DNA from: Verrucomicrobiia bacterium
GTDB taxonomy: Bacteria > Verrucomicrobiota > Verrucomicrobiia > Limisphaerales > JAEYXS01
Assembly (NCBI GenBank): GCA_036405135.1
Contig: DASWYF010000049.1
Coordinates: 62,001 to 126,000 of the forward strand
DNA: 64,000 nt
Direction: 5' to 3'
Shown: piece after piece, positions 1 to 64,000 of the stretch
How positions within the stretch are numbered: position 1 is the stretch's first letter
Layout: every line of letters starts with the position of its first letter
The notes under the pieces: generated by a model
The model's input: the letters and a program-made list of their open reading frames with translations, nothing else
Databases searched by the model: none
What the model was told of the DNA's origin: nothing
Program-made: the position numbers and the translations under genes

Positions 1-2
1 AC

Positions 3-689
3 GGCATCATCATCAGCTGCTCAGACGCGATCAAACTCACCGACGCCATCAACAAAGCCGTAAAGAACGGCGTGCCCGTGCTGACCTTCTCCGGCGATGC
101 CCCGAACAGCCAGCGCTTCGTCTCTGTGGGTATCGATGACTTCGAATGCGGTAAGGCCACCTTTGAATCCCTCGCCAAATTGCTGAACGGTAAAGGCGTC
201 GTCGCCGCCATCGATGGCAACCCGAACGCCGCGAACCTCCAACAACGCGCCGCCGGTTTCCGCGCCGGTGCGAAGGCCTATCCCGGCATCCGCATCGTGG
301 ACATCTTCTATCATAAGGAAACGCCGCAAGACGCCGTCGCCCGCATCGAGCAAGTCATGCAGGCAAACCCGGACATCACCGGCTGGGGTTTCCTCGGCGG
401 CTGGCCGCTCTTCACGGATAACGCCCTGAAATGGCCCGCTGGCACCGTGAAATGCGTCTCCGTCGATGCCCTCCCGCAACAACTCGGCTACGTCCGCAGC
501 GGCCATGTGCAGCTACTCCTCGGCCAGGACGTCTACAACTACGGCTGGCGCTCCGTGGAACACCTCGTGAACAAACTGCACCTGAAGAAGAATCCCGCAA
601 AGGCCATCGACAACACCCAGCTCATGGAAGTGAAGAAAGAGAATGTAGAGCAAATCGCCAAGCAGTGGGAAAAGTGGCTGCCCAAGTGA
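3..689 (+). CDS. sugar ABC transporter substrate-binding protein (5' end outside window)
   Basis: The frame is open from base 3 to a TGA at 687-689, so the window edge removes the N-terminus, including any signal peptide; 228 residues remain. The visible part reads as the second half of a periplasmic binding protein of the RbsB/LacI-like fold (Peripla_BP_4): alternating strand/helix pattern, GVPVLTFSGDAP, GKGVVAAIDGNPNAANLQQRAAGF, a hinge-like WGFLGG stretch and a closing YNYGWRSVEHLVNKL helix. The family captures simple sugars in the periplasm for an ABC importer. No permease or ATPase gene follows, so any partners lie upstream of the window. A hairpin at 703-757 probably ends the transcript. 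The sugar cannot be told from sequence alone. Confidence 0.85.
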   Translation, partial: GIIISCSDAIKLTDAINKAVKNGVPVLTFSGDAPNSQRFVSVGIDDFECGKATFESLAKLLNGKGVVAAIDGNPNAANLQQRAAGFRAGAKAYPGIRIVDIFYHKETPQDAVARIEQVMQANPDITGWGFLGGWPLFTDNALKWPAGTVKCVSVDALPQQLGYVRSGHVQLLLGQDVYNYGWRSVEHLVNKLHLKKNPAKAIDNTQLMEVKKENVEQIAKQWEKWLPK

Positions 690-702
690 GGACTCGTTAA
701 AT

Positions 703-757
703 GGTTAAAATCGTTGAATCGTGAATCAATTCCACGGTTCAACGATTTAACGTTTTT
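703..757 (+). terminator. rho-independent terminator after the ABC binding protein
   Basis: Bases 705-723 and 732-750 form a nearly perfect 19-bp stem with an 8-base loop. The stem is followed by CGTTTTTAAC. It starts 16 bases after the stop codon of the substrate-binding protein gene. Confidence 0.7.
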
Positions 758-828
758 AACCTGCCAGCATCGGGAAGGCGGCGACGCTTGTAACCTTACA
801 TAGCGCTTCCTCGTCTGGCTCGTTAACC

Positions 829-1527
829 ATGAATGCAATGACCCGTTTTCTGGCACTGGCCATCACCGCCGCTTACACCCAGCTCCACGCCGCCGATCCC
901 AAGACCCTCATGACCGAGCGCGGCAAGCTGCTCCTCAGCGAAGATTTCTCCAAGCCCATCGCTGCCGCCAAGGCCGAGAAAGGCAAGCCTGCTGCTGCCG
1001 GTTGGCGTATGGCCAAAGGTAAATGGGAAACGGTGGATGGCGCCTTGAAAGGAATCGAACTCAAGGAAGACAAGCACGGCGCCGTCGCCCGTTATCCGTT
1101 GGAGTTCAAGGACGTGGTCATCCAATACGATGTGCGTGTGGATGGGTGCCGCATGACGACCCTCAGCATCAATGATACGAAAGAACACGTCTGCCGCGTG
1201 CTGATCAACAAAGACGGCTTCACAGCCCAGAAGGATGATCACGACCACGATGGCCCGGACAAGGCGTTGAAGTTCGGCACACAAAAGATCGAGATCAAAC
1301 CGGGCGATTGGAAAACTGTGGTGCTGGAAATTAAAGGGCAGGAGATGGTCGCCCATATCGATGGCAAGGCGATCGCGGGAGCGCATGAGTTGATCGCCAC
1401 CGCAAAAGCGAATCTGGGTTTCACCGTTGGCGGGGAGTCAGCTTCTTTCCGTAACTTGCGAGTCTGGGAGGCTTTGCCGAATGAAGGTTGGAGCAAGACC
1501 AAGGAGAAATTGACCACGGCAAAGTAG
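829..1527 (+). CDS. secreted DUF1080/LamG-like beta-sandwich protein
   Basis: 232 residues. The N-terminus has a short signal peptide (TRFLALAITAAYTQLHAA, cleavage near residue 22). The body reads like the concanavalin-like fold of DUF1080 (3-keto-disaccharide hydrolase) proteins: LLLSEDFSKP near the start, GWRMAKGKWETVDGALKG, then strands ending in SFRNLRVWEAL, where family members typically end. A histidine/aspartate-rich loop (QKDDHDHDGPDK) may bind metal. ATG 829 and ATG 838 are both possible starts. The gene stands alone on the plus strand. Enzyme activity is inferred only from the fold; no catalytic residue is assigned. Confidence 0.6.
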   Translation: MNAMTRFLALAITAAYTQLHAADPKTLMTERGKLLLSEDFSKPIAAAKAEKGKPAAAGWRMAKGKWETVDGALKGIELKEDKHGAVARYPLEFKDVVIQYDVRVDGCRMTTLSINDTKEHVCRVLINKDGFTAQKDDHDHDGPDKALKFGTQKIEIKPGDWKTVVLEIKGQEMVAHIDGKAIAGAHELIATAKANLGFTVGGESASFRNLRVWEALPNEGWSKTKEKLTTAK

Positions 1528-1600
1528 TCGATTGCGCTGACAGCCAAGAGCGGGTTGTCTTCGCAGGGCTGTTTTCTTCCTTTGGATTTAGCCTGGGTTT

Positions 1601-2941
1601 ATGGCTACAGTCTGGCCCGTGGCATCCAAGTCACCCAATAGCGGCAATAGTGGCGGCGGTAAAAAGAAGTCCGGCGGAGGTAGCATTATCTCCCGGATGT
1701 TCGTGCTGCTTGTATTGGCGATTGCGGGCTTGTGTGGCTGGTATTGGTGGCAATCGAACGATCCATTGCGAAAAGAGCCGCCTGTCATCGAAAAATATGT
1801 CGATGTAGATGCCATCAAGCGCGCTCCCGGTGTCTTGCTCTCCAATGAGAACTGGCAAGCCGTCTCCAACCGTGTCGCCACGAACCTCCCTTGGGCAGAT
1901 GCAAAGACGAACAACTCTGCCACGCCGACGAATCAACCGGTTCGAGTATCGACCAATCAAATTGTCCGATCTCCTATCACCAATCAGGTCACCCGTCCAA
2001 CGACCAACCAGACCGTTGTTCCTCCGGCCATCCCCATTGTCACCAGCAATAGCACTCCGGTCACTAACATGGTGGTGGAAGGAGCGCGTCCTGTGCAGAC
2101 GACGTTGGAGGCGCAAGTTGCCTTGGCGCGACTTGGTTTTTCACCTGGCTCGGTTGATGGCACGACCGGTTATCAAACACGGGCGGCCATCCGTGGCTTC
2201 CAGCAGCGCAATGGCATTCCGCAAAGCGGGGAACTCGATGCGGCCACCAAGAATGCATTGCAGATCAAGCTGCCGCTTTACACGAACTATACCGTCACCA
2301 GCGAGGACATCGGTGGTCTACGGGCGTTGAGCAAGACATGGCTCGGCAAATCACAGCAGGACAAGCTGGGCTATGAGACGGTGCTGGAACTCGTAGCGGA
2401 GAAGTTTCAATCCTATCCCTCGCTCATCAAGCAGTTGAACCAAGGGGTGAATTGGGATGATGTGTCGGCGGGTACGGTGTTGACTGTGCCGAATATTACT
2501 CCGCCCAAACCGGCTGGTCGTGCGGCGTATGTCAGCATCTTGCTCTCAGCGCGGCTCATGCAGGTATTTGATCAGAAGGACCGGCTCATCGCGCAGTTCC
2601 CGTGCAGCATCGCGCAAAAGGTGGATAAGCGCCCCATCGGTGTGGTGCGCGTGAAGACAGCGGCGGAGAATCCGAATTACCGTTTCAATCCGGAGATTTT
2701 CCCTGAATCTGAAGAGGCTAAGAAGATCGGCAAGCCGCTCATGATCCAGCCGGGTCCGAATAATCCCGTGGGTGTCGCTTGGATCGGCCTCGATAAGCCG
2801 GGCTATGGCATCCACGGCACGCCTTCGCCGGAAGCAGTGGGGAAGACGGAGTCGCATGGGTGCTTCCGTTTGGCGAACTGGAACGCGGCTTATTTGATCA
2901 AGATGATCTGGGTGGACATGCCGGTGTATGTGGAACCGTAG
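1601..2941 (+). CDS. L,D-transpeptidase (YkuD) with PG-binding and LysM-like domains
   Basis: 446 residues. A Gly/Ser/Lys-rich cytoplasmic tail (1-32) precedes one membrane helix (33-50, FVLLVLAIAGLCGWYWW), then a Thr/Asn/Pro-rich linker. A PG_binding_1 domain follows (about 165-222, with LARLGFSPGSVDG and AIRGFQQRNGIPQSGELD), then a LysM-like stretch (about 230-300), then the YkuD domain (about 308-446). The catalytic signature is present as GIHGTPSPEAVG followed by SHGCFRL, Cys being the nucleophile. The family makes 3-3 peptidoglycan crosslinks or attaches proteins to the wall in the periplasm. The start ATG 1601 lacks a clear ribosome site; an ATG at 1698 would begin at the membrane helix and is an alternative. 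Confidence 0.88.
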   Translation: MATVWPVASKSPNSGNSGGGKKKSGGGSIISRMFVLLVLAIAGLCGWYWWQSNDPLRKEPPVIEKYVDVDAIKRAPGVLLSNENWQAVSNRVATNLPWADAKTNNSATPTNQPVRVSTNQIVRSPITNQVTRPTTNQTVVPPAIPIVTSNSTPVTNMVVEGARPVQTTLEAQVALARLGFSPGSVDGTTGYQTRAAIRGFQQRNGIPQSGELDAATKNALQIKLPLYTNYTVTSEDIGGLRALSKTWLGKSQQDKLGYETVLELVAEKFQSYPSLIKQLNQGVNWDDVSAGTVLTVPNITPPKPAGRAAYVSILLSARLMQVFDQKDRLIAQFPCSIAQKVDKRPIGVVRVKTAAENPNYRFNPEIFPESEEAKKIGKPLMIQPGPNNPVGVAWIGLDKPGYGIHGTPSPEAVGKTESHGCFRLANWNAAYLIKMIWVDMPVYVEP

Positions 2942-2999
2942 GATGGAATGCAGAATTAAGAGGGGAGAATGAAGAAAGGGGAGGGTGTGCGTTTGCAGT

Positions 3000-3150
3000 G
3001 GAGCGCGGACTTTAGTCCGCTTAAACATGCATAAGCAAAAGCAGCTTGGGAAAACGGTTAGATTTGGCGAACAAGGAAGTTTTCGAGAGTCTCGATATTA
3101 TTCTCCCGCCAATATTGACGGATATTTAGGCGGACTAAAGTCCGCGCTCC
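3000..3150. repeat. REP-like element with terminal inverted palindromes, family GGAGCGCGG...CCGCTT
   Basis: Left arm 3000-3029 and right arm 3122-3150 are inverted copies of one another, about 27 of 30 bases matching. Each arm itself holds a palindrome (GCGGACTTTAGTCCGC). The 92-base interior has no gene. The right arm touches the stop codon of the mobA-like gene (3150-3152), so the element also forms its 3' untranslated end. A related pair sits at 44245-44381. Confidence 0.8.
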
Positions 3151-3701
3151 TATCGCTTCGTGAGTCGTTTGGCTTCTTCCAATGCTTCCGGTGTGTTCAC
3201 GTTCATGAACTCGTGAATCCGTTTCTCCGGGACATCCATCATATCTGCTTTCAACACCTTCGCGAGGGCTTGCAGGGAGTAGCGGCCTTGGGCGCGTTGT
3301 TGTTCCACGATTTCCAGAGTCTCAGCGCAAAGCACAAAAGGGAATCCAGCGAACTCTTCCTGCTGTGTGAAAACCGCTTTCGCTCCCGTTTGCTTCTGCA
3401 CGCGCACCAATTTCTTGATCCACGTCGATGAGATGAACGGCATGTCACACGAGAGGAATACCAATGTTTCCGCTCGGCTTTGCTTTAACGCCGTGAGGAT
3501 ACCGCCGAGGGGGCCGCAGCGTTCTACGACATCCTTGCGAATTACTTTCACGTGCCAATCTGTTGCGTCTGCCGCTGCTTTCACATGACCGAGCAGGGTG
3601 CGGCGTCCCAAGCGCACCTGCGCCTTGTCGCACCCCATGCGCGTGCTGAGACCGCCTGCGAGAATCACTACCGTTGGATTGGATGGATGTGCTGCGGCCA
3701 C
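3150..3701 (-). CDS. mobA: molybdenum cofactor guanylyltransferase-like NTP transferase (MobA family)
   Basis: 183 residues from a GTG at 3701. The N-terminal nucleotide-binding signature is clear: VVILAGGLSTRMGCDKAQVRLG (LAGGxSxRMGxDK), followed by GPLGGILTAL and FLSCDMPFI, the metal-binding Asp region of MobA. Length fits the family (about 190). MobA joins GMP to molybdopterin in the cytoplasm to make the guanine dinucleotide cofactor. Related IspD/GlmU-like nucleotidyltransferases are the alternative, but SCDMPF and GPLGG favour MobA. It lies only 13 bases downstream of tRNA-Phe on the same strand and may share its transcript. No other molybdenum gene is in the window, so substrate assignment is from family only. 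Confidence 0.75.
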   Translation of the reverse strand: MAAAHPSNPTVVILAGGLSTRMGCDKAQVRLGRRTLLGHVKAAADATDWHVKVIRKDVVERCGPLGGILTALKQSRAETLVFLSCDMPFISSTWIKKLVRVQKQTGAKAVFTQQEEFAGFPFVLCAETLEIVEQQRAQGRYSLQALAKVLKADMMDVPEKRIHEFMNVNTPEALEEAKRLTKR

Positions 3702-3714
3702 TATTGAGAAAAAG

Positions 3715-3790
3715 TGGTGGCTGGAGCCGGAATCGAACCGGCGACACGAGGATTTTCAATCCTCTGCTCTACCAACTGAGCTATCCAGCC
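3715..3790 (-). tRNA. tRNA-Phe (anticodon GAA)
   Basis: Read on the minus strand, the sequence folds as a 76-base cloverleaf. The 7-bp acceptor stem pairs GGCTGGA with TCCAGCC. The D-arm contains AGCTCAGTTGGTAGAGC, the anticodon loop is TTGAAAA with GAA, and the T-arm contains GGTTCGATTCC. The CCA end is encoded at 3715-3717. Confidence 0.97.
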
Positions 3791-3873
3791 AAGTTATCGA
3801 AGGGCCGCAATTCAACTTGGCGACACCCGGTTTGGCAAGGCATATTTACAGGAATTTCACGCACCGGAAAATC

Positions 3874-5100
3874 ATGAATTTTGAGCCCATGAACCCCGTT
3901 TCGCGTCGGCAGTTCCTTGCCCGCACGGCTTTGGCTGCTGCCAGCACCGCCATTCTCACCGGTTGCCAGACGGTGGCCCCCAAAGCTTCACTGGCCAAGA
4001 CGGGCAAACTTCGCGCCGTGGTCATAGGTCACACGGGCAAAGGCAATTACGGCCATGGCATGGATACGGTGATGGTCGGTCATCCTGAAGTGGAACTGGT
4101 GGCGGTGGCGGATGCGAATGCCGATGGCCTGAAGAAAGCCCAGGCAAAACTCAAGGCACCCAAGGCCTACGCGAGCTATCACGAGATGCTCGAGAAAGAG
4201 AAGCCGGATCTCGTGAGCATCGCCACACGCTGGACGGTGGAACATAAAGACATGGCGCTCGCAGCGATCAAAGCAGGTGCGCACATCTATACTGAGAAAC
4301 CTTTCACTACTGATCTTGCAGAAGCGGATGCGATTCTCGCGGCGGCGAAGAAAGCGGGTATCAAGATCGCGGTGGCGCATCAGATGCATGTGGCGCAGAA
4401 CATCGCGTATCTGAAAGGGGAGTTGGAGAAAGGTCTTATCGGCGATTTGCTCGAAATCCGTGCGAATGGCAAGCAGGACAAGCGTGCTGGCGGTGAGGAT
4501 ATGCTGGTGCTGGGCACGCATCTCTTCGATCTCATGCGCATCTTCGCCGGTAATGCCGAGTGGTGTACGGCTCGCGTGCAGACCCAAGGCCGTGACATCA
4601 CGATCAAGGATGCGCGTAAGGCGACGGAAGGCATCGGTCTTGTCGCCGGTGAAGATATTTATGCGCAATTCGGTTTCGCGAAAGGTGTGAACGGGTTGTT
4701 CGTTTCGCGTGAAGAGAATGCCACGGTGGCGGGCGGTTGGGGATTAGAACTCATCGGCAGCAAGGGGATGGTGAAGATACAGGCGAACATCCCGCCCCGC
4801 ATCTTTTTACTGAAACCTGGTGCATGGTCCGAGCGCGGCCAGGCCAATGCGTGGGAGCGGGTGCCGGGTGATCCATTGACGGGCGTGCCGGAAAGCCAAC
4901 ACAACACCACAGCGGGCAATCGCGTGCTGTTGGATAGCCTCATCACGGCTGCACGCACGGGTTGGGAACCGGCGTGCAATGGTTACGACGGCATGAAGGC
5001 AGTGGAGATGGTGATGGCCGTTTATCAATCCGCCTTAGCGAAACGGCGGGTGTCGTTACCGCTGAAAGATCGCCGTCATCCTTTGAGTTCCGGGGCATAG
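3874..5100 (+). CDS. Tat-exported Gfo/Idh/MocA family oxidoreductase
   Basis: 408 residues. The twin-arginine signal (SRRQFLARTALAAASTA) ends in a lipobox-like LTGC, so a periplasmic lipoprotein is likely. The N-terminal Rossmann domain has a GHTGKGNYGHG nucleotide loop and VELVAVADAN. The family motif YTEKPFTTD carries the conserved EKP lysine, and the C-terminal GFO_IDH_MocA sheet follows. Such enzymes oxidise or reduce sugars and inositols with tightly bound NAD(P). The open frame runs back through the tRNA gene, so the start was set at ATG 3874 (GGAAAA just upstream); ATG 3889 is an alternative. The substrate is unknown. Confidence 0.88.
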   Translation: MNFEPMNPVSRRQFLARTALAAASTAILTGCQTVAPKASLAKTGKLRAVVIGHTGKGNYGHGMDTVMVGHPEVELVAVADANADGLKKAQAKLKAPKAYASYHEMLEKEKPDLVSIATRWTVEHKDMALAAIKAGAHIYTEKPFTTDLAEADAILAAAKKAGIKIAVAHQMHVAQNIAYLKGELEKGLIGDLLEIRANGKQDKRAGGEDMLVLGTHLFDLMRIFAGNAEWCTARVQTQGRDITIKDARKATEGIGLVAGEDIYAQFGFAKGVNGLFVSREENATVAGGWGLELIGSKGMVKIQANIPPRIFLLKPGAWSERGQANAWERVPGDPLTGVPESQHNTTAGNRVLLDSLITAARTGWEPACNGYDGMKAVEMVMAVYQSALAKRRVSLPLKDRRHPLSSGA

Positions 5101-5148
5101 AAGCCGTATGGGGTTGAAACTCTTTCGCATCCTCGGTTAACTCTTTTT

Positions 5149-6219
5149 ATGCACCATACGAAATCGCTCGCACTCGCTTTGGCCATCACCGGCTCTTCTG
5201 TCGTTTCCACTTTTGCCGGAGTAGCGGACAAGACGTTGGATTTTTACTGGATCGATTCCGAGGGCGGCGGTTCCACGCTTATCGTGACGCCAGCGGGTGA
5301 ATCGTTGTTGATTGATAGCGGCAATCCGGGTGGCCGCGATTCTGCACGCATCATCAAGGTGGCGAAGGAAGTGGCTGGGTTGAAGAAGATCGACAACTTG
5401 CTGACGACGCATTTTCACATCGATCACTTTGGTGGCGCGGCGGAGGTGGCGCAGCAAATTCCTTTTGGCACGATTTGGGATAAGGGTATCCCCGAGGTGA
5501 ATCCGGATAATAATCCTCGTGACACGCGTTTCCCGCTGATGATCAAGCCGTATAAGGACATCCCGGCTGAGCGCAAAGTGATCCGCCCGGATGACACGAT
5601 CCCATTCAAGGCGAGCGCGGACGCATCAGTGGCGAAGCTCAATGTTCGTTGCTTGGTGGCGCATCAGCTTTTCACGGGCAAGAAACCGCAAGGCAAAAAT
5701 AGCCAGTGCGAAGGCATCACGTTGAAGGACAAAGACCGGAGCGATAATGCGAACAGCGTGGTGACATTGGTAGAGTTCGGCGGGTTCCGTTTCTTCAATG
5801 GTGGTGATCTCACTTGGAATGTGGAAGGGGAGCTGGTCTGCCCGATCAATCTCGCGGGCGTGGTGGATGTGTATCAGGTGAATCATCACGGTCTCGATGT
5901 GAGCAACAATCCTCTGCTTATCAAGAGCCTGTCGCCAACGGTTTCTGTGATGAATAATGGCGCGACTAAGGGGTGCGGACCGGAGACGTTTGGCACACTC
6001 AAGTCCACACCTTCCATCAAGGCGATGTATCAGTTGCACCGGAATGAACGCGCTGACGGCAGTTCAAATAACACGGTGAAGGAGCACATCGCGAATCATA
6101 CGGAGAAGGATTGCGCGGCACATTACATCAAGATGTCCGTGGCGCCGGATGGCAAGAGCTACACGATCAGCATCCCGTCCAGCGGCCACAAACAGACGTT
6201 TGAGACGAAGGGGAAGTGA
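5149..6219 (+). CDS. secreted metallo-beta-lactamase-fold hydrolase
   Basis: 356 residues with a signal peptide ([18 protein letters not shown]). The metallo-beta-lactamase fold is shown by [12 protein letters not shown], then [11 protein letters not shown] (HxHxDH metal motif), [11 protein letters not shown] and [12 protein letters not shown] as later metal ligands. The arrangement resembles the ComEC/Rec2-type subgroup of beta-lactamase-fold proteins, which are often found as stand-alone exported hydrolases. It probably binds two zinc ions in the periplasm. The substrate is not evident. The gene follows the oxidoreductase by 48 bases and may be cotranscribed; a terminator hairpin lies at 6254-6298. 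Confidence 0.85.
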
Positions 6220-6253
6220 GCGGATTTACGATTTCTTGAATTACGATTTACGA

Positions 6254-6298
6254 GGTTGTTGCACAGAGTTGATTGATTCTGCGCAACAACCTTTTGTT
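6254..6298 (+). terminator. rho-independent terminator of the beta-lactamase-fold gene
   Basis: GGTTGTTGCACAG (6254-6266) pairs with CTGCGCAACAACC (6279-6291) with one mismatch. A CTTTTGTTT tract follows. It sits between two convergent genes. Confidence 0.8.
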
Positions 6299-6313
6299 TC
6301 CAAAAACAGCGTT

Positions 6314-7957
6314 TTAAAACTCCGGCGGACCGTTCGGAGTTTTGTTCACGTCATACCAAAACTCTGGTTGGCCGGGGAGGAAATCGACGACTTGCTTCTG
6401 CGTGCGGAGTTTCTCCTGCAACTTCGGCAGATCCACTTCATGGACAGTTTGCTTCGCCTTTGCCGCCATGGCTGCCGCTACGCCACAAGCGTGGCCGGAG
6501 ATCATCCACACGCTCTCCAAACGATAGGAACAGAAGGCGACGTGCGTGAAGCTGGCGGCTCCGGGCACGAGGAGGTTTTCACATTCGGCTTTCTTTGGTG
6601 TGAAAGCACGATAAGGCATCTGATAGGCACGGCTCACACGCCAGATGCGGCCCTCATTCACGAACTCCGTAGGTGACAGCGCCACCCGTTGCACGTGATG
6701 GCTGTCGATGAAATGGCTGCTGAGGCCGATGCTGTCCGGCTTGCGGCGATCCGTCTGCACATCTTTCTGCGTGACGATGTATTCGCCGCGCATGCGGCGC
6801 GCCTCGCGCACGTAGAGTTCATACGGCAGGTTGCCGTTGTCCTTGAACTCATCGTTGTGCAGGCCCCATGACTTCATCTCGGTGCGGACGTTCTCCGGCA
6901 CGCTCACGTCATTCGCGAGGAAGTGGAGCAGGCCGAGGGTGTAATCCCAATGGTCTTCGATGATCTTCTCGCGCTTGGGGTAATCGGCGTCCGGGTAATC
7001 GAACTGGCCGCCGAAGTGACCGATGGAAAAGATGGCGGCCTGCTTGTTGTTCACCTCATACTTGCCGTTGCGACGGGCGTAGAAATCCAGCAGATCGGTC
7101 AGCTTCACGGCTTCTTTGCGACCGGTCTTTTCCTTCAGCCAGTTCTCCAGCAGGCGATAGCGTTTCGGATCGTAATGCTTCGGTGCGGGAATGGGCACTT
7201 GCAAAGCCGGGTCTTTCGCGAAGCAGAGGCGGAAGTTGTAGTTCATCGGTGAACGATGCGCGTCACCTTCCTTCAAGTCCTTTGCCCACGCGCTGATGCC
7301 GGGGAGCAATTTACCTTTCTCATCCACCGTAGCGGCTTTGCGCACAACTTTATCGAAGCGTATGCCTGCTGCTTCTTCGCCGAACTCGGCTTTGCTTTCG
7401 CGGCCGATGGAATACTTCACGCCCGCACGAGACATGAGATCGCCCTCGTAACTGGCATCGATGAAGACTTTCGCCGTGATCTTCTTGCGGTCGCTCAAGG
7501 TGATGCTGCGGATCTGGCCGCGCTTCTTATCCACCTTCTCCACGCGTTGGCCGTAGAGGATGGGCACCTTGGCCTCGGCCAGCATTTCCAGTTTCACTTT
7601 CTCCGCCACAGAGGATTCGAAGTAATACTCGGGCTTGTTCGTGCCGTAATGTTTACCAAGGCGTTCGTAAAATTCCTGAGCGAGTCCGCCAATCGTCCAC
7701 TTGAGCATGTGCTCCGTCTCAGCGGTGTTGATGCCGCTGGTGCTCAGGCCGCCGACGTGTTTGGTCGGCTCGATGAGCAAAACGCTCGCGCCTTCACGGG
7801 CGGCGGCGATGGCGGCAGCGAAACCGCAAGGGACACCGCTATAGACGACGACATCGTAGCTCTTCGCGAGGTCGGCGGCGGAGAGGAGTGATTCGCTGGC
7901 GAGCAACGTGCCGATGGTGGCGGCGCTGGAGACTTGGATGAACTGGCGGCGATTCAT
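6314..7957 (-). CDS. secreted FAD-dependent oxidoreductase (FAD_oxidored family)
   Basis: 547 residues. The N-terminus MNRRQFIQVSSAATIG looks like a Tat signal, fitting export of a folded flavoprotein. The dinucleotide fold has YDVVVYSGVPCGFAAAIAA, VLLIEPTKHVGGLSTSG and later VFIDASYEGDLMSRAG, all typical of FAD_oxidored (PF12831) proteins common in planctomycetes and verrucomicrobia. The C-terminal half carries the REARRMRGEY and LESVWMISGHACG blocks of the family. A second member lies at 36702-38435. The gene begins 16 bases after the LamG gene (7974-8963), so the two probably form an operon. The substrate is unknown; carbohydrate oxidation is a guess from context. Confidence 0.85.
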   Translation of the reverse strand: MNRRQFIQVSSAATIGTLLASESLLSAADLAKSYDVVVYSGVPCGFAAAIAAAREGASVLLIEPTKHVGGLSTSGINTAETEHMLKWTIGGLAQEFYERLGKHYGTNKPEYYFESSVAEKVKLEMLAEAKVPILYGQRVEKVDKKRGQIRSITLSDRKKITAKVFIDASYEGDLMSRAGVKYSIGRESKAEFGEEAAGIRFDKVVRKAATVDEKGKLLPGISAWAKDLKEGDAHRSPMNYNFRLCFAKDPALQVPIPAPKHYDPKRYRLLENWLKEKTGRKEAVKLTDLLDFYARRNGKYEVNNKQAAIFSIGHFGGQFDYPDADYPKREKIIEDHWDYTLGLLHFLANDVSVPENVRTEMKSWGLHNDEFKDNGNLPYELYVREARRMRGEYIVTQKDVQTDRRKPDSIGLSSHFIDSHHVQRVALSPTEFVNEGRIWRVSRAYQMPYRAFTPKKAECENLLVPGAASFTHVAFCSYRLESVWMISGHACGVAAAMAAKAKQTVHEVDLPKLQEKLRTQKQVVDFLPGQPEFWYDVNKTPNGPPEF

Positions 7958-7973
7958 GAGATATGGCTTAAGA

Positions 7974-8963
7974 TTACTTGTTCAACGCGTTCACATTCGC
8001 GGCATCATGCAGCTTTTTCATTTCCTCATCGGTCAGGGCGCGGTTGAAGACGGCGAGGCCGCCGAATTTGCCGATGGTCGCTTCGCCGAGCATGGAGCCG
8101 ACGGCGTAGCGTGCGCCCACAGTGAAGTCCGCACCACCGATGCGGTTCTTATGCTTTTCGGGATCGTAACTGAAGATGCCGCGACCGTGGTAATACGGGT
8201 TCATGCCGCGGTCTTTGCCATCGGGGCCTTCCTTGGTGAAGTAAGGATCGGTGCGTTTGTGCTTCACGGGATCGAGTTCCATCTTGTCCAGCACGCCGTT
8301 GATGTAGGCGCGGATGTATTTGCCATCGTAGGTGAAGGCGAGCGTGCACCATTGGTTCGTGGGCACTTCACTCTTCGTGGCGGCGTAATCGGCGCACCAA
8401 GGAAAGGCGCTGCCATCCGCACGACGCGTCACGCCGCCTTCACTGGAGATGTGCGGGACGAGTTTGTTCGGGCCGCCGTAGGTGGGCATGTTCATGAGCA
8501 GGGAATACTGGCGCGTGCCGGTATCGTCATTCGCGCCTTTGCCCTCACTCCACATGCCCGCGATAGTGCGGCTCTGCTTGAGATTCTGGATATTCACGAC
8601 CGCGAACATGCTCACCTCAGCACCCGGTCCGCCGATGTTCAGATCGCCCGTCTCAGCATAGGGAATGGAGAAATACTGTTTCCCATTCAAGTCAGCGGCA
8701 TAACCCGAGAAAGGCCCGCCTTCCACGCGGGCGATCGGCGTGCCGACTTCTTTCATCGGGTGCTTTTCCTTCGTGCCAGTGGAAACGCGCGGTTGCCCGG
8801 CTTCCTCGCCAAAGGTCCAGAAGGCGACGAGGTTGGGAGTGTTTTGAACTGCTTTGATATCGCCGGGTGGTTTTTCGGCAGCAAAAATTTTAGTGATCGG
8901 GCTGCACAACAAACAGAAAAGAACTAGTGCCGGTGTGTTGATACTCAAGATGGAGTTTTTCAT
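7974..8963 (-). CDS. secreted LamG (concanavalin-like) domain protein
   Basis: 329 residues with a hydrophobic signal segment ([16 protein letters not shown]). The body matches the LamG/laminin-G-like pattern: [12 protein letters not shown] at the first strand, [38 protein letters not shown] and a closing [26 protein letters not shown], the usual C-terminal signature. LamG modules bind carbohydrates or proteins at the cell surface. It is the first gene of a probable two-gene unit with the FAD oxidoreductase. The proline/glycine-rich loop (about 150-220) is longer than in a minimal LamG domain. Confidence 0.8.
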
Positions 8964-8993
8964 GTCAAAGTGGCTGTTTTTTTGAAATAGATT

Positions 8994-10592
8994 TTAAGCT
9001 GATGAACTTGACCGCCATACAGAAAGCAAAGGGCCAAACTCGATGGATTTAGCTTCATACTCATATTTGAGCATTTCCCGAAGGTTGGAACGTTCGATTT
9101 CATCGAAACTCCACGTCATAATTTTCCTGCCCATGATTTCGACTTCTTTGCCCTCAATACTTTCGTATCCATTATTTTGCCGCGACCAGCTCTTCCCGGC
9201 AGCCTGGGCTTCAATATCTTTGATCAAAACAAGTGCGCTAGCCGATTCGTGACCACCAAGTTCTGGCGGCAATTTAGTTCCTTGGATGAGGATGTCGACG
9301 CTATGTCTATTGCCTATGATAGCCAAGAAGGCCGCTGAATATTGGCGGTTTATGGGGATGTGGTCTGAAAGCCCTGCGCTTAATTTGATCAAGCCGACGT
9401 TAGGGTCGATGAGATACAAAAGGAAAGCGGCTGTAGCGGAATGACAGGCGAAGTCTGCTGCCAATACCTTCCGGAGCAGAGGAATAAGGTCTGATGGGTG
9501 TCTGTCAGGAGCGCATTTTTCTAAAAGATTCTTGGTGAGGCTTACGATCAAACTTAAACGGCTATACTCCTGCGGGGGCAAATGCTTGGAAGTCCATCGC
9601 GTGAATGTATCTTTTAGACTCAAGCTGGAATGTGTTTTGATGTTTTCCATCAAGATGTCCACCACTTCCGGGCCTTGCCATCCGTTAAGAATCGTCAAAG
9701 CCGTATGGTTTAAATTGCTTGCGGGCTTTTGACGCAAGCAGGTGAGCACATCATGGAAAATGATCTGTTTGTCGAATGCTCCCAGAGAAGCCAAAGCGAT
9801 ATCTCCATCCTTAACAGCTTTGTTGTTAACTGTTGCCCTAAGCTGAGCCAGCCGCGAAGTGCGTTGAGCCTCTGACTTTTCGGTAAGTTTCTCGACCTGA
9901 AGCCCGCCTTGTTTGCATTGGTTTGCTGCTTCCTGCCAATCGGCGATAGAGACGAAAAGTAGCGATCTTGCTGCGCAGGGCAAGGCATCAAGTTTTTCCA
10001 GTAGAGCTTCGAAAGCTGCTGCTAGGCTTCGACCGGTATCAGTTAATCGAAACCGATGTTGGTCTTGTATCAAGTTGATGCTGCGTAGCATTTTCAGATC
10101 AAACATCCAGGCATCATCGAGCTTTTTGTGCGGTATCAGTTTCTGCTCAAACCAACTGAGTGAAGGACTCGATTTGAGATAGTTTCTGTAAAAATACGGG
10201 TCGATTTCTAAGGCTGTGCCATCATCGGCAAAATCTACATCGATCTCTGTCTTGTCCTCGTGCGTGAAACAGCATCCCCGGCCGTGAAAGTAATAACGCC
10301 AGCCGTTTTCGCCGGGAACGTCTCCGCTTTGCGGCATGTCCTGAGGGTGTCCGACAGCTCCCATGGTGCCCAGTTCGGCTCCTTGGGCGTGAAGACGCGA
10401 CTCCACTATATGACCAACCCAAAGCTGTCTCCTTTCATGCGCAAGAATGGAAACTAGCAGATAGATTTCCTCGGCTATCATCCCCGATTCGATAGGTGAT
10501 TTGATCGCTTCCTCCAATTCAGCTTCGGTAATATCTCCTGATTCCAAGCGGCGTACAACCGCTTCAATGTTGGAGATAGTATCCTTGCTCAT
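8994..10592 (-). CDS. protein of unknown function: DUF6896-like segment plus helical HEAT-like region
   Basis: 532 residues, no signal peptide or membrane helix. Residues about 94-140 contain WRYYFHGRGCCF, EIDVDFADDG and EIDPYFYRNYL, resembling the HGxGC / DxDF pattern of DUF6896-type domains; this match is from memory and tentative. From about 230 to 530 the sequence is leucine/alanine-rich helices in HEAT-like repetition. Several lines of the gene counted by hand give about 45% GC, clearly below its neighbours, and it separates two groups of secreted-protein genes, so acquisition by transfer is possible. It could be an immunity or scaffold protein, but nothing in the sequence proves that. 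Confidence 0.75.
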   Translation of the reverse strand: MSKDTISNIEAVVRRLESGDITEAELEEAIKSPIESGMIAEEIYLLVSILAHERRQLWVGHIVESRLHAQGAELGTMGAVGHPQDMPQSGDVPGENGWRYYFHGRGCCFTHEDKTEIDVDFADDGTALEIDPYFYRNYLKSSPSLSWFEQKLIPHKKLDDAWMFDLKMLRSINLIQDQHRFRLTDTGRSLAAAFEALLEKLDALPCAARSLLFVSIADWQEAANQCKQGGLQVEKLTEKSEAQRTSRLAQLRATVNNKAVKDGDIALASLGAFDKQIIFHDVLTCLRQKPASNLNHTALTILNGWQGPEVVDILMENIKTHSSLSLKDTFTRWTSKHLPPQEYSRLSLIVSLTKNLLEKCAPDRHPSDLIPLLRKVLAADFACHSATAAFLLYLIDPNVGLIKLSAGLSDHIPINRQYSAAFLAIIGNRHSVDILIQGTKLPPELGGHESASALVLIKDIEAQAAGKSWSRQNNGYESIEGKEVEIMGRKIMTWSFDEIERSNLREMLKYEYEAKSIEFGPLLSVWRSSSSA

Positions 10593-10614
10593 TCGAAGAA
10601 AGATTTTTACTGCA

Positions 10615-11880
10615 TCACACCGGCAAATTGCTCTTCACAACTCCCATCGTGATGCGTTGGCGTTCTTCCACGAACTTCGCCGCTTTCGCCACTTTTTCTT
10701 TCGCACCTTTGGGATCTTTCACGAGGCTGAGGACGGTGTCGGTGAGCTTGGCGACTTCGTCGGGTTTATCCATGTCGAAGAGCCAGTCGCCGAGGCCGAT
10801 GTCGCGCCACATGAAACCTTTGGTGGTCTGTTCCTCGAAGCGGCAGACGATAGCGGGGATACCGTTGCCGATGCACATGATGGGTGAGTGCATCTCCAGG
10901 CCGAAGATGCCGGAGGATTTCAGATACGTGCTGAGGGCTTCATCCGTGAGCCAGAATTTCTCGCGCCACACGACGCGCTTCTTCACATCTTCCGGCAGCT
11001 TATCGTAGATGTCCTCTTTCGTGATGGTCATCTGCGTGGCGTCTTCCGGGCAGAGCAGGACTTTGTGATCGGTCTGTTTCACCACGGCGATGATGGCGTC
11101 GCGCAAGGGTTTCGTGTCGTGATCGCGCATCTCTTGATTGCGCGCATCGCGCTTGGCGTCTTTCGCACGACCATCTTTTACGAGCCAATAAGGCGTGTAG
11201 CGATAGCGGGCGAGGCAGCAGAGGAATTTCTTTTCTTCAAGACCGTTCGCTTTCAAGAAAGCAGCCGCTGGTTCCGGTTGTCGCAAGTCCACAGCGAACG
11301 CGCCATCCGGGCCGAATTCCATGATGGGGCAGTTGATGCCTTCAGACTTGGCCTTGGCGAGGGAGACGGTGTCGCGGAAGTAGAGGAACTTGGCCTTGCC
11401 CATGAATTCCTGCTGTTCCTTGGTGCTACCACCATACGTGATGCCGTAAACGCCGAAGGGTTTGCCGGTGCGTTTCACGGCGGCGGAGACATCCTTGTAA
11501 GCGACCATAGAGGGGCCGGAGCCGTGCAGGATGAAATCGCACCATTCGATGGCTTCTTCGAGTTCCTTGACCTTGGTGGTGCCGTCAGGATTGATGCCGC
11601 CTTTCACGAACTTCAATTTCGGAAAGCGTTTGTGCTCCATGGCGATCACTTCAGGTGTGATATCGCCGGAGGGCCAGAGGATCACTTCAGCATCGGGAAT
11701 GTATTTCTCGATGAGCGTGAGGACGCCGGGCGTGTGGGCGATGTCGCCGATGTTCACGACTTGCCAGGAGGAACGGAGGAGAATGCGAGGAGCGCGTTTC
11801 TTATCCGCAGCAAAGGAAGTGGAAGTGCTGGCGACGACGGCAGACGCCAGTGTGGAGGCCAAAAAAGTTCGGCGATTCAT
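10615..11880 (-). CDS. polysaccharide pyruvyl transferase family protein with Tat-like signal
   Basis: 421 residues. A Tat-like signal opens the protein (MNRRTFLASTLASAVVAS). The rest fits the polysaccharide pyruvyl transferase family (PF04230): WQVVNIGDIAHTPG near the start, ILHGSGPSMVAY, FLYFRDTVSLAKAKSEG, and EMHSPIMCIGNGIPAIV near the end. These match the GDxA, HG-G, RD-S and H-PI-A-GIP landmarks. Classical members add pyruvate ketals to exopolysaccharide sugars in the cytoplasm. An exported copy is odd because phosphoenolpyruvate, the donor, is not available outside. Exported members of this kind may do another reaction or act on released polysaccharide. Confidence 0.8.
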   Translation of the reverse strand: MNRRTFLASTLASAVVASTSTSFAADKKRAPRILLRSSWQVVNIGDIAHTPGVLTLIEKYIPDAEVILWPSGDITPEVIAMEHKRFPKLKFVKGGINPDGTTKVKELEEAIEWCDFILHGSGPSMVAYKDVSAAVKRTGKPFGVYGITYGGSTKEQQEFMGKAKFLYFRDTVSLAKAKSEGINCPIMEFGPDGAFAVDLRQPEPAAAFLKANGLEEKKFLCCLARYRYTPYWLVKDGRAKDAKRDARNQEMRDHDTKPLRDAIIAVVKQTDHKVLLCPEDATQMTITKEDIYDKLPEDVKKRVVWREKFWLTDEALSTYLKSSGIFGLEMHSPIMCIGNGIPAIVCRFEEQTTKGFMWRDIGLGDWLFDMDKPDEVAKLTDTVLSLVKDPKGAKEKVAKAAKFVEERQRITMGVVKSNLPV

Positions 11881-11952
11881 GGTTAAGGACTATTAGTCCA
11901 CAACCACGAGCTTTGGACAAACATTTAGCAGGTTGCACCTGCGGGCTAATAT

Positions 11953-12543
11953 TCAAGACACCTGCATTAGCCGTTCGGCCAGCAGGCGTTGGTAGGTGGC
12001 GAAGGCGGCCTGGCCGAAGCAGACGAAAGTGACTTTTTCGATGGTGCTTTCGGTGGTGTTCAGGAATTTCAGCGTTTCGTCCAAGGCGATCCGGGTGGCG
12101 TCATCGAATGGAAAACCGTAGGCGCCGGTGCTGATGCAGGGGAAGGCGATGGTCTTCACATGCAAAGTCCCGGCGACTTTCAAAGAGTTCTGATAGCAAC
12201 GGGCGAGTTTCTCCGATTCACCTCTTTTGCCATCGCGCCAGATGGGGCCCACGGTGTGGATGACCCATTTGGCGGCCAGCGCGTAGCCTTTGGTGGCTTT
12301 GGCTTCGCCTGTGGGGCAGCCGCCGAGGGTGATGCATTCCTCGTAGAGCTCGCGTCCCGCAGCGGCGTGGATGGCGCCATCGACACCGGCACCGCCCGTC
12401 AGCGAGCTGTTGGCCGCATTGACGATGGCGTCCACTTGCTGCTTTGTGATATCCCCGGAGACGATTTCAATCCTGTCTCGCATTCCGGTAGCAACGTGAA
12501 GCAGGAGGTCTGCCGGTTCAAACATGAAACCTGCCTCTCGCAA
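11953..12543 (-). CDS. macrodomain protein, O-acetyl-ADP-ribose deacetylase type
   Basis: 196 residues. The macrodomain (about 24-190) shows IEIVSGDITKQQVDAIVNAANSSL, TGGAGVDGAIHAAAG and ISTGAYGFPFDDA, the adenosine- and phosphate-binding loops of the YmdB/MacroD class. The NAANSSL Asn and GGAGVDGAIH loop needed for deacetylation are intact. The family removes ADP-ribose or acetyl groups from O-acetyl-ADP-ribose in the cytoplasm. The first 20 residues look non-conserved; ATG 12483 (MRDRIEIV) may be the true start. It faces away from the DUF4388 gene at 12592, with 48 bases between them. Confidence 0.9.
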   Translation of the reverse strand: MREAGFMFEPADLLLHVATGMRDRIEIVSGDITKQQVDAIVNAANSSLTGGAGVDGAIHAAAGRELYEECITLGGCPTGEAKATKGYALAAKWVIHTVGPIWRDGKRGESEKLARCYQNSLKVAGTLHVKTIAFPCISTGAYGFPFDDATRIALDETLKFLNTTESTIEKVTFVCFGQAAFATYQRLLAERLMQVS

Positions 12544-12591
12544 GAAAAAGATTCATGGATGTGAGGGGAATGCCGCTTGTCATTGTGAGCG

Positions 12592-13536
12592 ATGCTCACA
12601 AGATTTTTGTGCGTGGCGCTGGCATTGCACTTTTTGAACGGAGAGAACAAGGGAGCGGAGTTTCCGGTGCCCGATGGCGGCGCGCTGCTCTTGAATCTTA
12701 CGAGCGATCACGACATCACGCTGGATATCATGGCCAATGCCCAGCGATTCGCGGTGGTGACGGGATGGGGCGACCGCGCGGCCATCCGCAGCCTGAATTC
12801 GGGTGAGTTCGTGCAGGTGAACCAGGAGGAAGTGGCACAAGCGGAGTTGAAGGAAGGAGATCGCCTGCGACTGGGCAAGATACTCGTGGTGGTGGTGGTG
12901 ATCACACGTTTCAGCATGTCGGCACAAAAGCCCAGCGGAGAGACGGAGATCCACTTCGTAAGCAAGGTGCGTACGCGCGGACAGGAGGAACGCACCACAG
13001 GGCTATCCGGTACTATTGCGGAAACGCCAGTGCCGGATCTGTTACAATTCCTTTGTCGGTACGGCCGTACGGGTGTGGTACGGATCGAGAATCTGCCGGT
13101 GGTGGCGCGAATCCATATGCGGGACGGGCATGTGTGTTTCGCGAGCATTGATGCGAGTCCGTTGCCGCCGTTGCGGGCGCTTTTCCGTATCTTTCGCTGG
13201 ACAAAAGGGACGTTTGTCTTTGAGCAAGGACCGGTGAATCCGCAGCCGGATGAGATCGAGATGTCGACGGAGAATGCGATCCTCGAAGGCTTGCGAATGA
13301 TGGATGAGACGAAGGATATGGAGGCGGAGTTGCCTTCATGGAGCAGCCGGTTGCGGGTGAGTGGTGATCTTACGGGGGCGCAAGCAGGGTTGCCGCCGCA
13401 GGAGATGCAAGCACTATTGCTGGTGATGGAGCTGGGGATCGTGGGACGGGTGATCGATCAGATGCCGGATGATGATACGGCGATCGCGGCGTTGACGGCG
13501 TTGTTGCGGAAGGGGTTTGTAGTGGCGGAAGAATGA
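12592..13536 (+). CDS. FHA-like / DUF4388 (PATAN) signalling protein
   Basis: 314 residues, no signal peptide. The N-terminal part (about 14-95) looks FHA-like (FLNGENKGAEFPVPDG, LKEGDRLRLGKILV), but the usual GR and SxxH phosphothreonine residues are not visible. Residues about 138-235 match DUF4388: LSGTIAETPVPDLLQFLCR, GVVRIEN, IHMRDGHVCFASI and WTKGTFVFEQ. DUF4388 proteins are cytoplasmic adaptors linked to two-component systems and GTPase switches. The convergent gene at 13659-15254 encodes a receiver protein, which supports a signalling pair. No earlier in-frame start exists: an upstream ATG at 12559 is followed at once by a stop. Confidence 0.75.
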   Translation: MLTRFLCVALALHFLNGENKGAEFPVPDGGALLLNLTSDHDITLDIMANAQRFAVVTGWGDRAAIRSLNSGEFVQVNQEEVAQAELKEGDRLRLGKILVVVVVITRFSMSAQKPSGETEIHFVSKVRTRGQEERTTGLSGTIAETPVPDLLQFLCRYGRTGVVRIENLPVVARIHMRDGHVCFASIDASPLPPLRALFRIFRWTKGTFVFEQGPVNPQPDEIEMSTENAILEGLRMMDETKDMEAELPSWSSRLRVSGDLTGAQAGLPPQEMQALLLVMELGIVGRVIDQMPDDDTAIAALTALLRKGFVVAEE

Positions 13537-13658
13537 TAGAGTGTTTCAAGTCTCAGGTCTCATGTGTCAGGTCAGGGAACCACGGAGCGCACTGGGGGAG
13601 TTCGGAAGCATCGAACCTCGAACGCTCAACGTCCAACATCGAAAGAAGGCAGTTAACT

Positions 13659-15254
13659 TTAGGCGGCTACTGATGTGGCTGGAGTTGAGCGGCCTATCAA
13701 TCGGCTGGCGGTGGTGCCGGGGATAGGTTCCAGCTTCAAATAGTTCTGCAGTTTACGAGCGCATTGTTCCTCCACGATGACGCTGCCGGGTTCGCAGATG
13801 GGCATCAACTGCGTGGCTTTGCGCAAGGCTTCGCCCCAGACTTCGTAGTAATAACTGGCCCGACCAATGACGCCGCCGGAGAGCGTGCCGGAGGCCATGG
13901 TGACGCGGAGGTGCAGATCTGTTTTGGTCTGCATGCGCAGGAGCGGGAGGACGTGCTGGAGTTTGAGCGCGATGTCGCTGACGGCATTGGCGTGATCGGC
14001 ACGTTCGCCTTGAAGGCCGGCGACGATAACAAACTGGCCGGGATTGGTGCGGATCTTGTCCGCCTTGCTGAAACGGGCGAGCCAATCCAGCGTCATGGAA
14101 ACTTCTGTGAGGACAGTGGCGGATTGCTTGGTGGGAAGTTGCGCGGAGAGGGCTTTGAAATCAACGATTTCGACCAATAGCACTGAGGCTTCGACGGCTT
14201 CATCGACGAAGCCTTGTTCACCCTGACGGATGCGGGCGGCAGCGCTTTGGGGCAGCGCGCCGTTCATGATCTGCTCAAGGTGTTCGCGCTCCATGCGCAT
14301 CATGTCCAGCAGCGCTTTCTCCTGATCACGCAGGCGTTTCTTCTGCACGGAAGATTCGATGCGGGCTTTCAGGAGGACGGGATTGAAGGGCTTGGGGATG
14401 TAATCTTCCGCGCCGATCTCGATGCAGCGGATGGTCACCTCCATCTCGTCCAGCGCGGAGAGCATGATGACGGGGATGTGGCCAAGGGCGGGATCGTTCT
14501 TAAACTTTTCGAGGTATTCGTAGCCGTTGGAGTTCGGCATGACGACATCCATGAGGATGAGGTCGGGCTTGCGTTTGTGGGCTTGCTCAAGGCCTTCCTT
14601 GCCGTTCTCTGCCTCGATAGTGACGTAACCGTAACGCTCCAAGCGACGGCAAAGCATGTCGCGGTTCATCTCGTTATCGTCCACGATCAGGATGGTGCCT
14701 TCATCCTGTGGCGATTCGGGCGGCTCTTCCATCAGCCAACGCGTGCGATGCTTGGATTTTTCGCTTTGCAGGCAGCGGTCCACGCGGTCTTTGAGCGAGG
14801 GGCTTTCGAAGGCGTTCTGCAGATTCTTGGCCGCACCGATGATCTTTTTGAGATCGGGCACGAGGCGCATATCGCCCCGTTCTTCAGCGATCTCCTGACA
14901 AAGTTCGGTGTAACCGATGATGAGATTCAAAGGGCTGCGCATCTCGAAACGCATGGTCTCGAGGTCCACGCGACCGACCATGAGCTTCCATGGGGCGAGG
15001 CCTTCATTGATGAGCGCGAGCAACTGGCCGCCGATGAGATGGACGCGCTCGAGATCAGGCAGCAGCGCCTGCGCGGAACTGCACGAGACATCCTCCATGA
15101 GCATCTCGGTGTAGCCGAGAATCTGGTTCAACGGCGTGCGCAGGCCGTGGCGAAAGGAGTTGAGCGAGTCGGCGACGTTGAGCAACGACTCGGTGGCACC
15201 TTCGCGTGCGGGAGGTTTAAGCGTGCTGACCGGCTGGTTTGATGAGTCCGCCAT
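13659..15254 (-). CDS. receiver-domain protein with two DHp-like helices and degenerate class III cyclase domain
   Basis: 531 residues from ATG 15254; the longer frame would need a TTG. Residues 33-56 resemble a histidine kinase dimerisation helix (NSFRHGLRTPLNQILGYTEM, His36). Residues 101-118 repeat the pattern without His (FEMRSPLNLIIGYTEL). No HATPase domain follows. A complete receiver domain spans about 186-305 (DD192-193, phosphoacceptor D236 in LILMDVVMP, K288 in IPKPFNP). A coiled stretch leads to a class III nucleotidyl cyclase-like domain (about 355-525, VLLVEIVDFKALS, ASGTLSGGVIG, YYEVWGEALRKA). Both metal aspartates appear replaced (E362, Q407), so catalysis is doubtful. It is likely a cytoplasmic phospho-switch that signals by binding. 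Confidence 0.82.
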   Translation of the reverse strand: MADSSNQPVSTLKPPAREGATESLLNVADSLNSFRHGLRTPLNQILGYTEMLMEDVSCSSAQALLPDLERVHLIGGQLLALINEGLAPWKLMVGRVDLETMRFEMRSPLNLIIGYTELCQEIAEERGDMRLVPDLKKIIGAAKNLQNAFESPSLKDRVDRCLQSEKSKHRTRWLMEEPPESPQDEGTILIVDDNEMNRDMLCRRLERYGYVTIEAENGKEGLEQAHKRKPDLILMDVVMPNSNGYEYLEKFKNDPALGHIPVIMLSALDEMEVTIRCIEIGAEDYIPKPFNPVLLKARIESSVQKKRLRDQEKALLDMMRMEREHLEQIMNGALPQSAAARIRQGEQGFVDEAVEASVLLVEIVDFKALSAQLPTKQSATVLTEVSMTLDWLARFSKADKIRTNPGQFVIVAGLQGERADHANAVSDIALKLQHVLPLLRMQTKTDLHLRVTMASGTLSGGVIGRASYYYEVWGEALRKATQLMPICEPGSVIVEEQCARKLQNYLKLEPIPGTTASRLIGRSTPATSVAA

Positions 15255-15434
15255 GGTTGTTGACGGTGTGTGTGACAACAGCCTGGCGACGAGCCTGCGT
15301 GCAATATCCCCTCACGGCGACGGCGAATCCCCAAGCCGTCCGTATATAGCACGCCCTATTTCGGGATTCCTAATGATTTTTGAAGTAAGGAATCGTTTGT
15401 TGGGTTTCTGACAAATTGGCAAAAACCGGACAGC

Positions 15435-17939
15435 TTATTCGTACCTAAATTGCGCAGTGGCTTTGCAGTTCTTGTCCGCAACGACGCGCACCCAGTAGGC
15501 TTGGAGGGCGTCAGGGAACTGATGAGTCATGGTGGTCTTGGCGGGAACTTCCACGACTTGATACGTGCGCCAGAGGCCGGTGCCGGTGAGGTCCACTTCG
15601 ATGCGGACTTTCAGGGCGTCTTTCGCATCGTGTTGGAAGAGGACGGATTTTTTATCGTAGCCGGTCATGAGATAGGCGTCGGAAGGTTTATTGGCTTCTA
15701 CGCTGGTGTCTTTCCACGGGCCACCTTGGCCGCGCACTTTGCCGAATTGCCAGAGGTCATCCACGCCACCGGCCCAGAGGGCGACCTTGCCGTCGGCGGA
15801 GCGGATGATGTGCTGGGAATTCTTCGGTGCGCCATCGCTGATGCCCGTCATGATGAGCAGGCCGCGATAGCTGGTGTAGTCCTTGATGCGACGATTGTGC
15901 GTGGTGATGGGGCGGACCTTGGCGAAGCCACCGGCGTTCTCGGCGGGGAGTTCGTAGAAGGTGCCGTGGCAGTTGAAGAGATCGCGTTCAGTGCAGACTT
16001 CGCGGTCGATGCGTTCATCGCCCAGCGCGCCGGGTTGATCGAAGGCGGCGTCACCTTTCGGCAAGCGCCAGCGCGTGCCCTTGTCATCCGTGAAGATGAC
16101 GGAGGCTTCATCCACCTGGAACATGCCGTGCGGGATGGCGACGTTTTTCTTCAGCCAATCTTGGGCTTTTGTGTCATCGACTTTGTTCAGCTTGAGATCG
16201 GCGCCCATCTCGAAATAACCGGCATCGCTCGCGGTGCCGTTCTCGGTGCGGAGGGCGGCGAAGTTCAGCGTGCGGAGGTTTTCACCGCGAGCGCGGATGA
16301 CGCCGCCTGATACGGCCTTGTCTTTCACCGTGGCGATGCCGCGGAAGATCTCGCTGGCTTCGTTGCTGCGCTTGTCCTTGTTGCTGTAATTGAACATCGC
16401 GGTGGCCTTGGCGCAGTCTTTATCCACGCGCACGCGCACCCACGCGCCTTTGTCTTTCGGAGAGAATTCCAGCCAGCGATAGCCTTTGGCGGGGACTTCG
16501 ATCATGCAGAGGCCCTTCCATTCGCCACGGCCTTTGCGGTCGATCTCGAAGGTGAATGTGACGGGCTTGTCGTTATCGTGCGTGAGGTGGACGCCGCGTT
16601 GCTCGTAGCCGGAGAAGAGGTAGGCATCCGAGGCGGAGTCGGCCTTCACGGGTTCATCAAACCACACGGCACCGCGACCGAGGGCGGCACCGAAGTCATC
16701 GATCTGATCGGGTTCCACGAACCAGAGGTTGGATTGCGACTGGCCGGGACCGGCGAGTTCGCCTTTGGCTTTGCGCTTGTTCAGGAATTCGTTCTTGGCG
16801 GTGTCATCGCAGCCGAAGACGACTTTGCCGCGCCATTCGGTGAAGTCACCGATGACTTTCAGATAGTTCGAGCGCGGTTCGATGCCTTCAGAATCTTCGA
16901 AGCTGAAATCTTTCGGGAACTTCCAGAAGGTGCCGTGCATGGTCATGAGCAGTTCGCTCTCGCCGATGTCGCGGATGCGCGGCCACTCGGTGTTCCAGCC
17001 GTGCGCGCCATCGTAGCTGTGGCTGCCTTTCGGGAGGCGATAGGGATGCCACTTGCCCTTGTCCAGCATCATAAGGATGAGCGAACGGTAATCCCAGCCG
17101 ATGGCCCACACGGGGCCTTTCGCGGAACGGTCATTGCCGTAGATGCCGCCGGGGCCGGTGACTTCGGTGAATTGATTGCGGCGGACGATTTTCCAATCTT
17201 TGCCATCCCACTCGGCGAGCACGCCGGAGGGAATGGAGGGATCGACGAGCGCTTTCGGGCCGTGCTCACCGTTGTTCGCGTAGATGACGCGACCTTGGCC
17301 GGAATAAAGGCCCTTGCCGTGATAGCCGGGGAGATCGGCCTTCGGTTCCTTCGCGTCCTTCAATTGCTCATCGGCATAGAGCATCTTCACGTCGAGCGTC
17401 TTCACGTCCACTTCATAGAGGCCTTCCTCCATGGTGGCGTAATAGATTTTGTTCGCGGGATCGGTGAGGTGACGGGCGTTGCCGGTGTGGCGGCCAAACA
17501 TCGCGCTGTAAGGAATCGTGCGGACATCGCCTTTTTCACTGATCGCGTATGGCCCGATGAAGAGCTGCTCGGATTCCTTGTGGATCATGCGGTTCGCAGG
17601 TGTGCCGCCGATGCTCTCCGGGCGCACGACGAGGTTCAGGTCTTTATCGATCTCGTACAATTTGTCCGAGGAGCCTTTGGGCAAATGCGGGCCGTAGGTG
17701 ATGACCCAGAGTTTATCGGCCCAAGGAACGACGGCGCCGGTGCCGCATTCACCTTCGTCATTAAAGTAGGCGAGGTGTGGATAGATGCCGGAGATGGCGC
17801 GGGGCTTTTCGTTGGACTTGTCCTTTTCCTTGTCCGCCGCCTGCGTGGACATCGGTATGATGGGGCTAAGGCTTAATCCCATGCCCAAGATGGCGGCCGA
17901 CAAGACACCGGTGCGCTGATTGAAAAACGATGCTTTCAT
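15435..17939 (-). CDS. large secreted protein with internal duplication, family not recognised
   Basis: 834 residues from ATG 17939, with a signal peptide (AAILGMGLSLSPIIPMSTQAA); an upstream in-frame start at 17981 would place extra residues before the signal and is less likely. The N-terminal half has repeated short strands (KLWVITYGPHLP, KIYYATMEEGLYEVD, QGRVIYANNGEHG) as in a beta-propeller. A block of about 185 residues occurs twice, starting at HGTFWKFP (about 335) and HGTFYELP (about 655). Each copy ends with a strand-rich module containing SDAYL, a HD pair, EVPAK and WVRV (about 426-518 and 742-834). It is probably a periplasmic or surface beta-rich protein. No enzyme motif was found. 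Confidence 0.7.
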   Translation of the reverse strand: MKASFFNQRTGVLSAAILGMGLSLSPIIPMSTQAADKEKDKSNEKPRAISGIYPHLAYFNDEGECGTGAVVPWADKLWVITYGPHLPKGSSDKLYEIDKDLNLVVRPESIGGTPANRMIHKESEQLFIGPYAISEKGDVRTIPYSAMFGRHTGNARHLTDPANKIYYATMEEGLYEVDVKTLDVKMLYADEQLKDAKEPKADLPGYHGKGLYSGQGRVIYANNGEHGPKALVDPSIPSGVLAEWDGKDWKIVRRNQFTEVTGPGGIYGNDRSAKGPVWAIGWDYRSLILMMLDKGKWHPYRLPKGSHSYDGAHGWNTEWPRIRDIGESELLMTMHGTFWKFPKDFSFEDSEGIEPRSNYLKVIGDFTEWRGKVVFGCDDTAKNEFLNKRKAKGELAGPGQSQSNLWFVEPDQIDDFGAALGRGAVWFDEPVKADSASDAYLFSGYEQRGVHLTHDNDKPVTFTFEIDRKGRGEWKGLCMIEVPAKGYRWLEFSPKDKGAWVRVRVDKDCAKATAMFNYSNKDKRSNEASEIFRGIATVKDKAVSGGVIRARGENLRTLNFAALRTENGTASDAGYFEMGADLKLNKVDDTKAQDWLKKNVAIPHGMFQVDEASVIFTDDKGTRWRLPKGDAAFDQPGALGDERIDREVCTERDLFNCHGTFYELPAENAGGFAKVRPITTHNRRIKDYTSYRGLLIMTGISDGAPKNSQHIIRSADGKVALWAGGVDDLWQFGKVRGQGGPWKDTSVEANKPSDAYLMTGYDKKSVLFQHDAKDALKVRIEVDLTGTGLWRTYQVVEVPAKTTMTHQFPDALQAYWVRVVADKNCKATAQFRYE

Positions 17940-18186
17940 TTGCTTGGGGTAAAGAGTCCACCTGATAGGGGATTTGGACAAATGGAAAATTGTTCAATGA
18001 AGAATGCAGAAGGAAGAACGAAGAAAGGGGCAGTATTTGTTCGACTCAGTGTTTCCGTATATCTGCACATTGTATGCGGATGCTTTGAGGGAAGGTTTGG
18101 GACCGGGTGGAACCGGTCCTTACCATGCTTTAGGAGGTTCGAGCATGTGGCTTGCTTCTGGGGGCACTCTGGTCTAGTGGTGAGAC
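17940..18186. repeat. intergenic stretch with two hairpin-forming palindromes
   Basis: This divergent promoter region holds GGACCGG/CCGGTCC (18100-18119) and CATGCT/AGCATG (18124-18147). Both look like REP-type hairpins. No gene was found here. Confidence 0.5.
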
Positions 18187-18987
18187 ATGATTTCCTTGCG
18201 TGCGTTTTTGTTGAGCGGACTGGTTTTGTTTTCCGGGGCAGCTTCTTTATATGCGGCGGATGAGGTGAAGTTGCCGGCGAAGGAGAAGGTGCATCTGTAT
18301 TTGCTCATTGGGCAATCGAACATGGCGGGCAGAGGCAAGGTAGAGGACGTGGATAAGGTGCCGCATCCTAGGGTGTTCATGTTTACGAAGACGAATACGT
18401 GGGCTCCGGCGATTGATCCGATGCATTTTGATAAACCTGCGATCATCGGGGTCGGGCTGGGTTCTACGTTCGGACGCGTGATGGCGGAGGCGAATCCGGA
18501 GGTGACGATCGGGCTGATCCCGTGTGCGGTGGGTGGCACGCCGCTCTCGCGTTGGCAGAAGGGGAAGGATTTGTATGAGGATGCTTTGGTTCGGGCGAAG
18601 GCGGCGATGAAGGATGGGACGTTGAAAGGGATTTTATGGCATCAAGGCGAAGGAGATTCTAGCAACGAGGCGACGGCTAAGAGTTATGCGGAGCGGCTGG
18701 CGCAGGCGGTGAAGGATTGGCGCACGGACTTGAATGCGCCGGAGGTGCCGTTCGTGGCGGGCAAGCTGGGGTTGTTTTTGGAGAAAGCGAACAAGGACGG
18801 CAAGGCGTCTTACTGGCCGCTGGTGAATGAGCAGATCGCATCGCTGCCGGAGAAGGTGTCGAAGTGTGCGGTGGTGGAGTCAGAGGGATTGGTGCATAAG
18901 GGGGATGTGGTGCATTTTGATTCGGCTTCGTTGCGGGAGTTTGGGAAGCGGTATGGGGAGAAGATGAAGGGGCTGCAGGGGAAGTAA
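18187..18987 (+). CDS. sialate O-acetylesterase-type SGNH hydrolase (SASA domain)
   Basis: 266 residues with a signal peptide (LLSGLVLFSGAASLYAA). The SGNH/DUF303 (PF03629) blocks are present: LYLLIGQSNMAGRG (nucleophile Ser), IGLIPCAVGGTPLSRW, GILWHQGEGDSS, and VVHFDSASLREFGKRY near the end with the catalytic DxxxxR/H region. The length is that of the compact single-domain class. It likely removes acetyl groups from sugars in the periplasm. ATG 18187 is preceded by GGTGAG. It is followed by a beta-helix protein gene on the same strand after a repeat-rich gap. Confidence 0.88.
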   Translation: MISLRAFLLSGLVLFSGAASLYAADEVKLPAKEKVHLYLLIGQSNMAGRGKVEDVDKVPHPRVFMFTKTNTWAPAIDPMHFDKPAIIGVGLGSTFGRVMAEANPEVTIGLIPCAVGGTPLSRWQKGKDLYEDALVRAKAAMKDGTLKGILWHQGEGDSSNEATAKSYAERLAQAVKDWRTDLNAPEVPFVAGKLGLFLEKANKDGKASYWPLVNEQIASLPEKVSKCAVVESEGLVHKGDVVHFDSASLREFGKRYGEKMKGLQGK

Positions 18988-19247
18988 CCGCAGATGGACA
19001 CAGATAAGCGCAGATGGGGAAAAGACACGAATTTCACGGATTGGCACGAATTGAAGAGGGCAAAGCTGATTTGCATGGCTGAATATCTTTTCGAGCATCT
19101 GAGGGAGTCGAGGCGTCAAGCCGCCTCGGGCGGAAAGCGGAGTCAAGCCTCCGCACTCCAAACAGGGCAGAGCCTCCTTACGTCGGCTGCTACGGATTGA
19201 GGGGTGCTTGTTTGTGGCTCGTCAGCGTTAGGGGGATATGACAGGCT
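18988..19247. repeat. repeat-rich gap: degenerate tandem repeat and REP palindromes
   Basis: Bases 18989-19050 carry a loose tandem repeat built on CGCAGATGGACACAGATAAG and CACGAATTTCACGGATTGG. Bases 19109-19160 hold two palindromes of the same form (GAGGCG...CGCCTC, GCGGAG...CTCCGC), both with TCAAGC in the middle. Bases 19171-19197 hold a GCCTCCTTACGTCGGC element that recurs at 24430-24454. No gene was found. Confidence 0.65.
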
Positions 19248-19253
19248 TTGGTT

Positions 19254-20405
19254 ATGCCCATCATTCGTTTAGCGGCGGTTTGTGGTTTTCTTTTGATGCT
19301 CTCGGTTTCTTTGAACGCGGCGGAGAGTGTGCGCTTGGTGAATAATCGGCAGGAGTTGTTGGAGGCGGTGCGGTCGCTTAAGCCGGGGATGACGTTGAAG
19401 ATTGCGCCGGGGGAGTATGGATCGGGGTATGCGGTGGAGAAGGCAAAGGGGACGAAGGAGGCGCCGATCGTCATTGAGGGGGCGAATGCGGCGCAGCCGC
19501 CGAAGTTCACGGGTGGGAATCTGGCGATTCATTTTCGTGGGTGTTCTTATCTGACGGTGCGGAATATTGCGGTGTCCGGACAAAAGGGGAACGGGTTGAA
19601 CTTCGATGATGGCGGAGAGTCTTCGCAACAGATTACGATCGAGAATGTTTCCGTTTCAGACATCGGGCCGACGGGGAATAATGATGGGATCAAGCTCTCG
19701 GGCGTGGATGATTTCACGATTCGCAATTGTCGGATCAATGGGTGGGCGGGACAGGCGATCGATATGGTGGGGTGTCATCGCGGGTTGATCGAGAAGTGTG
19801 TGTTCGAGGGGAAGGCGGGTTTCTCACAGGCGACGGGGCCGCAGACGAAGGGTGGCTCGGAGGATATTACGGTGCGCGGTTGCACGTTCATCAATGCGGG
19901 GCAGCGGCCGATGCATCTGGGCGGTTCCACGGGGCGGCCTTATTTTCGACCGAAGGATGCGAAGTATGAGGGGCGTCGCATCACGGTGGAGGGGAACTTG
20001 ATCATCGGCGGGATGGCGGCTGTTGTATTCACGGGCGTGGAGCAAGGGGTGGTGCGGTATAACACAATCGTGAATCCGGAGACGTGGGTGTTCCGCATCT
20101 TGCAGGAGAATAATGAGCCGGGAATGACGCCGTGCGGGAACAATGTGTTCGAGAAGAACATCATCGTGTGTGAGAAGCCGTTGAGGTCGTGGATCAATGT
20201 GGGAGGGAACACGCAGGCGGGGACGTTCAAGTTTGCGGAGAATTGGTGGTATCACAAAGCGTCGTCGCAACCGGCGAAACCACAATTGCCGTCAGCGGAA
20301 CAAGGAGGGACGTATGGGGTGGATCCGCAGTTGGATGAGGCTAACGGATATAAGCCGAAGGTGGCGGGAGCGATGAAGGTCGGACACGGGGCGTTACCTA
20401 AATGA
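19254..20405 (+). CDS. secreted right-handed beta-helix protein, polysaccharide lyase 6-like
   Basis: 383 residues with a signal peptide (LAAVCGFLLMLSVSLNAA). The opening NNRQELLEAVRSLKPGMTLKIAPGEY followed by APIVIEGAN and LTVRNIAVSGQ is the pattern of chondroitinase B/alginate lyase family 6 helices. Repeating coils follow (ITIENVSVSDI, FTIRNCRINGW, ITVRGCTFINAG, ITVEGNLIIGG). The family cleaves acidic polysaccharides or binds them in the periplasm. Length matches the single-domain PL6 group, but I cannot confirm the catalytic Lys/Arg pair, so binding or another activity is possible. A TTG at 19248 with GGGGGA at a fitting distance is an alternative start. Confidence 0.75.
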   Translation: MPIIRLAAVCGFLLMLSVSLNAAESVRLVNNRQELLEAVRSLKPGMTLKIAPGEYGSGYAVEKAKGTKEAPIVIEGANAAQPPKFTGGNLAIHFRGCSYLTVRNIAVSGQKGNGLNFDDGGESSQQITIENVSVSDIGPTGNNDGIKLSGVDDFTIRNCRINGWAGQAIDMVGCHRGLIEKCVFEGKAGFSQATGPQTKGGSEDITVRGCTFINAGQRPMHLGGSTGRPYFRPKDAKYEGRRITVEGNLIIGGMAAVVFTGVEQGVVRYNTIVNPETWVFRILQENNEPGMTPCGNNVFEKNIIVCEKPLRSWINVGGNTQAGTFKFAENWWYHKASSQPAKPQLPSAEQGGTYGVDPQLDEANGYKPKVAGAMKVGHGALPK

Positions 20406-20608
20406 CGAATGACTAAATCCCAATGACGAAGGAATGAGCACTGTTCAAATGACTGGGCAAACATCGAACATCGAGAGGGGGATTAACTGCGGAGAGGAAT
20501 GGCCGCAAAGAAGCACAAAAGGCGCAAAAAGAAGATTTTTCAACCGAATGGGGTCAAGTGAATGAGGAATGTGGAAGCCGCATCCTCGACTAAAGCCGGA
20601 TGAAAGGC
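20406..20608. repeat. gap with three kinds of short degenerate tandem repeat
   Basis: AATGACGAATGACTAAATCC-type repeats occupy 20401-20440, AACATCGAACATCGAGAG lies at 20461-20478, and a GCAAAGAAGCACAAAAGGCG repeat lies at 20503-20535. All three types recur elsewhere in the window or resemble repeats that do. No gene was found. Confidence 0.6.
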
Positions 20609-20935
20609 TTAGACTGATGAGCCAAGGTGCCTGAAACTCAAGGCCACGAGCCAAAGTACGGTTTTGATACCGATGATCATCAACAGATAAACTCCGGCTA
20701 TCCGCAGGTAGAAATGGAACCGGGTTTTGGGCTTGGCTCTTTCCGAAGGTTCCCAGCGTTCACAAATATTGTAGGCGACACCAATAGCTAAAGCTGTGCC
20801 GAGCATCCGGCCAATCATGGAGGAATTGGGTGGAAAGGGGCCGAAGAGAAGCCAATAGAGCACGACGATCTGGGCCAAGACTTCCGGCCATTCGTCGGCG
20901 GGCATGGATTGGTATTTGGGCCACTTTATTTGCAT
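20609..20935 (-). CDS. small membrane protein, unknown
   Basis: 108 residues. Three hydrophobic segments are visible: VLAQIVVLYWLLFGPF (about 19-34), SMIGRMLGTALAIGVAYNI (about 39-57) and FYLRIAGVYLLMIIGIKTVLWLVAL (about 75-99). A charged loop (CERWEPSERAKPKTR) separates the last two. No family is recognised and no good ribosome site precedes ATG 20935. The hydrophobic organisation makes it more likely real than a shadow frame, and no larger frame competes here. Confidence 0.5.
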   Translation of the reverse strand: MQIKWPKYQSMPADEWPEVLAQIVVLYWLLFGPFPPNSSMIGRMLGTALAIGVAYNICERWEPSERAKPKTRFHFYLRIAGVYLLMIIGIKTVLWLVALSFRHLGSSV

Positions 20936-21502
20936 AGGGCTATGGCGGCGCGCTGGTGATGGGGTTGCTCTTGATGGTTAGCAGAGCAGAGGAGCGGTGG
21001 TTTGGCAATGTAGAAGCGGGTTGCACTGGTGGGCCAGCACGGGAAAATATCTAAGGGGAGGGTGGTTAACCGCGAAACACGCCAAATACGCGAAAGGGGA
21101 AAAGGGAGTGGGATGTTGACGGAGGGAGAGACGAGAATTTCGCTCAGGGCGTGTTTTTTGAGAGGGTTTTTACCGTTGAATGCCGCTTTGGTTTAAATGC
21201 CTGATGGTGAGTTGGTTGTGTGGTTTTGGAAATTTTCGGGAAAAAGTCACATGGACAGCCAATGTCCTACCCCCTCGGGTAAAGTATGAATTATGAAGGA
21301 TGAGGTATGACAGAGAAACATCGAACATCGAACATCGAGAGTTGGGAGGTTAGAGCCTCGTTCCTCGGCTTGGGAAGGGGCGGCCGAGTGAGGACACCCA
21401 GCCCTACCGTTATTCGAGTACGAAGGACGACGACGAGCACGAGCACGATGGGAAGTGGTTTGCATTCCGAGCGGTGAGGGGCAATTCTAACTTAATAATT
21501 TT
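20936..21502. repeat. 567-bp gap with tandem repeats and one copy of a dispersed leader-like repeat
   Basis: Bases 21068-21100 hold a CGCGAAACACGCCAAATACG repeat. Bases 21190-21276 hold one copy of a dispersed sequence ending in a GGACA-N5-TGTCC dyad (second copy near 29920-30020). Bases 21277-21310 hold a TATGAATTATGAAGG repeat, 21318-21345 an AACATCGA tandem repeat, and 21350-21400 a GAGCCTCGTTCCTCGGC element. No gene was found. Confidence 0.65.
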
Positions 21503-24109
21503 GTGAGCATGATTACGACTGAAGCAGGCAAGACGAATGGGGCGGGAGCGGCGGCACCGGCAAGTATTCCAGCGATGCCGTCGGGCGTGGAGATGACGAC
21601 GTTGCCGAACGGGCTGACGATCATCGTGCGTGAGGATCATAGCGCGCCGGTGGTGTCCGCCCAGGCTTGGGCGAAGACGGGGAGCATTCATGAGGGGCGC
21701 TGGATGGGGGCGGGGCTTTCGCATGTGCTTGAGCACATGTTGTTTAAGGGGACGAAGTCGCGCACGGGGAGTCGCATCGATCAGGAGGTGCAGGAGGCGG
21801 GCGGGTATATGAATGCCTACACGTCGTTTGATCGCACGGTGTATTGGATCAATGTGCCGAACACGGGTGGGAAGGTGGCGATCGATATCTTGTGCGACAT
21901 CATGCAGAACGCGTCGCTACCGCCGGATGATCTGGCGAAGGAGCTGGACGTGATCCGTCGCGAGATGGATATGGGGCAGGATGATCCGGGTCGGCGGTCG
22001 GGTCGCAGGCTGTTCGAGACGGCTTACACGAAGAGTCCGTATCGGTATCCGATCATCGGGTATCTGGATATTTTCAATGAGTTGAAGCCGGAAGACATTC
22101 GCGGCTATTACCACGAGCGTTACGCGCCGAACAATGTGTTCTATGTGGTGGTGGGTGATGTGAATGCGGCGGAGGTGGTGGAGCAGATCAAAGCGGCTTG
22201 GGCGAATTCCAAGGCGCGGCCTTTGCCGGATATCGTGTTGCCGGTGGAGCCGCGGCAGATCGCGGAGCGGGTGACCACGGAAGAGGCGACGGTGGAGCTG
22301 GTGCATTCGCACATGAGCTGGCATATCCCGGACTTGCGGCATGTGGATGTGCCGTTGCTGGATGTGCTGGGCACGGTGCTGGGTGCTGGGCGGAGTTCGC
22401 GGCTCTATCGCGAGGTGCGGCAGAAGCAGGCAGTGGTGAATCATGTGGATGCGTGGACGTATAGTCCGGGCGCGCCGGGGCTCTTCGGCATGAGCATCGT
22501 GTGCGAGGGAGAGAAGCTCGAAAAAGCGCAGGCGGCGGTGCTGGAGCAGCTCGAGCTGGTGAAGGAAAAGGGCATCACGGAAGCGGAGTTCGCGAAGGCG
22601 GTGAAGCAATTCACGGCGGCGACGCTCGCGACGCGTAAGACGATGCAAGGGCAGGCGCAGGATCTCGGCGGCAGTTGGCTGGCGGCGAATGACTTGAATT
22701 TCTCGGAGCGTTATCTGGAAGCGGTGCGCAAGGCGACGCCCGCCGATCTGCAACGCGTGGCGAAGCAGTATCTGACGCCGGAGAACCGCACGGTTTACTC
22801 GCTGGTGCCGACGGGTTTCGCGCCGAAGGCGAGCAAGGCATCGACAGAAGCGCAGAAGAATGCGATTCAAAAATTCACGCTGGCGAATGGTTTGAAATTG
22901 CTGGTGAAGGAAGATCATCGCTTGCCGTTCGTGGAGTTTCGCGCGGTGTTCCAAGGCGGTGTGCTCGCGGAGACGGAGGAGAATAATGGCGTGACGCAAT
23001 TGCTCGCGCGGATGCTCCTGCAAGGCACGCAGAAGCGGACTTCGGAGCAGATCGCGGAGGAGATCGAGTCCGTGGGCGGAAGCATCGATACGTATGGCGG
23101 GAACAACAGCTTCGGGCTTTCGGCGGAGACGTTGAGCAGTGATTTCGCGTTGGGGATGGAGTTGATCACGGATGTGCTGCTACACGCGGCGTTTCCGGCG
23201 GATGCGCTGGCGCGCGAACGGGAGATGCAACTGGCGGCGATCCGGTCGCGGAGGGATCAGCTCTTGCAGAGCTGCAGTTCGCTGATGCGCAAGGCGTTGT
23301 TCGGCCCGAGTGGTTACGGCTTTGACGGTACGGGCACGGAGGAGAGTGTGGCGCGATTGGATGAAGCGGTGTTGCGGAGTTTTTATCAGAAGGTGATCGC
23401 GCCATCGAATTGCGTGCTGGCGATCTATGGGGATGTGAAGGCGACGGATGTAGTCGCGGCGGTGGAGAAGTCGCTGGGTGGTTGGAAGGATGCGGTGAGT
23501 GGCGAATCGCTGGTGAAGGCGCAGCCGAAGCCGGAGGCGAACGCGTTGCGGCATGTGTTCGAGGCGCGGGACAAGAAGCAGGCGGTGGTGGTGGTGGGCT
23601 TCCCCGGCACGACGATCAAAGCGAATGACCGATATGCGATCGAGCTGCTGTCCGAGGCGTGCAGTGATCTGGGATCGCGCTTGTTCATCCGCATCCGGGA
23701 TGAGTTGGGGCTCGCTTACTACGTGGGCGCGCAGAATTTTCCGGGCTTGGTGCCGGGCGGGTTCTGGTTCTATGTGGGTACGGCACCGGAGAAGGTGCAG
23801 CTCGTTGAGGAAGAATTGCTGAAGGAAGCGGCGCTCTTGGTGAAGGAAGGGTTGAGTGCCGAGGAATTGAAGCGGGCGAAGGCGAAGATCATCGGGCAGA
23901 AGAAGATCGGGCGGCAGGAGCTGGGCGGCTACGCACAGGCGACGGCGCTGGATGAGCTTTACGGGCTGGGTTTCGCGAATAACGAGACGGAAGATCAGCA
24001 TTATGAGGCGGTCACGGTGGAAGAGGTGAAAGCGGTGGCGGCGAAGTATTTGCGGCCGGAAATGGCGGTGGTGGCGGTGGTGGGGCCGGAGGGGAATGCT
24101 GAGGGATGA
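21503..24109 (+). CDS. M16 family zinc metallopeptidase, fused active and inactive halves
   Basis: 868 residues from GTG 21503 (ATG 21509 also possible). There is no signal peptide. The N-terminal M16 unit starts at about 30 (TTLPNGLTIIVREDHSAPVV) and carries the inverted zinc motif GLSHVLEHMLFKG (H74, E77, H78), with the distal glutamate likely in ELDVIRREM. The C-terminal half begins at about 455 (FTLANGLKLLVKEDHRLPFV) and repeats the fold, but the metal site reads VTQLLARML, so it is the non-catalytic half. This single-chain layout joins what many bacteria make as two M16B subunits. It degrades peptides in a closed chamber. It lies upstream of the SRP RNA gene. Confidence 0.93.
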   Translation: MSMITTEAGKTNGAGAAAPASIPAMPSGVEMTTLPNGLTIIVREDHSAPVVSAQAWAKTGSIHEGRWMGAGLSHVLEHMLFKGTKSRTGSRIDQEVQEAGGYMNAYTSFDRTVYWINVPNTGGKVAIDILCDIMQNASLPPDDLAKELDVIRREMDMGQDDPGRRSGRRLFETAYTKSPYRYPIIGYLDIFNELKPEDIRGYYHERYAPNNVFYVVVGDVNAAEVVEQIKAAWANSKARPLPDIVLPVEPRQIAERVTTEEATVELVHSHMSWHIPDLRHVDVPLLDVLGTVLGAGRSSRLYREVRQKQAVVNHVDAWTYSPGAPGLFGMSIVCEGEKLEKAQAAVLEQLELVKEKGITEAEFAKAVKQFTAATLATRKTMQGQAQDLGGSWLAANDLNFSERYLEAVRKATPADLQRVAKQYLTPENRTVYSLVPTGFAPKASKASTEAQKNAIQKFTLANGLKLLVKEDHRLPFVEFRAVFQGGVLAETEENNGVTQLLARMLLQGTQKRTSEQIAEEIESVGGSIDTYGGNNSFGLSAETLSSDFALGMELITDVLLHAAFPADALAREREMQLAAIRSRRDQLLQSCSSLMRKALFGPSGYGFDGTGTEESVARLDEAVLRSFYQKVIAPSNCVLAIYGDVKATDVVAAVEKSLGGWKDAVSGESLVKAQPKPEANALRHVFEARDKKQAVVVVGFPGTTIKANDRYAIELLSEACSDLGSRLFIRIRDELGLAYYVGAQNFPGLVPGGFWFYVGTAPEKVQLVEEELLKEAALLVKEGLSAEELKRAKAKIIGQKKIGRQELGGYAQATALDELYGLGFANNETEDQHYEAVTVEEVKAVAAKYLRPEMAVVAVVGPEGNAEG

Positions 24110-24112
24110 GGT

Positions 24113-24180
24113 ATGAATTATGAGTTATGAATGGGGATTGGGAGCGAGTGAAGGCGTAGGGGTAAGAAATGTTTTCGCAA
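24113..24180. repeat. TATGAATTATGAGTTATGAA tandem repeat and leader of the SRP RNA
   Basis: Bases 24111-24131 are a short TATGAATTATGAG repeat just behind the M16 stop codon. The rest has no gene and is the likely promoter region of the SRP RNA. Confidence 0.5.
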
Positions 24181-24223
24181 ATTGTGTCTTGATGCCGGTG
24201 GGTTCGTTCGGCTTAATCACGCG

Positions 24224-24318
24224 CGTCAGGGCCCATGGAATGCGGACTTACGAACCCCGCCAGGGCCGGAAGGCAGCAACGGTAGTTTGCTCTACATCTG
24301 CCGTGGTGTCCCTGATAT
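24224..24318 (+). ncRNA. ffs: small signal recognition particle RNA (4.5S type)
   Basis: The universally conserved SRP domain IV core is readable: CCAGGGCCGGAAGGCAGCAA at 24260-24279, containing the GGAA tetraloop and the opposing AGCA internal loop. Flanking arms pair over the length of the RNA, with TCAGGG (24226-24231) opposite CCCTGA (24310-24315), and the 3' end runs into ATATTTTCTT. The RNA binds Ffh and guides membrane protein targeting. Its position directly before dnaX matches the arrangement known from Gram-positive bacteria. Exact ends are estimated. Confidence 0.9.
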
Positions 24319-24514
24319 TTTCTTCAAGGAACGCGGAAACATCGAACATCGAACGTCCAACTCTGAACATCGAGAGTCGGAGGTTAGAGCCTCGTCACCT
24401 CGGCTGCTACGGGTTGGAAGAAGTTAGTTCTGCCTCCTTACGTCGGCAGCTACGTGGGGGTTGTGAAAAACTTGGGCTCGTAAAACTTAAATCCTGAACC
24501 ATACTTTTTCCGTC
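24319..24514. repeat. AACATCGA tandem repeat and GAGCCTC/CGGC elements before dnaX
   Basis: Bases 24338-24375 are an AACATCGAACATCGAACGTC-type repeat. Two GCCTC...CGGC elements follow at 24390-24412 and 24430-24454, close to those at 19171 and 21352. No gene was found. Confidence 0.6.
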
Positions 24515-26428
24515 ATGTCATATCAGGTCATAGCCCGGAAGTATCGTCCGCAGAAATTTGACGATGTGGTGGGGCAGGAGCATGTCTCGCAGACGCTCGC
24601 CAATGCCATCAAGGCGGGGCGCATCGCGCACGCGTATCTCTTCTGCGGTCCGCGCGGCACGGGCAAGACCACGATGGCGCGCATCTTCGCGAAGGCGCTG
24701 AATTGCACGGGTGGTCCGAAGGCGGATTTCGACGTGGCGGACCCGAAGTGCCAGGAGATCGCGGACGGGCGTTCGCTGGACGTGATCGAGATCGATGGTG
24801 CGAGCAATAATGGTGTGGAACAGGTGCGCGAATTGCGCGATACCTGCCGCTTTGCCCCGGCTTCGAGCAAGTTCAAGATCTACATCATCGACGAAGTACA
24901 CATGCTCTCGACGGCAGCGTTCAACGCGCTGTTGAAGACGCTGGAAGAACCGCCCGCGCATGTGAAGTTTCTCTTCGCGACGACGGATCCGGAGAAGGTT
25001 TTGCCGACGATTCTTTCGCGCTGCCAACGCTTTGACCTGCGGCGCATTCCGGCGAATCTCATCGTGAAGCAGCTCGCGTTCATCGCGAAGGAAGAGGGTG
25101 TGGAGATCGATGACGGGGCGCTGTATGCGATCGCGCGCGCGGCGGATGGCGGTATGCGCGATGCGGAGTCCACGCTGGACCAGCTCATCAGCTTTTGCGG
25201 CAGCAAGATCGAGGAGGGCGATGTGCTCTCGATGTTCGGCCTCACGGCGCGGAGCCAGTTGCTGGCGCTCTCGCAAGGTGTGCTTGCGGGTGAAGTGGAT
25301 GGGGCCTTGCGCGAACTGAATGCGCTGGCGAAGAGCGGTAAGGACTTGGGACGTTTGCTCAGCGACTTGCTCAGCCATATCCGTAACTTGATGATTTACC
25401 AAGTGTCCTCGGGCGATCTCTCGCTGCTCGAAGTTTCCGAGGCGGAAGCGGTGATGCTGAAGGAACAGGCGGGTCTCGTGAACGTCGAGGCGCTCAGCCG
25501 CATTCTTGAGGTGTTGACGGATGCGGAGGGGCGGTTGCGCGAGGCGGTGTCGAAGAAGATTTTGATCGAAGTGGCGTTGTTGCGGGCCATTCAGGCGCGC
25601 AATGCGGTGAGCATTGATTCGGTGTTGAAGACGTTGAATCAATTGCGTGGCAGTGGTGGTGGCGGCGGTTCCGTAGCGGCAGCATCTGCGGAAGTGGCGA
25701 AGGCGCCAGCAGCACCTGCTCCGGCAGCGGCACCGAAGCCATTTACATCTTTGCGGGAAGCGATGTCAGCGTCTCCGGCAACTACGGCAGCACCTGTGCC
25801 ATTGGCTGCACCGGCACCGAAATTGGAAGTGCCGAAACCGGCCCCGATATCTGCACCAGTGGCTCCGAAGCTGGAAGCACACAAGATTGAGGCGGCTCCG
25901 GTATCTGCTCCGGCACTTTTTGAGGAAGAAAAACCTGCACCGAAGGCTGGCGCGACGACGCTGGAACTCGCGCCTTTGTGGGATCAGGTGGTGGATGCGG
26001 TCGCGCGCGTGAGTCCGTTCATCAAGTCGTATCTGTTGGAGGCGCATCCGGTGTCGTTCAATAACGGTGTGTTCATCATCGGATATGATCCGAAGTTTTC
26101 GTATCACCTGAGCCTGGTGGATAACTCGAAGAACCATGCGCTCATCCAGACGAAGTTGAAGGAACTGGGGCAGGGCGAGGCACGCGTGAAGTTCATCGAA
26201 TCGGTAGAGCCGGAAGGTTGGGAACGGCGCATGGTGCCGATTCTCGGAACGCCAGAGGCGGCGAAAGCGGCTCCGGCATCTAGTGGCGGAAATGGCGCTC
26301 CGGCGGCGAAGACGGAAGAGAAGAAGAAATCCGTGGAGCCGGTGCGGATCGAAGATTTTAAGAATGATCCATTGATCAAGAAGGCCCTTGAGATTTTTAA
26401 GGGACAGATCGTGGATGTGAGGGCATAA
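24515..26428 (+). CDS. dnaX: DNA polymerase III subunit gamma/tau
   Basis: 637 residues. The AAA+ clamp-loader ATPase starts at once (YQVIARKYRPQKFDDVVGQEH). Walker A is GPRGTGKTT (about 45-53), followed by IEIDGASNNGVEQVRELRD, IIDEVHMLSTAAFNALLKTLEEPP and ATTDPEKVLPTILSRCQRF with the arginine finger. Domain III and an Ala/Pro-rich linker (about 385-485) follow, then a tau-like C-terminal part. It loads the sliding clamp and joins polymerase to helicase. The zinc module normally holding four Cys shows only two (NCTGG and PKCQEI). The next gene, ybaB, starts 21 bases downstream, so an operon is likely. Confidence 0.97.
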   Translation: MSYQVIARKYRPQKFDDVVGQEHVSQTLANAIKAGRIAHAYLFCGPRGTGKTTMARIFAKALNCTGGPKADFDVADPKCQEIADGRSLDVIEIDGASNNGVEQVRELRDTCRFAPASSKFKIYIIDEVHMLSTAAFNALLKTLEEPPAHVKFLFATTDPEKVLPTILSRCQRFDLRRIPANLIVKQLAFIAKEEGVEIDDGALYAIARAADGGMRDAESTLDQLISFCGSKIEEGDVLSMFGLTARSQLLALSQGVLAGEVDGALRELNALAKSGKDLGRLLSDLLSHIRNLMIYQVSSGDLSLLEVSEAEAVMLKEQAGLVNVEALSRILEVLTDAEGRLREAVSKKILIEVALLRAIQARNAVSIDSVLKTLNQLRGSGGGGGSVAAASAEVAKAPAAPAPAAAPKPFTSLREAMSASPATTAAPVPLAAPAPKLEVPKPAPISAPVAPKLEAHKIEAAPVSAPALFEEEKPAPKAGATTLELAPLWDQVVDAVARVSPFIKSYLLEAHPVSFNNGVFIIGYDPKFSYHLSLVDNSKNHALIQTKLKELGQGEARVKFIESVEPEGWERRMVPILGTPEAAKAAPASSGGNGAPAAKTEEKKKSVEPVRIEDFKNDPLIKKALEIFKGQIVDVRA

Positions 26429-26449
26429 TACAGCTAACCAACTTTTACT

Positions 26450-26761
26450 ATGTCGAGCATTGGCAAACTCATGAAGCAGGCTGCGCGCATGCAGCAGCAG
26501 ATGGAACAAACCCAGGCCGCCTTGACCGCGAAGACAGTGGAGGCCGTCAGCGGTGGCGGTTCCGTGAAGGTCGTCGCGCGGTGCGATGGTACGATCGCGT
26601 CGATCAAGATCGACCCACAGGCGTGCAATCCGCAGGACACGCAGTTCCTCGAAGAACTGGTGGTGGGCGCGGTGAACACGGCGCTGAATCAGGCGAAGGA
26701 AGTCTCCAATGCGGAGATGGGCAAGATCACGCAGGGGCTGAGCTTGCCCGGGATGTTCTAA
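26450..26761 (+). CDS. ybaB: YbaB/EbfC family nucleoid-associated protein
   Basis: 103 residues, the usual family length. IGKLMKQAARMQQQMEQTQAAL forms the N-terminal helix, then VEAVSGGGSVKVVARCDGTIASIKIDP and LEELVVGAVNTALNQAKEVSNAEMGKIT, ending in GLSLPGMF, which is the classic YbaB end. The protein is a small dimer that binds DNA in the nucleoid. It sits between dnaX and recR as in many bacteria. Confidence 0.96.
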   Translation: MSSIGKLMKQAARMQQQMEQTQAALTAKTVEAVSGGGSVKVVARCDGTIASIKIDPQACNPQDTQFLEELVVGAVNTALNQAKEVSNAEMGKITQGLSLPGMF

Positions 26762-26810
26762 AGTACGGATGGACGAAGCAGCCGGGTTGCCGCATGGCGA
26801 CAGGCTGTCT

Positions 26811-26940
26811 TCCTTCTCCCCTCGGAGGGGAGAAGGATTGAGGATGAGGGGTGCTCCCATAAATTGTAGGTAGTGTCAGTAATTCCCGGCACCCCTCACC
26901 CCGGCCCTCTCCCCTCCGAGGGGCGAGGGGGATCAAACGG
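26811..26940. repeat. inverted pair of CTCCCCTCGGAGGGG elements between ybaB and recR
   Basis: CTTCTCCCCTCGGAGGGGAG lies at 26814-26833, followed by GATGAGGGGTGC. An inverted partner at 26900-26935 reads GGCACCCCTCACCCCGGCCC followed by CTCCCCTCCGAGGGG. About 45 bases separate the GGGGTGC and GCACCCC ends, so the whole is a mobile-looking 130-bp inverted-repeat unit inserted in the operon. Confidence 0.7.
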
Positions 26941-26958
26941 TGAAATTTTTAAACCCTC

Positions 26959-27564
26959 ATGGCTTCACTGCCGCCACCACTTACGGAACTCATTGCTTCG
27001 CTGAGCAAGCTGCCGGGTATCGGGCCGCGCTCAGCGGAGCGGCTGGCGTTGCATCTGGTGCAGGCGGAGGTGGATGGTGTGAAACGGCTGGCGCAGGCAT
27101 TGGTGCAGGCGCGGGAACGGGTGCAGGGGTGCAAGGTGTGTGGTGCGTTGACGGAATCGCAGCCGTGCGGCATCTGTGCGGATGAGCGTCGCGATGGAGC
27201 CATCCTGTGTGTGGTGGAGCGGGCGGTGGATATTTTGCCGTTCGAGAAGTCAGGTGTGTTCAAGGGCAAGTATCATGTGCTGGGCGGGCGTATCTCGCCG
27301 CTCAATGGCGTGGGGCCGGAGGATTTGCGGATCGCGGAGCTGGAAGAGCGCGCGAGTGGCGGTCAGGTTCATGAGGTGGTGCTGGCGCTGGGCACGGATG
27401 TGGAAGGGGATGCGACGGGGAATTATCTCTCCAAGCGGCTGGCGGCGAAGGGTGTGAAGGTGTCGCGACTGGCGCAGGGATTGCCGGTGGGGAGCGGGTT
27501 GGAATTTGCGGATGAGTTGACTCTTAGCCGCGCCATGGAAGGGAGACGGACGGTGGAAAATTAG
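26959..27564 (+). CDS. recR: recombination mediator protein RecR
   Basis: 201 residues, standard length. The helix-hairpin-helix reads LIASLSKLPGIGPRSAERLALHL. The four-Cys zinc finger is CKVCGALTESQPCGIC (residues about 55-70). The TOPRIM domain follows with ILCVVERAVDILPFEKSG, YHVLGGRISPLNGVGPEDLRI and ALGTDVEGDATGNYL. RecR works with RecO to load RecA on gapped DNA. The dnaX-ybaB-recR order is conserved widely. Confidence 0.97.
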   Translation: MASLPPPLTELIASLSKLPGIGPRSAERLALHLVQAEVDGVKRLAQALVQARERVQGCKVCGALTESQPCGICADERRDGAILCVVERAVDILPFEKSGVFKGKYHVLGGRISPLNGVGPEDLRIAELEERASGGQVHEVVLALGTDVEGDATGNYLSKRLAAKGVKVSRLAQGLPVGSGLEFADELTLSRAMEGRRTVEN

Positions 27565-27674
27565 TTTCAAGTTTTCAGTGTTCAGTTTTCAGTGGTGAAA
27601 AGTTTCAGGTCTCAGGTCTAATGTTTCAGGTCGGCGATTCGGACGCTGAGGTGGGAATCGAGGACGATTAAGAA
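27565..27674. repeat. TTTCAAGTTTTCAG-type degenerate repeat
   Basis: Bases 27565-27632 are a loose repeat of TTTCAAGTTTTCAGTGTTCA and TTTCAGGTCTCAGGTC. The same words occur at 28319-28350 and 13547-13575. No gene was found. Confidence 0.55.
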
Positions 27675-28295
27675 ATGGGAAACACGATGAAGCCAACGGT
27701 GGTTGTTTTTGATTTGGGGAAGGTGCTGCTGGATTTTGATTATGGGATCATGACGCGGCAGTTGGAACCGTTGTGTCGCATCAAGGGCAAGGAGCTGAAG
27801 CTGGTGATTGATCAATCGCCTTTGCTGCATCGCTATGAGACGGGGTTGATCACGACGCCGGAGTTGTTCGGTGAGTTCGTGAGCACGACGGGATATTCAG
27901 GAAGCTTGGCGCAGTTCAAAGAGGCGTTTGCGGATATTTTCTCGGAGATTCCGGCGATGGTGGAGTTGCACGCGCAGTTGCATCAGCGCGGTGTGTCCAC
28001 GTTCATCTTTTCCAATACGAACGAACTGGCTGTGGGACATGTACAGAGGAAGTTCCCATTCTTCGCGAAGTTCACGGGTTACGTTTACTCGCATGAAGTG
28101 AAGGCGATGAAACCGGCACCGAAGATATACGAGGCGGTGGAGGCGATGTCAGGCAAGCGCGGGGCGGAGATACTCTATATCGATGACCGGTTGGAGAATG
28201 TGGAGGCGGGGAAGGCGCGGGGGTGGCATACGGTGTTTCATCAGGATCCGAGTGAGACGAGGATGGTGGTGGAGGGGCATGGGCTTGTGAAATGA
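27675..28295 (+). CDS. HAD-superfamily phosphatase, YihX-like
   Basis: 206 residues (ATG 27675; ATG 27687 is equally possible). HAD motif I is VVVFDLGKVLLDFDYG (nucleophile Asp followed by LG), motif II is TFIFSNTNELAVGH (FSNTN), the Lys is in VKAMKPAPKIYEAV, and motif III is ILYIDDRLENVEAGKARG. The order and spacing resemble E. coli YihX, an alpha-D-glucose-1-phosphate phosphatase. The second motif I Asp is replaced by Gly, as in YihX. It is cytoplasmic; the real substrate is unknown. Confidence 0.88.
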   Translation: MGNTMKPTVVVFDLGKVLLDFDYGIMTRQLEPLCRIKGKELKLVIDQSPLLHRYETGLITTPELFGEFVSTTGYSGSLAQFKEAFADIFSEIPAMVELHAQLHQRGVSTFIFSNTNELAVGHVQRKFPFFAKFTGYVYSHEVKAMKPAPKIYEAVEAMSGKRGAEILYIDDRLENVEAGKARGWHTVFHQDPSETRMVVEGHGLVK

Positions 28296-28336
28296 CCAAT
28301 GACGAAATGAGGGGGTAAGTTTCAAGTTTTCAGTGT

Positions 28337-28672
28337 TCAGTTTTCAGTGGGAAAATGTTGAAGTGAGTTTTTCCAAGTTTGTTCACATTGGGTGCAGACG
28401 TAGATGCGGGCTTTCTTTTCGCCGTGCAGGTTGATGCTCGTGGCGGGGAGGCAATCGCCGGGGTGAGGGTATTGGGTCGTGCGACGTTTCCATTCGCCTT
28501 GTTCTGCTTCAGCTTTGCTCATGGGGATCATGCCGTAGGCGATCGGCACGGTGCGTTTGGTCATGGCGACTTGATGGACTTCGCAGGTGGTGGATTCGGT
28601 CTGGGTGTAGTCAGGGGTGGTGTGGCAAGCGGCTAGGAGGAGGAGTGGGAGAAGGTAAAAGATGCGGTGCAT
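28337..28672 (-). CDS. small cysteine-containing lipoprotein, unknown
   Basis: 111 residues starting at ATG 28672, chosen because it places a lipoprotein signal directly at the N-terminus (MHRIFYLLPLLLLAACHTT; lipobox LAAC). The mature part has CEVHQVAM and, near the end, IYVCTQCEQTW, together resembling a small metal-binding site (CxxH ... CxxC). No family is recognised. The upstream frame continues but would bury the signal. It is followed on the same strand direction by nothing and preceded by another lipoprotein gene. Confidence 0.7.
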   Translation of the reverse strand: MHRIFYLLPLLLLAACHTTPDYTQTESTTCEVHQVAMTKRTVPIAYGMIPMSKAEAEQGEWKRRTTQYPHPGDCLPATSINLHGEKKARIYVCTQCEQTWKNSLQHFPTEN

Positions 28673-28751
28673 GAGGGTTGGACGGAGGAACAAGTAATTG
28701 TGCTCCAGTGAAATAATCAACCATACCTCATATTGAATGAGGTGTTTCGGA

Positions 28752-29333
28752 TCAAGGAGCCGATGTTTCCCATAAGTAAGGACGTGATGTGGGTTTAGAT
28801 TCTGGTGCGGCAGCAGTCACTGGAACGATTTGCGATTTCACCTGATATGGATAGGAGCTGCCGGTCAGAAATCCGGCCAAGCTGACTTTTACGGAGGGGT
28901 GATTTGTAACGGTGTAGGTGCGTATCGGGAAAATTGTGAAAGGTAACAGAAAGTGCAGTTCATTGGTGGAGCGTCCAGTGGCGAGCGGATAGGGCTTTCC
29001 TAGATGGTAGGGAGAACGATAGTCGAAAATTAAGCGGGTTTTGTTTGTATCGTTTTCATCGTGCAGCAACTGCCCATGTGCATCATAGATGACCGGGCGT
29101 AAATGATCGAAAGGGGAATCGAAGCTGGTGGTCACGAAGAGGGTTTGACCGGTTTGGTTATCCAATATGGCTGTGCAGGTGAGACGGTAATAGCTGTCCT
29201 CATGTTGAAGCGTGGCTTCGGTCAGTGAGAGCGTGACGTTTTTAGCGGGTGATGGAGGTGATGTGCAACCGATGAAGAGGAATAGGCTCAATACGCACGA
29301 AAATTTGAGGAGCTGGGCAGTGCCTGTTTTCAT
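28752..29333 (-). CDS. lipoprotein of unknown function
   Basis: 193 residues. The signal peptide has a lipobox (VLSLFLFIGCTSPP, Cys23). The mature part looks like a single beta-sandwich: VTLSLTEATLQ, YYRLTCTAILDNQTGQTLFV, RPVIYDAHGQLL, then STNELHFLLPF. This is the layout of intracellular-proteinase-inhibitor-like or DUF-type extracellular domains, but no specific family is recognised. It is probably anchored in a membrane facing the periplasm. It may be cotranscribed with the small lipoprotein downstream (79 bases away). Confidence 0.7.
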   Translation of the reverse strand: MKTGTAQLLKFSCVLSLFLFIGCTSPPSPAKNVTLSLTEATLQHEDSYYRLTCTAILDNQTGQTLFVTTSFDSPFDHLRPVIYDAHGQLLHDENDTNKTRLIFDYRSPYHLGKPYPLATGRSTNELHFLLPFTIFPIRTYTVTNHPSVKVSLAGFLTGSSYPYQVKSQIVPVTAAAPESKPTSRPYLWETSAP

Positions 29334-30266
29334 GGTCGAATCCTTTGTGATGGAAGGTATGCCTTGAGGTCGAGAAGGGCAATGATGGGGTTGCGGTACA
29401 GAAGTGATTCTCGCCGGACCGGAGGTCGGCGCTCCGGGAGGTCATCCGCCCCTGCCGGGGCGGTGGTTGCTAAATATCGTTTACTAGTTCCCTTTGGTCA
29501 CTAGTGGCTGCTGGTCCCTCTCGGGGCCAGTAAGGGAAGCTGGGTGGGTTTGTGTGAGGCTGGGGCGTCATTACCAGTGGGTTGATGGGCTTTAAGGCTC
29601 TGGCGACCTTTCAGGCCGCGTTCATTCTGCGGCTTTAATCCCAAGGCAGACCACCCGTGGTCTGCCTTGGGCTGGATTCTTTTGGCCCTTTGGGCCAAGG
29701 CTGGAGGAGTGCTCGGTGAGAGTTCATGAGGATGCTGGGTTGGGGGAAATCGTGTCGCCGGGCTAATTGTCGAGATATGCTACGGCGGACGCACTAATAC
29801 TGCCGGCTGGAATCCGGCAGCACGGGGCGGTGGGCTTCGTCGAGGGGTGGGAAGTTGATTAGGTTAAATTTTTCGGAGTTGGCAGAAAGCGTTATTTGCC
29901 GGAAAAATTTTCATATCAAGGTGGTGATTTAACGCCTAACTAATTGATGGTTAGTTGTTTGTGATTTTTTGAAATATTTTCGCAAAATGGAGGCATGGAC
30001 AGCCAATGTCCTACCCCCTCCTTTATGATGGGTGCCATGAAAATTGAGTGGGTAAGGGAGATGTGGGTGGGCGGCGGGAAGGCTGATGGAAGAATATTTT
30101 TCCGTAACCTTACGGAGGTGGTAGGGCGTCTATCTGGTGAACATATCCCTTGCGTGTTCAGAGCGGCTGAGGTGTGCTTTGAAGTTCAGCCGACTCTTTG
30201 TGCAGGGACCGATGTGTTTACCGCTCGCGGCGGATGAATGCCGGGAGTGATTTGAGACAAGATTTT
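29334..30266. repeat. palindrome-rich intergenic region (about 930 bp)
   Basis: In order: CTCGCC...GGCG hairpin 29410-29437 (relative at 48171-48198); CTGGTCCC/GGGGCCAG 29511-29530; perfect 14-bp arms CCAAGGCAGACCAC with a 2-base centre 29641-29670; TTGGCCC/GGGCCAA 29682-29698; a 21-base palindrome with CTGCCGG arms 29800-29820 (identical copy at 47075-47095); and from about 29920 a diverged copy of the leader-like repeat, ending in an exact 27-base match at 29994-30020 to 21250-21276. Frames reading through this are artefacts of the palindromes. No gene was found. Confidence 0.75.
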
Positions 30267-33002
30267 ATGACGAGCAAGGCCAGCAAACTTTGGGCGCGGA
30301 TCTGGGTGGCGATCGCCACGCTTTCTCTCATCGCTCCGATGGGGGTGGGCGCCGCGGAGAAGAAGTTGCCGACGGCGCTGGAGCGCTGGATCACCATGGA
30401 GAAGGCGGAGTCGCCGAGTTTTCGTCGTCACGTGGTGCCGCTCATGAGCCGGTCGGGTTGCAGTGGTCGCGAGTGTCACGGTTCTTTCGCTGGTCAGGGT
30501 GGATTTCAGCTTTCCCTGTTCGGATATGATTTCGAGAAGGATCACAAGGAGATCACGAGTGACAAGGAAGACGGTATCCGCATCGAGAAAGAGAACCCGG
30601 CGCAGAGTCTCGTACTCCTGAAGGCGACGAATGAGGAGAAGCACAAGGGCAAGGAGCGCATCAAGAAAGGTTCTTGGGAGTATAACTTGTTGCTTAAGTG
30701 GATCAGCGAGGGTGCGAAGATCGATGTAGCGGAGACGGGTGAGTTTGATCGTCTCGAAATTTTCCCGAAGGAGATCGTTTTCAAGAAGACCGGTGAAGCA
30801 GTGCAGCTCAAGGTGCTCGCGCATTGGAAAGACGGCACGGTGGAGGATGTGACGCAGATCACGCGCTTCCGCACGAATGATGACACGGTCTCGAATATTT
30901 CCGATACGGGTGAAGTGAAGTGCACGGGACCCGGTGATACGCATGTGGTGGCGTTCTACGATAACGGCGTGTTGCCCATCCCGGTGATGCTGCCGGTCAG
31001 CGATAAGGTGGGGCCGAAATATCCGCAAGTGGCCACACGCACTAAGGTGGATGAACTGGTGGTGAACAAGCTGCGCAAGGTGGGCATCGTGCCTTCCGAT
31101 GTGGCAGGTGATACGGAGTTCCTGCGTCGCGTAAGTCTGGATGTCACAGGCACGTTGCCGACGCCGACGGAGATCCGCGAGTTCGTGGCGGACAAATCAT
31201 CCGACAAACGCGCGAAGAAGATCGATGAATTGCTGAATCGACCGGGCTATGCCGCGTGGTGGGCGACGCAGATGAATGATTGGACGGGGAATAATCCAGC
31301 CCAACTGCGTGGCGCGGGCGAGAAGGAGTATAGCAACGAATTATCACGCATGTGGTATGACTGGATCCTTGCGCGGGTGCAGAAGAATGAGCCTTACGAT
31401 AAGTTGGTGGCGGGCATCGTCCTCGCCACGGGGCGCACAAGCCCGGATCAGTCTTATGTGGATTACGCGAAGGAGATGTCCTCTTACTTGAAGAAGGAGA
31501 ACCCGGCGGATATCGCGGATCGCCCGAACATGCCGTTCTTCTGGTTGCGCCAGAATGTGCGCAAGCCGCAGGAAAAGGCGCTGGCCTTCTCTCACAGCTT
31601 CCTCGGTGTGCGAATCGAGTGCGCAGAGTGCCATAAGCATCCGTTCGATCAGTGGACGAAGGCGGATTTCGAGCAGTTCCAGGCGTTCTTCGAGCCGATC
31701 AAATACGGCGGCAACAACAAGAAAGAGGAGATCACTCTGCGCACGATGGCGGACCAGATGCGTGCCAGTGTGGGCGAAGTGGATAAAAGAGAGCAGAAGA
31801 AGCTGATGGAAGCGGCTTTCGAGAAGCTTGTGCGTGCCGGTGAACCGGCGCCGTGGCAGGAGCTTTTCGTGAGCCAGACCACTGCGCGCAAGTTGAGCGA
31901 TAAGGACATCGCTCGTATCAAAGCGAAGAACCCGAACTACAACAGCCGCGTGGCCACGCCGAAGATTCTGGGTGGTGATGAAGTTTCTCTGAGCGATTAT
32001 CCCGATCCGCGTGCGCCGCTGATGGAGTGGATGCGTGATCCGAACAATGCGTATTTCGCACGGGCATTTGTGAATCGTGTGTGGGCGAATTATTTCGGAC
32101 GCGGCATCGTAGAACCAGCGGATGACATGAATCTGGCGAATCCGCCGGTGAACAAGGAGTTGATGGATTATCTGGCGATGGAGTTCGCCGCGAAGGGGTA
32201 CGACATGAAGTGGCTGCATCGCGAAATCTTGAACAGCGATACGTATCAACGCTCGTGGAAACCGAACGATACGAACAAACTGGATGAAAAGAATTTCAGC
32301 CACATGATCCTACGCCGCCTGCCCGCCGAGGTGGCGATGGATGCGATTACGATGGCTACGGCATCGGCGAAGGATCAATCGACCTTTGCGGGTGAGATCG
32401 AGAAACGTGCGATCGGACCTGCCTCCAGCCTGGGGAATAAGAAAGGTTTGAGCAGCTATTCGCTGACAACGTTCGGCAAACCAGCACGGTTGACGAACTG
32501 CGACTGCGAACGCACAGCGGATCCCACCCTCTTGCAAACGCTCTTCACGCGGAATGATCCAGAAATGCTGGTGAAGTTGGAAAGCCCTTCCAAGGATGGC
32601 GCATGGATCAGTGAGCTGCGCAATGCAGGCAATACCGGTGAAGCGAAGAAGGCGAATGATGAACTGCGCAAGATGCGTGCGACGCGAGAGAATTTGAAGA
32701 AGCGTCGCGCGATGCATATGGAGAAGGGCACTGCTACGGAGGTGCAGCTCAAGCAAGTGGATGCACAGATCGCGGCGGCAGATGTGAAGGAAAAGCAATT
32801 GAGCGAAGCGGTGAAGCCGGTGGCACTCAATCATGATGAAGTCATCACGGAGATTTATCTCCGCACGGTGAGCCGCTTCCCGACCGCAGAAGAGGTGAAG
32901 TTGGCGAAGGAAGATCTGGCGAAGGCGAAAGATCCGGTGGATGGCGTGCGCGACGTCCTCTGGGCAATGCTGAATGCGCGTGAATTTTTGGTGAACCACT
33001 AA
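30267..33002 (+). CDS. DUF1549/DUF1553 (planctomycete cytochrome-type) protein with Ig-like domain
   Basis: 911 residues from ATG 30267, which puts the signal peptide (WARIWVAIATLSLIAPMGVGAA) at the N-terminus. SGCSGRECHG (CX4CH, C65/C70/H71) is the haem-like site typical of this subfamily. A BIG2-like Ig domain follows (about 145-230, LEIFPKEIVFKKTGEAVQL), then DUF1549 (about 245-460, DVTGTLPTPTEIREF, IECAECHKHPFDQW with a CxxCH) and DUF1553/PSD1 (about 560-885, FVNRVWANYFGRGIVEPADD, NSDTYQRSW). It lies 10 bases before a DUF1501 gene. These exported proteins are abundant in planctomycetes and verrucomicrobia, and their reaction is unproven; electron transfer during sugar oxidation is a guess. 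Confidence 0.9.
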   Translation: MTSKASKLWARIWVAIATLSLIAPMGVGAAEKKLPTALERWITMEKAESPSFRRHVVPLMSRSGCSGRECHGSFAGQGGFQLSLFGYDFEKDHKEITSDKEDGIRIEKENPAQSLVLLKATNEEKHKGKERIKKGSWEYNLLLKWISEGAKIDVAETGEFDRLEIFPKEIVFKKTGEAVQLKVLAHWKDGTVEDVTQITRFRTNDDTVSNISDTGEVKCTGPGDTHVVAFYDNGVLPIPVMLPVSDKVGPKYPQVATRTKVDELVVNKLRKVGIVPSDVAGDTEFLRRVSLDVTGTLPTPTEIREFVADKSSDKRAKKIDELLNRPGYAAWWATQMNDWTGNNPAQLRGAGEKEYSNELSRMWYDWILARVQKNEPYDKLVAGIVLATGRTSPDQSYVDYAKEMSSYLKKENPADIADRPNMPFFWLRQNVRKPQEKALAFSHSFLGVRIECAECHKHPFDQWTKADFEQFQAFFEPIKYGGNNKKEEITLRTMADQMRASVGEVDKREQKKLMEAAFEKLVRAGEPAPWQELFVSQTTARKLSDKDIARIKAKNPNYNSRVATPKILGGDEVSLSDYPDPRAPLMEWMRDPNNAYFARAFVNRVWANYFGRGIVEPADDMNLANPPVNKELMDYLAMEFAAKGYDMKWLHREILNSDTYQRSWKPNDTNKLDEKNFSHMILRRLPAEVAMDAITMATASAKDQSTFAGEIEKRAIGPASSLGNKKGLSSYSLTTFGKPARLTNCDCERTADPTLLQTLFTRNDPEMLVKLESPSKDGAWISELRNAGNTGEAKKANDELRKMRATRENLKKRRAMHMEKGTATEVQLKQVDAQIAAADVKEKQLSEAVKPVALNHDEVITEIYLRTVSRFPTAEEVKLAKEDLAKAKDPVDGVRDVLWAMLNAREFLVNH

Positions 33003-33012
33003 ACGTAACCTT

Positions 33013-34311
33013 ATGGCAAACGACACTTATTGTGATGGCGTCAGTCGGCGCGATTTCCTGCGCGTGGGTGCACTCGCAGGCATTGGCCTGAGCTTGCCGA
33101 ACTTTCTGCAGCTTCAGGCGCAAGGTGGCGTCGCTGCGGCGAAGGGCAAGGCGGCGATCTATGTGCGCCTCTCCGGTGGACCGAGCCACATGGATACGTT
33201 TGATCTGAAACCGAACGCGCCTGATACGCATCGCGGCGAGTTCAAGGAGATCGCTACGAATGTGCCGGGTGTGCGCATCAGCGAGCACTTGCCGAAGCTG
33301 GCGCAGTGCGCGGATAAGTTTGCGATCTTGCGCGGTGTGAGCCACACACTCGCGGCGCATGAGTTGGGCAGCTCCTACATGATGACGGGCAATCGGCCTA
33401 TCGCCTCGCTGCGCTATCCAAGCTATGGCGCGGTGGTGGCGAAGGAACTGAGCGCGCCGGAATATCTCCCGCCGTTCGTGGCGATTCCGAGCCAGGGCAA
33501 TTACGCGACGGGCTTCATGGGGCCGGAATATGGGCCGTTCGAGACGGGTTCTGCGCCGGTCGCAGGGCGTGCTCTGGAAGTGCGCGGTCTGGCCTTGCGC
33601 AATGGTGTGACGCTCGAAGATGTGGATCGCCGTCAGAATTTGGTGAAGCGTTATGATACGGCCTTCGGCGAATTCGCTAAGGAAGACAAATTGCTCGCAG
33701 GCATGGATCAGTTCGGCCAGAAGGCTTACGACATGATGCGCTCGGACAAGTCACGCGAGGCGTTTGATCTGCGCAAGGAGAAGGAAAGCATCACGGGGCT
33801 GTTCGGCACGGATTCATTCTCGCAGAGCTGCTTGCTGGCGACACGCCTCGTGGAATCCGGCGTGCGTTTCGTGACGGTCACGCTCGGTGGCTGGGATACG
33901 CATGACCAGAACTTCGCGAAGCTGAAGGACAAGAATTTGCCGACGCTCGATGCCGGGTTGTCAGGATTGTTCCAGACGCTCGCGGCGAAAGGATTGCTGG
34001 AATCCACCTCGGTATTCGTGACGGGTGAGTTCGGTCGCACGCCGAAGATCAATCAGCGCGGCGGTCGTGATCATTATCCGCGCGCGATGTTCTGCCTATT
34101 GGCTGGTGGTGGCATTCAAGGCGGCCAAGTCATCGGCGAATCCGATGCGAAAGGTGAAGGCCCGAAGGACAAGGCCATCACACCGGATGATGTGGCGGCT
34201 ACATACTATCACTCGCTGGGCATCAATCCGACGAAGGAATACCACACACCGAGCGGTCGTCCGGTGATGATCGTGCGCAACGGCAAGGTGATGAACGAAT
34301 TGTTCGCGTAA
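33013..34311 (+). CDS. DUF1501 protein with Tat signal
   Basis: 432 residues. The Tat signal is SRRDFLRVGALAGIGLSLPNFL. The DUF1501 body belongs to the alkaline phosphatase/sulfatase-like fold: KAAIYVRLSGGPSHMDTFDLKP at the first metal strand, LTVTLGGWDTHDQNF (written VTVTLGGWDTHDQ in the protein) in the middle, and VTGEFGRTPKINQRGGRDHYP near the end, each with likely metal ligands. No sulfatase CxPxR motif is present. It is almost surely a functional partner of the DUF1549/1553 protein 10 bases upstream, since the two families are usually neighbours. The substrate is unknown. Confidence 0.92.
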   Translation: MANDTYCDGVSRRDFLRVGALAGIGLSLPNFLQLQAQGGVAAAKGKAAIYVRLSGGPSHMDTFDLKPNAPDTHRGEFKEIATNVPGVRISEHLPKLAQCADKFAILRGVSHTLAAHELGSSYMMTGNRPIASLRYPSYGAVVAKELSAPEYLPPFVAIPSQGNYATGFMGPEYGPFETGSAPVAGRALEVRGLALRNGVTLEDVDRRQNLVKRYDTAFGEFAKEDKLLAGMDQFGQKAYDMMRSDKSREAFDLRKEKESITGLFGTDSFSQSCLLATRLVESGVRFVTVTLGGWDTHDQNFAKLKDKNLPTLDAGLSGLFQTLAAKGLLESTSVFVTGEFGRTPKINQRGGRDHYPRAMFCLLAGGGIQGGQVIGESDAKGEGPKDKAITPDDVAATYYHSLGINPTKEYHTPSGRPVMIVRNGKVMNELFA

Positions 34312-34332
34312 GCGATAAAAAGAATTCGAACG

Positions 34333-34371
34333 AACCCGGCGTGATGAAAACCACGCCGGGTTTCGTGTTTT
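34333..34371 (+). terminator. rho-independent terminator of the first DUF1549/1553-DUF1501 operon
   Basis: AACCCGGCGTG (34333-34343) pairs perfectly with CACGCCGGGTT (34352-34362), followed by TCGTGTTTTTGG. Confidence 0.88.
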
Positions 34372-34458
34372 TGGATTAGAAATCTCCCTCGACACCGGCC
34401 GCAGGTTTTCCACACTGACTTCACCGGATACGCCCGCAACGCGCTCCGGTGTTTACCT

Positions 34459-35820
34459 GTGGAACGCAACGAGAGCAATCCATCCACCCCGGCCTTCCCG
34501 CCGGGTATCGGGAACATCTTTTCCTTTGCGGCCTTCAATGCGCTGTCGTTCCAGATCGTCCTCGCCAGCCCGATGATCCTGTATGCGAAGACACTGGATG
34601 CGAGTGCCACTGTGCTCGGTATCATTGCTGGCATGATGCCGTTGTTGGTGATCTTTCAAATTCCAGCAGCGAAGCATGTGGCGAGCGTAGGGTATAAGAA
34701 ATTCGTGCTCGGCGGCTGGTCCATTCGCGTCGTGTTCATCTTCTTGATGGCGTTGGTGCCATTGACGGAAATTTTTCTCAGCAAAGAATCGCGCCTCTCG
34801 TTGATGTTGTTCCTGCTGTTCTTCTTCAATCTCTCACGTGGCATCTCCAGTTGCGGTTGGTTGCCATGGATCACGGCACTGATCCCGGCAGAGATACGCG
34901 GCAAGTATCTCGCTCGCGAAGCCAGCATGGTGAACATAGCCAGCTTCATCACCATGATCATCGCGGCTGCTACCCTAGGCGCGAATCCGAAAGCGTGGCA
35001 GTTTTCTGCCATCATCGCTTTTAGTGCCATCATGGGTGCCATCAGCCTGATTTTCTTGAAGCGCATTCCCGAAGTGCCAGCGCCGCCGCAGATCAGTGGC
35101 TCAAATAATCCGGTGCCGTGGAAAGAAATTTCCAATTACCCACCGTTCAAGAAGCTGCTGCGTATGACGGTCGTCTGGTCCTTTGCCTATGGCGGCATGG
35201 GCACGTTTCCGATTGCTTACTTGAAAGTCATGGAAGGTATTCCAGAAGGCAAAATTCTCTTCATGACCGCAGCGATGTTCATCGGCGGCTTGAGCAGCCT
35301 TTGGTTGCTTGGTGCGCGATTAGATCGTTTGGGCAGCAAACCTGCGTTGGCTCTCGGGCATCTTCTCTTCCTGCTCATCCTGACGGGTTGGTTCTTGTTG
35401 GCCACCAAGCTGCTCGCCTTCTCCATTCCGATCGTGTTGTTCCTGATGTTCCTCACTGGCATGAGTGCTTCCATCATCGGCATGGCCACGACACGCCTCG
35501 CTATGGCAGTGGTGCCAGAGATGGGCCGCTCACATTTCTTCGCGCTCTATTCTGTGGCTGGTAGCCTCTCACTAGGCATCGCTCCTGTGGTTTGGGGCGT
35601 GTTCATCGATGCGCTGCAAAGTTCCGAAGCACTTTGGTATGGCTTGGATATGAACCGTTACACCTGGTTTTTCATAGCTGTTTTTGTGACGTTCCTGTTC
35701 TCTTTGAACCGCTGTCACAAGCTGGAAGAACCCGCCGCGAGCAGCATGGAAGTCTTGCTAAAAGACATTTTAAGCCAGACCCCGCTCCGAATCTGGTTTC
35801 GCTTCTGGCAGCGCTTTTAA
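34459..35820 (+). CDS. major facilitator superfamily transporter
   Basis: 453 residues from GTG 34459; no better start was found. About 11-12 hydrophobic helices are visible, such as LIFLMALVPLTEIFL-like segments (VFIFLMALVPLTEIFL), TMIIAAATLGANP, LALGHLLFLLILTGWFLLATKL and IPIVLFLMFLTGMSASIIGMA. The inter-helix loop RLDRLGSKPALALGH is an MFS motif A-like turn. It sits in the inner membrane. The cargo is not evident; the gene stands between the DUF1501 operon and a divergent small membrane protein, so a sugar or degradation product is only a guess. Confidence 0.85.
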   Translation: MERNESNPSTPAFPPGIGNIFSFAAFNALSFQIVLASPMILYAKTLDASATVLGIIAGMMPLLVIFQIPAAKHVASVGYKKFVLGGWSIRVVFIFLMALVPLTEIFLSKESRLSLMLFLLFFFNLSRGISSCGWLPWITALIPAEIRGKYLAREASMVNIASFITMIIAAATLGANPKAWQFSAIIAFSAIMGAISLIFLKRIPEVPAPPQISGSNNPVPWKEISNYPPFKKLLRMTVVWSFAYGGMGTFPIAYLKVMEGIPEGKILFMTAAMFIGGLSSLWLLGARLDRLGSKPALALGHLLFLLILTGWFLLATKLLAFSIPIVLFLMFLTGMSASIIGMATTRLAMAVVPEMGRSHFFALYSVAGSLSLGIAPVVWGVFIDALQSSEALWYGLDMNRYTWFFIAVFVTFLFSLNRCHKLEEPAASSMEVLLKDILSQTPLRIWFRFWQRF

Positions 35821-35876
35821 AAAGACAGCACCGGAAGTGTGTGAGGGCACTCCCGGCGCTTCACCTCTCCTGGCGT

Positions 35877-36557
35877 TCAAACGGCCTCAGCGGGTTTGCT
35901 GAAAAGTTTCTTCAACATGTAATGCGTAGGCGTGTAGATCAGTGCAAGCAAGGTGATCATCCACACAAACAGATAAATCTTCGCGGGCAACCACGTCTGC
36001 GGTTGCGCATCGTCAAAGCCGAACACGTAATTCACATTCACTGGAATCTTCGGGTCCGGCAATTGTGCGCCCGCAGGTGGCAACAGGTAATAACCGACGA
36101 GACACAGCACCCACGCGATGATGGTCCAGTTTAGAAAGGCACGACGGTCGTAACCCAGCTTTGCCACCAGATAGAGCAACAAAAATGGCAGCCATCCGTG
36201 AAAGAGAGAAAGCCCCCGCAGGAAGAGTGAACGATTCTCATCGAACATATACGCCGTCATTCCAGTCGACTTTACTCCAGTGAGTTGCACCAGAAAGTCG
36301 ATCACCCACAATGCCTGTGGAATGAGGATGCCCACCGCGGGCATGGAGATGAGCAGCCTGTTCTCCGTCCAGATGCCAATGAGCGTGAGGAAGAGCGCCA
36401 CATCACAGAAGTAGAGGAAGTTCGTGGGCCCATAATGGTGCCAATACACGGTAATCAGCACCGCCATGAAAAGCGTGTAGGCGGTCTTCAGCCATAGCGG
36501 AATCCGTGCGGCAGATGAGTTAGGCTTGCCCTCCGGTTCTCGATGATATGTTTGCAT
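35877..36557 (-). CDS. multi-pass membrane protein of unknown function
   Basis: 226 residues from ATG 36557; an in-frame start at 36596 would only add an unlikely tail. Six to seven hydrophobic helices: AYTLFMAVLITVYW, LYFCDVALFLTLIGIW, LISMPAVGILIPQALWVIDFLV, FHGWLPFLLLYLVAKL, LNWTIIAWVLCLVGYYLL and KIYLFVWMITLLALIY. A YYLLPPAGAQLPDP loop after the fifth helix is striking. I know similar membrane proteins in Bacteroidetes and planctomycetes but no function for them. Confidence 0.78.
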   Translation of the reverse strand: MQTYHREPEGKPNSSAARIPLWLKTAYTLFMAVLITVYWHHYGPTNFLYFCDVALFLTLIGIWTENRLLISMPAVGILIPQALWVIDFLVQLTGVKSTGMTAYMFDENRSLFLRGLSLFHGWLPFLLLYLVAKLGYDRRAFLNWTIIAWVLCLVGYYLLPPAGAQLPDPKIPVNVNYVFGFDDAQPQTWLPAKIYLFVWMITLLALIYTPTHYMLKKLFSKPAEAV

Positions 36558-36701
36558 GGTTAGGTCTTGGATTTCGACGCAAACAACTACCGGCAAACAC
36601 TCAAAGAGCGTTAATTGATAAAACTGGGGGCTACATTGAGGGAAGTGATGGAGCGCATTCTCCGTCTGTCATGAGATAGTTTCCAATCAATTCGTGCTCT
36701 G

Positions 36702-38435
36702 TCACTTTTTCTTCCCTGTCTTGGGCGGATTCCACTCCAGCACCTGCTTGTCAGCCAGCAAGCGTTCGCGGAGTTTGGCTTGGTCCACCTTCTGCACGGC
36801 TACCTTGCCATCTAACGCGAGGCACGCTGCCGTCGCCGCCGATTGGCTTGTGATCATGAACACCGGCTCCATGCGGATGCTGCTGAAGGCGGTGTGACTT
36901 GCTGACAACGCGAACGTCACGAACAGGTTCTCACACTCACTGGCTTTCGGCACGATGGCGCCGTAGTCGATACGATAAGGTTCAAAACCTCCACGCCCTA
37001 ATGCTGTCTTCCCCTCGCGGATGACCACGCCGTCTTTAACGATGCGCCGGATCTCATGCGTGTCTGTGCCGTAGGAACCCAGCCCTACGGAATTGGTGGC
37101 GATCTTCCGCCCAAACGTATGATGCTCCGTGATGACCAGATCGGAAACCATCCGGCGCGCCTCACGCACATAGATTTGGTGCGGCCAGCCGCCAGTGTCC
37201 GCGAATTCATCCTTCGGTAAGCCGAACCGTTTCACATCATTACGCACCTTCACCGGCACGCGTGGATCCGTAGCCAAGAAGTGCAGCAGACCACGATGAT
37301 AATTCTCATGCTCCTTGGCGATCTGTTCACGTCGCGCATAACTCGCATCCGGCCACTCCCAATTCATCCCCGGCAGATTGCCGCCGAACGTCGCGGTGTT
37401 AAAATCGAACTTACCATTGGGCAACGGGTCGTATTTCGAGAACCAGCGGAGGTCCATGTCATCGCCCAGTTTCACGCAACCTTCGATGAAGCGTGCGACA
37501 AGTTCATAGCGTTTCGGGTCATAGCCTGGTGCTGCAGTGATGGGGATACGGTTCGCATTTGTCGTGAGGCAGAGGCGATAGCAATACGCCTGCACACCGG
37601 GCGCGGGATCGCCTTGTTTGCCGGGATCACCTGCTTGCACAAGCGGCAGCAATCCGCTGTCTGGTTTGCCGGGAATCACATAAGGATCGAGCGGAAGATC
37701 GCGATCCCATACGCCTTGGCCACCGGGCACACGGCCATTGGCGCCCGGTTTCCCATGATTCGTGCGGGGCTGATATTTCTCCGTGTAGTGGATGCCGTTA
37801 TACGTCTCGCCATACTTGGCATTGCCCTCGCGCGTCACGGTGTAAGAGACGCCCGCCTTCGCCATCAAGTCGCCTTCATACGTGGTATCAATGAACATCT
37901 GCGCGCGGAACGTGCGGCCATCTTCCGTGGTGAATTCCGTGATGCGTGCGCCTTGCTTGCTCACCTTCGCAAGACGGGCTTTGAAATAAACGGTCACACC
38001 GGCTTCCTTCGCCATGTCGGCGAAGACCTTCTCCGCGACATGGGGTTCAATGGAATAAGCGCCACCGGTTGCGGGACCACCACCGGCCTTGCTCTCAAAT
38101 GCCTTGTCCCATGCGAGCGTTTGGCCATACGTGGCGACCAATCGCGTGAAGTATTCCCGCGTGATGCCACCGACGGAACGTGGATCACCGATATCCACCG
38201 CGCCTAGGCCGCCTGACGTCATGCCGCCCAGATGGTTGCGCGGTTCGACGAGGATTGTTTTCTTTCCCATGCGCGCGGCTTGCACGGCAGCGGAGACGCC
38301 GCCCGAGGTGCCGCCATAGACGCAGACCTCGGCGGTGATGATTTCAGCGGCGTGAGTGGTGAAGGCGGAAATGATGAGTCCGACAACGCAAAGAACCCGC
38401 ACAATGCGTCGTGAAAGCTGATGAAGCTGGTGCAT
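36702..38435 (-). CDS. secreted FAD-dependent oxidoreductase, paralogue of the one at 6314-7957
   Basis: 577 residues from ATG 38435, which begins a signal peptide (LSRRIVRVLCVVGLIISAFTTHAA); the longer open frame reads back through palindromes and is not real. The flavin fold has AEVCVYGGTSGGVSAAVQAARMG, TILVEPRNHLGGMTSGG and QMFIDTTYEGDLMAKAG. Later REARRMVSDLVI and FSSIRMEPVFMITSQSA match the same blocks in the 6314-7957 protein. The family is FAD_oxidored (PF12831). It is probably periplasmic. It lies downstream of the esterase/deacetylase genes and may belong to the same carbohydrate locus. Confidence 0.87.
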   Translation of the reverse strand: MHQLHQLSRRIVRVLCVVGLIISAFTTHAAEIITAEVCVYGGTSGGVSAAVQAARMGKKTILVEPRNHLGGMTSGGLGAVDIGDPRSVGGITREYFTRLVATYGQTLAWDKAFESKAGGGPATGGAYSIEPHVAEKVFADMAKEAGVTVYFKARLAKVSKQGARITEFTTEDGRTFRAQMFIDTTYEGDLMAKAGVSYTVTREGNAKYGETYNGIHYTEKYQPRTNHGKPGANGRVPGGQGVWDRDLPLDPYVIPGKPDSGLLPLVQAGDPGKQGDPAPGVQAYCYRLCLTTNANRIPITAAPGYDPKRYELVARFIEGCVKLGDDMDLRWFSKYDPLPNGKFDFNTATFGGNLPGMNWEWPDASYARREQIAKEHENYHRGLLHFLATDPRVPVKVRNDVKRFGLPKDEFADTGGWPHQIYVREARRMVSDLVITEHHTFGRKIATNSVGLGSYGTDTHEIRRIVKDGVVIREGKTALGRGGFEPYRIDYGAIVPKASECENLFVTFALSASHTAFSSIRMEPVFMITSQSAATAACLALDGKVAVQKVDQAKLRERLLADKQVLEWNPPKTGKKK

Positions 38436-38763
38436 GGTGGATGATGGACGTATGTAGTGGTGAATGGCAAGTTGGGGTGACTGGTTAGTTAATTTGACCA
38501 CTCCATCTATAGCTGGTCTGTTCATCATAGCGTCGCTACGCGACGCACCGTGATTACGCTGAATACCGTGGGTTTCACCCACGGCTACCATCGGGTCGTG
38601 CCTAACGGCACTGCATGCGCCGTCCGTGAAATATTTCAGCTGCTTGATTATCGAGCGTTGCTGCGACTCGGAGAGTCGCGCTCCAAAAACAAAAAGCCGG
38701 CAGGCTGTTAACCTGCCGGATGATTGCAATAGCCCAAAAATATAGGCCCACGGGTGCAACCCG
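38436..38763. repeat. gap with three-hairpin repeat module (copy 1) and other palindromes
   Basis: GCGTCGC/GCGACGC hairpin 38530-38546, CCGTGGG/CCCACGG hairpin 38566-38584, then CGTGCC...GGCA 38598-38611. The same three parts in the same order lie at 46731-46826. A GCGACTC/GAGTCGC hairpin follows at 38662-38679. No gene was found. Confidence 0.75.
38684..38719 (-). terminator. rho-independent terminator of the sialate O-acetylesterase gene
   Basis: Read on the minus strand, CCGGCAGG pairs with CCTGCCGG (38712-38719 with 38697-38704), followed by CTTTTTGTTTTTGG. It lies 45 bases after the stop codon. Confidence 0.85.
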
Positions 38764-40950
38764 TTACTTCATGCGGACCAGCACGCGGAGGCGTTTTTGG
38801 CTGTAGGTGTTGGCGTTGGCCACGAACGTCCAGTCCTTGGTCTCACCCGTGCTGTTGCCTATGCCGATATTGGCGCCCGCGGCCGCCTTCCAGTTGTTGA
38901 TGGCGAAGATCGTCTGCTTGGCCTTGAAGTTATGGACTTGCATGGAGCCGTAGCCATCCACCAAGGCATCGATCATGTCACCCGTATCGAATGCGGCATC
39001 AGATGCTCCTACAACCTTACCTGTGTTCGCGGGACCGTAGTTGTTCGGCCAGAACTCGATGTTGCAATCGCCTGCAAACGTCCCGTTCGGGATATCTTTC
39101 ACGTTCGAGATCACGTTTGCATTCTTTACCAGCGTCTGGAACTTCGCGCCGGAAGCCACCGTGGGAATGCCGATCTTCTTGATATCCGTGGTGAAGGCAT
39201 CCATGGACACGTAGGAGTAGTTGACGCCTTGCGGCCCGCGCAACTCGATGAAGTAAGCGACGCGATCGAACTCGCCTTTCAGTGAGGCCGAGTTATCCAC
39301 GTCATACTTGATGTTTGCACCGAGCTTGCCGAGGTCGAGATCGTAAACGAGCTTGTAGCCGCTGGCTTCGGGAGCTTTGATGGCGAGGTAATCCATCTTG
39401 GGCACTTCACCGGCGCGGAACGCTTCCGTGGGCAGGCCTGCACCGTTCACGAGATTCGGCTCCGCATCCTTGTGCCAGGAGAAACGCATCGCGGCGGGAT
39501 TCTTTACACTCGCTGCGGAGAGCACCACGGAATCGCCGTCGATCACCGCATCCGCCTTCGTATAATCCGTTTCCGGCCCGATGATCTCGAACCAGTTGAG
39601 CGGTTTCTGATCACGCGATTTCAAGCCACCTGCAGTATTTTCAAACGTCACGCGTAGTTTGTCACCTTCTTGCTTGAGGGATTTGAATTTCGGCCCGTTC
39701 GCCACCACATCGCTCTTGCCATAGGTGTTCTTCAACGCGAGCAAGGCGAGGCGCAGGCCCACGTCCTGTTTGTTCTTCGGATGGATGTCGTTCAGGTTCG
39801 CAATGTCCGTGGTGACGACCATGCCGGTGTTCGGGATGGCTTGCGCGGCGCTCTGGGCTTCCCAGAACGTGGCGAGCACGTTCGGATCTTCCGCGCCGTA
39901 TTTGTAAGGGGCGATCTGCACGTAGAAGAACGGGAATTCGCCGATGCCCCAGATCTTGCGCCAGCCTTGGATGAGCGCCTTCATCTTCTCGGTGTAGAGC
40001 ATGCCTTCGCCGTGATTCGATTCACCCTGATACCAGATGGCACCGCGGATGGGGAAGCCGACGAACGGATTGATCATCGCATTAAAGAGTGTGGTGGGCT
40101 GTTGCTGCGGAGACTGCAGTGAAGCCAGCGGAGTGATGTCCGCCGGGAACACAGGCGACGCGGTGACCGGCTTGTTCTCCGCGAGAGCCGCCTTAGCGCT
40201 TGCGCTCCACTTATCCACGGCATCGAGATGCTGCTTGAGCTTCTGTTGATACGCCGGATTATCCGGCAACGTCTTGAGCACCTGGCTGTGGATGTCTTTC
40301 AACTGAGGCAGATCCGCGAAGCCAGTGACCGGTGTCCATGGCTCGATGCGGGTGCCGCCCCAAGAGGAATTGATCAGGCCGATGGGCACGCCGAGTTCCT
40401 TCTGCAGTTTGCGCGCCATGAAATAACCGGCGGCGGTAAAACCACCTGCCGTCTGCGGCGAGCAAACCTGCCATGAGGCCTTGAACTCATCTTGCGGCAC
40501 ACTGGCCGGTTTCAACGGCACCTTGATGTGGCGGATGGTCGGGTAATTCGCGGCGGCGATCTCGTCCTTCGGATTCTCGCTATTATTGACCGTCCACTCC
40601 ATGTTGGATTGGCCGGAGCAGAGCCAGACTTCACCCACGAGAACATCTTTCAACGTCAGCGTGTTATTCGCCTTCACCGTGAGCGTGCGGGCCTTGCCAT
40701 CGGCTTTTTGCGGAGGCAATTCCACGCGCCATTTGCCGGCGGCATCAGCAGTCGCGGAGACGGCGCTTTGGCCGTCCAATTGCACGGAGACGGCTTCTCC
40801 TGGCGAAGCCCAACCCCAGACGGGGAGCTTCTGGTCGCGCTGGAGGACCATGTTATCGCCGAAGATGCTGGCGAGCCGCGCATCGGCATGAGCGGAGAGG
40901 CTCGCAGCGAGAACCGCCAGCGAGAACAGTGGAGTGAAACGTAAACGCAT
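38764..40950 (-). CDS. sialate O-acetylesterase, large form with extra beta domain
   Basis: 728 residues with a signal peptide (LFSLAVLAASLSAHA). An N-terminal beta-sandwich (ASIFGDNMVLQRDQKLPVWGWASPGEAV) is followed by the SGNH domain: EVWLCSGQSNMEWTV (nucleophile Ser), GLINSSWGGTRIEPWTP, GAIWYQGESNHGEG and ANLNDIHPKNKQDVG with the catalytic Asp/His. This is the layout of large SIAE/NanS-like acetylesterases. A further C-terminal beta-rich domain (about 530-728, GYKLVYDLDLGKLGANIKY) is beyond the usual family length and may bind the polymer. It removes O-acetyl groups in the periplasm. It lies 23 bases after the deacetylase-like gene; a terminator follows. Confidence 0.92.
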   Translation of the reverse strand: MRLRFTPLFSLAVLAASLSAHADARLASIFGDNMVLQRDQKLPVWGWASPGEAVSVQLDGQSAVSATADAAGKWRVELPPQKADGKARTLTVKANNTLTLKDVLVGEVWLCSGQSNMEWTVNNSENPKDEIAAANYPTIRHIKVPLKPASVPQDEFKASWQVCSPQTAGGFTAAGYFMARKLQKELGVPIGLINSSWGGTRIEPWTPVTGFADLPQLKDIHSQVLKTLPDNPAYQQKLKQHLDAVDKWSASAKAALAENKPVTASPVFPADITPLASLQSPQQQPTTLFNAMINPFVGFPIRGAIWYQGESNHGEGMLYTEKMKALIQGWRKIWGIGEFPFFYVQIAPYKYGAEDPNVLATFWEAQSAAQAIPNTGMVVTTDIANLNDIHPKNKQDVGLRLALLALKNTYGKSDVVANGPKFKSLKQEGDKLRVTFENTAGGLKSRDQKPLNWFEIIGPETDYTKADAVIDGDSVVLSAASVKNPAAMRFSWHKDAEPNLVNGAGLPTEAFRAGEVPKMDYLAIKAPEASGYKLVYDLDLGKLGANIKYDVDNSASLKGEFDRVAYFIELRGPQGVNYSYVSMDAFTTDIKKIGIPTVASGAKFQTLVKNANVISNVKDIPNGTFAGDCNIEFWPNNYGPANTGKVVGASDAAFDTGDMIDALVDGYGSMQVHNFKAKQTIFAINNWKAAAGANIGIGNSTGETKDWTFVANANTYSQKRLRVLVRMK

Positions 40951-40973
40951 AGTGTGTTGTTAGAGATGGGAAA

Positions 40974-41840
40974 TCATTTTTTTGGAGCAGCCGCGGGCTT
41001 CAAACCTTTCAGTTTCACGTATTCGGAAGGCGTCGTGAAAATGGCTTTTTCCTGCACAAGGAAATCGATGAGCTCGACGAACTGGGCAAAGCGTTCATCC
41101 GTCCATTGAGCGGGGTGGCCTTGGATGACGAAGTAATCGCGGGTAGGATTCAGAGCGTAACCGGCTTTGAATTTCTGCAGGCTGGGGACAAAGGTCGGGG
41201 CTTCGATATTCACGGAGCCGACCCGGTCCATGACAATCTTGCCAGCGGGATTCTTGAGGTCGCCGTAAAGCCAGATGGTGGTGTCGGGATCGTCTAAGAG
41301 TGCTTTGGCCGTGTTGCCATCGATGGCGTTGAAGGGCGCGCCGAAGGCGGGGAACGTGAAGCCCAGCTTTTGTTTCGCGAGTTCATTACAGCGCAGGAGA
41401 TTCTTTTTTTGATCCTCGTAGGATGGGCCTTTGAACTCCTGAAGCTTCTTGCCGTCCACTTCCCATTCCTTGTGATTGTAGCCGTGGTTCCAGAATTCGA
41501 TGAGGCCTTTGGCGTGCTGGTCTTTGATCCATTGAAAATACTTCGGGTCATCCTTCTCGAGTGAATCCGAGATGATGCCGATGGCAGACTTGATCTTTCG
41601 CTCGGCAGTGAAGTCCACGAATTTTTGCCAGCGGGGATGAACCTTGCCGCCGTTGTTCCGCAGATCGTCCACTTTCAGGATGATGTAGGGCGGGGCTTTG
41701 CGCTCTACTGGTGTGGCCGGTTTAGCTGCTGGCTTGGCAGCGGGTTTGTTCGTGGTGGTCGCGGTTTGTGCGGAGGCGGAGGAAATGGCCAGTGCGAGCC
41801 CGAAGCAGGCCAGCGCGATACTGAAGATACGACTTTTCAT
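40974..41840 (-). CDS. secreted polysaccharide deacetylase-like protein
   Basis: 288 residues with a signal peptide (IFSIALACFGLALAISSASA) and an Ala/Lys/Pro linker. The NodB-like barrel starts with YIILKVDDLRNNGG (motif 1 metal Asp), then LIEFWNHGYNHKEW (motif 2 HxxxH), FGAPFNAIDGNTAKAL, and VIQGHPAQWTDERFAQFVELIDFL at the end. Such proteins remove N- or O-acetyl groups from polysaccharides. The first motif has VDD rather than the common FDDG, as in divergent members. It precedes the sialate O-acetylesterase gene by 23 bases, forming a deacetylation pair. Confidence 0.8.
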   Translation of the reverse strand: MKSRIFSIALACFGLALAISSASAQTATTTNKPAAKPAAKPATPVERKAPPYIILKVDDLRNNGGKVHPRWQKFVDFTAERKIKSAIGIISDSLEKDDPKYFQWIKDQHAKGLIEFWNHGYNHKEWEVDGKKLQEFKGPSYEDQKKNLLRCNELAKQKLGFTFPAFGAPFNAIDGNTAKALLDDPDTTIWLYGDLKNPAGKIVMDRVGSVNIEAPTFVPSLQKFKAGYALNPTRDYFVIQGHPAQWTDERFAQFVELIDFLVQEKAIFTTPSEYVKLKGLKPAAAPKK

Positions 41841-41952
41841 GGTTCAGCGAGCAAGTGACGACGATACCGCCAGACTTGGCTAGCGCGGCGGGAGCGGTGA
41901 CTTGATGGCGGAATGCTAGAGAAAACGGGGATGGGGTCAACCTCCGACAACT

Positions 41953-42122
41953 GGTAGGGCGAGACTCTGTCGAGCCCTAACTAGACCTGAACGCTTATTC
42001 CTGTCGAATGCGTCACTCTGGCAACACTTTGACATCCAATTGCCCTTACCTTGCCAGAATACCTTTCTGGCACGTGGATACATTAAGGTCTGGCATGGGC
42101 TCGAGAGGACTCTCGCCCTACC
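41953..42122. repeat. 170-bp MITE-like element with inverted GGTAGGGCGAGA ends
   Basis: The left arm (41953-41993) and right arm (42081-42122) are inverted copies of about 42 bases with scattered mismatches: GGTAGGGCGAGA, then TCGAGCCC, then AGACCT. Between them lies a second hairpin, TGCCAGAA/TTCTGGCA (42052-42072). No reading frame of note is inside. It sits between the deacetylase and RraA-like genes. Confidence 0.8.
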
Positions 42123-42130
42123 GGGATTAG

Positions 42131-42880
42131 CTATTTCCACTCGCCGGCGCGTTGGAACTTTGCTTGGGCCTTGGTGCCGAATTCTGCGCCTGCTTTGGCA
42201 AGCTTTTCGATGATCTCATCGGTGCTGCAGCCAGCACTGCCGCGGGCAGCGGGGATGAGGGTTTCGCACTCGTTGCTGTCCATGAAACGGGCGGCTTCGA
42301 GCAAGCCCGACTCTTCACCAAAGGGAACGGCGAGGAAGCCGTGTTTGTCCGCGTGAATGAGTTGGCCGGGCGATACTTTGCGGCCGAAGACTTCGACTTC
42401 CACGTTCCAACGGACGGGTGTGGAGTGGGCGTGGCCGACGCAGAGGCGTTTAGCGAGGGCTTTGAATCCGGCGTTGTTCATCTCATCTAGATCGCGGATG
42501 CCGCCATCGGTAATGGTGCCGACGCAGCCGAGGGCTTTGTGGACATTGCTGTTCACCTCACCCCAGAAGGCACCGATGACGTTGGGTTTATCGAGGTCTT
42601 GCACGACGACGATTTTTGGGCCTTCTACACTGGCGACGTAGCGGCGATAGTCTGCCCACGCGTTGGCATTTTGTTTGTGCGCGGCGTTGCTGGGTTCGAT
42701 GACGACGGTGACGGCGTAGCCGACCATCGGGCCCATCTGTGGCATGAAATCGCGGGTTTCCTCCAGATTGAAGGCATCGCGGGCGGCGTTGTGTTTCGTG
42801 AGCTGTTCCCAGCCGTTATAGATGGTGGGCGTGTTCCAGCGTTTGAGCTGGAGGAGGTCGGAATGAGGGAGGGCGCGCAT
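42131..42880 (-). CDS. RraA family protein
   Basis: 249 residues, no signal peptide. The RraA core (about 85-205) shows PKIVVVQDLDKPNVIGAFWGEVN, VGTITDGGIRDLDEM (the DG-RD pair that binds metal in aldolase members), HAHSTPVRWNVEVEVFG and PGQLIHADKHGFLAVPF. The extra N-terminal 70 residues and C-terminal helix exceed the 160-residue RraA type, so this is the long form often acting as a 4-hydroxy-4-methyl-2-oxoglutarate or related sugar-acid aldolase rather than the RNase regulator. It is cytoplasmic and divergent from the GntR/LacI regulator. Confidence 0.85.
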   Translation of the reverse strand: MRALPHSDLLQLKRWNTPTIYNGWEQLTKHNAARDAFNLEETRDFMPQMGPMVGYAVTVVIEPSNAAHKQNANAWADYRRYVASVEGPKIVVVQDLDKPNVIGAFWGEVNSNVHKALGCVGTITDGGIRDLDEMNNAGFKALAKRLCVGHAHSTPVRWNVEVEVFGRKVSPGQLIHADKHGFLAVPFGEESGLLEAARFMDSNECETLIPAARGSAGCSTDEIIEKLAKAGAEFGTKAQAKFQRAGEWK

Positions 42881-43144
42881 GGGGATGTTCTTAAAATTTT
42901 AATTGAGGGTTGCAATCGGGGTGTGACGCAACCCTTTCAGGGTAGTGGATTTTGATGCGTTGACCCAGGGTAGCTCGTGCCTCGCAACCCTGGGCTGATT
43001 TATGGAACCCCGTTGGGGTTCAGCGGGGTCAGTTAAATCTGACGCGTTTAAAAAAGAGCTTGAAGACACGGGATGCATTGTTGGCTTGCGTCTGGTATCG
43101 GCAACGCCATGCTGCTGGTCAAGTCCTTTGACCAGTCGTATCGC
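42881..43144. promoter_or_regulatory. divergent regulatory region with three palindromes between RraA and GntR genes
   Basis: CAACCCTTTCAGGGTAG at 42929-42945, a long CCCAGGGT...ACCCTGGG hairpin at 42964-42993 and AACCCCGTTGGGGTT at 43006-43020 form a repeat module of a type seen in many planctomycete and verrucomicrobial genomes. The candidate operator follows at 43115-43135. No gene was found. Confidence 0.6.
43115..43135. promoter_or_regulatory. candidate operator of the GntR/LacI regulator
   Basis: CTGGTCAA (43115-43122) and TTGACCAG (43128-43135) form a perfect 8-bp inverted repeat with a 5-base spacer. It ends 9 bases before ATG 43145 of the regulator gene. GntR-family operators often carry TGGTC/GACCA half-sites, so autoregulation and control of the divergent RraA operon are likely. 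It is inference only. Confidence 0.5.
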
Positions 43145-44239
43145 ATGAAAGCATTGTCGTCGCCCTCTGCCGCCTTGCCACTGCCGGAGCGGGTCTCGCT
43201 CGTCACGCAGACGGCGCGCATTCTGCGGCTGGGATTGGAGACGGGGCGCTGGCCGGGGGCGTTGCCGGGGGAACGGTTGCTCTCCGAACAACTTCGCGTG
43301 AGCCGTCCTACTTTGCGTGCGGCACTGGCGCAATTGGAAAAAGACGGTCTGTTGCAAACGTCCCAAGGCAAGCGGCGGCAAACGGTCATTTCTCAGAAGA
43401 GGTCGCGGGGTAGCAAATCATCTGCGCCGAAATCCATATGCTTGCTCTCGCCGCATCCGCTGGATGCGGTGCCGCCGATGGTTCTTTTTTGGATCAATGA
43501 ATTGCGGGCGCGGCTGGCGGAATTGCAGCTCGGCATGGAATTGGTCGTGCGACCCTCTGCTTATCATGCGAAGGCGGAGAAGGCTTGGGAGGAATTGGCT
43601 GCCAGCCATCCATCGGCAGCGTGGGTGCTTTTTCTCTCGAATGAGCCGATGCAACGGTGGTTCGCGGCGCGGAAGATTCCGGCGCTCGTGGTGGGCTCTT
43701 GTCCTGCGGATAACCCTTTGCCCTCGGTAGATGTGGATTACCGCGCGGCCTGCCGTCATGCGGCGCAGTGGTTCAGCGGGCACGGGCATAAGCGGCTCGC
43801 CTTGCTCCTGCCCGCGAGTGGTTGTCCGGGCGATCAGGAGAGCGAGGAAGGGTTTTGCGAAGGCGCATTGAAAGGTGAGGTGAAGATCGTTCGGCACGAT
43901 GAAACGGTGGCTGGTGTCTGCGCGCGAGTCGATCGGCTGATTGCACTCGCGGAAGCACCCACGGCATTTCTCATCGCCCGTTCAGCGCATGCGCTCACGG
44001 TGCTGACGCATCTGCAACGGCGTGGCATCAAGGTGCCGCAGGATATCGCACTGATCAGTCGCGATGATGATGCATATCTGCAGCATGTTGTGCCGACGTT
44101 GGCGCGGTATACGAGCCGACCGCAGCAGTTCGCACGGAAGGTGGGGGAGGCGCTGGTGCAGGTGCTGGAACGGGGGGCGAAACCGGGGCGGGCGGTGAGG
44201 TTGATGCCGGAGTTTTTGCGAGGGGAAACGGCGAAGTGA
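43145..44239 (+). CDS. GntR-type DNA-binding / LacI-type sensor hybrid regulator
   Basis: 364 residues from ATG 43145; ATGs at 43109 and 43073 would translate the candidate operator. The N-terminal GntR winged helix covers about 15-75: RILRLGLETGRWPG, PGERLLSEQLRVSRPTLRAALAQLEKDGLL. From about 95 the LacI/GalR periplasmic-binding fold follows (ICLLSPHPLDAVPPMVLFWI, PALVVGSCPADNPLPSVDVDY, HGHKRLALLLPASG, VPQDIALISRDDDAYLQ). This is the AraR-like architecture, which senses a sugar. It is divergent from the RraA-like gene and next to rhamnulokinase, so a deoxysugar or sugar acid is the likely effector. Confidence 0.88.
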   Translation: MKALSSPSAALPLPERVSLVTQTARILRLGLETGRWPGALPGERLLSEQLRVSRPTLRAALAQLEKDGLLQTSQGKRRQTVISQKRSRGSKSSAPKSICLLSPHPLDAVPPMVLFWINELRARLAELQLGMELVVRPSAYHAKAEKAWEELAASHPSAAWVLFLSNEPMQRWFAARKIPALVVGSCPADNPLPSVDVDYRAACRHAAQWFSGHGHKRLALLLPASGCPGDQESEEGFCEGALKGEVKIVRHDETVAGVCARVDRLIALAEAPTAFLIARSAHALTVLTHLQRRGIKVPQDIALISRDDDAYLQHVVPTLARYTSRPQQFARKVGEALVQVLERGAKPGRAVRLMPEFLRGETAK

Positions 44240-44244
44240 GTGTT

Positions 44245-44381
44245 TGGAGCGCGGCTTTTAAGCCGCTTCAACACCCAAAATTCAAAGAGCGTCGTTTCGC
44301 TACAAGGCTGTCGAGTGCTCTCATGCTTTCTTATCCCTGCCTTGCTTTTGAATGGTGAAGCGGCTTAAAAGCCGCGCTCCA
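44245..44381. repeat. REP-like element with perfect 26-bp terminal inverted repeats
   Basis: The left arm 44245-44270 and right arm 44356-44381 are identical when one is reversed and complemented. Each arm contains GCGGCTTTTAAGCCGC, itself palindromic. It belongs to the same family as the element at 3000-3150 and lies between convergent genes. Confidence 0.85.
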
Positions 44382-44414
44382 CCTGACGGCGATTTGATTG
44401 CGCAAAAGCTATCT

Positions 44415-45884
44415 TCATTTCTTTACCATCAATTGCGCCAGTTTCCGCGCTGCTATTTGCCACGCTTCTATCTCTGTCGGCTCATATGTCTCCACGTAAA
44501 AGGATGTCGCGATGATCTCTCGTGCGGCGGATAGTGTGGGGAGGTGTCCGAGGGTGATGGATTGCAGGATGACGTTGCCGAGGGCGGTGGCTTCCACAGG
44601 CCCAGCGATGACGGTTCGTCCGGTGGCGTTGGCGGCGAATCGATTGAGCAATCTGTTCTGGCTTCCTCCGCCGACGATGTGGAGCACTTCGGTTTTCAGG
44701 CCGGAGACTTCTTCTGCTTGGCGCAGGGTACGATCGTATTGGAGCGCGAGGCTTTCGAGGACGCAGCGGGCGATGGCTCCGGGCGTGACAGGTTCAGGTT
44801 GTTTTGTCTCGCGGCAGAAGGCGGCGATCTTGGCAGGCATGCCGCCGGGGGAGACGAAGCGTGGATCGGTCAGGTCGATGATCGCGGTGAAGGGCGGCGC
44901 ATCGGCGGCGAGCCTGGTGAGGGTGCCGTAGTCGATGTCGTTGCCATCAGCGGCCCATTGGCGGCGGCATTCTTGGATCACCCACAAGCCCACGATATTT
45001 TTCAACAGGCGCACGGTGCCGCCGTAGCCGAGTTCATTCGTGAAATTATGCGTGCGGCAGAGATCGGTGAGGACGGGTTTGTCCAGTTCCACGCCGAGTA
45101 GGGACCAGGTGCCGGAGCTGAGATAGGCCCAGTTCTTTTCCTTCGCTGGAACTGCGGCGACGGCGGCTCCTGTGTCGTGAGAACACGTGGCGATGACTTG
45201 TGTTTCTTTCAGCGAGAGTTCATCGGCAAGGTCGTGTTTGATGGGGCCGAGGCTGGTGCAGGAACTGGCGACGTGCGGGAAGATGGAGCGTGGGAGTTTC
45301 AGCAGGTTGATGAGGTAATCCGACCAGTTGCGTGTGCGCGGATTGTAGAGCTGGAAGGTGCTGGCCATGGACTCTTCCACGGTGGCGTTGCCGCTGAGGA
45401 AGTAATTGAAGGCATCCGCAACGCTCAGCAGCAGACGCGCATTTCGCAGTCGCTCGGGTGATTCCGCAGCGAGCTGGTAGAGGGAATTGATGGGCATGAA
45501 CTGGATGCCCGTCTCGGCAAAGACGTGTTCCCATTTGGTGAGCGAGAACACGCGCTCCACTCCCCTCGCCGTGCGCGGATCGCGATAATGAAATGTGGGT
45601 GGGATGAGTGCGCCCTGGGCATCGAAGAGAACATAATCGAGGCCCCAGGAATCGGTGCTGATGCTGGCGATGGGAAGCTTGCGCTTGGCTACCAAGCGCA
45701 AGCCGCTCTTCAACTCCGTGAACAACTGCGGGATGTCCCAATGCATGGACTCGCCTTGGCGCAGCACGGGATTGGGGAAGCGGTAAATCTCTTCCAGTGT
45801 GACCCGCCCTTCACGCAACGTCCCGAGCATGAGGCGGCCGCTTTCGGCACCGAGATCGCAGGCGAGGTAGTGATGGGTGGTCAT
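44415..45884 (-). CDS. rhaB: rhamnulokinase (FGGY family)
   Basis: 489 residues, the usual RhaB length. The N-terminus YLACDLGAESGRLMLGTL is the phosphate-binding loop of the RhaB subgroup. SISTDSWGLDYVLFD, YRDPRTARGVERVFSL, VIATCSHDTGAAVAAVPA and IVGGGSQNRLLNRFAANATGR follow, all FGGY landmarks. RhaB phosphorylates L-rhamnulose in the cytoplasm. No rhaA, rhaD or rhaT gene is in the window, so rhamnose use rests on this gene and genes elsewhere. It converges on the GntR/LacI regulator gene, with the REP-like element in between. Confidence 0.9.
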   Translation of the reverse strand: MTTHHYLACDLGAESGRLMLGTLREGRVTLEEIYRFPNPVLRQGESMHWDIPQLFTELKSGLRLVAKRKLPIASISTDSWGLDYVLFDAQGALIPPTFHYRDPRTARGVERVFSLTKWEHVFAETGIQFMPINSLYQLAAESPERLRNARLLLSVADAFNYFLSGNATVEESMASTFQLYNPRTRNWSDYLINLLKLPRSIFPHVASSCTSLGPIKHDLADELSLKETQVIATCSHDTGAAVAAVPAKEKNWAYLSSGTWSLLGVELDKPVLTDLCRTHNFTNELGYGGTVRLLKNIVGLWVIQECRRQWAADGNDIDYGTLTRLAADAPPFTAIIDLTDPRFVSPGGMPAKIAAFCRETKQPEPVTPGAIARCVLESLALQYDRTLRQAEEVSGLKTEVLHIVGGGSQNRLLNRFAANATGRTVIAGPVEATALGNVILQSITLGHLPTLSAAREIIATSFYVETYEPTEIEAWQIAARKLAQLMVKK

Positions 45885-46002
45885 TTAATTTTGCTGGGGT
45901 GGAGGGTGGCAGGATTTTTTCGTGAATTCAATTCGTCAGCGACAGAGGGGAGAAATGACGAATGACGAAGCACCAAGTCTGCTTCAAAACAGAGCCATCG
46001 AG
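45885..46002. repeat. short AATGACGA repeat upstream of rhaB
   Basis: AATGACGAATGACGAAGC lies at 45955-45972, a short tandem of the type seen at 20401-20440. Nothing else was seen. Confidence 0.45.
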
Positions 46003-46584
46003 CTAATCATACCAATAGAACAGGGCATCAAAGACGTGATACGGCGGATTACTAAGGTTAGTCGTATCATGATGACGAAGATGTGACGGGATAGATTCTG
46101 ATAGCGTTGTGGCACCGATGCGTTTCAAGCAGAACTCTTGGTCCAGCACCTTCTCGATCTTGGGCACCAGATATTGCAGATGTGGATCCGTAACTTTATC
46201 TATCATCATCAAGTCCGGCAAATAATGGCTGCCACCTGAGCCCGAAACACTCTTACATCGCTCACCTTGGCCAATGGCGTAGTAATCAGAAAGGATGCTG
46301 AAAAGAATCACCAATCCTTCCCGACATTCTGAATCACCATATCTCCGTGCCGGACTGCCACCCTTGGCTGGATAGAACCAAGCATCAATGTATGAAGCAT
46401 AGCCGGAACCATAGCCATGCTCGATCTCACACTTGAGATGTAGGCGCGCATTCAAAGTCTCTATCACTGCCTTATAAAAGTGCACAACTTCACGGTCATC
46501 GGTCGCGTTCAAATTCCACGGCGGCCGATCACATATCGTCCGTACGTCCATCAAGGCTTCAAGTTGTGCTTGTGAGAAAATCAT
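46003..46584 (-). CDS. protein of unknown function
   Basis: 193 residues, no signal peptide or membrane helix. The sequence is mixed helix and strand with a central VILFSILSDYYAIG helix and many aromatic residues toward the end (YHVFDALFYWYD). Hand-counting of one line gives about 47% GC, below its neighbours, and palindrome-rich DNA lies upstream, so it may be a transferred gene. No family is recognised. The frame is long enough and free of a competing better frame to be called a gene. Confidence 0.6.
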   Translation of the reverse strand: MIFSQAQLEALMDVRTICDRPPWNLNATDDREVVHFYKAVIETLNARLHLKCEIEHGYGSGYASYIDAWFYPAKGGSPARRYGDSECREGLVILFSILSDYYAIGQGERCKSVSGSGGSHYLPDLMMIDKVTDPHLQYLVPKIEKVLDQEFCLKRIGATTLSESIPSHLRHHDTTNLSNPPYHVFDALFYWYD

Positions 46585-47200
46585 CGGGTTAAATATCCAA
46601 GGTTCAGCCAGTCACCTTTCATAGCGCTATTAGCAGCGTGGATGCGCAAGGATGCAATGAGGATTCTAAGCTTTAAAGTAGCGGACCATAACCCAGAGTA
46701 GGGAGGGATTTCTCTCGTTTCGACTTCGAAGCGTCGCTCCGCGACGCAACCGTGTTTTGTTCCTGCTACCGTGGGTTTCGCTACTCTGCACCCACGGCTA
46801 CCTTCATTGCGTGCCGCTGGCATGCATGTTACTAGGCAAACCCAGACACTCCTCACACCGACCTTCTCACGAGGGGCGAAAAGAATGTCAGCGCGGTCTG
46901 ACGACCGCGACTACGGTTGGGGCAAAGGGTGGCAGTTGAGTCATTTTGAACGATCAAGGAGGAACGGAGGGGAAAATGAGGTTGGGACTTGAGAATCGGA
47001 AGAATTCCTCGGCACTTGTAGATAAGTGCCGAGGCGGGAAATGGCAGAGATTTGGCTACGGCGGGCGTCGCGGACTGCCGGCTGGAATCCGGCAGCGCGG
47101 GTCACGTGATTCGTCGCAGTTCCCGAGGTTCACTTGCACGGGTGCCGACGCGGGATTGTAATGGCGTAGGGGTGGGTTTTGGGTTAACTCAAACTTATCG
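46585..47200. repeat. palindrome-rich gap with three-hairpin module (copy 2)
   Basis: GCGTCGC/GCGACGC 46731-46747, CCGTGGG/CCCACGG 46769-46797 and CGTGCC...GGCATG 46810-46824 repeat the module at 38530-38616. GCGCGGTC/GACCGC follows at 46890-46906, CCTCGGCACTT/AAGTGCCGAGG at 47007-47034, and a 21-base palindrome at 47075-47095 identical to 29800-29820. No gene was found. Confidence 0.75.
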
Positions 47201-48154
47201 ATGGACCGACGACGTTTCATGGGGCTCCTCGGGTTGGGGCTGGTGGGTTCGCAACTGGACACTCTGGCGGCGGAGGTCAAGGCGGACGCCCGGAAGCGTT
47301 ACGTCCTGAAGCCCGACCAAGCGTGGCGGCTGACGGTGCCGGACAAGGAGCAGTTCGATGCCTCGGGGCTGCTCCTCATGCCGAATGGCGATCTTCTGAC
47401 GGTGAATGACAAGCGGGTGGGGCTTTATAAGATCAATCGCCCGGCGGAGAGTATGGAGGCGACGCTTGAGCTTATCCCTAACCTATTTACGGAAAAGCAG
47501 TTAAGCCCGTTCAAAGGCGAGAAAACGGGGCATTGGGACTTGGAAGGGATCGCGCGGGATGAGGAGGGGCAGATTTATGTGTGTGAGGAGGGAAATCGCT
47601 GGGTGCTGCGGCTGGATCCGAAAACGGAAAAGGTGGAGCGATTGGCAATCGATTGGTCCCCGGTGAAGAAGTATTTTAGCAAGGATACGAACGCTTCTTG
47701 GGAGGGAATTGCGGTCGGTGATGGGCGGCTTTATTTAGCGAATGAGCGGGAGCGTGGGCGTATTATTGTATTAGACCTCAAGACGTTACAGATTGTCAGT
47801 GATTTTTCAGTCGGGGCGATTCAGCTCTTTGCGCGGGACATGCATTATACGGATTTGAGCTGGTTTGAGGGACATCTTTACGTGCTGATGCGGGAGGCGC
47901 GAGTGGTTCTCCAAGTGGACCCGAAGACAGAACGCGTGGTGGCGGAGTATGATATATCCTCGCTGGAAACCACCCCGGAGCATGCCTATCACCGGCTCTA
48001 TCCTACCGGTTACTTTGAAGGGTTGGCGGTAGATGCCGAGAATATCTGGGTAGTGACGGATAATAACGGTTATGGAAGATTGAAAGATCCGACGGATAAG
48101 CGGCCAACGCTTTTCCGATGCAAGAGGCCGCCGGTAGCACCGGCTGGCCAATAA
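47201..48154 (+). CDS. Tat-exported beta-propeller protein, phytase-like/SdiA-regulated type
   Basis: 317 residues. The signal starts MDRRRFMGLLGLGLVGSQ, a twin-arginine form, and cleaves near residue 24. The mature part shows repeated four-strand blades: ASGLLLMPNGDLLTVNDK, WDLEGIARDEEGQIYVCEEGN, WEGIAVGDGRLYLANERER, HYTDLSWFEGHLYVLMREA and YFEGLAVDAENIWVVTDNNG. This fits the esterase-like phytase (PF13449) or SdiA-regulated (PF06977) group of propellers. It lies in the periplasm. The ExGIA repeats with acidic residues suggest calcium binding. Function is not fixed by sequence. Confidence 0.75.
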   Translation: MDRRRFMGLLGLGLVGSQLDTLAAEVKADARKRYVLKPDQAWRLTVPDKEQFDASGLLLMPNGDLLTVNDKRVGLYKINRPAESMEATLELIPNLFTEKQLSPFKGEKTGHWDLEGIARDEEGQIYVCEEGNRWVLRLDPKTEKVERLAIDWSPVKKYFSKDTNASWEGIAVGDGRLYLANERERGRIIVLDLKTLQIVSDFSVGAIQLFARDMHYTDLSWFEGHLYVLMREARVVLQVDPKTERVVAEYDISSLETTPEHAYHRLYPTGYFEGLAVDAENIWVVTDNNGYGRLKDPTDKRPTLFRCKRPPVAPAGQ

Positions 48155-48432
48155 TGAAGAAAGGAAAGCTCTCGCCGATTCGGAGATCGGCGCTACGGCT
48201 TGGCCGTCTGAAGGCAAACTCTCACCCCAAAGTTTCTACTCCTAAATCCCTGCAAACGAATCGCATCAGAGGGTTTAATGGGCGATTACAAAATGCCGAT
48301 AGGAGGACATGAAAAATCGGGTTGCATAGTGCCCTAATCGTGTTAATGCTTCCTGTTGAATAAGCCGTGCAAACCAACCAGACAACCAAGGCCGGCTTGC
48401 GCCCTAAAACCTAACCAACCAGACCACGCGCT
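48155..48432. promoter_or_regulatory. REP-like hairpin and leader of the second DUF1501 operon
   Basis: A CTCGCCGATTCGGAGATCGG hairpin lies at 48171-48198, related to the one at 29410-29437. The remaining 230 bases have no gene and are the likely promoter and leader of the operon starting at 48433. Confidence 0.5.
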
Positions 48433-49854
48433 ATGAAGGACAAGTATCTCGCGGAACACACGCCCACCATGGCAGACTTATGTGTCAGCCGCCGCCAATT
48501 TTTGAACCGCTTCGGCATGGGGTTCGGTGCCTTGAGCCTGGCAGGTTTCATGGGTGAGCTGTCTCCGTTGCAAGCCGCGACTTCCGGTCCTTTGGCCATC
48601 AAGCAGCCCCATTTCCCGGCGAAGGCCAAACAGGTGGTACACATCTTCGCACAGGGCGCACCGTCACACATCGATACTTGGGATCCGAAACCCGCGTTAG
48701 AGAAGTATGCCGACCAGCCGCTTCCGGGCACAAACGGTGTGGGTCTTCCTTCGCCTTTCAAGTTCGAGAAGAAGGGCAAGTCGGGCATCGAGGTCAGTGA
48801 CGTGTTTCCTCGTTTGGGTGAGCACGTGGATAACATGGCGATTGTGCGCTCCATGTGGACAGATATTCCTTCCCATGAATTTGCGAGCATCCTGATGAAC
48901 ACGGGCTCCGGCCGTCGCACGATGCCGAGCTTGGGTTCCTGGGTCACTTACGGTTTGGGCAGCTTGAACCAGAACATGCCGGGCTTCATCTCGCTGCGTC
49001 CCGGTGGCGTGCCTCCCGGTGGTGCTCAGAATTGGCAGTCGGCCTTCATCCCGGGTATTTTTCAAGGCACCAGCATCAATACGCAGTTCACGCAGATCGA
49101 CCGGCTTATCGAGAACATCAAGAGCCAGTACACCTCGCTGCCGGAACAGCGCCAGCAGCTTGACCTGCTGAACCAGCTTAATAACATCCACAGCCATACG
49201 ATGCAGAAGGATGCGAATCTCGAAGCGCGCCTGCAGGCGTTCGAACTCGCTTATCAAATGCAGATCGAGGCGACGGATGCATTCGATATCTCCAAAGAAC
49301 CGCAGAACATCCGCGACATGTACGGCAACACGCCGCAAGGCCGCCAGATGCTCATCACCCGCCGTCTCATCGAGAAGGGCGTACGCTTCGTCCAAGCATG
49401 GGCGGGCGGTTGGGATCACCATTCCAACTTGGAACGCTCACTTCGCGATCGCGCCCGCGATATCGATCAGCCTTTGGCCGCGTTGATGACGGATCTGAAG
49501 CAGCGTGGTCTGCTCGACAGCACGCTGGTGATGTGGGGTGGCGAGTTCGGTCGCACGGCCTCGCGCCAGCTCCCGAATGCGAACAGCGCATTCGAAGTGC
49601 CGGGCCGCGATCACAATAACCGCGCGTTCAGCACCTGGCTGGCAGGCGGCGGTGTCAAAGGCGGAACGATTTACGGCGCGACCGACGAATTCGGCACCGC
49701 TTCGGTTGAAAACAAGGTACACATCCATGACCTGCACGCCACCGTGCTGGCTCTGCTGGGCTTCGACCACGAGAAGCTGACCTACCGCTACAATGGCCGC
49801 GACTTCCGCCTGACGGATGTGCATGGCCACGTAGTGAAGGACATCATCGCCTAA
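48433..49854 (+). CDS. DUF1501 protein, second copy
   Basis: 473 residues. The N-terminus carries a Tat-like signal after a 16-residue lead (CVSRRQFLNRFGMGFGALSLAGFM). The DUF1501 body shows VVHIFAQGAPSHIDTWDPKP, VRFVQAWAGGWDHHSNLE, VMWGGEFGRTASRQLPN and GRDHNNRAFSTWLAGGGVKGG, matching the metal-ligand positions of the first copy. It is 41 residues longer than the first copy, with an inserted NIHSHTMQKDANLEARLQAF helix region typical of the second DUF1501 subtype. It is followed at 27 bases by the PSCyt1/DUF1549/DUF1553 gene, the reverse order to the pair at 30267-34311. Confidence 0.92.
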   Translation: MKDKYLAEHTPTMADLCVSRRQFLNRFGMGFGALSLAGFMGELSPLQAATSGPLAIKQPHFPAKAKQVVHIFAQGAPSHIDTWDPKPALEKYADQPLPGTNGVGLPSPFKFEKKGKSGIEVSDVFPRLGEHVDNMAIVRSMWTDIPSHEFASILMNTGSGRRTMPSLGSWVTYGLGSLNQNMPGFISLRPGGVPPGGAQNWQSAFIPGIFQGTSINTQFTQIDRLIENIKSQYTSLPEQRQQLDLLNQLNNIHSHTMQKDANLEARLQAFELAYQMQIEATDAFDISKEPQNIRDMYGNTPQGRQMLITRRLIEKGVRFVQAWAGGWDHHSNLERSLRDRARDIDQPLAALMTDLKQRGLLDSTLVMWGGEFGRTASRQLPNANSAFEVPGRDHNNRAFSTWLAGGGVKGGTIYGATDEFGTASVENKVHIHDLHATVLALLGFDHEKLTYRYNGRDFRLTDVHGHVVKDIIA

Positions 49855-49881
49855 AAACAGGGAAGTCTCCAAGTGCCTGTC

Positions 49882-52800
49882 ATGAAACAATTCTGGCAAG
49901 GGGTGACGGCGGTCCGTGCGACCGCCGTTGCCGTTTTAATCTCTGCGGCTGCTGCAAAGGCGGCCGAGCCTACACCTGCCGAGCTGGATTTCTTCGAGAA
50001 GAAGATCCGCCCGGTGTTGAACGACAAGTGCTATAGCTGCCATAGTGTATCGGAGGGCAAATCGAAAGGCGGTCTAGTAGTCGATTCCAAGGAAGCATTG
50101 CTCAAAGGTGGCGATACTGGTCCCTCCATCGTGCCCGGTGATCCGGACAAAAGCCTCTTCATCAAGGCCATCCGCTATACTGATCCCGACCTCCGGATGC
50201 CGCCATCGAACAAGAAGCTATCCACCCAGGAGATCGCCGATCTCGAGCAATGGGTGAAAATGGGTGCGCCCGATCCCCGCAAAGGTGGCGATCCAGATAA
50301 GTGGAAGGAACAGCTGGCAGCGGCGGAGAAAGATCATTGGGCATTCAAGCCGGTCGCCAAGACTCCTGTACCCGAGGTCAAGATGAAAGGCTGGGTCGGC
50401 ACACCCGTAGATAATTTTATCCTGCAGCAGCTTGAATCCAAGGCGATGTTTCCTTCTTTCGGAGCCGATCGCCGTACGCTTATCCGTCGTGCCACCTATG
50501 ACCTGGTCGGTTTGCCACCGACAGCTGCCGAGGTGAAAGCGTTTGTGGAAGACAAGTCTCCCGATGCTTACGAAAAGCTGATCGACCGCCTGCTTGCTTC
50601 ACCGCAGTACGGAGAACGGTGGGGCCGTTACTGGCTGGATATCGCGCGTTACGCGGACACTAAGGGTGATGTTAACAATAACCGCGAGGACTTCCGCTTC
50701 CCCTATGCGTGGACGTATCGCGATTACGTCATCAAATCCTTCAATGACGACAAGCCGTACGACAAGTTCATCATGGAACAGCTCGCCGGTGACAAGATGG
50801 TCCAAGGCGAGGACAAGCAGGCGATGGCCGGTTTGGGCTTCCTCACGCTGGGCAAACGGTTCGCTGGCAATCGCAATGAGATCATTGATGACCAGATTGA
50901 TGCCGTCTCCAAAGGCCTTTTGGGCCTGACGGTCTCCTGCTCGCGTTGCCATGACCACAAGTTCGATCCGATCCCCACGGCGGATTACTACTCCTGGCAC
51001 GGCATCTTCAACAGCACGACGGAGCCGGAGATCGAACCGCTCTTGAGCAAGCCGGTGGAGACGCCCGAGTTCCTTGATTTCCAGAAGCAACTGGAGAAAT
51101 TGCAGGCGGAAGTGCGGACATACAAGGAATCGAACGAAGTGTTCATCCTGACCAACCTCCGCACGAATGTGGCCAAGTATCTCTACGTGGCCTATGAGGC
51201 TCCGAAGATGACAAACGCCCAGGCGCGGAATGAATTCATCTTGCGCACCAACCGCTTGAATCAAGGCGTGTTGGGTGCCTGGCAGCGCACATTGGCGGCA
51301 TTCTCGCGTCAGAAGCAGCCGTCCATCTTCACTCCACTGATCGAGTTCTCGAAATTGAAGCCGGAGGAATATGCCACCAAGGGGCGCGCACTTTCGGCGC
51401 AGTTCGCTCAGAACCAATGGAAAGCCGGCCAGATCAATCCTTACATCGCGCGTCTCTTTGCCGGCTCAGGGCCGGTGGATTTCAAAGACGTGACTGACCG
51501 GTATGGACGCGCCCTGGCGGATGTGGACAAGAAATGGGAAGCGGAAATCGATATGTGGGAGACGCGCAAGAAGCTGAGCAAGAAAGACGATTTGCCCGAG
51601 CCGACGCGCCTATCTGACAAATATGCCGAGGAAGTCCGCATGGCGCTCTACGGCCAAAACTCCCCGGCCAACCCGCCGAGCAACCAGATCGACAACATGC
51701 TTCCGCAACAGGTGCAGCAGCGCCAAACCACCATGCGCGGCAACATCGCGCAGTTGAAGATGACCCATCCGGGTTCGCCTCCACGCGCACAATCACTGGA
51801 AGATTCCCGCCAGCCGCGTGATTCACGTGTCTTCATCCGCGGCAATGCCAGCAGCCTCGGTGATCCGGCTCCGCGCCAGTTCCTGAAAGTGCTCAGCACC
51901 GGCAACCGCCAGCCATTCTCGGATGGCAGCGGTCGCTATGACCTAGCAAAGGCCATCGCCTCCAAAGAAAACCCGCTCACTGCCCGCGTGATGGTGAACC
52001 GCATTTGGATGTATCACTTCGGTGAAGCTCTGGTTCCGACCACAAGCGACTTCGGCACACGCTCCACGCCGCCATCTCATCCGGAATTGCTGGATTATCT
52101 GTCCAACTACTTCATGGATAACGGTTGGTCCGTGAAGAAGATGCATAAGCTGATGATGCTCTCCAGCACCTACCAACAGGCCAGCACGCACAACCCGCGT
52201 TACTCGCAGATGGACCCGGGCAACAAATTGCTCTGGCGCATGAACATCCGCCGTCTCGATTTCGAGTCGCTGCGTGACACGTTGCTGGCGCTCGGTGGCA
52301 AACTGGACACCTCCGTCGGTGGCAATCCGGTGGATATCACCAAGCCCGAAACCACCCGCCGAACAGTGTATGGTTATGTCGATCGTCGCAACCTGCCCGA
52401 GGTGTTCAATCACTTCGACTTCGCGAACCCCGACCTCACCACGAGCAAACGCTACTTCACTATCGTGCCGCAACAGTCATTGTTCCTCATGAACAACCCG
52501 ATGGTGGTGCAGCAGGCGCGCAACCTGGTCGAACGTCCGGACTTCAAGGACCAGGGCGATGAAGAGAAGCGCGTGAAGATGCTGTATGACCTGGTGCTTC
52601 AGCGCGAACCGTCCCAGGATGAAGTGAAGATGGGCTTGCGATTCCTCGACTCACTGCCGGGCGTCACGGACATGCCGGCTGAACAGACTTGGAAATACGG
52701 CTACGGTGAGGTGGATGAAGCCAGCAAGCGTGTGAAGGAATTCCGCACGTTGAACTTCCTGAACAATGTCTGGAAAGCGGGCAATGCCATGCCGGACAAA

Positions 52801-53289
52801 AACCTCGGCTACCTCAGCCTGAGCAAGCAAGGCGGTCACCCGGGCAAGAACCCGAAGCAGGCAGCCGTCCGCCGCTGGACTGCTCCGCGCGACGCCATCG
52901 TGACGATCAACGGCACTCTGGATCATCCGGGAACAACGGGTGATGGCGTGCGCGCCCGAGTGATCTCCAGCCGCTCTGGTGAGGTCGGCGGATGGACGTC
53001 CTTCAAGCAGAAGGTGGCCACCAAGATCGCCCGCATCGAAGTGAAGGCCGGTGACACACTGGACTTCGTGGTCGATCCGCGCGCCAACGATGGCGGTGAC
53101 AGCTTCAACTGGGCACCAGTCATCACCGTCGCACAGGAAACCGGGGAGACGATCGCCGGCCTGCACAGGGAATGGAATGCGGACAAGGACTTTACCGGCA
53201 ACAATCGTGCCACTGTGAAAGCTCTCAGCGCCTGGGAGAAATACGCCCACGTGCTGCTGCTCAGCAACGAAGTGACTTTCATCAACTGA
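49882..53289 (+). CDS. PSCyt1/DUF1549/DUF1553 planctomycete cytochrome-type protein, second copy
   Basis: 1135 residues from ATG 49882 (a GTG at 49873 is possible). A signal peptide (VLISAAAAKAA) precedes a cytochrome c-like PSCyt1 domain with LNDKCYSCHSV (CxxCH, C50/C53/H54) and distal RMPP methionine. DUF1549 follows (about 175-390, PVDNFILQQL, GERWGRYWLDIARYADT, TVSCSRCHDHKFDPI with a second CxxCH), then a long helical insert, then DUF1553/PSD1 (about 690-960, ARVMVNRIWMYHFGEALV, LMMLSSTYQQAS, LDFESLRDTLLALGG). The C-terminus has an added beta domain (about 1000-1110). It is exported and probably haem-bearing. It pairs with the DUF1501 gene upstream. Confidence 0.93.
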   Translation: MKQFWQGVTAVRATAVAVLISAAAAKAAEPTPAELDFFEKKIRPVLNDKCYSCHSVSEGKSKGGLVVDSKEALLKGGDTGPSIVPGDPDKSLFIKAIRYTDPDLRMPPSNKKLSTQEIADLEQWVKMGAPDPRKGGDPDKWKEQLAAAEKDHWAFKPVAKTPVPEVKMKGWVGTPVDNFILQQLESKAMFPSFGADRRTLIRRATYDLVGLPPTAAEVKAFVEDKSPDAYEKLIDRLLASPQYGERWGRYWLDIARYADTKGDVNNNREDFRFPYAWTYRDYVIKSFNDDKPYDKFIMEQLAGDKMVQGEDKQAMAGLGFLTLGKRFAGNRNEIIDDQIDAVSKGLLGLTVSCSRCHDHKFDPIPTADYYSWHGIFNSTTEPEIEPLLSKPVETPEFLDFQKQLEKLQAEVRTYKESNEVFILTNLRTNVAKYLYVAYEAPKMTNAQARNEFILRTNRLNQGVLGAWQRTLAAFSRQKQPSIFTPLIEFSKLKPEEYATKGRALSAQFAQNQWKAGQINPYIARLFAGSGPVDFKDVTDRYGRALADVDKKWEAEIDMWETRKKLSKKDDLPEPTRLSDKYAEEVRMALYGQNSPANPPSNQIDNMLPQQVQQRQTTMRGNIAQLKMTHPGSPPRAQSLEDSRQPRDSRVFIRGNASSLGDPAPRQFLKVLSTGNRQPFSDGSGRYDLAKAIASKENPLTARVMVNRIWMYHFGEALVPTTSDFGTRSTPPSHPELLDYLSNYFMDNGWSVKKMHKLMMLSSTYQQASTHNPRYSQMDPGNKLLWRMNIRRLDFESLRDTLLALGGKLDTSVGGNPVDITKPETTRRTVYGYVDRRNLPEVFNHFDFANPDLTTSKRYFTIVPQQSLFLMNNPMVVQQARNLVERPDFKDQGDEEKRVKMLYDLVLQREPSQDEVKMGLRFLDSLPGVTDMPAEQTWKYGYGEVDEASKRVKEFRTLNFLNNVWKAGNAMPDKNLGYLSLSKQGGHPGKNPKQAAVRRWTAPRDAIVTINGTLDHPGTTGDGVRARVISSRSGEVGGWTSFKQKVATKIARIEVKAGDTLDFVVDPRANDGGDSFNWAPVITVAQETGETIAGLHREWNADKDFTGNNRATVKALSAWEKYAHVLLLSNEVTFIN

Positions 53290-53308
53290 TCGCACCTCTT
53301 AAAAATTC

Positions 53309-53336
53309 AAAGGGGCTCCTTGCGGAGCCCCTTTTT
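53309..53336. terminator. bidirectional terminator between the cytochrome-type gene and TonB receptor
   Basis: GGGGCTCC (53312-53319) pairs with GGAGCCCC (53324-53331) around TTGC, followed by TTTTTG and preceded by AAAAATTCAAA. It can end both convergent transcripts. Confidence 0.92.
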
Positions 53337-53355
53337 GTTTCAGTAATTGATTTGT

Positions 53356-55497
53356 TTAGAACTTCGCCGTCAGGCTAACGCGTAGCATTCGCGGCTCCGA
53401 GGGATGGAGGTGGACGTCATTGTAACCGCCGTTCAACGTCGGGTCCGGGTTGATCGGTTCACCGGCCAAGCGGGACTCGTAGTAATATTCGATATCGCTG
53501 TCGCGACGGTCGAGGATGTTGAACACCTCCACCTGCACCGTCCAGTTCTTGCGAAACTCATAACCGATGTAGCCGTTCAGCATGAACGTGGTGGATGAAC
53601 GCGCAGAGTTATCTTCGACCAATGCGCGTGGTCCGAAGTAACGCGCACGCAAACCACCGAAGAAACCGTCCAGGTCATGTACCGTGATACCGGCGGCAAC
53701 CACAGAGGCCACTGAACCCGGGATGTGATTGCCCGCCGGATCGTCATTACGGAAGCGTGCATGGGAGAGCGAGACATCCGCATCAAACGTCAGCCAATCG
53801 GTGGGCGTGTAATAGTTCGCGAACTCCACACCGTAACGGCGGCTGGGACGGCTGGCTTCAGTCGCACCAGCATCGCCTACGAAGAGAAGTTCCGAGTCCA
53901 CATTCAGCCACCAGAGCGAGACGCTGCTGTGCAGCTTGGGAACGATCTCCGTGCGGATGCCGATCTCTGCACCCACTGTGGTCACCAGCGGTTCTGCCGG
54001 TTGGATGGGATTGCCGCCGGCATCCACGGGCAAGCCCGTGACCGGGTCCACGTTGGTCATCACACCACGACCGTCATTGCTGTGGAAACCCATGCCGATG
54101 TTGCCGTAGAACTCCGTCTTGGACCAAGGCCCGAGCACGAAGCCCGCTTTGGGACTCGTAGTGAAGTCCGATCGTTGACCGGAGTTCGCCGCCTGATTGC
54201 TCTCCACATCCCAGCGATAGAAATCGCCGCGCAAACCGACGGTCGTGCGGAACTTCTCCGCCCATTGGATACGATTCTCGAAGAACGTGCCGACACTCGC
54301 CTGCCACACTTCATCTTGTCGCACGATACCCGTGGTATCACGCGCTACGCTGCTATAGAGACCGTTTTCAATGACATTACTGCGGATTTGTGCGCCAAGT
54401 GTATTACGCGATTCAAAACCGACCATGGTGCCATCCCATTGACGGCTCGCCACCAGACCGTTCACCCAACGGCGATCTGCCTGTTGGAACTGGTCCGGCG
54501 TGGTATCCGTAGGATCGTTCAGGAAGTAGGTGAAGTTCGAGAACAGGTCGAGGTCATAGTAATAACTGTAGACCATCGCCTTGCCGATGCCGTTGGCATA
54601 TTCCTGCTCCCAATTCAGCATCGCACCGATACGGCGGGATTCACCACCTGTGCTAGGGTCCAGAGAACCGAAGCGATCTACCGCCCCGGACTCCACCGCG
54701 CGCTTGGCCAATTGATCCGTCGCATCCCAATAGCCCTGGTAAGCCATCAGCGTGAGGCCCCAGCGTGTATTGTCTTCACCTTGGGTGTAGCGCACCAGTG
54801 CGTTGCCCTTCTTGAAGTTGTCGCCGCTGTCCCATGGACCATCGTAGTGAGAGAGATCGATGGCATAGAGCAAGGTGCCCTCACCCAGCTTGGGCGAAGA
54901 GGCCCAAAGGCCGCGACCATAGTTGAAGCTGCCGCCTTCGAGCTTGAGCAACGATTGCGGCAATTCATCCGCATAACGGATGTTCGCACTACCGGCGGAA
55001 GAAAAATCTCCTGCTTCGGCGTGATACGGGCCTTTCCGGAAGTCGATGCCTTCCACCAACTCAGGGATGAGCCAGTTCAGATCGGTATAACCTTGCCCAT
55101 GGCCGTGCGTGGGCAGATTGATCGGCATGCCCTCGAAACTCACGCCGAAGTCCGTGCCGTGATCGAGGTTGAAGCCGCGCAGGAAGAACTGGTTCGCCTT
55201 ACCACCACCGCTGTGTTGCGTGATGATGAGGCCGGGAACCGTTTCCAGGATTTCACCCGTGCGAAGCAAAGGTCGCAGCGAGAGCTGCGGCTGGCCCACT
55301 GTGCCTTCGGAAGCGGAAGACGCCTGCTCCAGCAGACTCGTGTCACGACCGATGATGAGCACTTCTTTCAACTGCACGGGTTGATTGGTGGAGGTGTTTT
55401 GCGCCTGCGCACTGCTCATGATGGAACAGGCCAGCGCAAAAGCGGCAGCATTGAAACAACGCCGCCTAGATGGATTGCGGTTAACTTTTAAGGACAT
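53356..55497 (-). CDS. TonB-dependent outer membrane receptor
   Basis: 713 residues. A signal peptide (FNAAAFALACSIMSSAQA) is followed by a TonB-box region and plug domain (about 68-170: LLRTGEILETVPGLIITQHSGG, NQFFLRGFNLDHGTDFGVSFEGMP, ELVEGIDFRKGPYHAEAGDFSSAGSANI). The rest is a beta-barrel that ends MLRVSLTAKF, the aromatic C-terminus needed for barrel insertion. The GKANQFFLRGFNLDHGTDF plug pattern is shared by a receptor group often tied to metals or small organic ligands. It is preceded by a His-rich periplasmic protein gene 206 bases upstream on the same strand. Confidence 0.93.
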   Translation of the reverse strand: MSLKVNRNPSRRRCFNAAAFALACSIMSSAQAQNTSTNQPVQLKEVLIIGRDTSLLEQASSASEGTVGQPQLSLRPLLRTGEILETVPGLIITQHSGGGKANQFFLRGFNLDHGTDFGVSFEGMPINLPTHGHGQGYTDLNWLIPELVEGIDFRKGPYHAEAGDFSSAGSANIRYADELPQSLLKLEGGSFNYGRGLWASSPKLGEGTLLYAIDLSHYDGPWDSGDNFKKGNALVRYTQGEDNTRWGLTLMAYQGYWDATDQLAKRAVESGAVDRFGSLDPSTGGESRRIGAMLNWEQEYANGIGKAMVYSYYYDLDLFSNFTYFLNDPTDTTPDQFQQADRRWVNGLVASRQWDGTMVGFESRNTLGAQIRSNVIENGLYSSVARDTTGIVRQDEVWQASVGTFFENRIQWAEKFRTTVGLRGDFYRWDVESNQAANSGQRSDFTTSPKAGFVLGPWSKTEFYGNIGMGFHSNDGRGVMTNVDPVTGLPVDAGGNPIQPAEPLVTTVGAEIGIRTEIVPKLHSSVSLWWLNVDSELLFVGDAGATEASRPSRRYGVEFANYYTPTDWLTFDADVSLSHARFRNDDPAGNHIPGSVASVVAAGITVHDLDGFFGGLRARYFGPRALVEDNSARSSTTFMLNGYIGYEFRKNWTVQVEVFNILDRRDSDIEYYYESRLAGEPINPDPTLNGGYNDVHLHPSEPRMLRVSLTAKF

Positions 55498-55702
55498 GGT
55501 AATTGTATGTTTTGGGTTACGAGCATTTGCCCACAGCCAAAGTCAGCAATTTCTAATGGCTTGGGATGCCCTCCACGCATCGCGCCAAGACAGCACAATG
55601 CAGAAGCTCACGGGCAAGGAATACCGGTGGAAGAAGGGAGCCAGCGGAAGGCTCTCAAATATCGGGACAAAAGCGCGAACTGCACCGACGCTTGAAAACC
55701 AG

Positions 55703-56233
55703 CTAGCTCACGCAGGCAGGCGGGCCGCGATCCGGCGTCTGAGCATTCCAGATGGAAGCCAGCAACAGTTCATCAGGAGAAAGTATTTGATAACTGCCCT
55801 TGGGAACAAAATGTGGTATTACTGGAATATCAACATGCTGGTCCAGCAAACCGCTTGCCAGCAATTGCGCCAGGCTGTGATGTTCGTGGCCTTCAGCTGA
55901 GGGATTGGAGTTCTTTTCAGGGCTGCCCAGCAGATCAGCCATCGCTCCCACCAGCTTTACGATTGGAGCCGTAGGCAGTTTAAAGGGGCGATGATTGCGC
56001 GTGAAGACAGGTTTTGCTTTCTTCTCCACCTGTGACAGGGAATCCACTTGCGCCAACGCCGCAGCGGAATCAAAAGTGTAGTGTTTGGAACCCACATCAT
56101 GCGAATGCGTGTGCCACTCGCCATGCCCACCGTGCTCGATGAGTTGATGCAAAAATGGACTCAGACCCACTGCGCCTGCCAATGCCAAACACAGAATCAG
56201 GTAACCAGCAATCCATGATCGCATTGGCCTCAT
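55703..56233 (-). CDS. histidine-rich exported protein, probable metal-handling partner of the TonB receptor
   Basis: 176 residues with an N-terminal signal anchor (WIAGYLILCLALAGAVGLSPF). The next stretch is rich in His (HQLIEHGGHGEWHTHSHDVGSKHY, about 29-52, written in two parts here), and another cluster GHEHHSLAQL lies at about 119-128. The end TPDRGPP resembles the RGPP tail of small DUF2946-type metal-linked proteins. No catalytic domain is seen. It likely binds copper, zinc, nickel or cobalt in the periplasm and delivers it through the receptor encoded next. That is inference from composition and context. Confidence 0.72.
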   Translation of the reverse strand: MRPMRSWIAGYLILCLALAGAVGLSPFLHQLIEHGGHGEWHTHSHDVGSKHYTFDSAAALAQVDSLSQVEKKAKPVFTRNHRPFKLPTAPIVKLVGAMADLLGSPEKNSNPSAEGHEHHSLAQLLASGLLDQHVDIPVIPHFVPKGSYQILSPDELLLASIWNAQTPDRGPPACVS

Positions 56234-56236
56234 TCC

Positions 56237-56479
56237 CTATAAAGTTGTAGGATTTACAGGTGTCGGCAAGTTATAGCGAGCAAAGTCTTTGAAATCTGCC
56301 TGTCCCAGCTGCTTCAGGTTCGTGCCGTAGGCAGCGGGGGGATTGGATGGAATCCACGTTTGAAGAGGTGACAGGCAATGCGTCAGGCGATGATGCTTGA
56401 TGCTATGAATGGAGCGATTCCTTGAGTCACTGTGTGAAACACGGTAAATATGCTGGAATCTGTGGGTTTCACCCGCCAT
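56237..56479 (-). pseudogene. possible gene remnant or small protein upstream of the His-rich gene
   Basis: 80 residues in frame, ending 3 bases before the His-rich gene start. The last 42 residues (LQTWIPSNPPAAYGTNLKQL and QADFKDFARYNLPTPVNP) read like real protein, while the first 38 look random. It could be the end of a decayed larger gene or a small translated leader. No family is recognised. Confidence 0.3.
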
Positions 56480-56512
56480 CCGTTGGTCTGGGGCACTTGC
56501 AGGGGAGAGGTT

Positions 56513-57568
56513 CTATGCCTGCCACTTGCCCAAGTTCTCCCGCACAAATTCATCGTCGTTCAACTGCGGATAAGCTGCGTAAACCCGATCGATCTCTTTC
56601 TGCTGCCCATGGCTGAGTGATTCGTGAGGATCCAGACACCAAATTCCTTCCAGCAAACCTTGCCGGCGTAATACTTCATGGATACCAGCGATGCATCCAT
56701 GATAACCGTTTGCCGCATCGAAGAAGGCGGCGTTGGAATCGGTGACCTGTTGTGCGAGCGTGAGGATGTCTTGGTCCACCGGCTGGTTCTTCAATGTCAA
56801 CATGTGGCATTGATTTAGCAGTTCTGCTGCCTTCTGCGTCCACACCGCCCAATGCCCGAGCAGGCCACCGACAATCCGGCGAGTGCGCCACTCTCCATCC
56901 ACCTGGAAGCGGAACGGCGTGAGCAGATCAATGACGATGTTATCATCATTGCCCGTGTAGAGAGCGATGTCCTCGCGGCCTGATTCCAAAATCGCCCGCA
57001 CGACATCAAGTGTCTGGTAGCGATTAAACGGCGCCATCTTGATAGCCACGACATTTTCTATCTCCGCAAAGCGTCGCCAGAAAGAATAGGGCAGGGCACG
57101 ACCACCGACAGATGGTTGCAGGTAAAAACCGATGACCGGGATCACCTCCGCCACCGCGCGACAATGTGCGATGAGTTCGTCATCCGTCGCGCTCTTTAAC
57201 GCCGCCAGACTGAGCAAGCCCGCGTGGTAACCAGCCTCCGCCGCAAAATGCGCTTCCCCCGTCGCCTGTGCCGTTGGTCCACAGATGCCGCAAACTCGTA
57301 CCAAAGGCTCGCCACGCGTGACATCGGCCCGTGAAAATTCTTCGCTGGCGAGCTTTAGCAGCGGCTGAAACAATCCTATGTGCGGATCACGAATGGTGAA
57401 TTGCGTCGTATGGACACCCACCGCCACTCCACCCGCACTTGCGGCAAAATAATATCGCAGCAACGCCCGCTGACGCCGTTCATCCCACTTGCGATTTGCA
57501 TTCAGGGCGAGAGGCAGGGCAGGGATGACGAGGCCGCGCTGAAGAGCGGAACGTATGGCGGGGTTCAT
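56513..57568 (-). CDS. dihydrodipicolinate synthase (DapA)-family aldolase
   Basis: 351 residues. The TIM-barrel starts LVIPALPLALNANRKWDERRQ. The family lysine that forms the Schiff base is in VVAIKMAPFNRYQT, and the tyrosine is in VIGFYLQPSVGG. It is longer than DapA (about 290), with an extra C-terminal helix region, as in the DHDPS-like sugar-acid aldolases seen in verrucomicrobia. It is cytoplasmic. It follows the epimerase-like gene by only 3 bases, so the two are an operon; a sugar-acid substrate is likelier than lysine biosynthesis. Confidence 0.85.
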   Translation of the reverse strand: MNPAIRSALQRGLVIPALPLALNANRKWDERRQRALLRYYFAASAGGVAVGVHTTQFTIRDPHIGLFQPLLKLASEEFSRADVTRGEPLVRVCGICGPTAQATGEAHFAAEAGYHAGLLSLAALKSATDDELIAHCRAVAEVIPVIGFYLQPSVGGRALPYSFWRRFAEIENVVAIKMAPFNRYQTLDVVRAILESGREDIALYTGNDDNIVIDLLTPFRFQVDGEWRTRRIVGGLLGHWAVWTQKAAELLNQCHMLTLKNQPVDQDILTLAQQVTDSNAAFFDAANGYHGCIAGIHEVLRRQGLLEGIWCLDPHESLSHGQQKEIDRVYAAYPQLNDDEFVRENLGKWQA

Positions 57569-57571
57569 GAT

Positions 57572-58609
57572 TTAAAACTTCCCATCACGCGATTCGAAGT
57601 GGGTCGGCTTGTTCAGCGTGGCTCCGCCTTTTTTCACCCAGTGTGCGATCCATTTCATCAGCAGCGGGACACGCACGCGCTCCGGGCCATAACGCCGAAG
57701 AGTAGTCGAAGCATCATTAAGCAAGGCCGAGCTTTGCTCACCCCCGCTGAACGTCACGGGCTTTTCAAAAAGACGTCCGAATTCCCATGCCACTTCACGG
57801 ATGCGCAATTTGTCCGCACCTGTAAGGTTGATGATGCTAGGAGGGCTTTTCGCATCCGCCAAGGCGGCCAGAGTGACGGCATTCGCATCCGCCTGCCAGA
57901 TGGTGTTGAACCATCCCATGCGCAGATCCACCGGCTGCTCTGCCCAAACTTTCTGGGCTATGTCCGTCAGCACACCGTAGCGCAGCTCGCATGCGTAATT
58001 CAGCCGGATCAGCGCGGTCTTGGTTTCATTCACCCGGCTGAAATGCTCGAACATGCGCTCGCGCCCCAGGCAGCTCATGGCATACTCCCCCACGGGATTG
58101 GGCGTATCCGTCTCCACTGAGCCTTTGCTCGTAGCCGACACCAACCCATATACGTTTCCCGTGGAAAGCGCCACGATGCGACTGTGGCGAAAGCGTTGTG
58201 CCGCTTGAGCGGGCAGCCAGGTGTTCACCGCCCAGGTCTGAGCCTCCTGTCCGGTGGAGCCAAACTTCATTCCGGCGAGATAAATGATGTTTGGCGCAGC
58301 AGGTAGCGAGGTGAGAAACTGGCCATCGAGCAGATCGCCGGAAATGGTTTCGATACCCCGTTCATTCAACCACTGCAATGCCCCTGTTGAAGAAAAGCGT
58401 GATACGCCGATGATGCGGCGCGGCGTGCCTGCAATGTCAGCAGCCCGTTTGGCCATGAGTGCGAGTGTCAACCCCATCTTGCCCGCCACCCCCAGAAGCA
58501 GGATGTCTCCCGGGATGCGCTTGAATGTCTCGATGACGGCGGATGACGGCTCGCTCAGCAGATCATCTAGCTGGGCTTCGGAGGTGATGAATTCTGGCAG
58601 AGGGATCAT
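57572..58609 (-). CDS. NAD(P)-dependent epimerase/dehydratase
   Basis: 345 residues from ATG 58609; a GTG at 58627 overlapping the upstream stop as GTGA is a close alternative. The Rossmann nucleotide loop is GDILLLGVAGKMGLTLALMAK, with IIGVSRFSSTGAL after strand two, NIIYLAGMKFG, then VALSTGNVYGLV with the catalytic Ser/Thr region. The Tyr-xxx-Lys of short-chain reductases is replaced by EYAMSCLGRE, so the Lys is not visible. Members of this family dehydrate or epimerise sugars. It lies in an operon with the DapA-like gene. Confidence 0.82.
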   Translation of the reverse strand: MIPLPEFITSEAQLDDLLSEPSSAVIETFKRIPGDILLLGVAGKMGLTLALMAKRAADIAGTPRRIIGVSRFSSTGALQWLNERGIETISGDLLDGQFLTSLPAAPNIIYLAGMKFGSTGQEAQTWAVNTWLPAQAAQRFRHSRIVALSTGNVYGLVSATSKGSVETDTPNPVGEYAMSCLGRERMFEHFSRVNETKTALIRLNYACELRYGVLTDIAQKVWAEQPVDLRMGWFNTIWQADANAVTLAALADAKSPPSIINLTGADKLRIREVAWEFGRLFEKPVTFSGGEQSSALLNDASTTLRRYGPERVRVPLLMKWIAHWVKKGGATLNKPTHFESRDGKF

Positions 58610-58623
58610 GACCGTTTTTGAGT

Positions 58624-59265
58624 TCACCCCTTCATCACACCACCTTCAGCAGAGCTGTTGGTGAAATTGACCCATGCAAAATAACCAAACAGGAAAGCCA
58701 TATATATGCGTTGATTTTTCAGGGCATATGCGGCCACAAGCACCGCCACGAGGCCGCTGACAAAACAGGCTGTCTGCAACCGTTTCGGTCCGAGCAATTC
58801 CCGGAATATCTGCCCCCCATCCAATGGAAGCACGGGCAAAAGGTTCATCAATGTCCAGCCGATGTTAACGAACAGGGACATCTCGATGATGGTATAGAAG
58901 CCTTCATATTCGGTTTTTACGAACAGGTTGGCCAAGATGGTGATCCCGGCGAGCAAAAAACCGGCCAGTGGTCCTGCGGCGCTCACCCATATGCTCTGCC
59001 CCCGGCTGAATTGGGCATGAGGTATGATGGTCACGCCACCAAAACCATGAAGAACGATAGATGAGTGATAGCCACATTGGCGGGCGGCGAGAGCGTGTCC
59101 CAGTTCGTGGATCAAAATGCCAAAGAAGACGACAGGAACCCGCAGTGCCACATTGATCCATTCACTTCGTGTCTCGGACCAAAGCCCCCCGCTTACGAAC
59201 ACGGCCATGATCCAGAAGAACCATTGGACCCCGACCGGAAACCCCATCATGTTAAACTGAAACAT
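58624..59265 (-). CDS. site-2 protease family (M50) membrane metalloprotease
   Basis: 213 residues. The zinc motif is VFFGILIHELGHALAARQC (H53, E54, H57) in a membrane helix, and the third ligand Asp is in NLLPVLPLDGGQI. Further hydrophobic helices are WFFWIMAVFVSGGLW, GPLAGFLLAGITILANLFV and TACFVSGLVAVLVAAYAL. This is the small M50 type without PDZ. It cleaves transmembrane substrates or signal remnants in the inner membrane. It is the first gene of a three-gene unit with the epimerase and DapA-like genes; the functional link is unclear. Confidence 0.85.
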   Translation of the reverse strand: MFQFNMMGFPVGVQWFFWIMAVFVSGGLWSETRSEWINVALRVPVVFFGILIHELGHALAARQCGYHSSIVLHGFGGVTIIPHAQFSRGQSIWVSAAGPLAGFLLAGITILANLFVKTEYEGFYTIIEMSLFVNIGWTLMNLLPVLPLDGGQIFRELLGPKRLQTACFVSGLVAVLVAAYALKNQRIYMAFLFGYFAWVNFTNSSAEGGVMKG

Positions 59266-59335
59266 GGGCAGAGACGTAACAGCTTTTCAGCCGCCTGCCA
59301 ATGACTACGGGTGGAATTCTGCTCGTTCCTTGAGG

Positions 59336-59620
59336 CTACAGGATTTGGACTAAGGCAGGGCAAGCTAATACCGGAGGAATCAATGCCAGCAGCCGTCCCC
59401 CATTCCGGGTGGCCAGATAGTATATAACCCCGCAAAAAAGGAAAAACAGAATGACTAGGGTAAACCCCAAGATCAGGCGCGGGGTGCGCCGATACAAATT
59501 GATATTGCACGCTGCGCACCGGGTTGAACCCGATCGCAACGTCCTCCCACATCGACTGCAAGTTCGCGTGACCAAAACCATTCGTGGCTTTTGGGAAGCA
59601 ATCTTTGTTCCTCCCGTCAT
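59336..59620 (-). CDS. small zinc-ribbon membrane protein
   Basis: 94 residues if started at ATG 59620; ATG 59581 is another choice, and no start has a good ribosome site. The N-terminal zinc ribbon is CSRCGRTLRSGSTRCAACN (two CxxC). A membrane helix follows (LILGFTLVILFFLFCGVIYYL). Such ribbon-plus-helix proteins are common but of unknown role. A frame continuing upstream would have to begin with TTG and read through a hairpin. Confidence 0.6.
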   Translation of the reverse strand: MTGGTKIASQKPRMVLVTRTCSRCGRTLRSGSTRCAACNINLYRRTPRLILGFTLVILFFLFCGVIYYLATRNGGRLLALIPPVLACPALVQIL

Positions 59621-59635
59621 TTGCCGTATATTAAA

Positions 59636-59670
59636 CAAACCAGGGCAGGTCTGCCTGCCCAAGGTTTGTT
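59636..59670 (-). terminator. hairpin between the pseudoprotease gene and the zinc-ribbon gene
   Basis: GGGCAGG and CCTGCCC (59644-59661 region) form a stem with a TCTG loop, extended outward by ACAAACC/GGTTTGT. It follows the 59702 stop on the minus strand. It lacks a good T-run, so it may be a REP-type hairpin rather than a terminator. Confidence 0.5.
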
Positions 59671-59701
59671 CAGTATTTGTCAAATATTGCGTTGAGGGGA
59701 G

Positions 59702-61171
59702 TCATTTGGCGAGTGTTTTTCCCGCTAGAATATTCCTGTCTCCACGAATTCCGTAGTTGCTCTGGATTCGCGCACTGGCCTGGCTGGCCTGGCTGGCATC
59801 CAGCACCATCTTCTGGATACTGCTGCCCTCCATGAACTCAAGGATATGAAACCCGTCCTTGGGCGTCTGCAGGGCTGCAGCAAGCTCCATCAGATTGCTG
59901 ATCGCCTTTCCGTTCACTTTGTCCAGCACGATAAACCGGTAGTCTTGGTATCCGATGTTTACCGGATCGGGCAATATGGCGGATAGCAACACCAGCCCGG
60001 CGCGCTCCTCGCTTTTGGACTGGTTATCATAGTAAGCCAGGCGGAAAGGAGCGCGTTGTTTCCAATCGCCTCCCCAACGCTTCAAGAACGGCCCGTCCAG
60101 CGGCTGGAATAGCAAACCACCGACCATCAGATACTCAGGTTCTTTATCAAAAACCTCTTTTGGGATCAGGTCCGTGGCGTAATCCGCCTTGGGCAGGGTG
60201 TAATCAACCGTCACTTCTTTGGCATCGCGCCAGACGACTATTTTAATCGTATCCCCTGCCCAGTGGCGACGGCTGCTGAGCGTCTCCAGCATCAGATGCC
60301 CGTATTCCGGGTCCACGTAGTCGCCCTGGATGTCGATATCGAACCCGTCCACTTTCAAAATCAGGTCACGCTCCTTCAATCCGTCCGGTTTCTTCTCATG
60401 ATCGGGAATGTCTATGATCACGACGCCTTTCGGATCTGTTTTCCAGCCGAGGAACTTGTGTGCATCTGGATTCAAGGTTTGCTGCCAGGTGAACGCAAAG
60501 TACCCCATGCCCGTGAACTTGCCTTTTGCACGGGCATCCAGCACGCGTCGGAAAAACTGCACGGGCATGACATTGAATTTACGGCCGTCAGAAGAGGTTG
60601 TGAGGCCCACCAGTTTCCCATTGTTCACCACCGCTTCCGCCCAGCCGAGGCCTTCGATCTCCGAGCTGAAGATGATCTGGGTGGAGGGAACGAAGCTGAC
60701 CTTGCCTTCGCGGACTGTGAACTCGTTGAACTCCGCCTTGCGGCTTTCCAAGTTGCCATTTCGCCAGCGCACTACTTGTACCATGCTGAGATCCTTGAAA
60801 TCTGTGGCGAACTTTGCCGCCTTCAAGCCTGGCCAGAACTCTGCTTCTTCCACGGAGAGCAAAGCTACGTTCGCATGGTAATCTGCCCACTTGAGCTTGG
60901 CGGTCCACCACCGGCCGCGTCCGTTGCGTTGCACGCGGATAAGTGTCACGTCATTGAAGAATTCCGCGGTCGTCAGTATCTCTTTTCCTTCGATCACGAT
61001 GGCGTTCTTGACGTCCGTGGCCGTCTGGCGGGTCCATGGCTGGCCCATGTCATAACGCTGGCGGGTGATCTCCACCGTCACGATGGAATCCTCCCAAGGA
61101 TTGTGTGAGAGCTGGCTTTGTCCCGTGAGCGCGCACAAGAATGTCAGGCAGAGAAACAGAAATTTTTTCAT
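59702..61171 (-). CDS. HtrA-like trypsin-fold protein with all three catalytic residues lost, plus PDZ
   Basis: 489 residues with a signal peptide (FLFLCLTFLCALTGQSQ). The trypsin fold aligns with the next gene upstream, but the triad is gone: the His position reads ILTTAEFF (E70), the Asp position HANVALLSVE (N101), and the Ser position lies in IEGLGWAEAV (W177) instead of GNSGG. A PDZ-like region follows (about 255-330, LKERDLILKVDGFDID), then a second PDZ-like part to the C-terminus. It is exported. It lies 20 bases after the active protease gene, so the two are an operon and probably a complex in which this member binds or regulates. Confidence 0.85.
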   Translation of the reverse strand: MKKFLFLCLTFLCALTGQSQLSHNPWEDSIVTVEITRQRYDMGQPWTRQTATDVKNAIVIEGKEILTTAEFFNDVTLIRVQRNGRGRWWTAKLKWADYHANVALLSVEEAEFWPGLKAAKFATDFKDLSMVQVVRWRNGNLESRKAEFNEFTVREGKVSFVPSTQIIFSSEIEGLGWAEAVVNNGKLVGLTTSSDGRKFNVMPVQFFRRVLDARAKGKFTGMGYFAFTWQQTLNPDAHKFLGWKTDPKGVVIIDIPDHEKKPDGLKERDLILKVDGFDIDIQGDYVDPEYGHLMLETLSSRRHWAGDTIKIVVWRDAKEVTVDYTLPKADYATDLIPKEVFDKEPEYLMVGGLLFQPLDGPFLKRWGGDWKQRAPFRLAYYDNQSKSEERAGLVLLSAILPDPVNIGYQDYRFIVLDKVNGKAISNLMELAAALQTPKDGFHILEFMEGSSIQKMVLDASQASQASARIQSNYGIRGDRNILAGKTLAK

Positions 61172-61191
61172 AACTGGTCAGTCTTGATGGC

Positions 61192-62634
61192 TTACAGGCG
61201 GCGGTCGCTGGAGATGTTATAGGTTTTCATGATTTCGGCATTTGCCGCATCGGCGTCCTTCCGCTCGATGCATTCGAAACCGCCTTTAGGCAGGAATTCC
61301 ATGATATGCTGGTCCGTCTTCGCCTCGGCGAAAGCTCGGATCACATCCTCCAGTTTGTTGATCTTGATGCCGTTGATCTTGTCCACCAGCACGGCCCCGC
61401 GCACTTGCAGGTTCGCGTTCACGGGGTGGGCCATCACGGTGCTGAGGACAATAGGTTCTTCGCGGACTGTTTCGGGTTTTTCGCGGCGACGATAGTTCAG
61501 TTCATACAGCATCGCAGCCGTGGAACCGGCACGGGGCAGGCGGCGCAGATAATCCATGCTCAAAGGGGTGAACACCATGCCGCCATATACATAGTAGCGG
61601 GGCAGCACATCATATTGGCTGCCAGTGGGCAGGTCTTCGTTGTCTACAAAGAGTGGCAGTTTGGTGGATACCTCCTTGCCCTCGCGCCAGAGCTTCACGG
61701 GGATGGATTCTCCATTCTGCGGTTCTTGGAAGGCGACGGAGAGCGATACCCGGTTCCCTTTGTAGAGTATCGTCGCATCACTGCCCACGCGATAGCCGCC
61801 GACTTCGAGCAAAACGTCATCCACCTTCAAGGCTTTGCGGGTGCTCTCGATTGGCAGGATGTTGTCCACCCGGGCGCCTACATCATTGTCTGGCAAACCG
61901 GCGAGCTTCCGGAAGGCCGGGTTTTGCATCGGCATGATGCTGATGCCTGCGCGGGGGAAGCCGTCATACTTGCCGTCTTCGATATCTTTCAGGAAGTGAT
62001 TGATGACTGGCGGAGGGATGAAGAAGCCGGTGTTTTCCAAGCCGGGCGTGCCTTGAAAGGCTACGCCCACCACTTTGTCATCCTGGATCACTGGGCCACC
62101 ACTGTTGCCGGGGTTGATGGCGGCATCGGTTTGCACGGTGAGAAATGCGCGATTGCCCATGTGGACATACCCTTGCATCTCGATGCGTGACACCACACCG
62201 CGAGTGAAAGATATCTGTTCGCCACCAGCGGGATAGCCCATCGTCGTGACAGTGGAACGCACTTCCGGCAGGTCACCGATCTGCAATGCCTCCATGCCGC
62301 TGAAGAAATCTTTGTCTTCGACTTCCAAAAGCGCCAAGTCGCATTCGTGGGCGACAAATGCGACTTTTGCACGATAAGGGCGCGGGTCTTGGTAACGTTT
62401 CACCAAAATCTGCTTGCCCCACCCGATGACGTGGGCATTCGTCATGATCTTCTTGCCGTTCACCACAAAGCCGGTGCCCGTCCCACGACCCACTTGGCTG
62501 AAGCGCCATGGAGCGATCCAGTCGGGCGACTGGCTGAAGGTCATGACTTGGACGACGGATTTCTCCGGTTCGGCGGCGTGAGCTGTCAGGGACAGGCTGA
62601 CGCCGAGCAACAGACAGGCGAGGAATCGCTTCAT
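61192..62634 (-). CDS. HtrA/DegP-like serine protease with PDZ domain
   Basis: 480 residues from ATG 62634, which begins a clear signal peptide (FLACLLLGVSLSLTAHAA). The trypsin-like triad is intact: TNAHVIGW (H68), AHECDLALLEVED (D99) and AAINPGNSGGPVI (S178). A PDZ domain follows (about 230-320, RKALKVDDVLLEVGGYRVGSD) and a second PDZ-like segment lies near the end (GAVLVDKINGIKINKLEDVI). It is a periplasmic protein-quality-control protease. The domain order and length match its catalytically dead neighbour downstream, so the pair arose by tandem duplication. Confidence 0.92.
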   Translation of the reverse strand: MKRFLACLLLGVSLSLTAHAAEPEKSVVQVMTFSQSPDWIAPWRFSQVGRGTGTGFVVNGKKIMTNAHVIGWGKQILVKRYQDPRPYRAKVAFVAHECDLALLEVEDKDFFSGMEALQIGDLPEVRSTVTTMGYPAGGEQISFTRGVVSRIEMQGYVHMGNRAFLTVQTDAAINPGNSGGPVIQDDKVVGVAFQGTPGLENTGFFIPPPVINHFLKDIEDGKYDGFPRAGISIMPMQNPAFRKLAGLPDNDVGARVDNILPIESTRKALKVDDVLLEVGGYRVGSDATILYKGNRVSLSVAFQEPQNGESIPVKLWREGKEVSTKLPLFVDNEDLPTGSQYDVLPRYYVYGGMVFTPLSMDYLRRLPRAGSTAAMLYELNYRRREKPETVREEPIVLSTVMAHPVNANLQVRGAVLVDKINGIKINKLEDVIRAFAEAKTDQHIMEFLPKGGFECIERKDADAANAEIMKTYNISSDRRL

Positions 62635-62798
62635 GTTAAATATCAAGGTTTCCGGGCTTGGCTAACCGGGTCAAGCCATTACCGTGCAACTTGGACCGGT
62701 TCGGTTGAAATACATTCAAACAATGATTGCACCGCAAAATCTTCCTTCCAACGTTCTCCCCTGTTGCATTTCGACTTTCGCTCCCTAGAATCCGCCGC

Positions 62799-63791
62799 AT
62801 GAAGAAAAAGGGTCCGATCAGTCAGTTCATTAAGCATAATTACCGGCACTTCAACGCCGCCGCGTTGGTGGATGCCGCCGAAGGTTACGAAGCGCACCTG
62901 AAACAGGGCGGCAAGATGTTCGTCACGCTCGCGGGCGCCATGTCCACGGCTGAGCTGGGCATCACGCTCGCCGAGATGATCCGTCAGGACAAAGTGCACG
63001 CCATCTGCTGCACCGGTGCGAACCTCGAGGAAGACGTGTTCAACCTCGTGGCCCATGATTTCTACGAGCGCGTGCCGAATTACCGCGACCTCACTCCGAA
63101 GGACGAGGTGAAGCTCCTGAAGAAGCACATGAACCGTGTGACGGATACGTGCATCCCGGAGATGGAAGCCATGCGCCGCATCGAGAACGTGGTGCTGGAG
63201 GAATGGGTGGCCGCTGACCAGAAGGGCGAACGCTATTTCCCGCACGAGTTCATGTATAAGATCCTCCGTGGCGGCAAGCTCAAGAAGTCTTACCAGATCG
63301 ATCCGAAAGATTCCTGGCTTCTCGCCGCGTGCGAGAAGAATCTGCCGATGTTCGTCCCCGGCTGGGAAGATGCCACGCTGGGCAACATGTATGCTGGCCA
63401 CGTGATCAGCGGTGATGTGAAGAAAGTACACACCGTCCGCACGGGTATCGAGTACATGATGGAACTCGCGGAGTGGTACACGAAGAATTCCAAGAAAATC
63501 GGCAAGGGCGGGAGCATCGGCTTCTTCCAGGTCGGTGGCGGTATCGCCGGTGACTTCCCGATCTGCGTCGTCCCGATGCTCCATCAAGACCTCCGCCGCA
63601 CGGGTGTGCCGCTCTGGGGTTACTTCTGCCAGATCAGCGATTCCACCACGAGCTACGGCTCCTACTCCGGCGCTGTGCCGAACGAGAAGATCACGTGGGG
63701 CAAGCTCGGTGTGGATACGCCGAAGTATATCATCGAGTCCGATGCCACCATCGTGGCTCCGCTACTATTCTCCTACGTCCTGGGACACTAA
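62799..63791 (+). CDS. deoxyhypusine synthase-like protein
   Basis: 330 residues from ATG 62799; the longer frame adds an unlikely lead. Deoxyhypusine synthase landmarks are visible: ISQFIKHNYRHFNAAALVDAA at the start, GKMFVTLAGAMSTAELGI, VHAICCTGANLEEDVFNL, GFFQVGGGIAGDFPI, and the C-terminal active-site part KITWGKLGVD with the catalytic Lys (K302) and ESDATIVAPLL. In archaea and eukaryotes the enzyme moves a butylamine group from spermidine to eIF5A. Bacteria have no eIF5A, and bacterial members are thought to make homospermidine or modify other targets. The neighbours give no further hint. Confidence 0.92.
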   Translation: MKKKGPISQFIKHNYRHFNAAALVDAAEGYEAHLKQGGKMFVTLAGAMSTAELGITLAEMIRQDKVHAICCTGANLEEDVFNLVAHDFYERVPNYRDLTPKDEVKLLKKHMNRVTDTCIPEMEAMRRIENVVLEEWVAADQKGERYFPHEFMYKILRGGKLKKSYQIDPKDSWLLAACEKNLPMFVPGWEDATLGNMYAGHVISGDVKKVHTVRTGIEYMMELAEWYTKNSKKIGKGGSIGFFQVGGGIAGDFPICVVPMLHQDLRRTGVPLWGYFCQISDSTTSYGSYSGAVPNEKITWGKLGVDTPKYIIESDATIVAPLLFSYVLGH

Positions 63792-63808
63792 GAGAAACTG
63801 ATTTCAAA

Positions 63809-63843
63809 CAACGCCGAAGGCCACAAGGTCTTCGGCGTTTTTG
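63809..63843. terminator. terminator between the deoxyhypusine synthase-like gene and the last gene
   Basis: AACGCCGAAG pairs with CTTCGGCGTT around GCCACAAGGT, followed by TTTTTGTTTT. It serves the plus-strand gene and sits between convergent genes. Confidence 0.92.
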
Positions 63844-63846
63844 TTT

Positions 63847-63999
63847 TCATCGGCTGTTCAATCCGAACACCAGGCAGAACTGGACAAAGAAACAGAGCAC
63901 GAACCAGAAGAGCATGTAAAAACCGCTGTAGAGATTGCTCTGCATTTCTGATTTGGAACGCCAGCAGGCAAAAGCAAATCCACCCGTTCCTAAAATCAG
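63847..63999 (-). CDS. C-terminal end of a membrane protein (start outside window)
   Basis: The last 50 codons of a minus-strand gene reach the window edge. The visible part is hydrophobic (LILGTGGFAFACWRSK and YMLFWFVLCFFVQFCLVFG), ending in LNSR and a stop at 63847-63849. It fits the last membrane helices of a small inner-membrane protein. It is too short to name. Confidence 0.6.
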   Translation of the reverse strand: MILGTGGFAFACWRSKSEMQSNLYSGFYMLFWFVLCFFVQFCLVFGLNSR

Positions 64000-64000
64000 C

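Follow-up and report, generated by a model that had tools for sequence, protein, structure and literature searches.

The window, a stretch of 64,000 nucleotides on contig C49 of a Verrucomicrobiia genome (5.8 Mb, 97.8% complete), carries on its minus strand, at 13659..15254, a gene for a response regulator of 531 amino acids with the order DHp1-DHp2-REC-long helix-pseudo-cyclase, as delineated by ORF, Pfam and AlphaFold2 analyses. The ATG at 15254 is supported as the start because the protein of the sister orthologue (L013, 77% identity) aligns over residues 1-531 of the window protein. No kinase or receiver gene was seen beside the window gene or its sister, and a search with the window protein matched no other receiver on C49 at E 0.001; the gene is an orphan in this sense. 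It faces a convergent gene on the plus strand (12592..13536), separated from it by 122 bases, which encodes a protein of 314 amino acids with an FHA-like N-terminus and a DUF4388 domain (about 13006-13311). Pfam analysis of the window protein returned HisKA in two stretches (best 33-83), Response_reg at 188-299 and Guanylate_cyc at 355-503 (E=1.3e-18), and no other domain. The AlphaFold2 model of the whole protein (mean pLDDT 84.5, pTM 0.58) contained helices at 21-57, 62-85, 98-126 and 132-150, arranged as two hairpins, followed by the receiver, a long helix (292-333) and a cyclase fold.

The first DHp copy (residues 28-92; 14979..15173, minus strand), delimited by the HisKA match and the predicted helices, holds within its H-box His36, the candidate phospho-acceptor. 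In the second copy (residues 98-150; 14805..14963, minus strand), delimited by alignment and AlphaFold2, the corresponding residue is Phe103, and the model predicts that this copy joins DHp1 in a single four-helix bundle. Modelled alone, the tandem DHp (139 residues) gave pLDDT 90.5 and pTM 0.85, a pTM which for a chain of this length predicts one compact unit; a single-chain run of this kind does not exclude a swapped dimer. Most of the model's length was matched in VIA-align by four-helix bundles, including 1yo7, a ROP dimer re-engineered as a single chain (Z 13.4, 115 residues aligned), where Z values near 13 between helical bundles may reflect only a common arrangement. Four-helix bundles being common, such matches support the topology and not kinship. 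No known DHp or HPt chain was among the structural matches listed for the tandem DHp, and Foldseek returned no match to its model under E 0.001. The two copies are predicted to fold within one chain as a compact four-helix bundle. The receiver (residues 186-299; 14358..14699, minus strand), recognised by Pfam Response_reg (101.5 bits) and by alignment, has Asp236 as its phospho-acceptor position and NEMNRDMLCRRLERYG as its docking helix. In family alignment A1, D193, D236 and K288 were invariant and D192 nearly so, and the receiver model superposed on DivK with a VIA-align Z of 23.4 at 1.1 A. These results confirm the initial annotation in its description of a DHp-like helix with His36, a second copy with the His replaced, and an intact receiver. 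Its view that the protein is not a kinase was borne out as well, with no Pfam match to an HATPase domain in the window protein at E<=1 and none to HATPase_c in the 49 family members scanned at E<=0.01.

The C-terminal class III cyclase-like domain (residues 353-510; 13725..14198, minus strand) was delimited by Pfam, alignment and structure comparison. Its fold is well recognised, both by Pfam (Guanylate_cyc 67.7 bits, cut-off 21.9) and by VIA-align against the catalytic domains of solved guanylyl and adenylyl cyclases (Z 23-24; for instance 6aob, Z 24.4, 178 residues aligned). All six canonical catalytic positions of the domain are changed. We take the roles of these positions (two metal Asp, substrate Lys/Asp and transition-state Asn/Arg) from the class III literature. 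The first metal Asp position is Glu362 and the second is Gly406, while Arg402, Glu471, Arg478 and Gln482 occupy the substrate and transition-state positions. The placement of Gly406 was free of gaps in alignment A1 (48 relatives) and also against three solved cyclases (adenylyl cyclases 8 and 5, and 4p2m). The metal aspartates had been read at first as Glu362 and Gln407; the former stands, while the latter was one residue off. Structure prediction and alignment to adenylate cyclases, proposed as a check of these positions, left both metal Asp changed with no gap at the metal motifs. An alternative placement of the metal Asp residues elsewhere in the domain was rejected, as no gap interrupts these motifs in any of the three alignments to solved cyclases. 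Degeneration as a sequencing artefact was likewise rejected, since four of the six changes (Gly406, Arg402, Glu471 and Gln482) recur in the sister protein, which comes from another assembly and has Asp at 362 and Ile at 478.

The window protein is therefore very probably not an active cyclase, and the earlier opinion that it was probably no cyclase is strengthened by the four further canonical positions that are changed. That it still acts as one, either by itself or by pairing with a paralogue in a heterodimer, is highly improbable. Some class III dimers, such as mammalian C1/C2, use one half without metal residues, and here the fold is predicted to be intact and a paralogue in the same genome, on contig C40, keeps its metal Asp residues; the window domain, however, has neither the metal Asp residues nor the Lys/Asp/Asn/Arg set needed from the other half. 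A role as the complementary half-site for the C40 paralogue was rejected on the same ground, both residue sets being absent. The cyclase part most likely signals by contact with another protein instead of making cyclic AMP. The proposal of a phospho-switch with a pseudo-cyclase output, made when the gene was first described, was supported.

A first search for relatives of the window protein covered the best 80 of 584. The 92-member family set was chosen by similarity to the window protein (BLAST alignment starting before residue 60, >190 bits) and includes the seven best matches of a further search; contained duplicates and REC-cyclase proteins without DHp, many of them cyanobacterial, were left out of it. 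All six canonical cyclase residues are kept in 80 of the 92 members. Twelve deviate, one of them (L111) only through an alignment gap; eight of the twelve form the group of the window protein, in which all eight aligned members deviate. With the positions read in order and a dot for the canonical residue, the window protein is ERGERQ, its sister.RGEIQ, L149 and L150 ....RA, L014 N...QL, and the operonic members L006 (the C40 paralogue of the window's genome), L011 and L015.R.Y.E. Outside this group, changed cyclase residues were found in L105, L119 and L080. L105 (genome G038) is a tandem-DHp regulator of another family, located behind a lone receiver, with RN.YDK at the six positions. In a quick tree built from DHp and REC columns only, the five dereplicated members of the window's group lay on one side of a branch with an SH-aLRT of 94, just under the star threshold of the tree program (95). 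Since the whole group is degenerate on a tree of the DHp and REC parts, the cyclase appears altered across the clade and not solely in the window gene, which is its most degenerate member.

Comparison of the window gene with its sister revealed a pN of 0.209 for the cyclase part as against 0.063 for REC, so that the cyclase part changes about 3 times faster than the receiver. For the same genome pair, the corresponding values were 0.074 and 0.073 in the C40 operonic paralogue, and 0.116 and 0.101 in an intact REC-cyclase on contig C35. The dN/dS ratio between window gene and sister was about 0.12 in the cyclase part and about 0.02 in the receiver, both rough figures since dS is near saturation. 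Decay of a paralogue on its way to a pseudogene would account for a cyclase part that changes faster than in both paralogues, and for the differences at positions 362 and 478 between the two orthologues. This explanation is nevertheless quite improbable, because two genomes carry the gene intact, with 77% identity between the proteins, because DHp1, DHp2 and REC (86%, 89% and 91% identical) show a pN well under pS, and because degeneration extends to all of the clade and to its operonic copies. Judged from these substitution patterns, the cyclase part evolves faster than in the paralogues yet is under purifying selection, and the protein is plainly kept.

The DHp-DHp-REC-cyclase order was found, among the matches listed, in records labelled Verrucomicrobiota, Acidobacteriota, Planctomycetota, Pseudomonadota, Myxococcota, Chloroflexota and Actinomycetota, many of which are metagenome bins. 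The doubled helix noticed in the window protein is thus real but not peculiar to it: the alignment of 92 members made it the hallmark of a widespread architecture, and its interpretation as an oddity of one gene was rejected. The receiver phospho-Asp (the Asp236 position) is kept in 92/92 rows. The DHp His is present in the first copy only in 47 members, in the second only in 24 and in both in 21, and no member lacks it in both; after dereplication at 75% (n=70) the respective numbers were 33, 19, 18 and none. On the tree, the His changed 2 times in the first copy and 7 times in the second. Were the two copies independent, about 12 of the 92 members would be expected to lack both His, as against 0 observed, a figure that is indicative only in view of the relatedness of the members. 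We also fetched 20 lower-ranking relatives. Ten had two copies, none without both His, with a weak second copy in L172, L174 and L183 and masked stretches in L176; six had a single His-less DHp-like remnant, one (L173) an unclear remnant, and three no DHp-like remnant at all. In the six with a single His-less remnant (L168-L171, L177 and L178), all of them REC-cyclase proteins, the cyclase motifs are canonical; Pfam, applied to L168 and L169, misses the remnant. The tandem HisKA-REC unit also occurs with other outputs in three distant relatives, as recognised by Pfam: SpoIIE in L184 (717-2417, -) and L187 (460-2160, -), and AAA_35 in L186 (234-2324, -). Occurrence of other outputs on the same unit indicates that the tandem DHp-REC is a module. 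Among the literature matches listed, no description of a tandem-HisKA regulator or of a bacterial pseudo-cyclase regulator was found, which is a weak sign of novelty given that most subscription journals lie outside the scope of that search.

On this evidence the tandem DHp probably acts as a phosphotransferase, as far as sequence and model allow. The DHp pair could instead serve only as a docking or dimerisation scaffold, with the C40 kinase or another kinase phosphorylating Asp236 directly and the output still a pseudo-cyclase. The six His-less remnants among the 20 distant relatives are in its favour, as they indicate that a DHp can persist without phosphotransfer. Against it, none of the 92 two-copy members, and none of the ten more distant ones, lacks both His, and the copy that bears the His differs between lineages. 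We regard this explanation as unlikely; the genomic context, described below, has further bearing on it.

In 72 of the 91 family loci, the ORF immediately upstream and in the same orientation encodes a lone receiver (70 of the 86 loci with at least 600 bases of upstream sequence), and in 35 of the 72 the lone receiver and regulator genes overlap by 4 bases. A kinase-like ORF is also upstream in 38 of the 72; both are present in 30 of the 49 loci with at least 3.5 kb upstream. Among the 19 loci off this pattern, the first two-component ORF upstream is kinase-like in 7, an arrangement that a scaffold would also fit, and none was seen upstream in 12, which include the sister and some loci with little upstream sequence. 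The window's own genome has the full cassette on contig C40: a kinase (HAMP, HisKA, HATPase_c and two receivers), then a receiver of 125 amino acids, then the paralogous regulator. By sequence, the window gene is an orphan paralogue of this cassette regulator.

The alpha1 helix, which we take to be the docking helix of receivers, was compared in the 51 of 72 cassettes left after dereplication and mapping. Between the lone receiver and the regulator's own receiver, alpha1 identity was 0.62, as compared to 0.33 in the rest of the domain, and it exceeded the rest in 51/51 cassettes. For the receivers inside the kinases the values were 0.34 and 0.32, with alpha1 higher in 29/51. The shared alpha1 identity suggests that the lone and in-cis receivers have the same docking partner, for which they appear to be kept. 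The simplest reading of the relay order is from the kinase to the lone receiver, to the tandem DHp and to the in-cis receiver. Both receivers could equally dock on the kinase's own DHp, which in C40 is identical to DHp1 of the cassette regulator at 31 of 62 residues, and this similarity would suit a scaffold.

The receiver helix of the window protein is identical to that of the C40 lone receiver at 14/16 positions and to that of the C40 regulator at 13/16. This closeness leads us to infer that the window regulator is fed by the C40 cassette. The same 14/16 match would also be expected of a phosphoryl sink or decoy, a protein that drains or competes for C40 phosphoryl groups and whose output has no partner. 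In line with a sink, DHp1, DHp2 and REC are 61%, 59% and 61% identical to the C40 regulator while the cyclase part is down to 27%. A pure sink would, however, not need a cyclase part that is full length in both genomes and, with a roughly estimated dN/dS about 0.1, under purifying selection, and this possibility is rather improbable.

In the convergent neighbour, DUF4388 (PF14332), a domain which we take to be the same as PATAN, scored 72.8 bits against a cut-off of 25. FHA (PF00498) at 14.1 bits and Yop-YscD_cpl at 27.8 bits remained under their cut-offs of 20.7 and 33.2, and the N-terminus is called FHA-like only. A match to the neighbour over both parts at E under 1e-25 was found in 6 of 196 genomes of the order, the window's included. 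The degenerate clade was itself found in six genomes, namely G000 (window), G001, G002 (sister), G013, G014 and G098; G001 is 76% complete, and its clade contig measures 5,995 bases. In three of the six, a DUF4388 gene adjoins the clade member. The two genes converge in G000 and G002; in G014, which belongs to another family, they run the same way, and the first ATG of the DUF4388 gene follows by 23 bases a regulator that has kept its place in a kinase-receiver operon. The adjacency is absent in G013 and G098, and beside the operonic paralogues of G000 and G002. The suggestion that the two facing genes form a pair was therefore upheld in part, for a linkage in three of six genomes and two arrangements, and a general pairing with DUF4388 was rejected. 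As DUF4388 genes are few (6 in G000, 4 in G002 and 2 in G014), it is unlikely that chance placed them beside the clade member in two families and in two orientations, though G000 and G002 are not independent. The DUF4388 protein is a possible partner of the window regulator, if somewhat less likely than not.

FHA-like-DUF4388 genes apart from the regulator occur in G098 and G013 (L154 6645-7751, L155 5696-7498 and L158 5125-6156). Beside the DUF4388 gene of the window lies a gene at 11953-12543 (minus strand), presumably macrodomain-like. It is identical at 116 of 172 residues to a counterpart (L151 12919-13479) that lies next to the kinase cassette on C40, and it was not among the ORFs of at least 150 amino acids on the sister's contig. 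A segmental duplication may have given rise to the two copies and, with them, to the window regulator.

From the domain anatomy, the loss of catalytic residues, the purifying selection, the cassette paralogy and the partial gene linkage, we propose an orphan phosphorelay branch with a built-in phosphotransferase and a pseudo-cyclase output, a model whose chances as a whole we put at about even. Two DHp hairpins in one chain would form a four-helix bundle with one acceptor His (His36) and no ATPase, working as a Spo0B-like phosphotransferase and not as a kinase. A phosphorylated receiver would donate the phosphoryl group to the bundle; the likeliest donor is the C40 lone receiver, whose docking helix is nearly identical. 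His36 would pass the group on, presumably in this direction, to Asp236 of the receiver in the same protein. By way of the long helix, the phosphorylated receiver would then affect the cyclase-fold domain, which, being very probably non-catalytic, may serve as a phospho-dependent protein-binding module with the FHA-like-DUF4388 neighbour as the first candidate partner. More tentatively still, the tandem DHp may represent a new phosphotransfer module: single-chain by duplication, with the His on either copy by lineage, fused to REC and to outputs that can be exchanged (cyclase, SpoIIE phosphatase or AAA), as a rule receiving its phosphoryl group from a lone receiver, and spread over seven labelled phyla, the cyclase of one Verrucomicrobiota clade having turned into a phospho-controlled pseudo-enzyme that signals via a DUF4388 protein. 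If true, this would add a single-chain, built-in phosphotransferase to the known phosphorelay wirings, and a natural experiment across lineages in which DHp copy keeps the His. It would also provide a bacterial pseudo-cyclase under the control of receiver phosphorylation, and a testable partner for a DUF4388 protein, whose Pfam family is still named as of unknown function.

In the Spo0F-Spo0B-Spo0A phosphorelay, Spo0B is a DHp-type phosphotransferase. The proposed system resembles it in having a lone receiver, a DHp-type His carrier without kinase activity and a second receiver with an output. It differs in its DHp, of which a single chain holds two copies that are joined to the regulator and, by prediction, make up an intrachain bundle, whereas Spo0B is a homodimer, and in its output, which is a cyclase fold and not DNA-binding as in Spo0A. 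Response regulators with a class III cyclase output exist, such as cyanobacterial CyaC. The window protein shares with these a long helix and a class III cyclase fold after REC; unlike them, it has no kinase domain, carries a tandem DHp in front and belongs to a clade in which catalytic residues are lost. ChpT and PhyT are phosphotransferases between kinase and regulator, and ChpT is described as a separate dimeric protein that resembles a histidine kinase (PMC3433190, PMC5898713). In contrast to ChpT as portrayed there, the module of the window protein is without an ATPase-like domain and fused to a response regulator. Cyanobacterial PATAN regulators are reported to bind the pilus motor PilB (PMC7690835, PMC10519157). 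As in those accounts, a DUF4388-type domain may here be coupled to a receiver-based system; unlike in the regulators they describe, the DUF4388 domain belongs to a protein of its own, together with an FHA-like part, and the gene of that protein neighbours the one for a pseudo-cyclase regulator.
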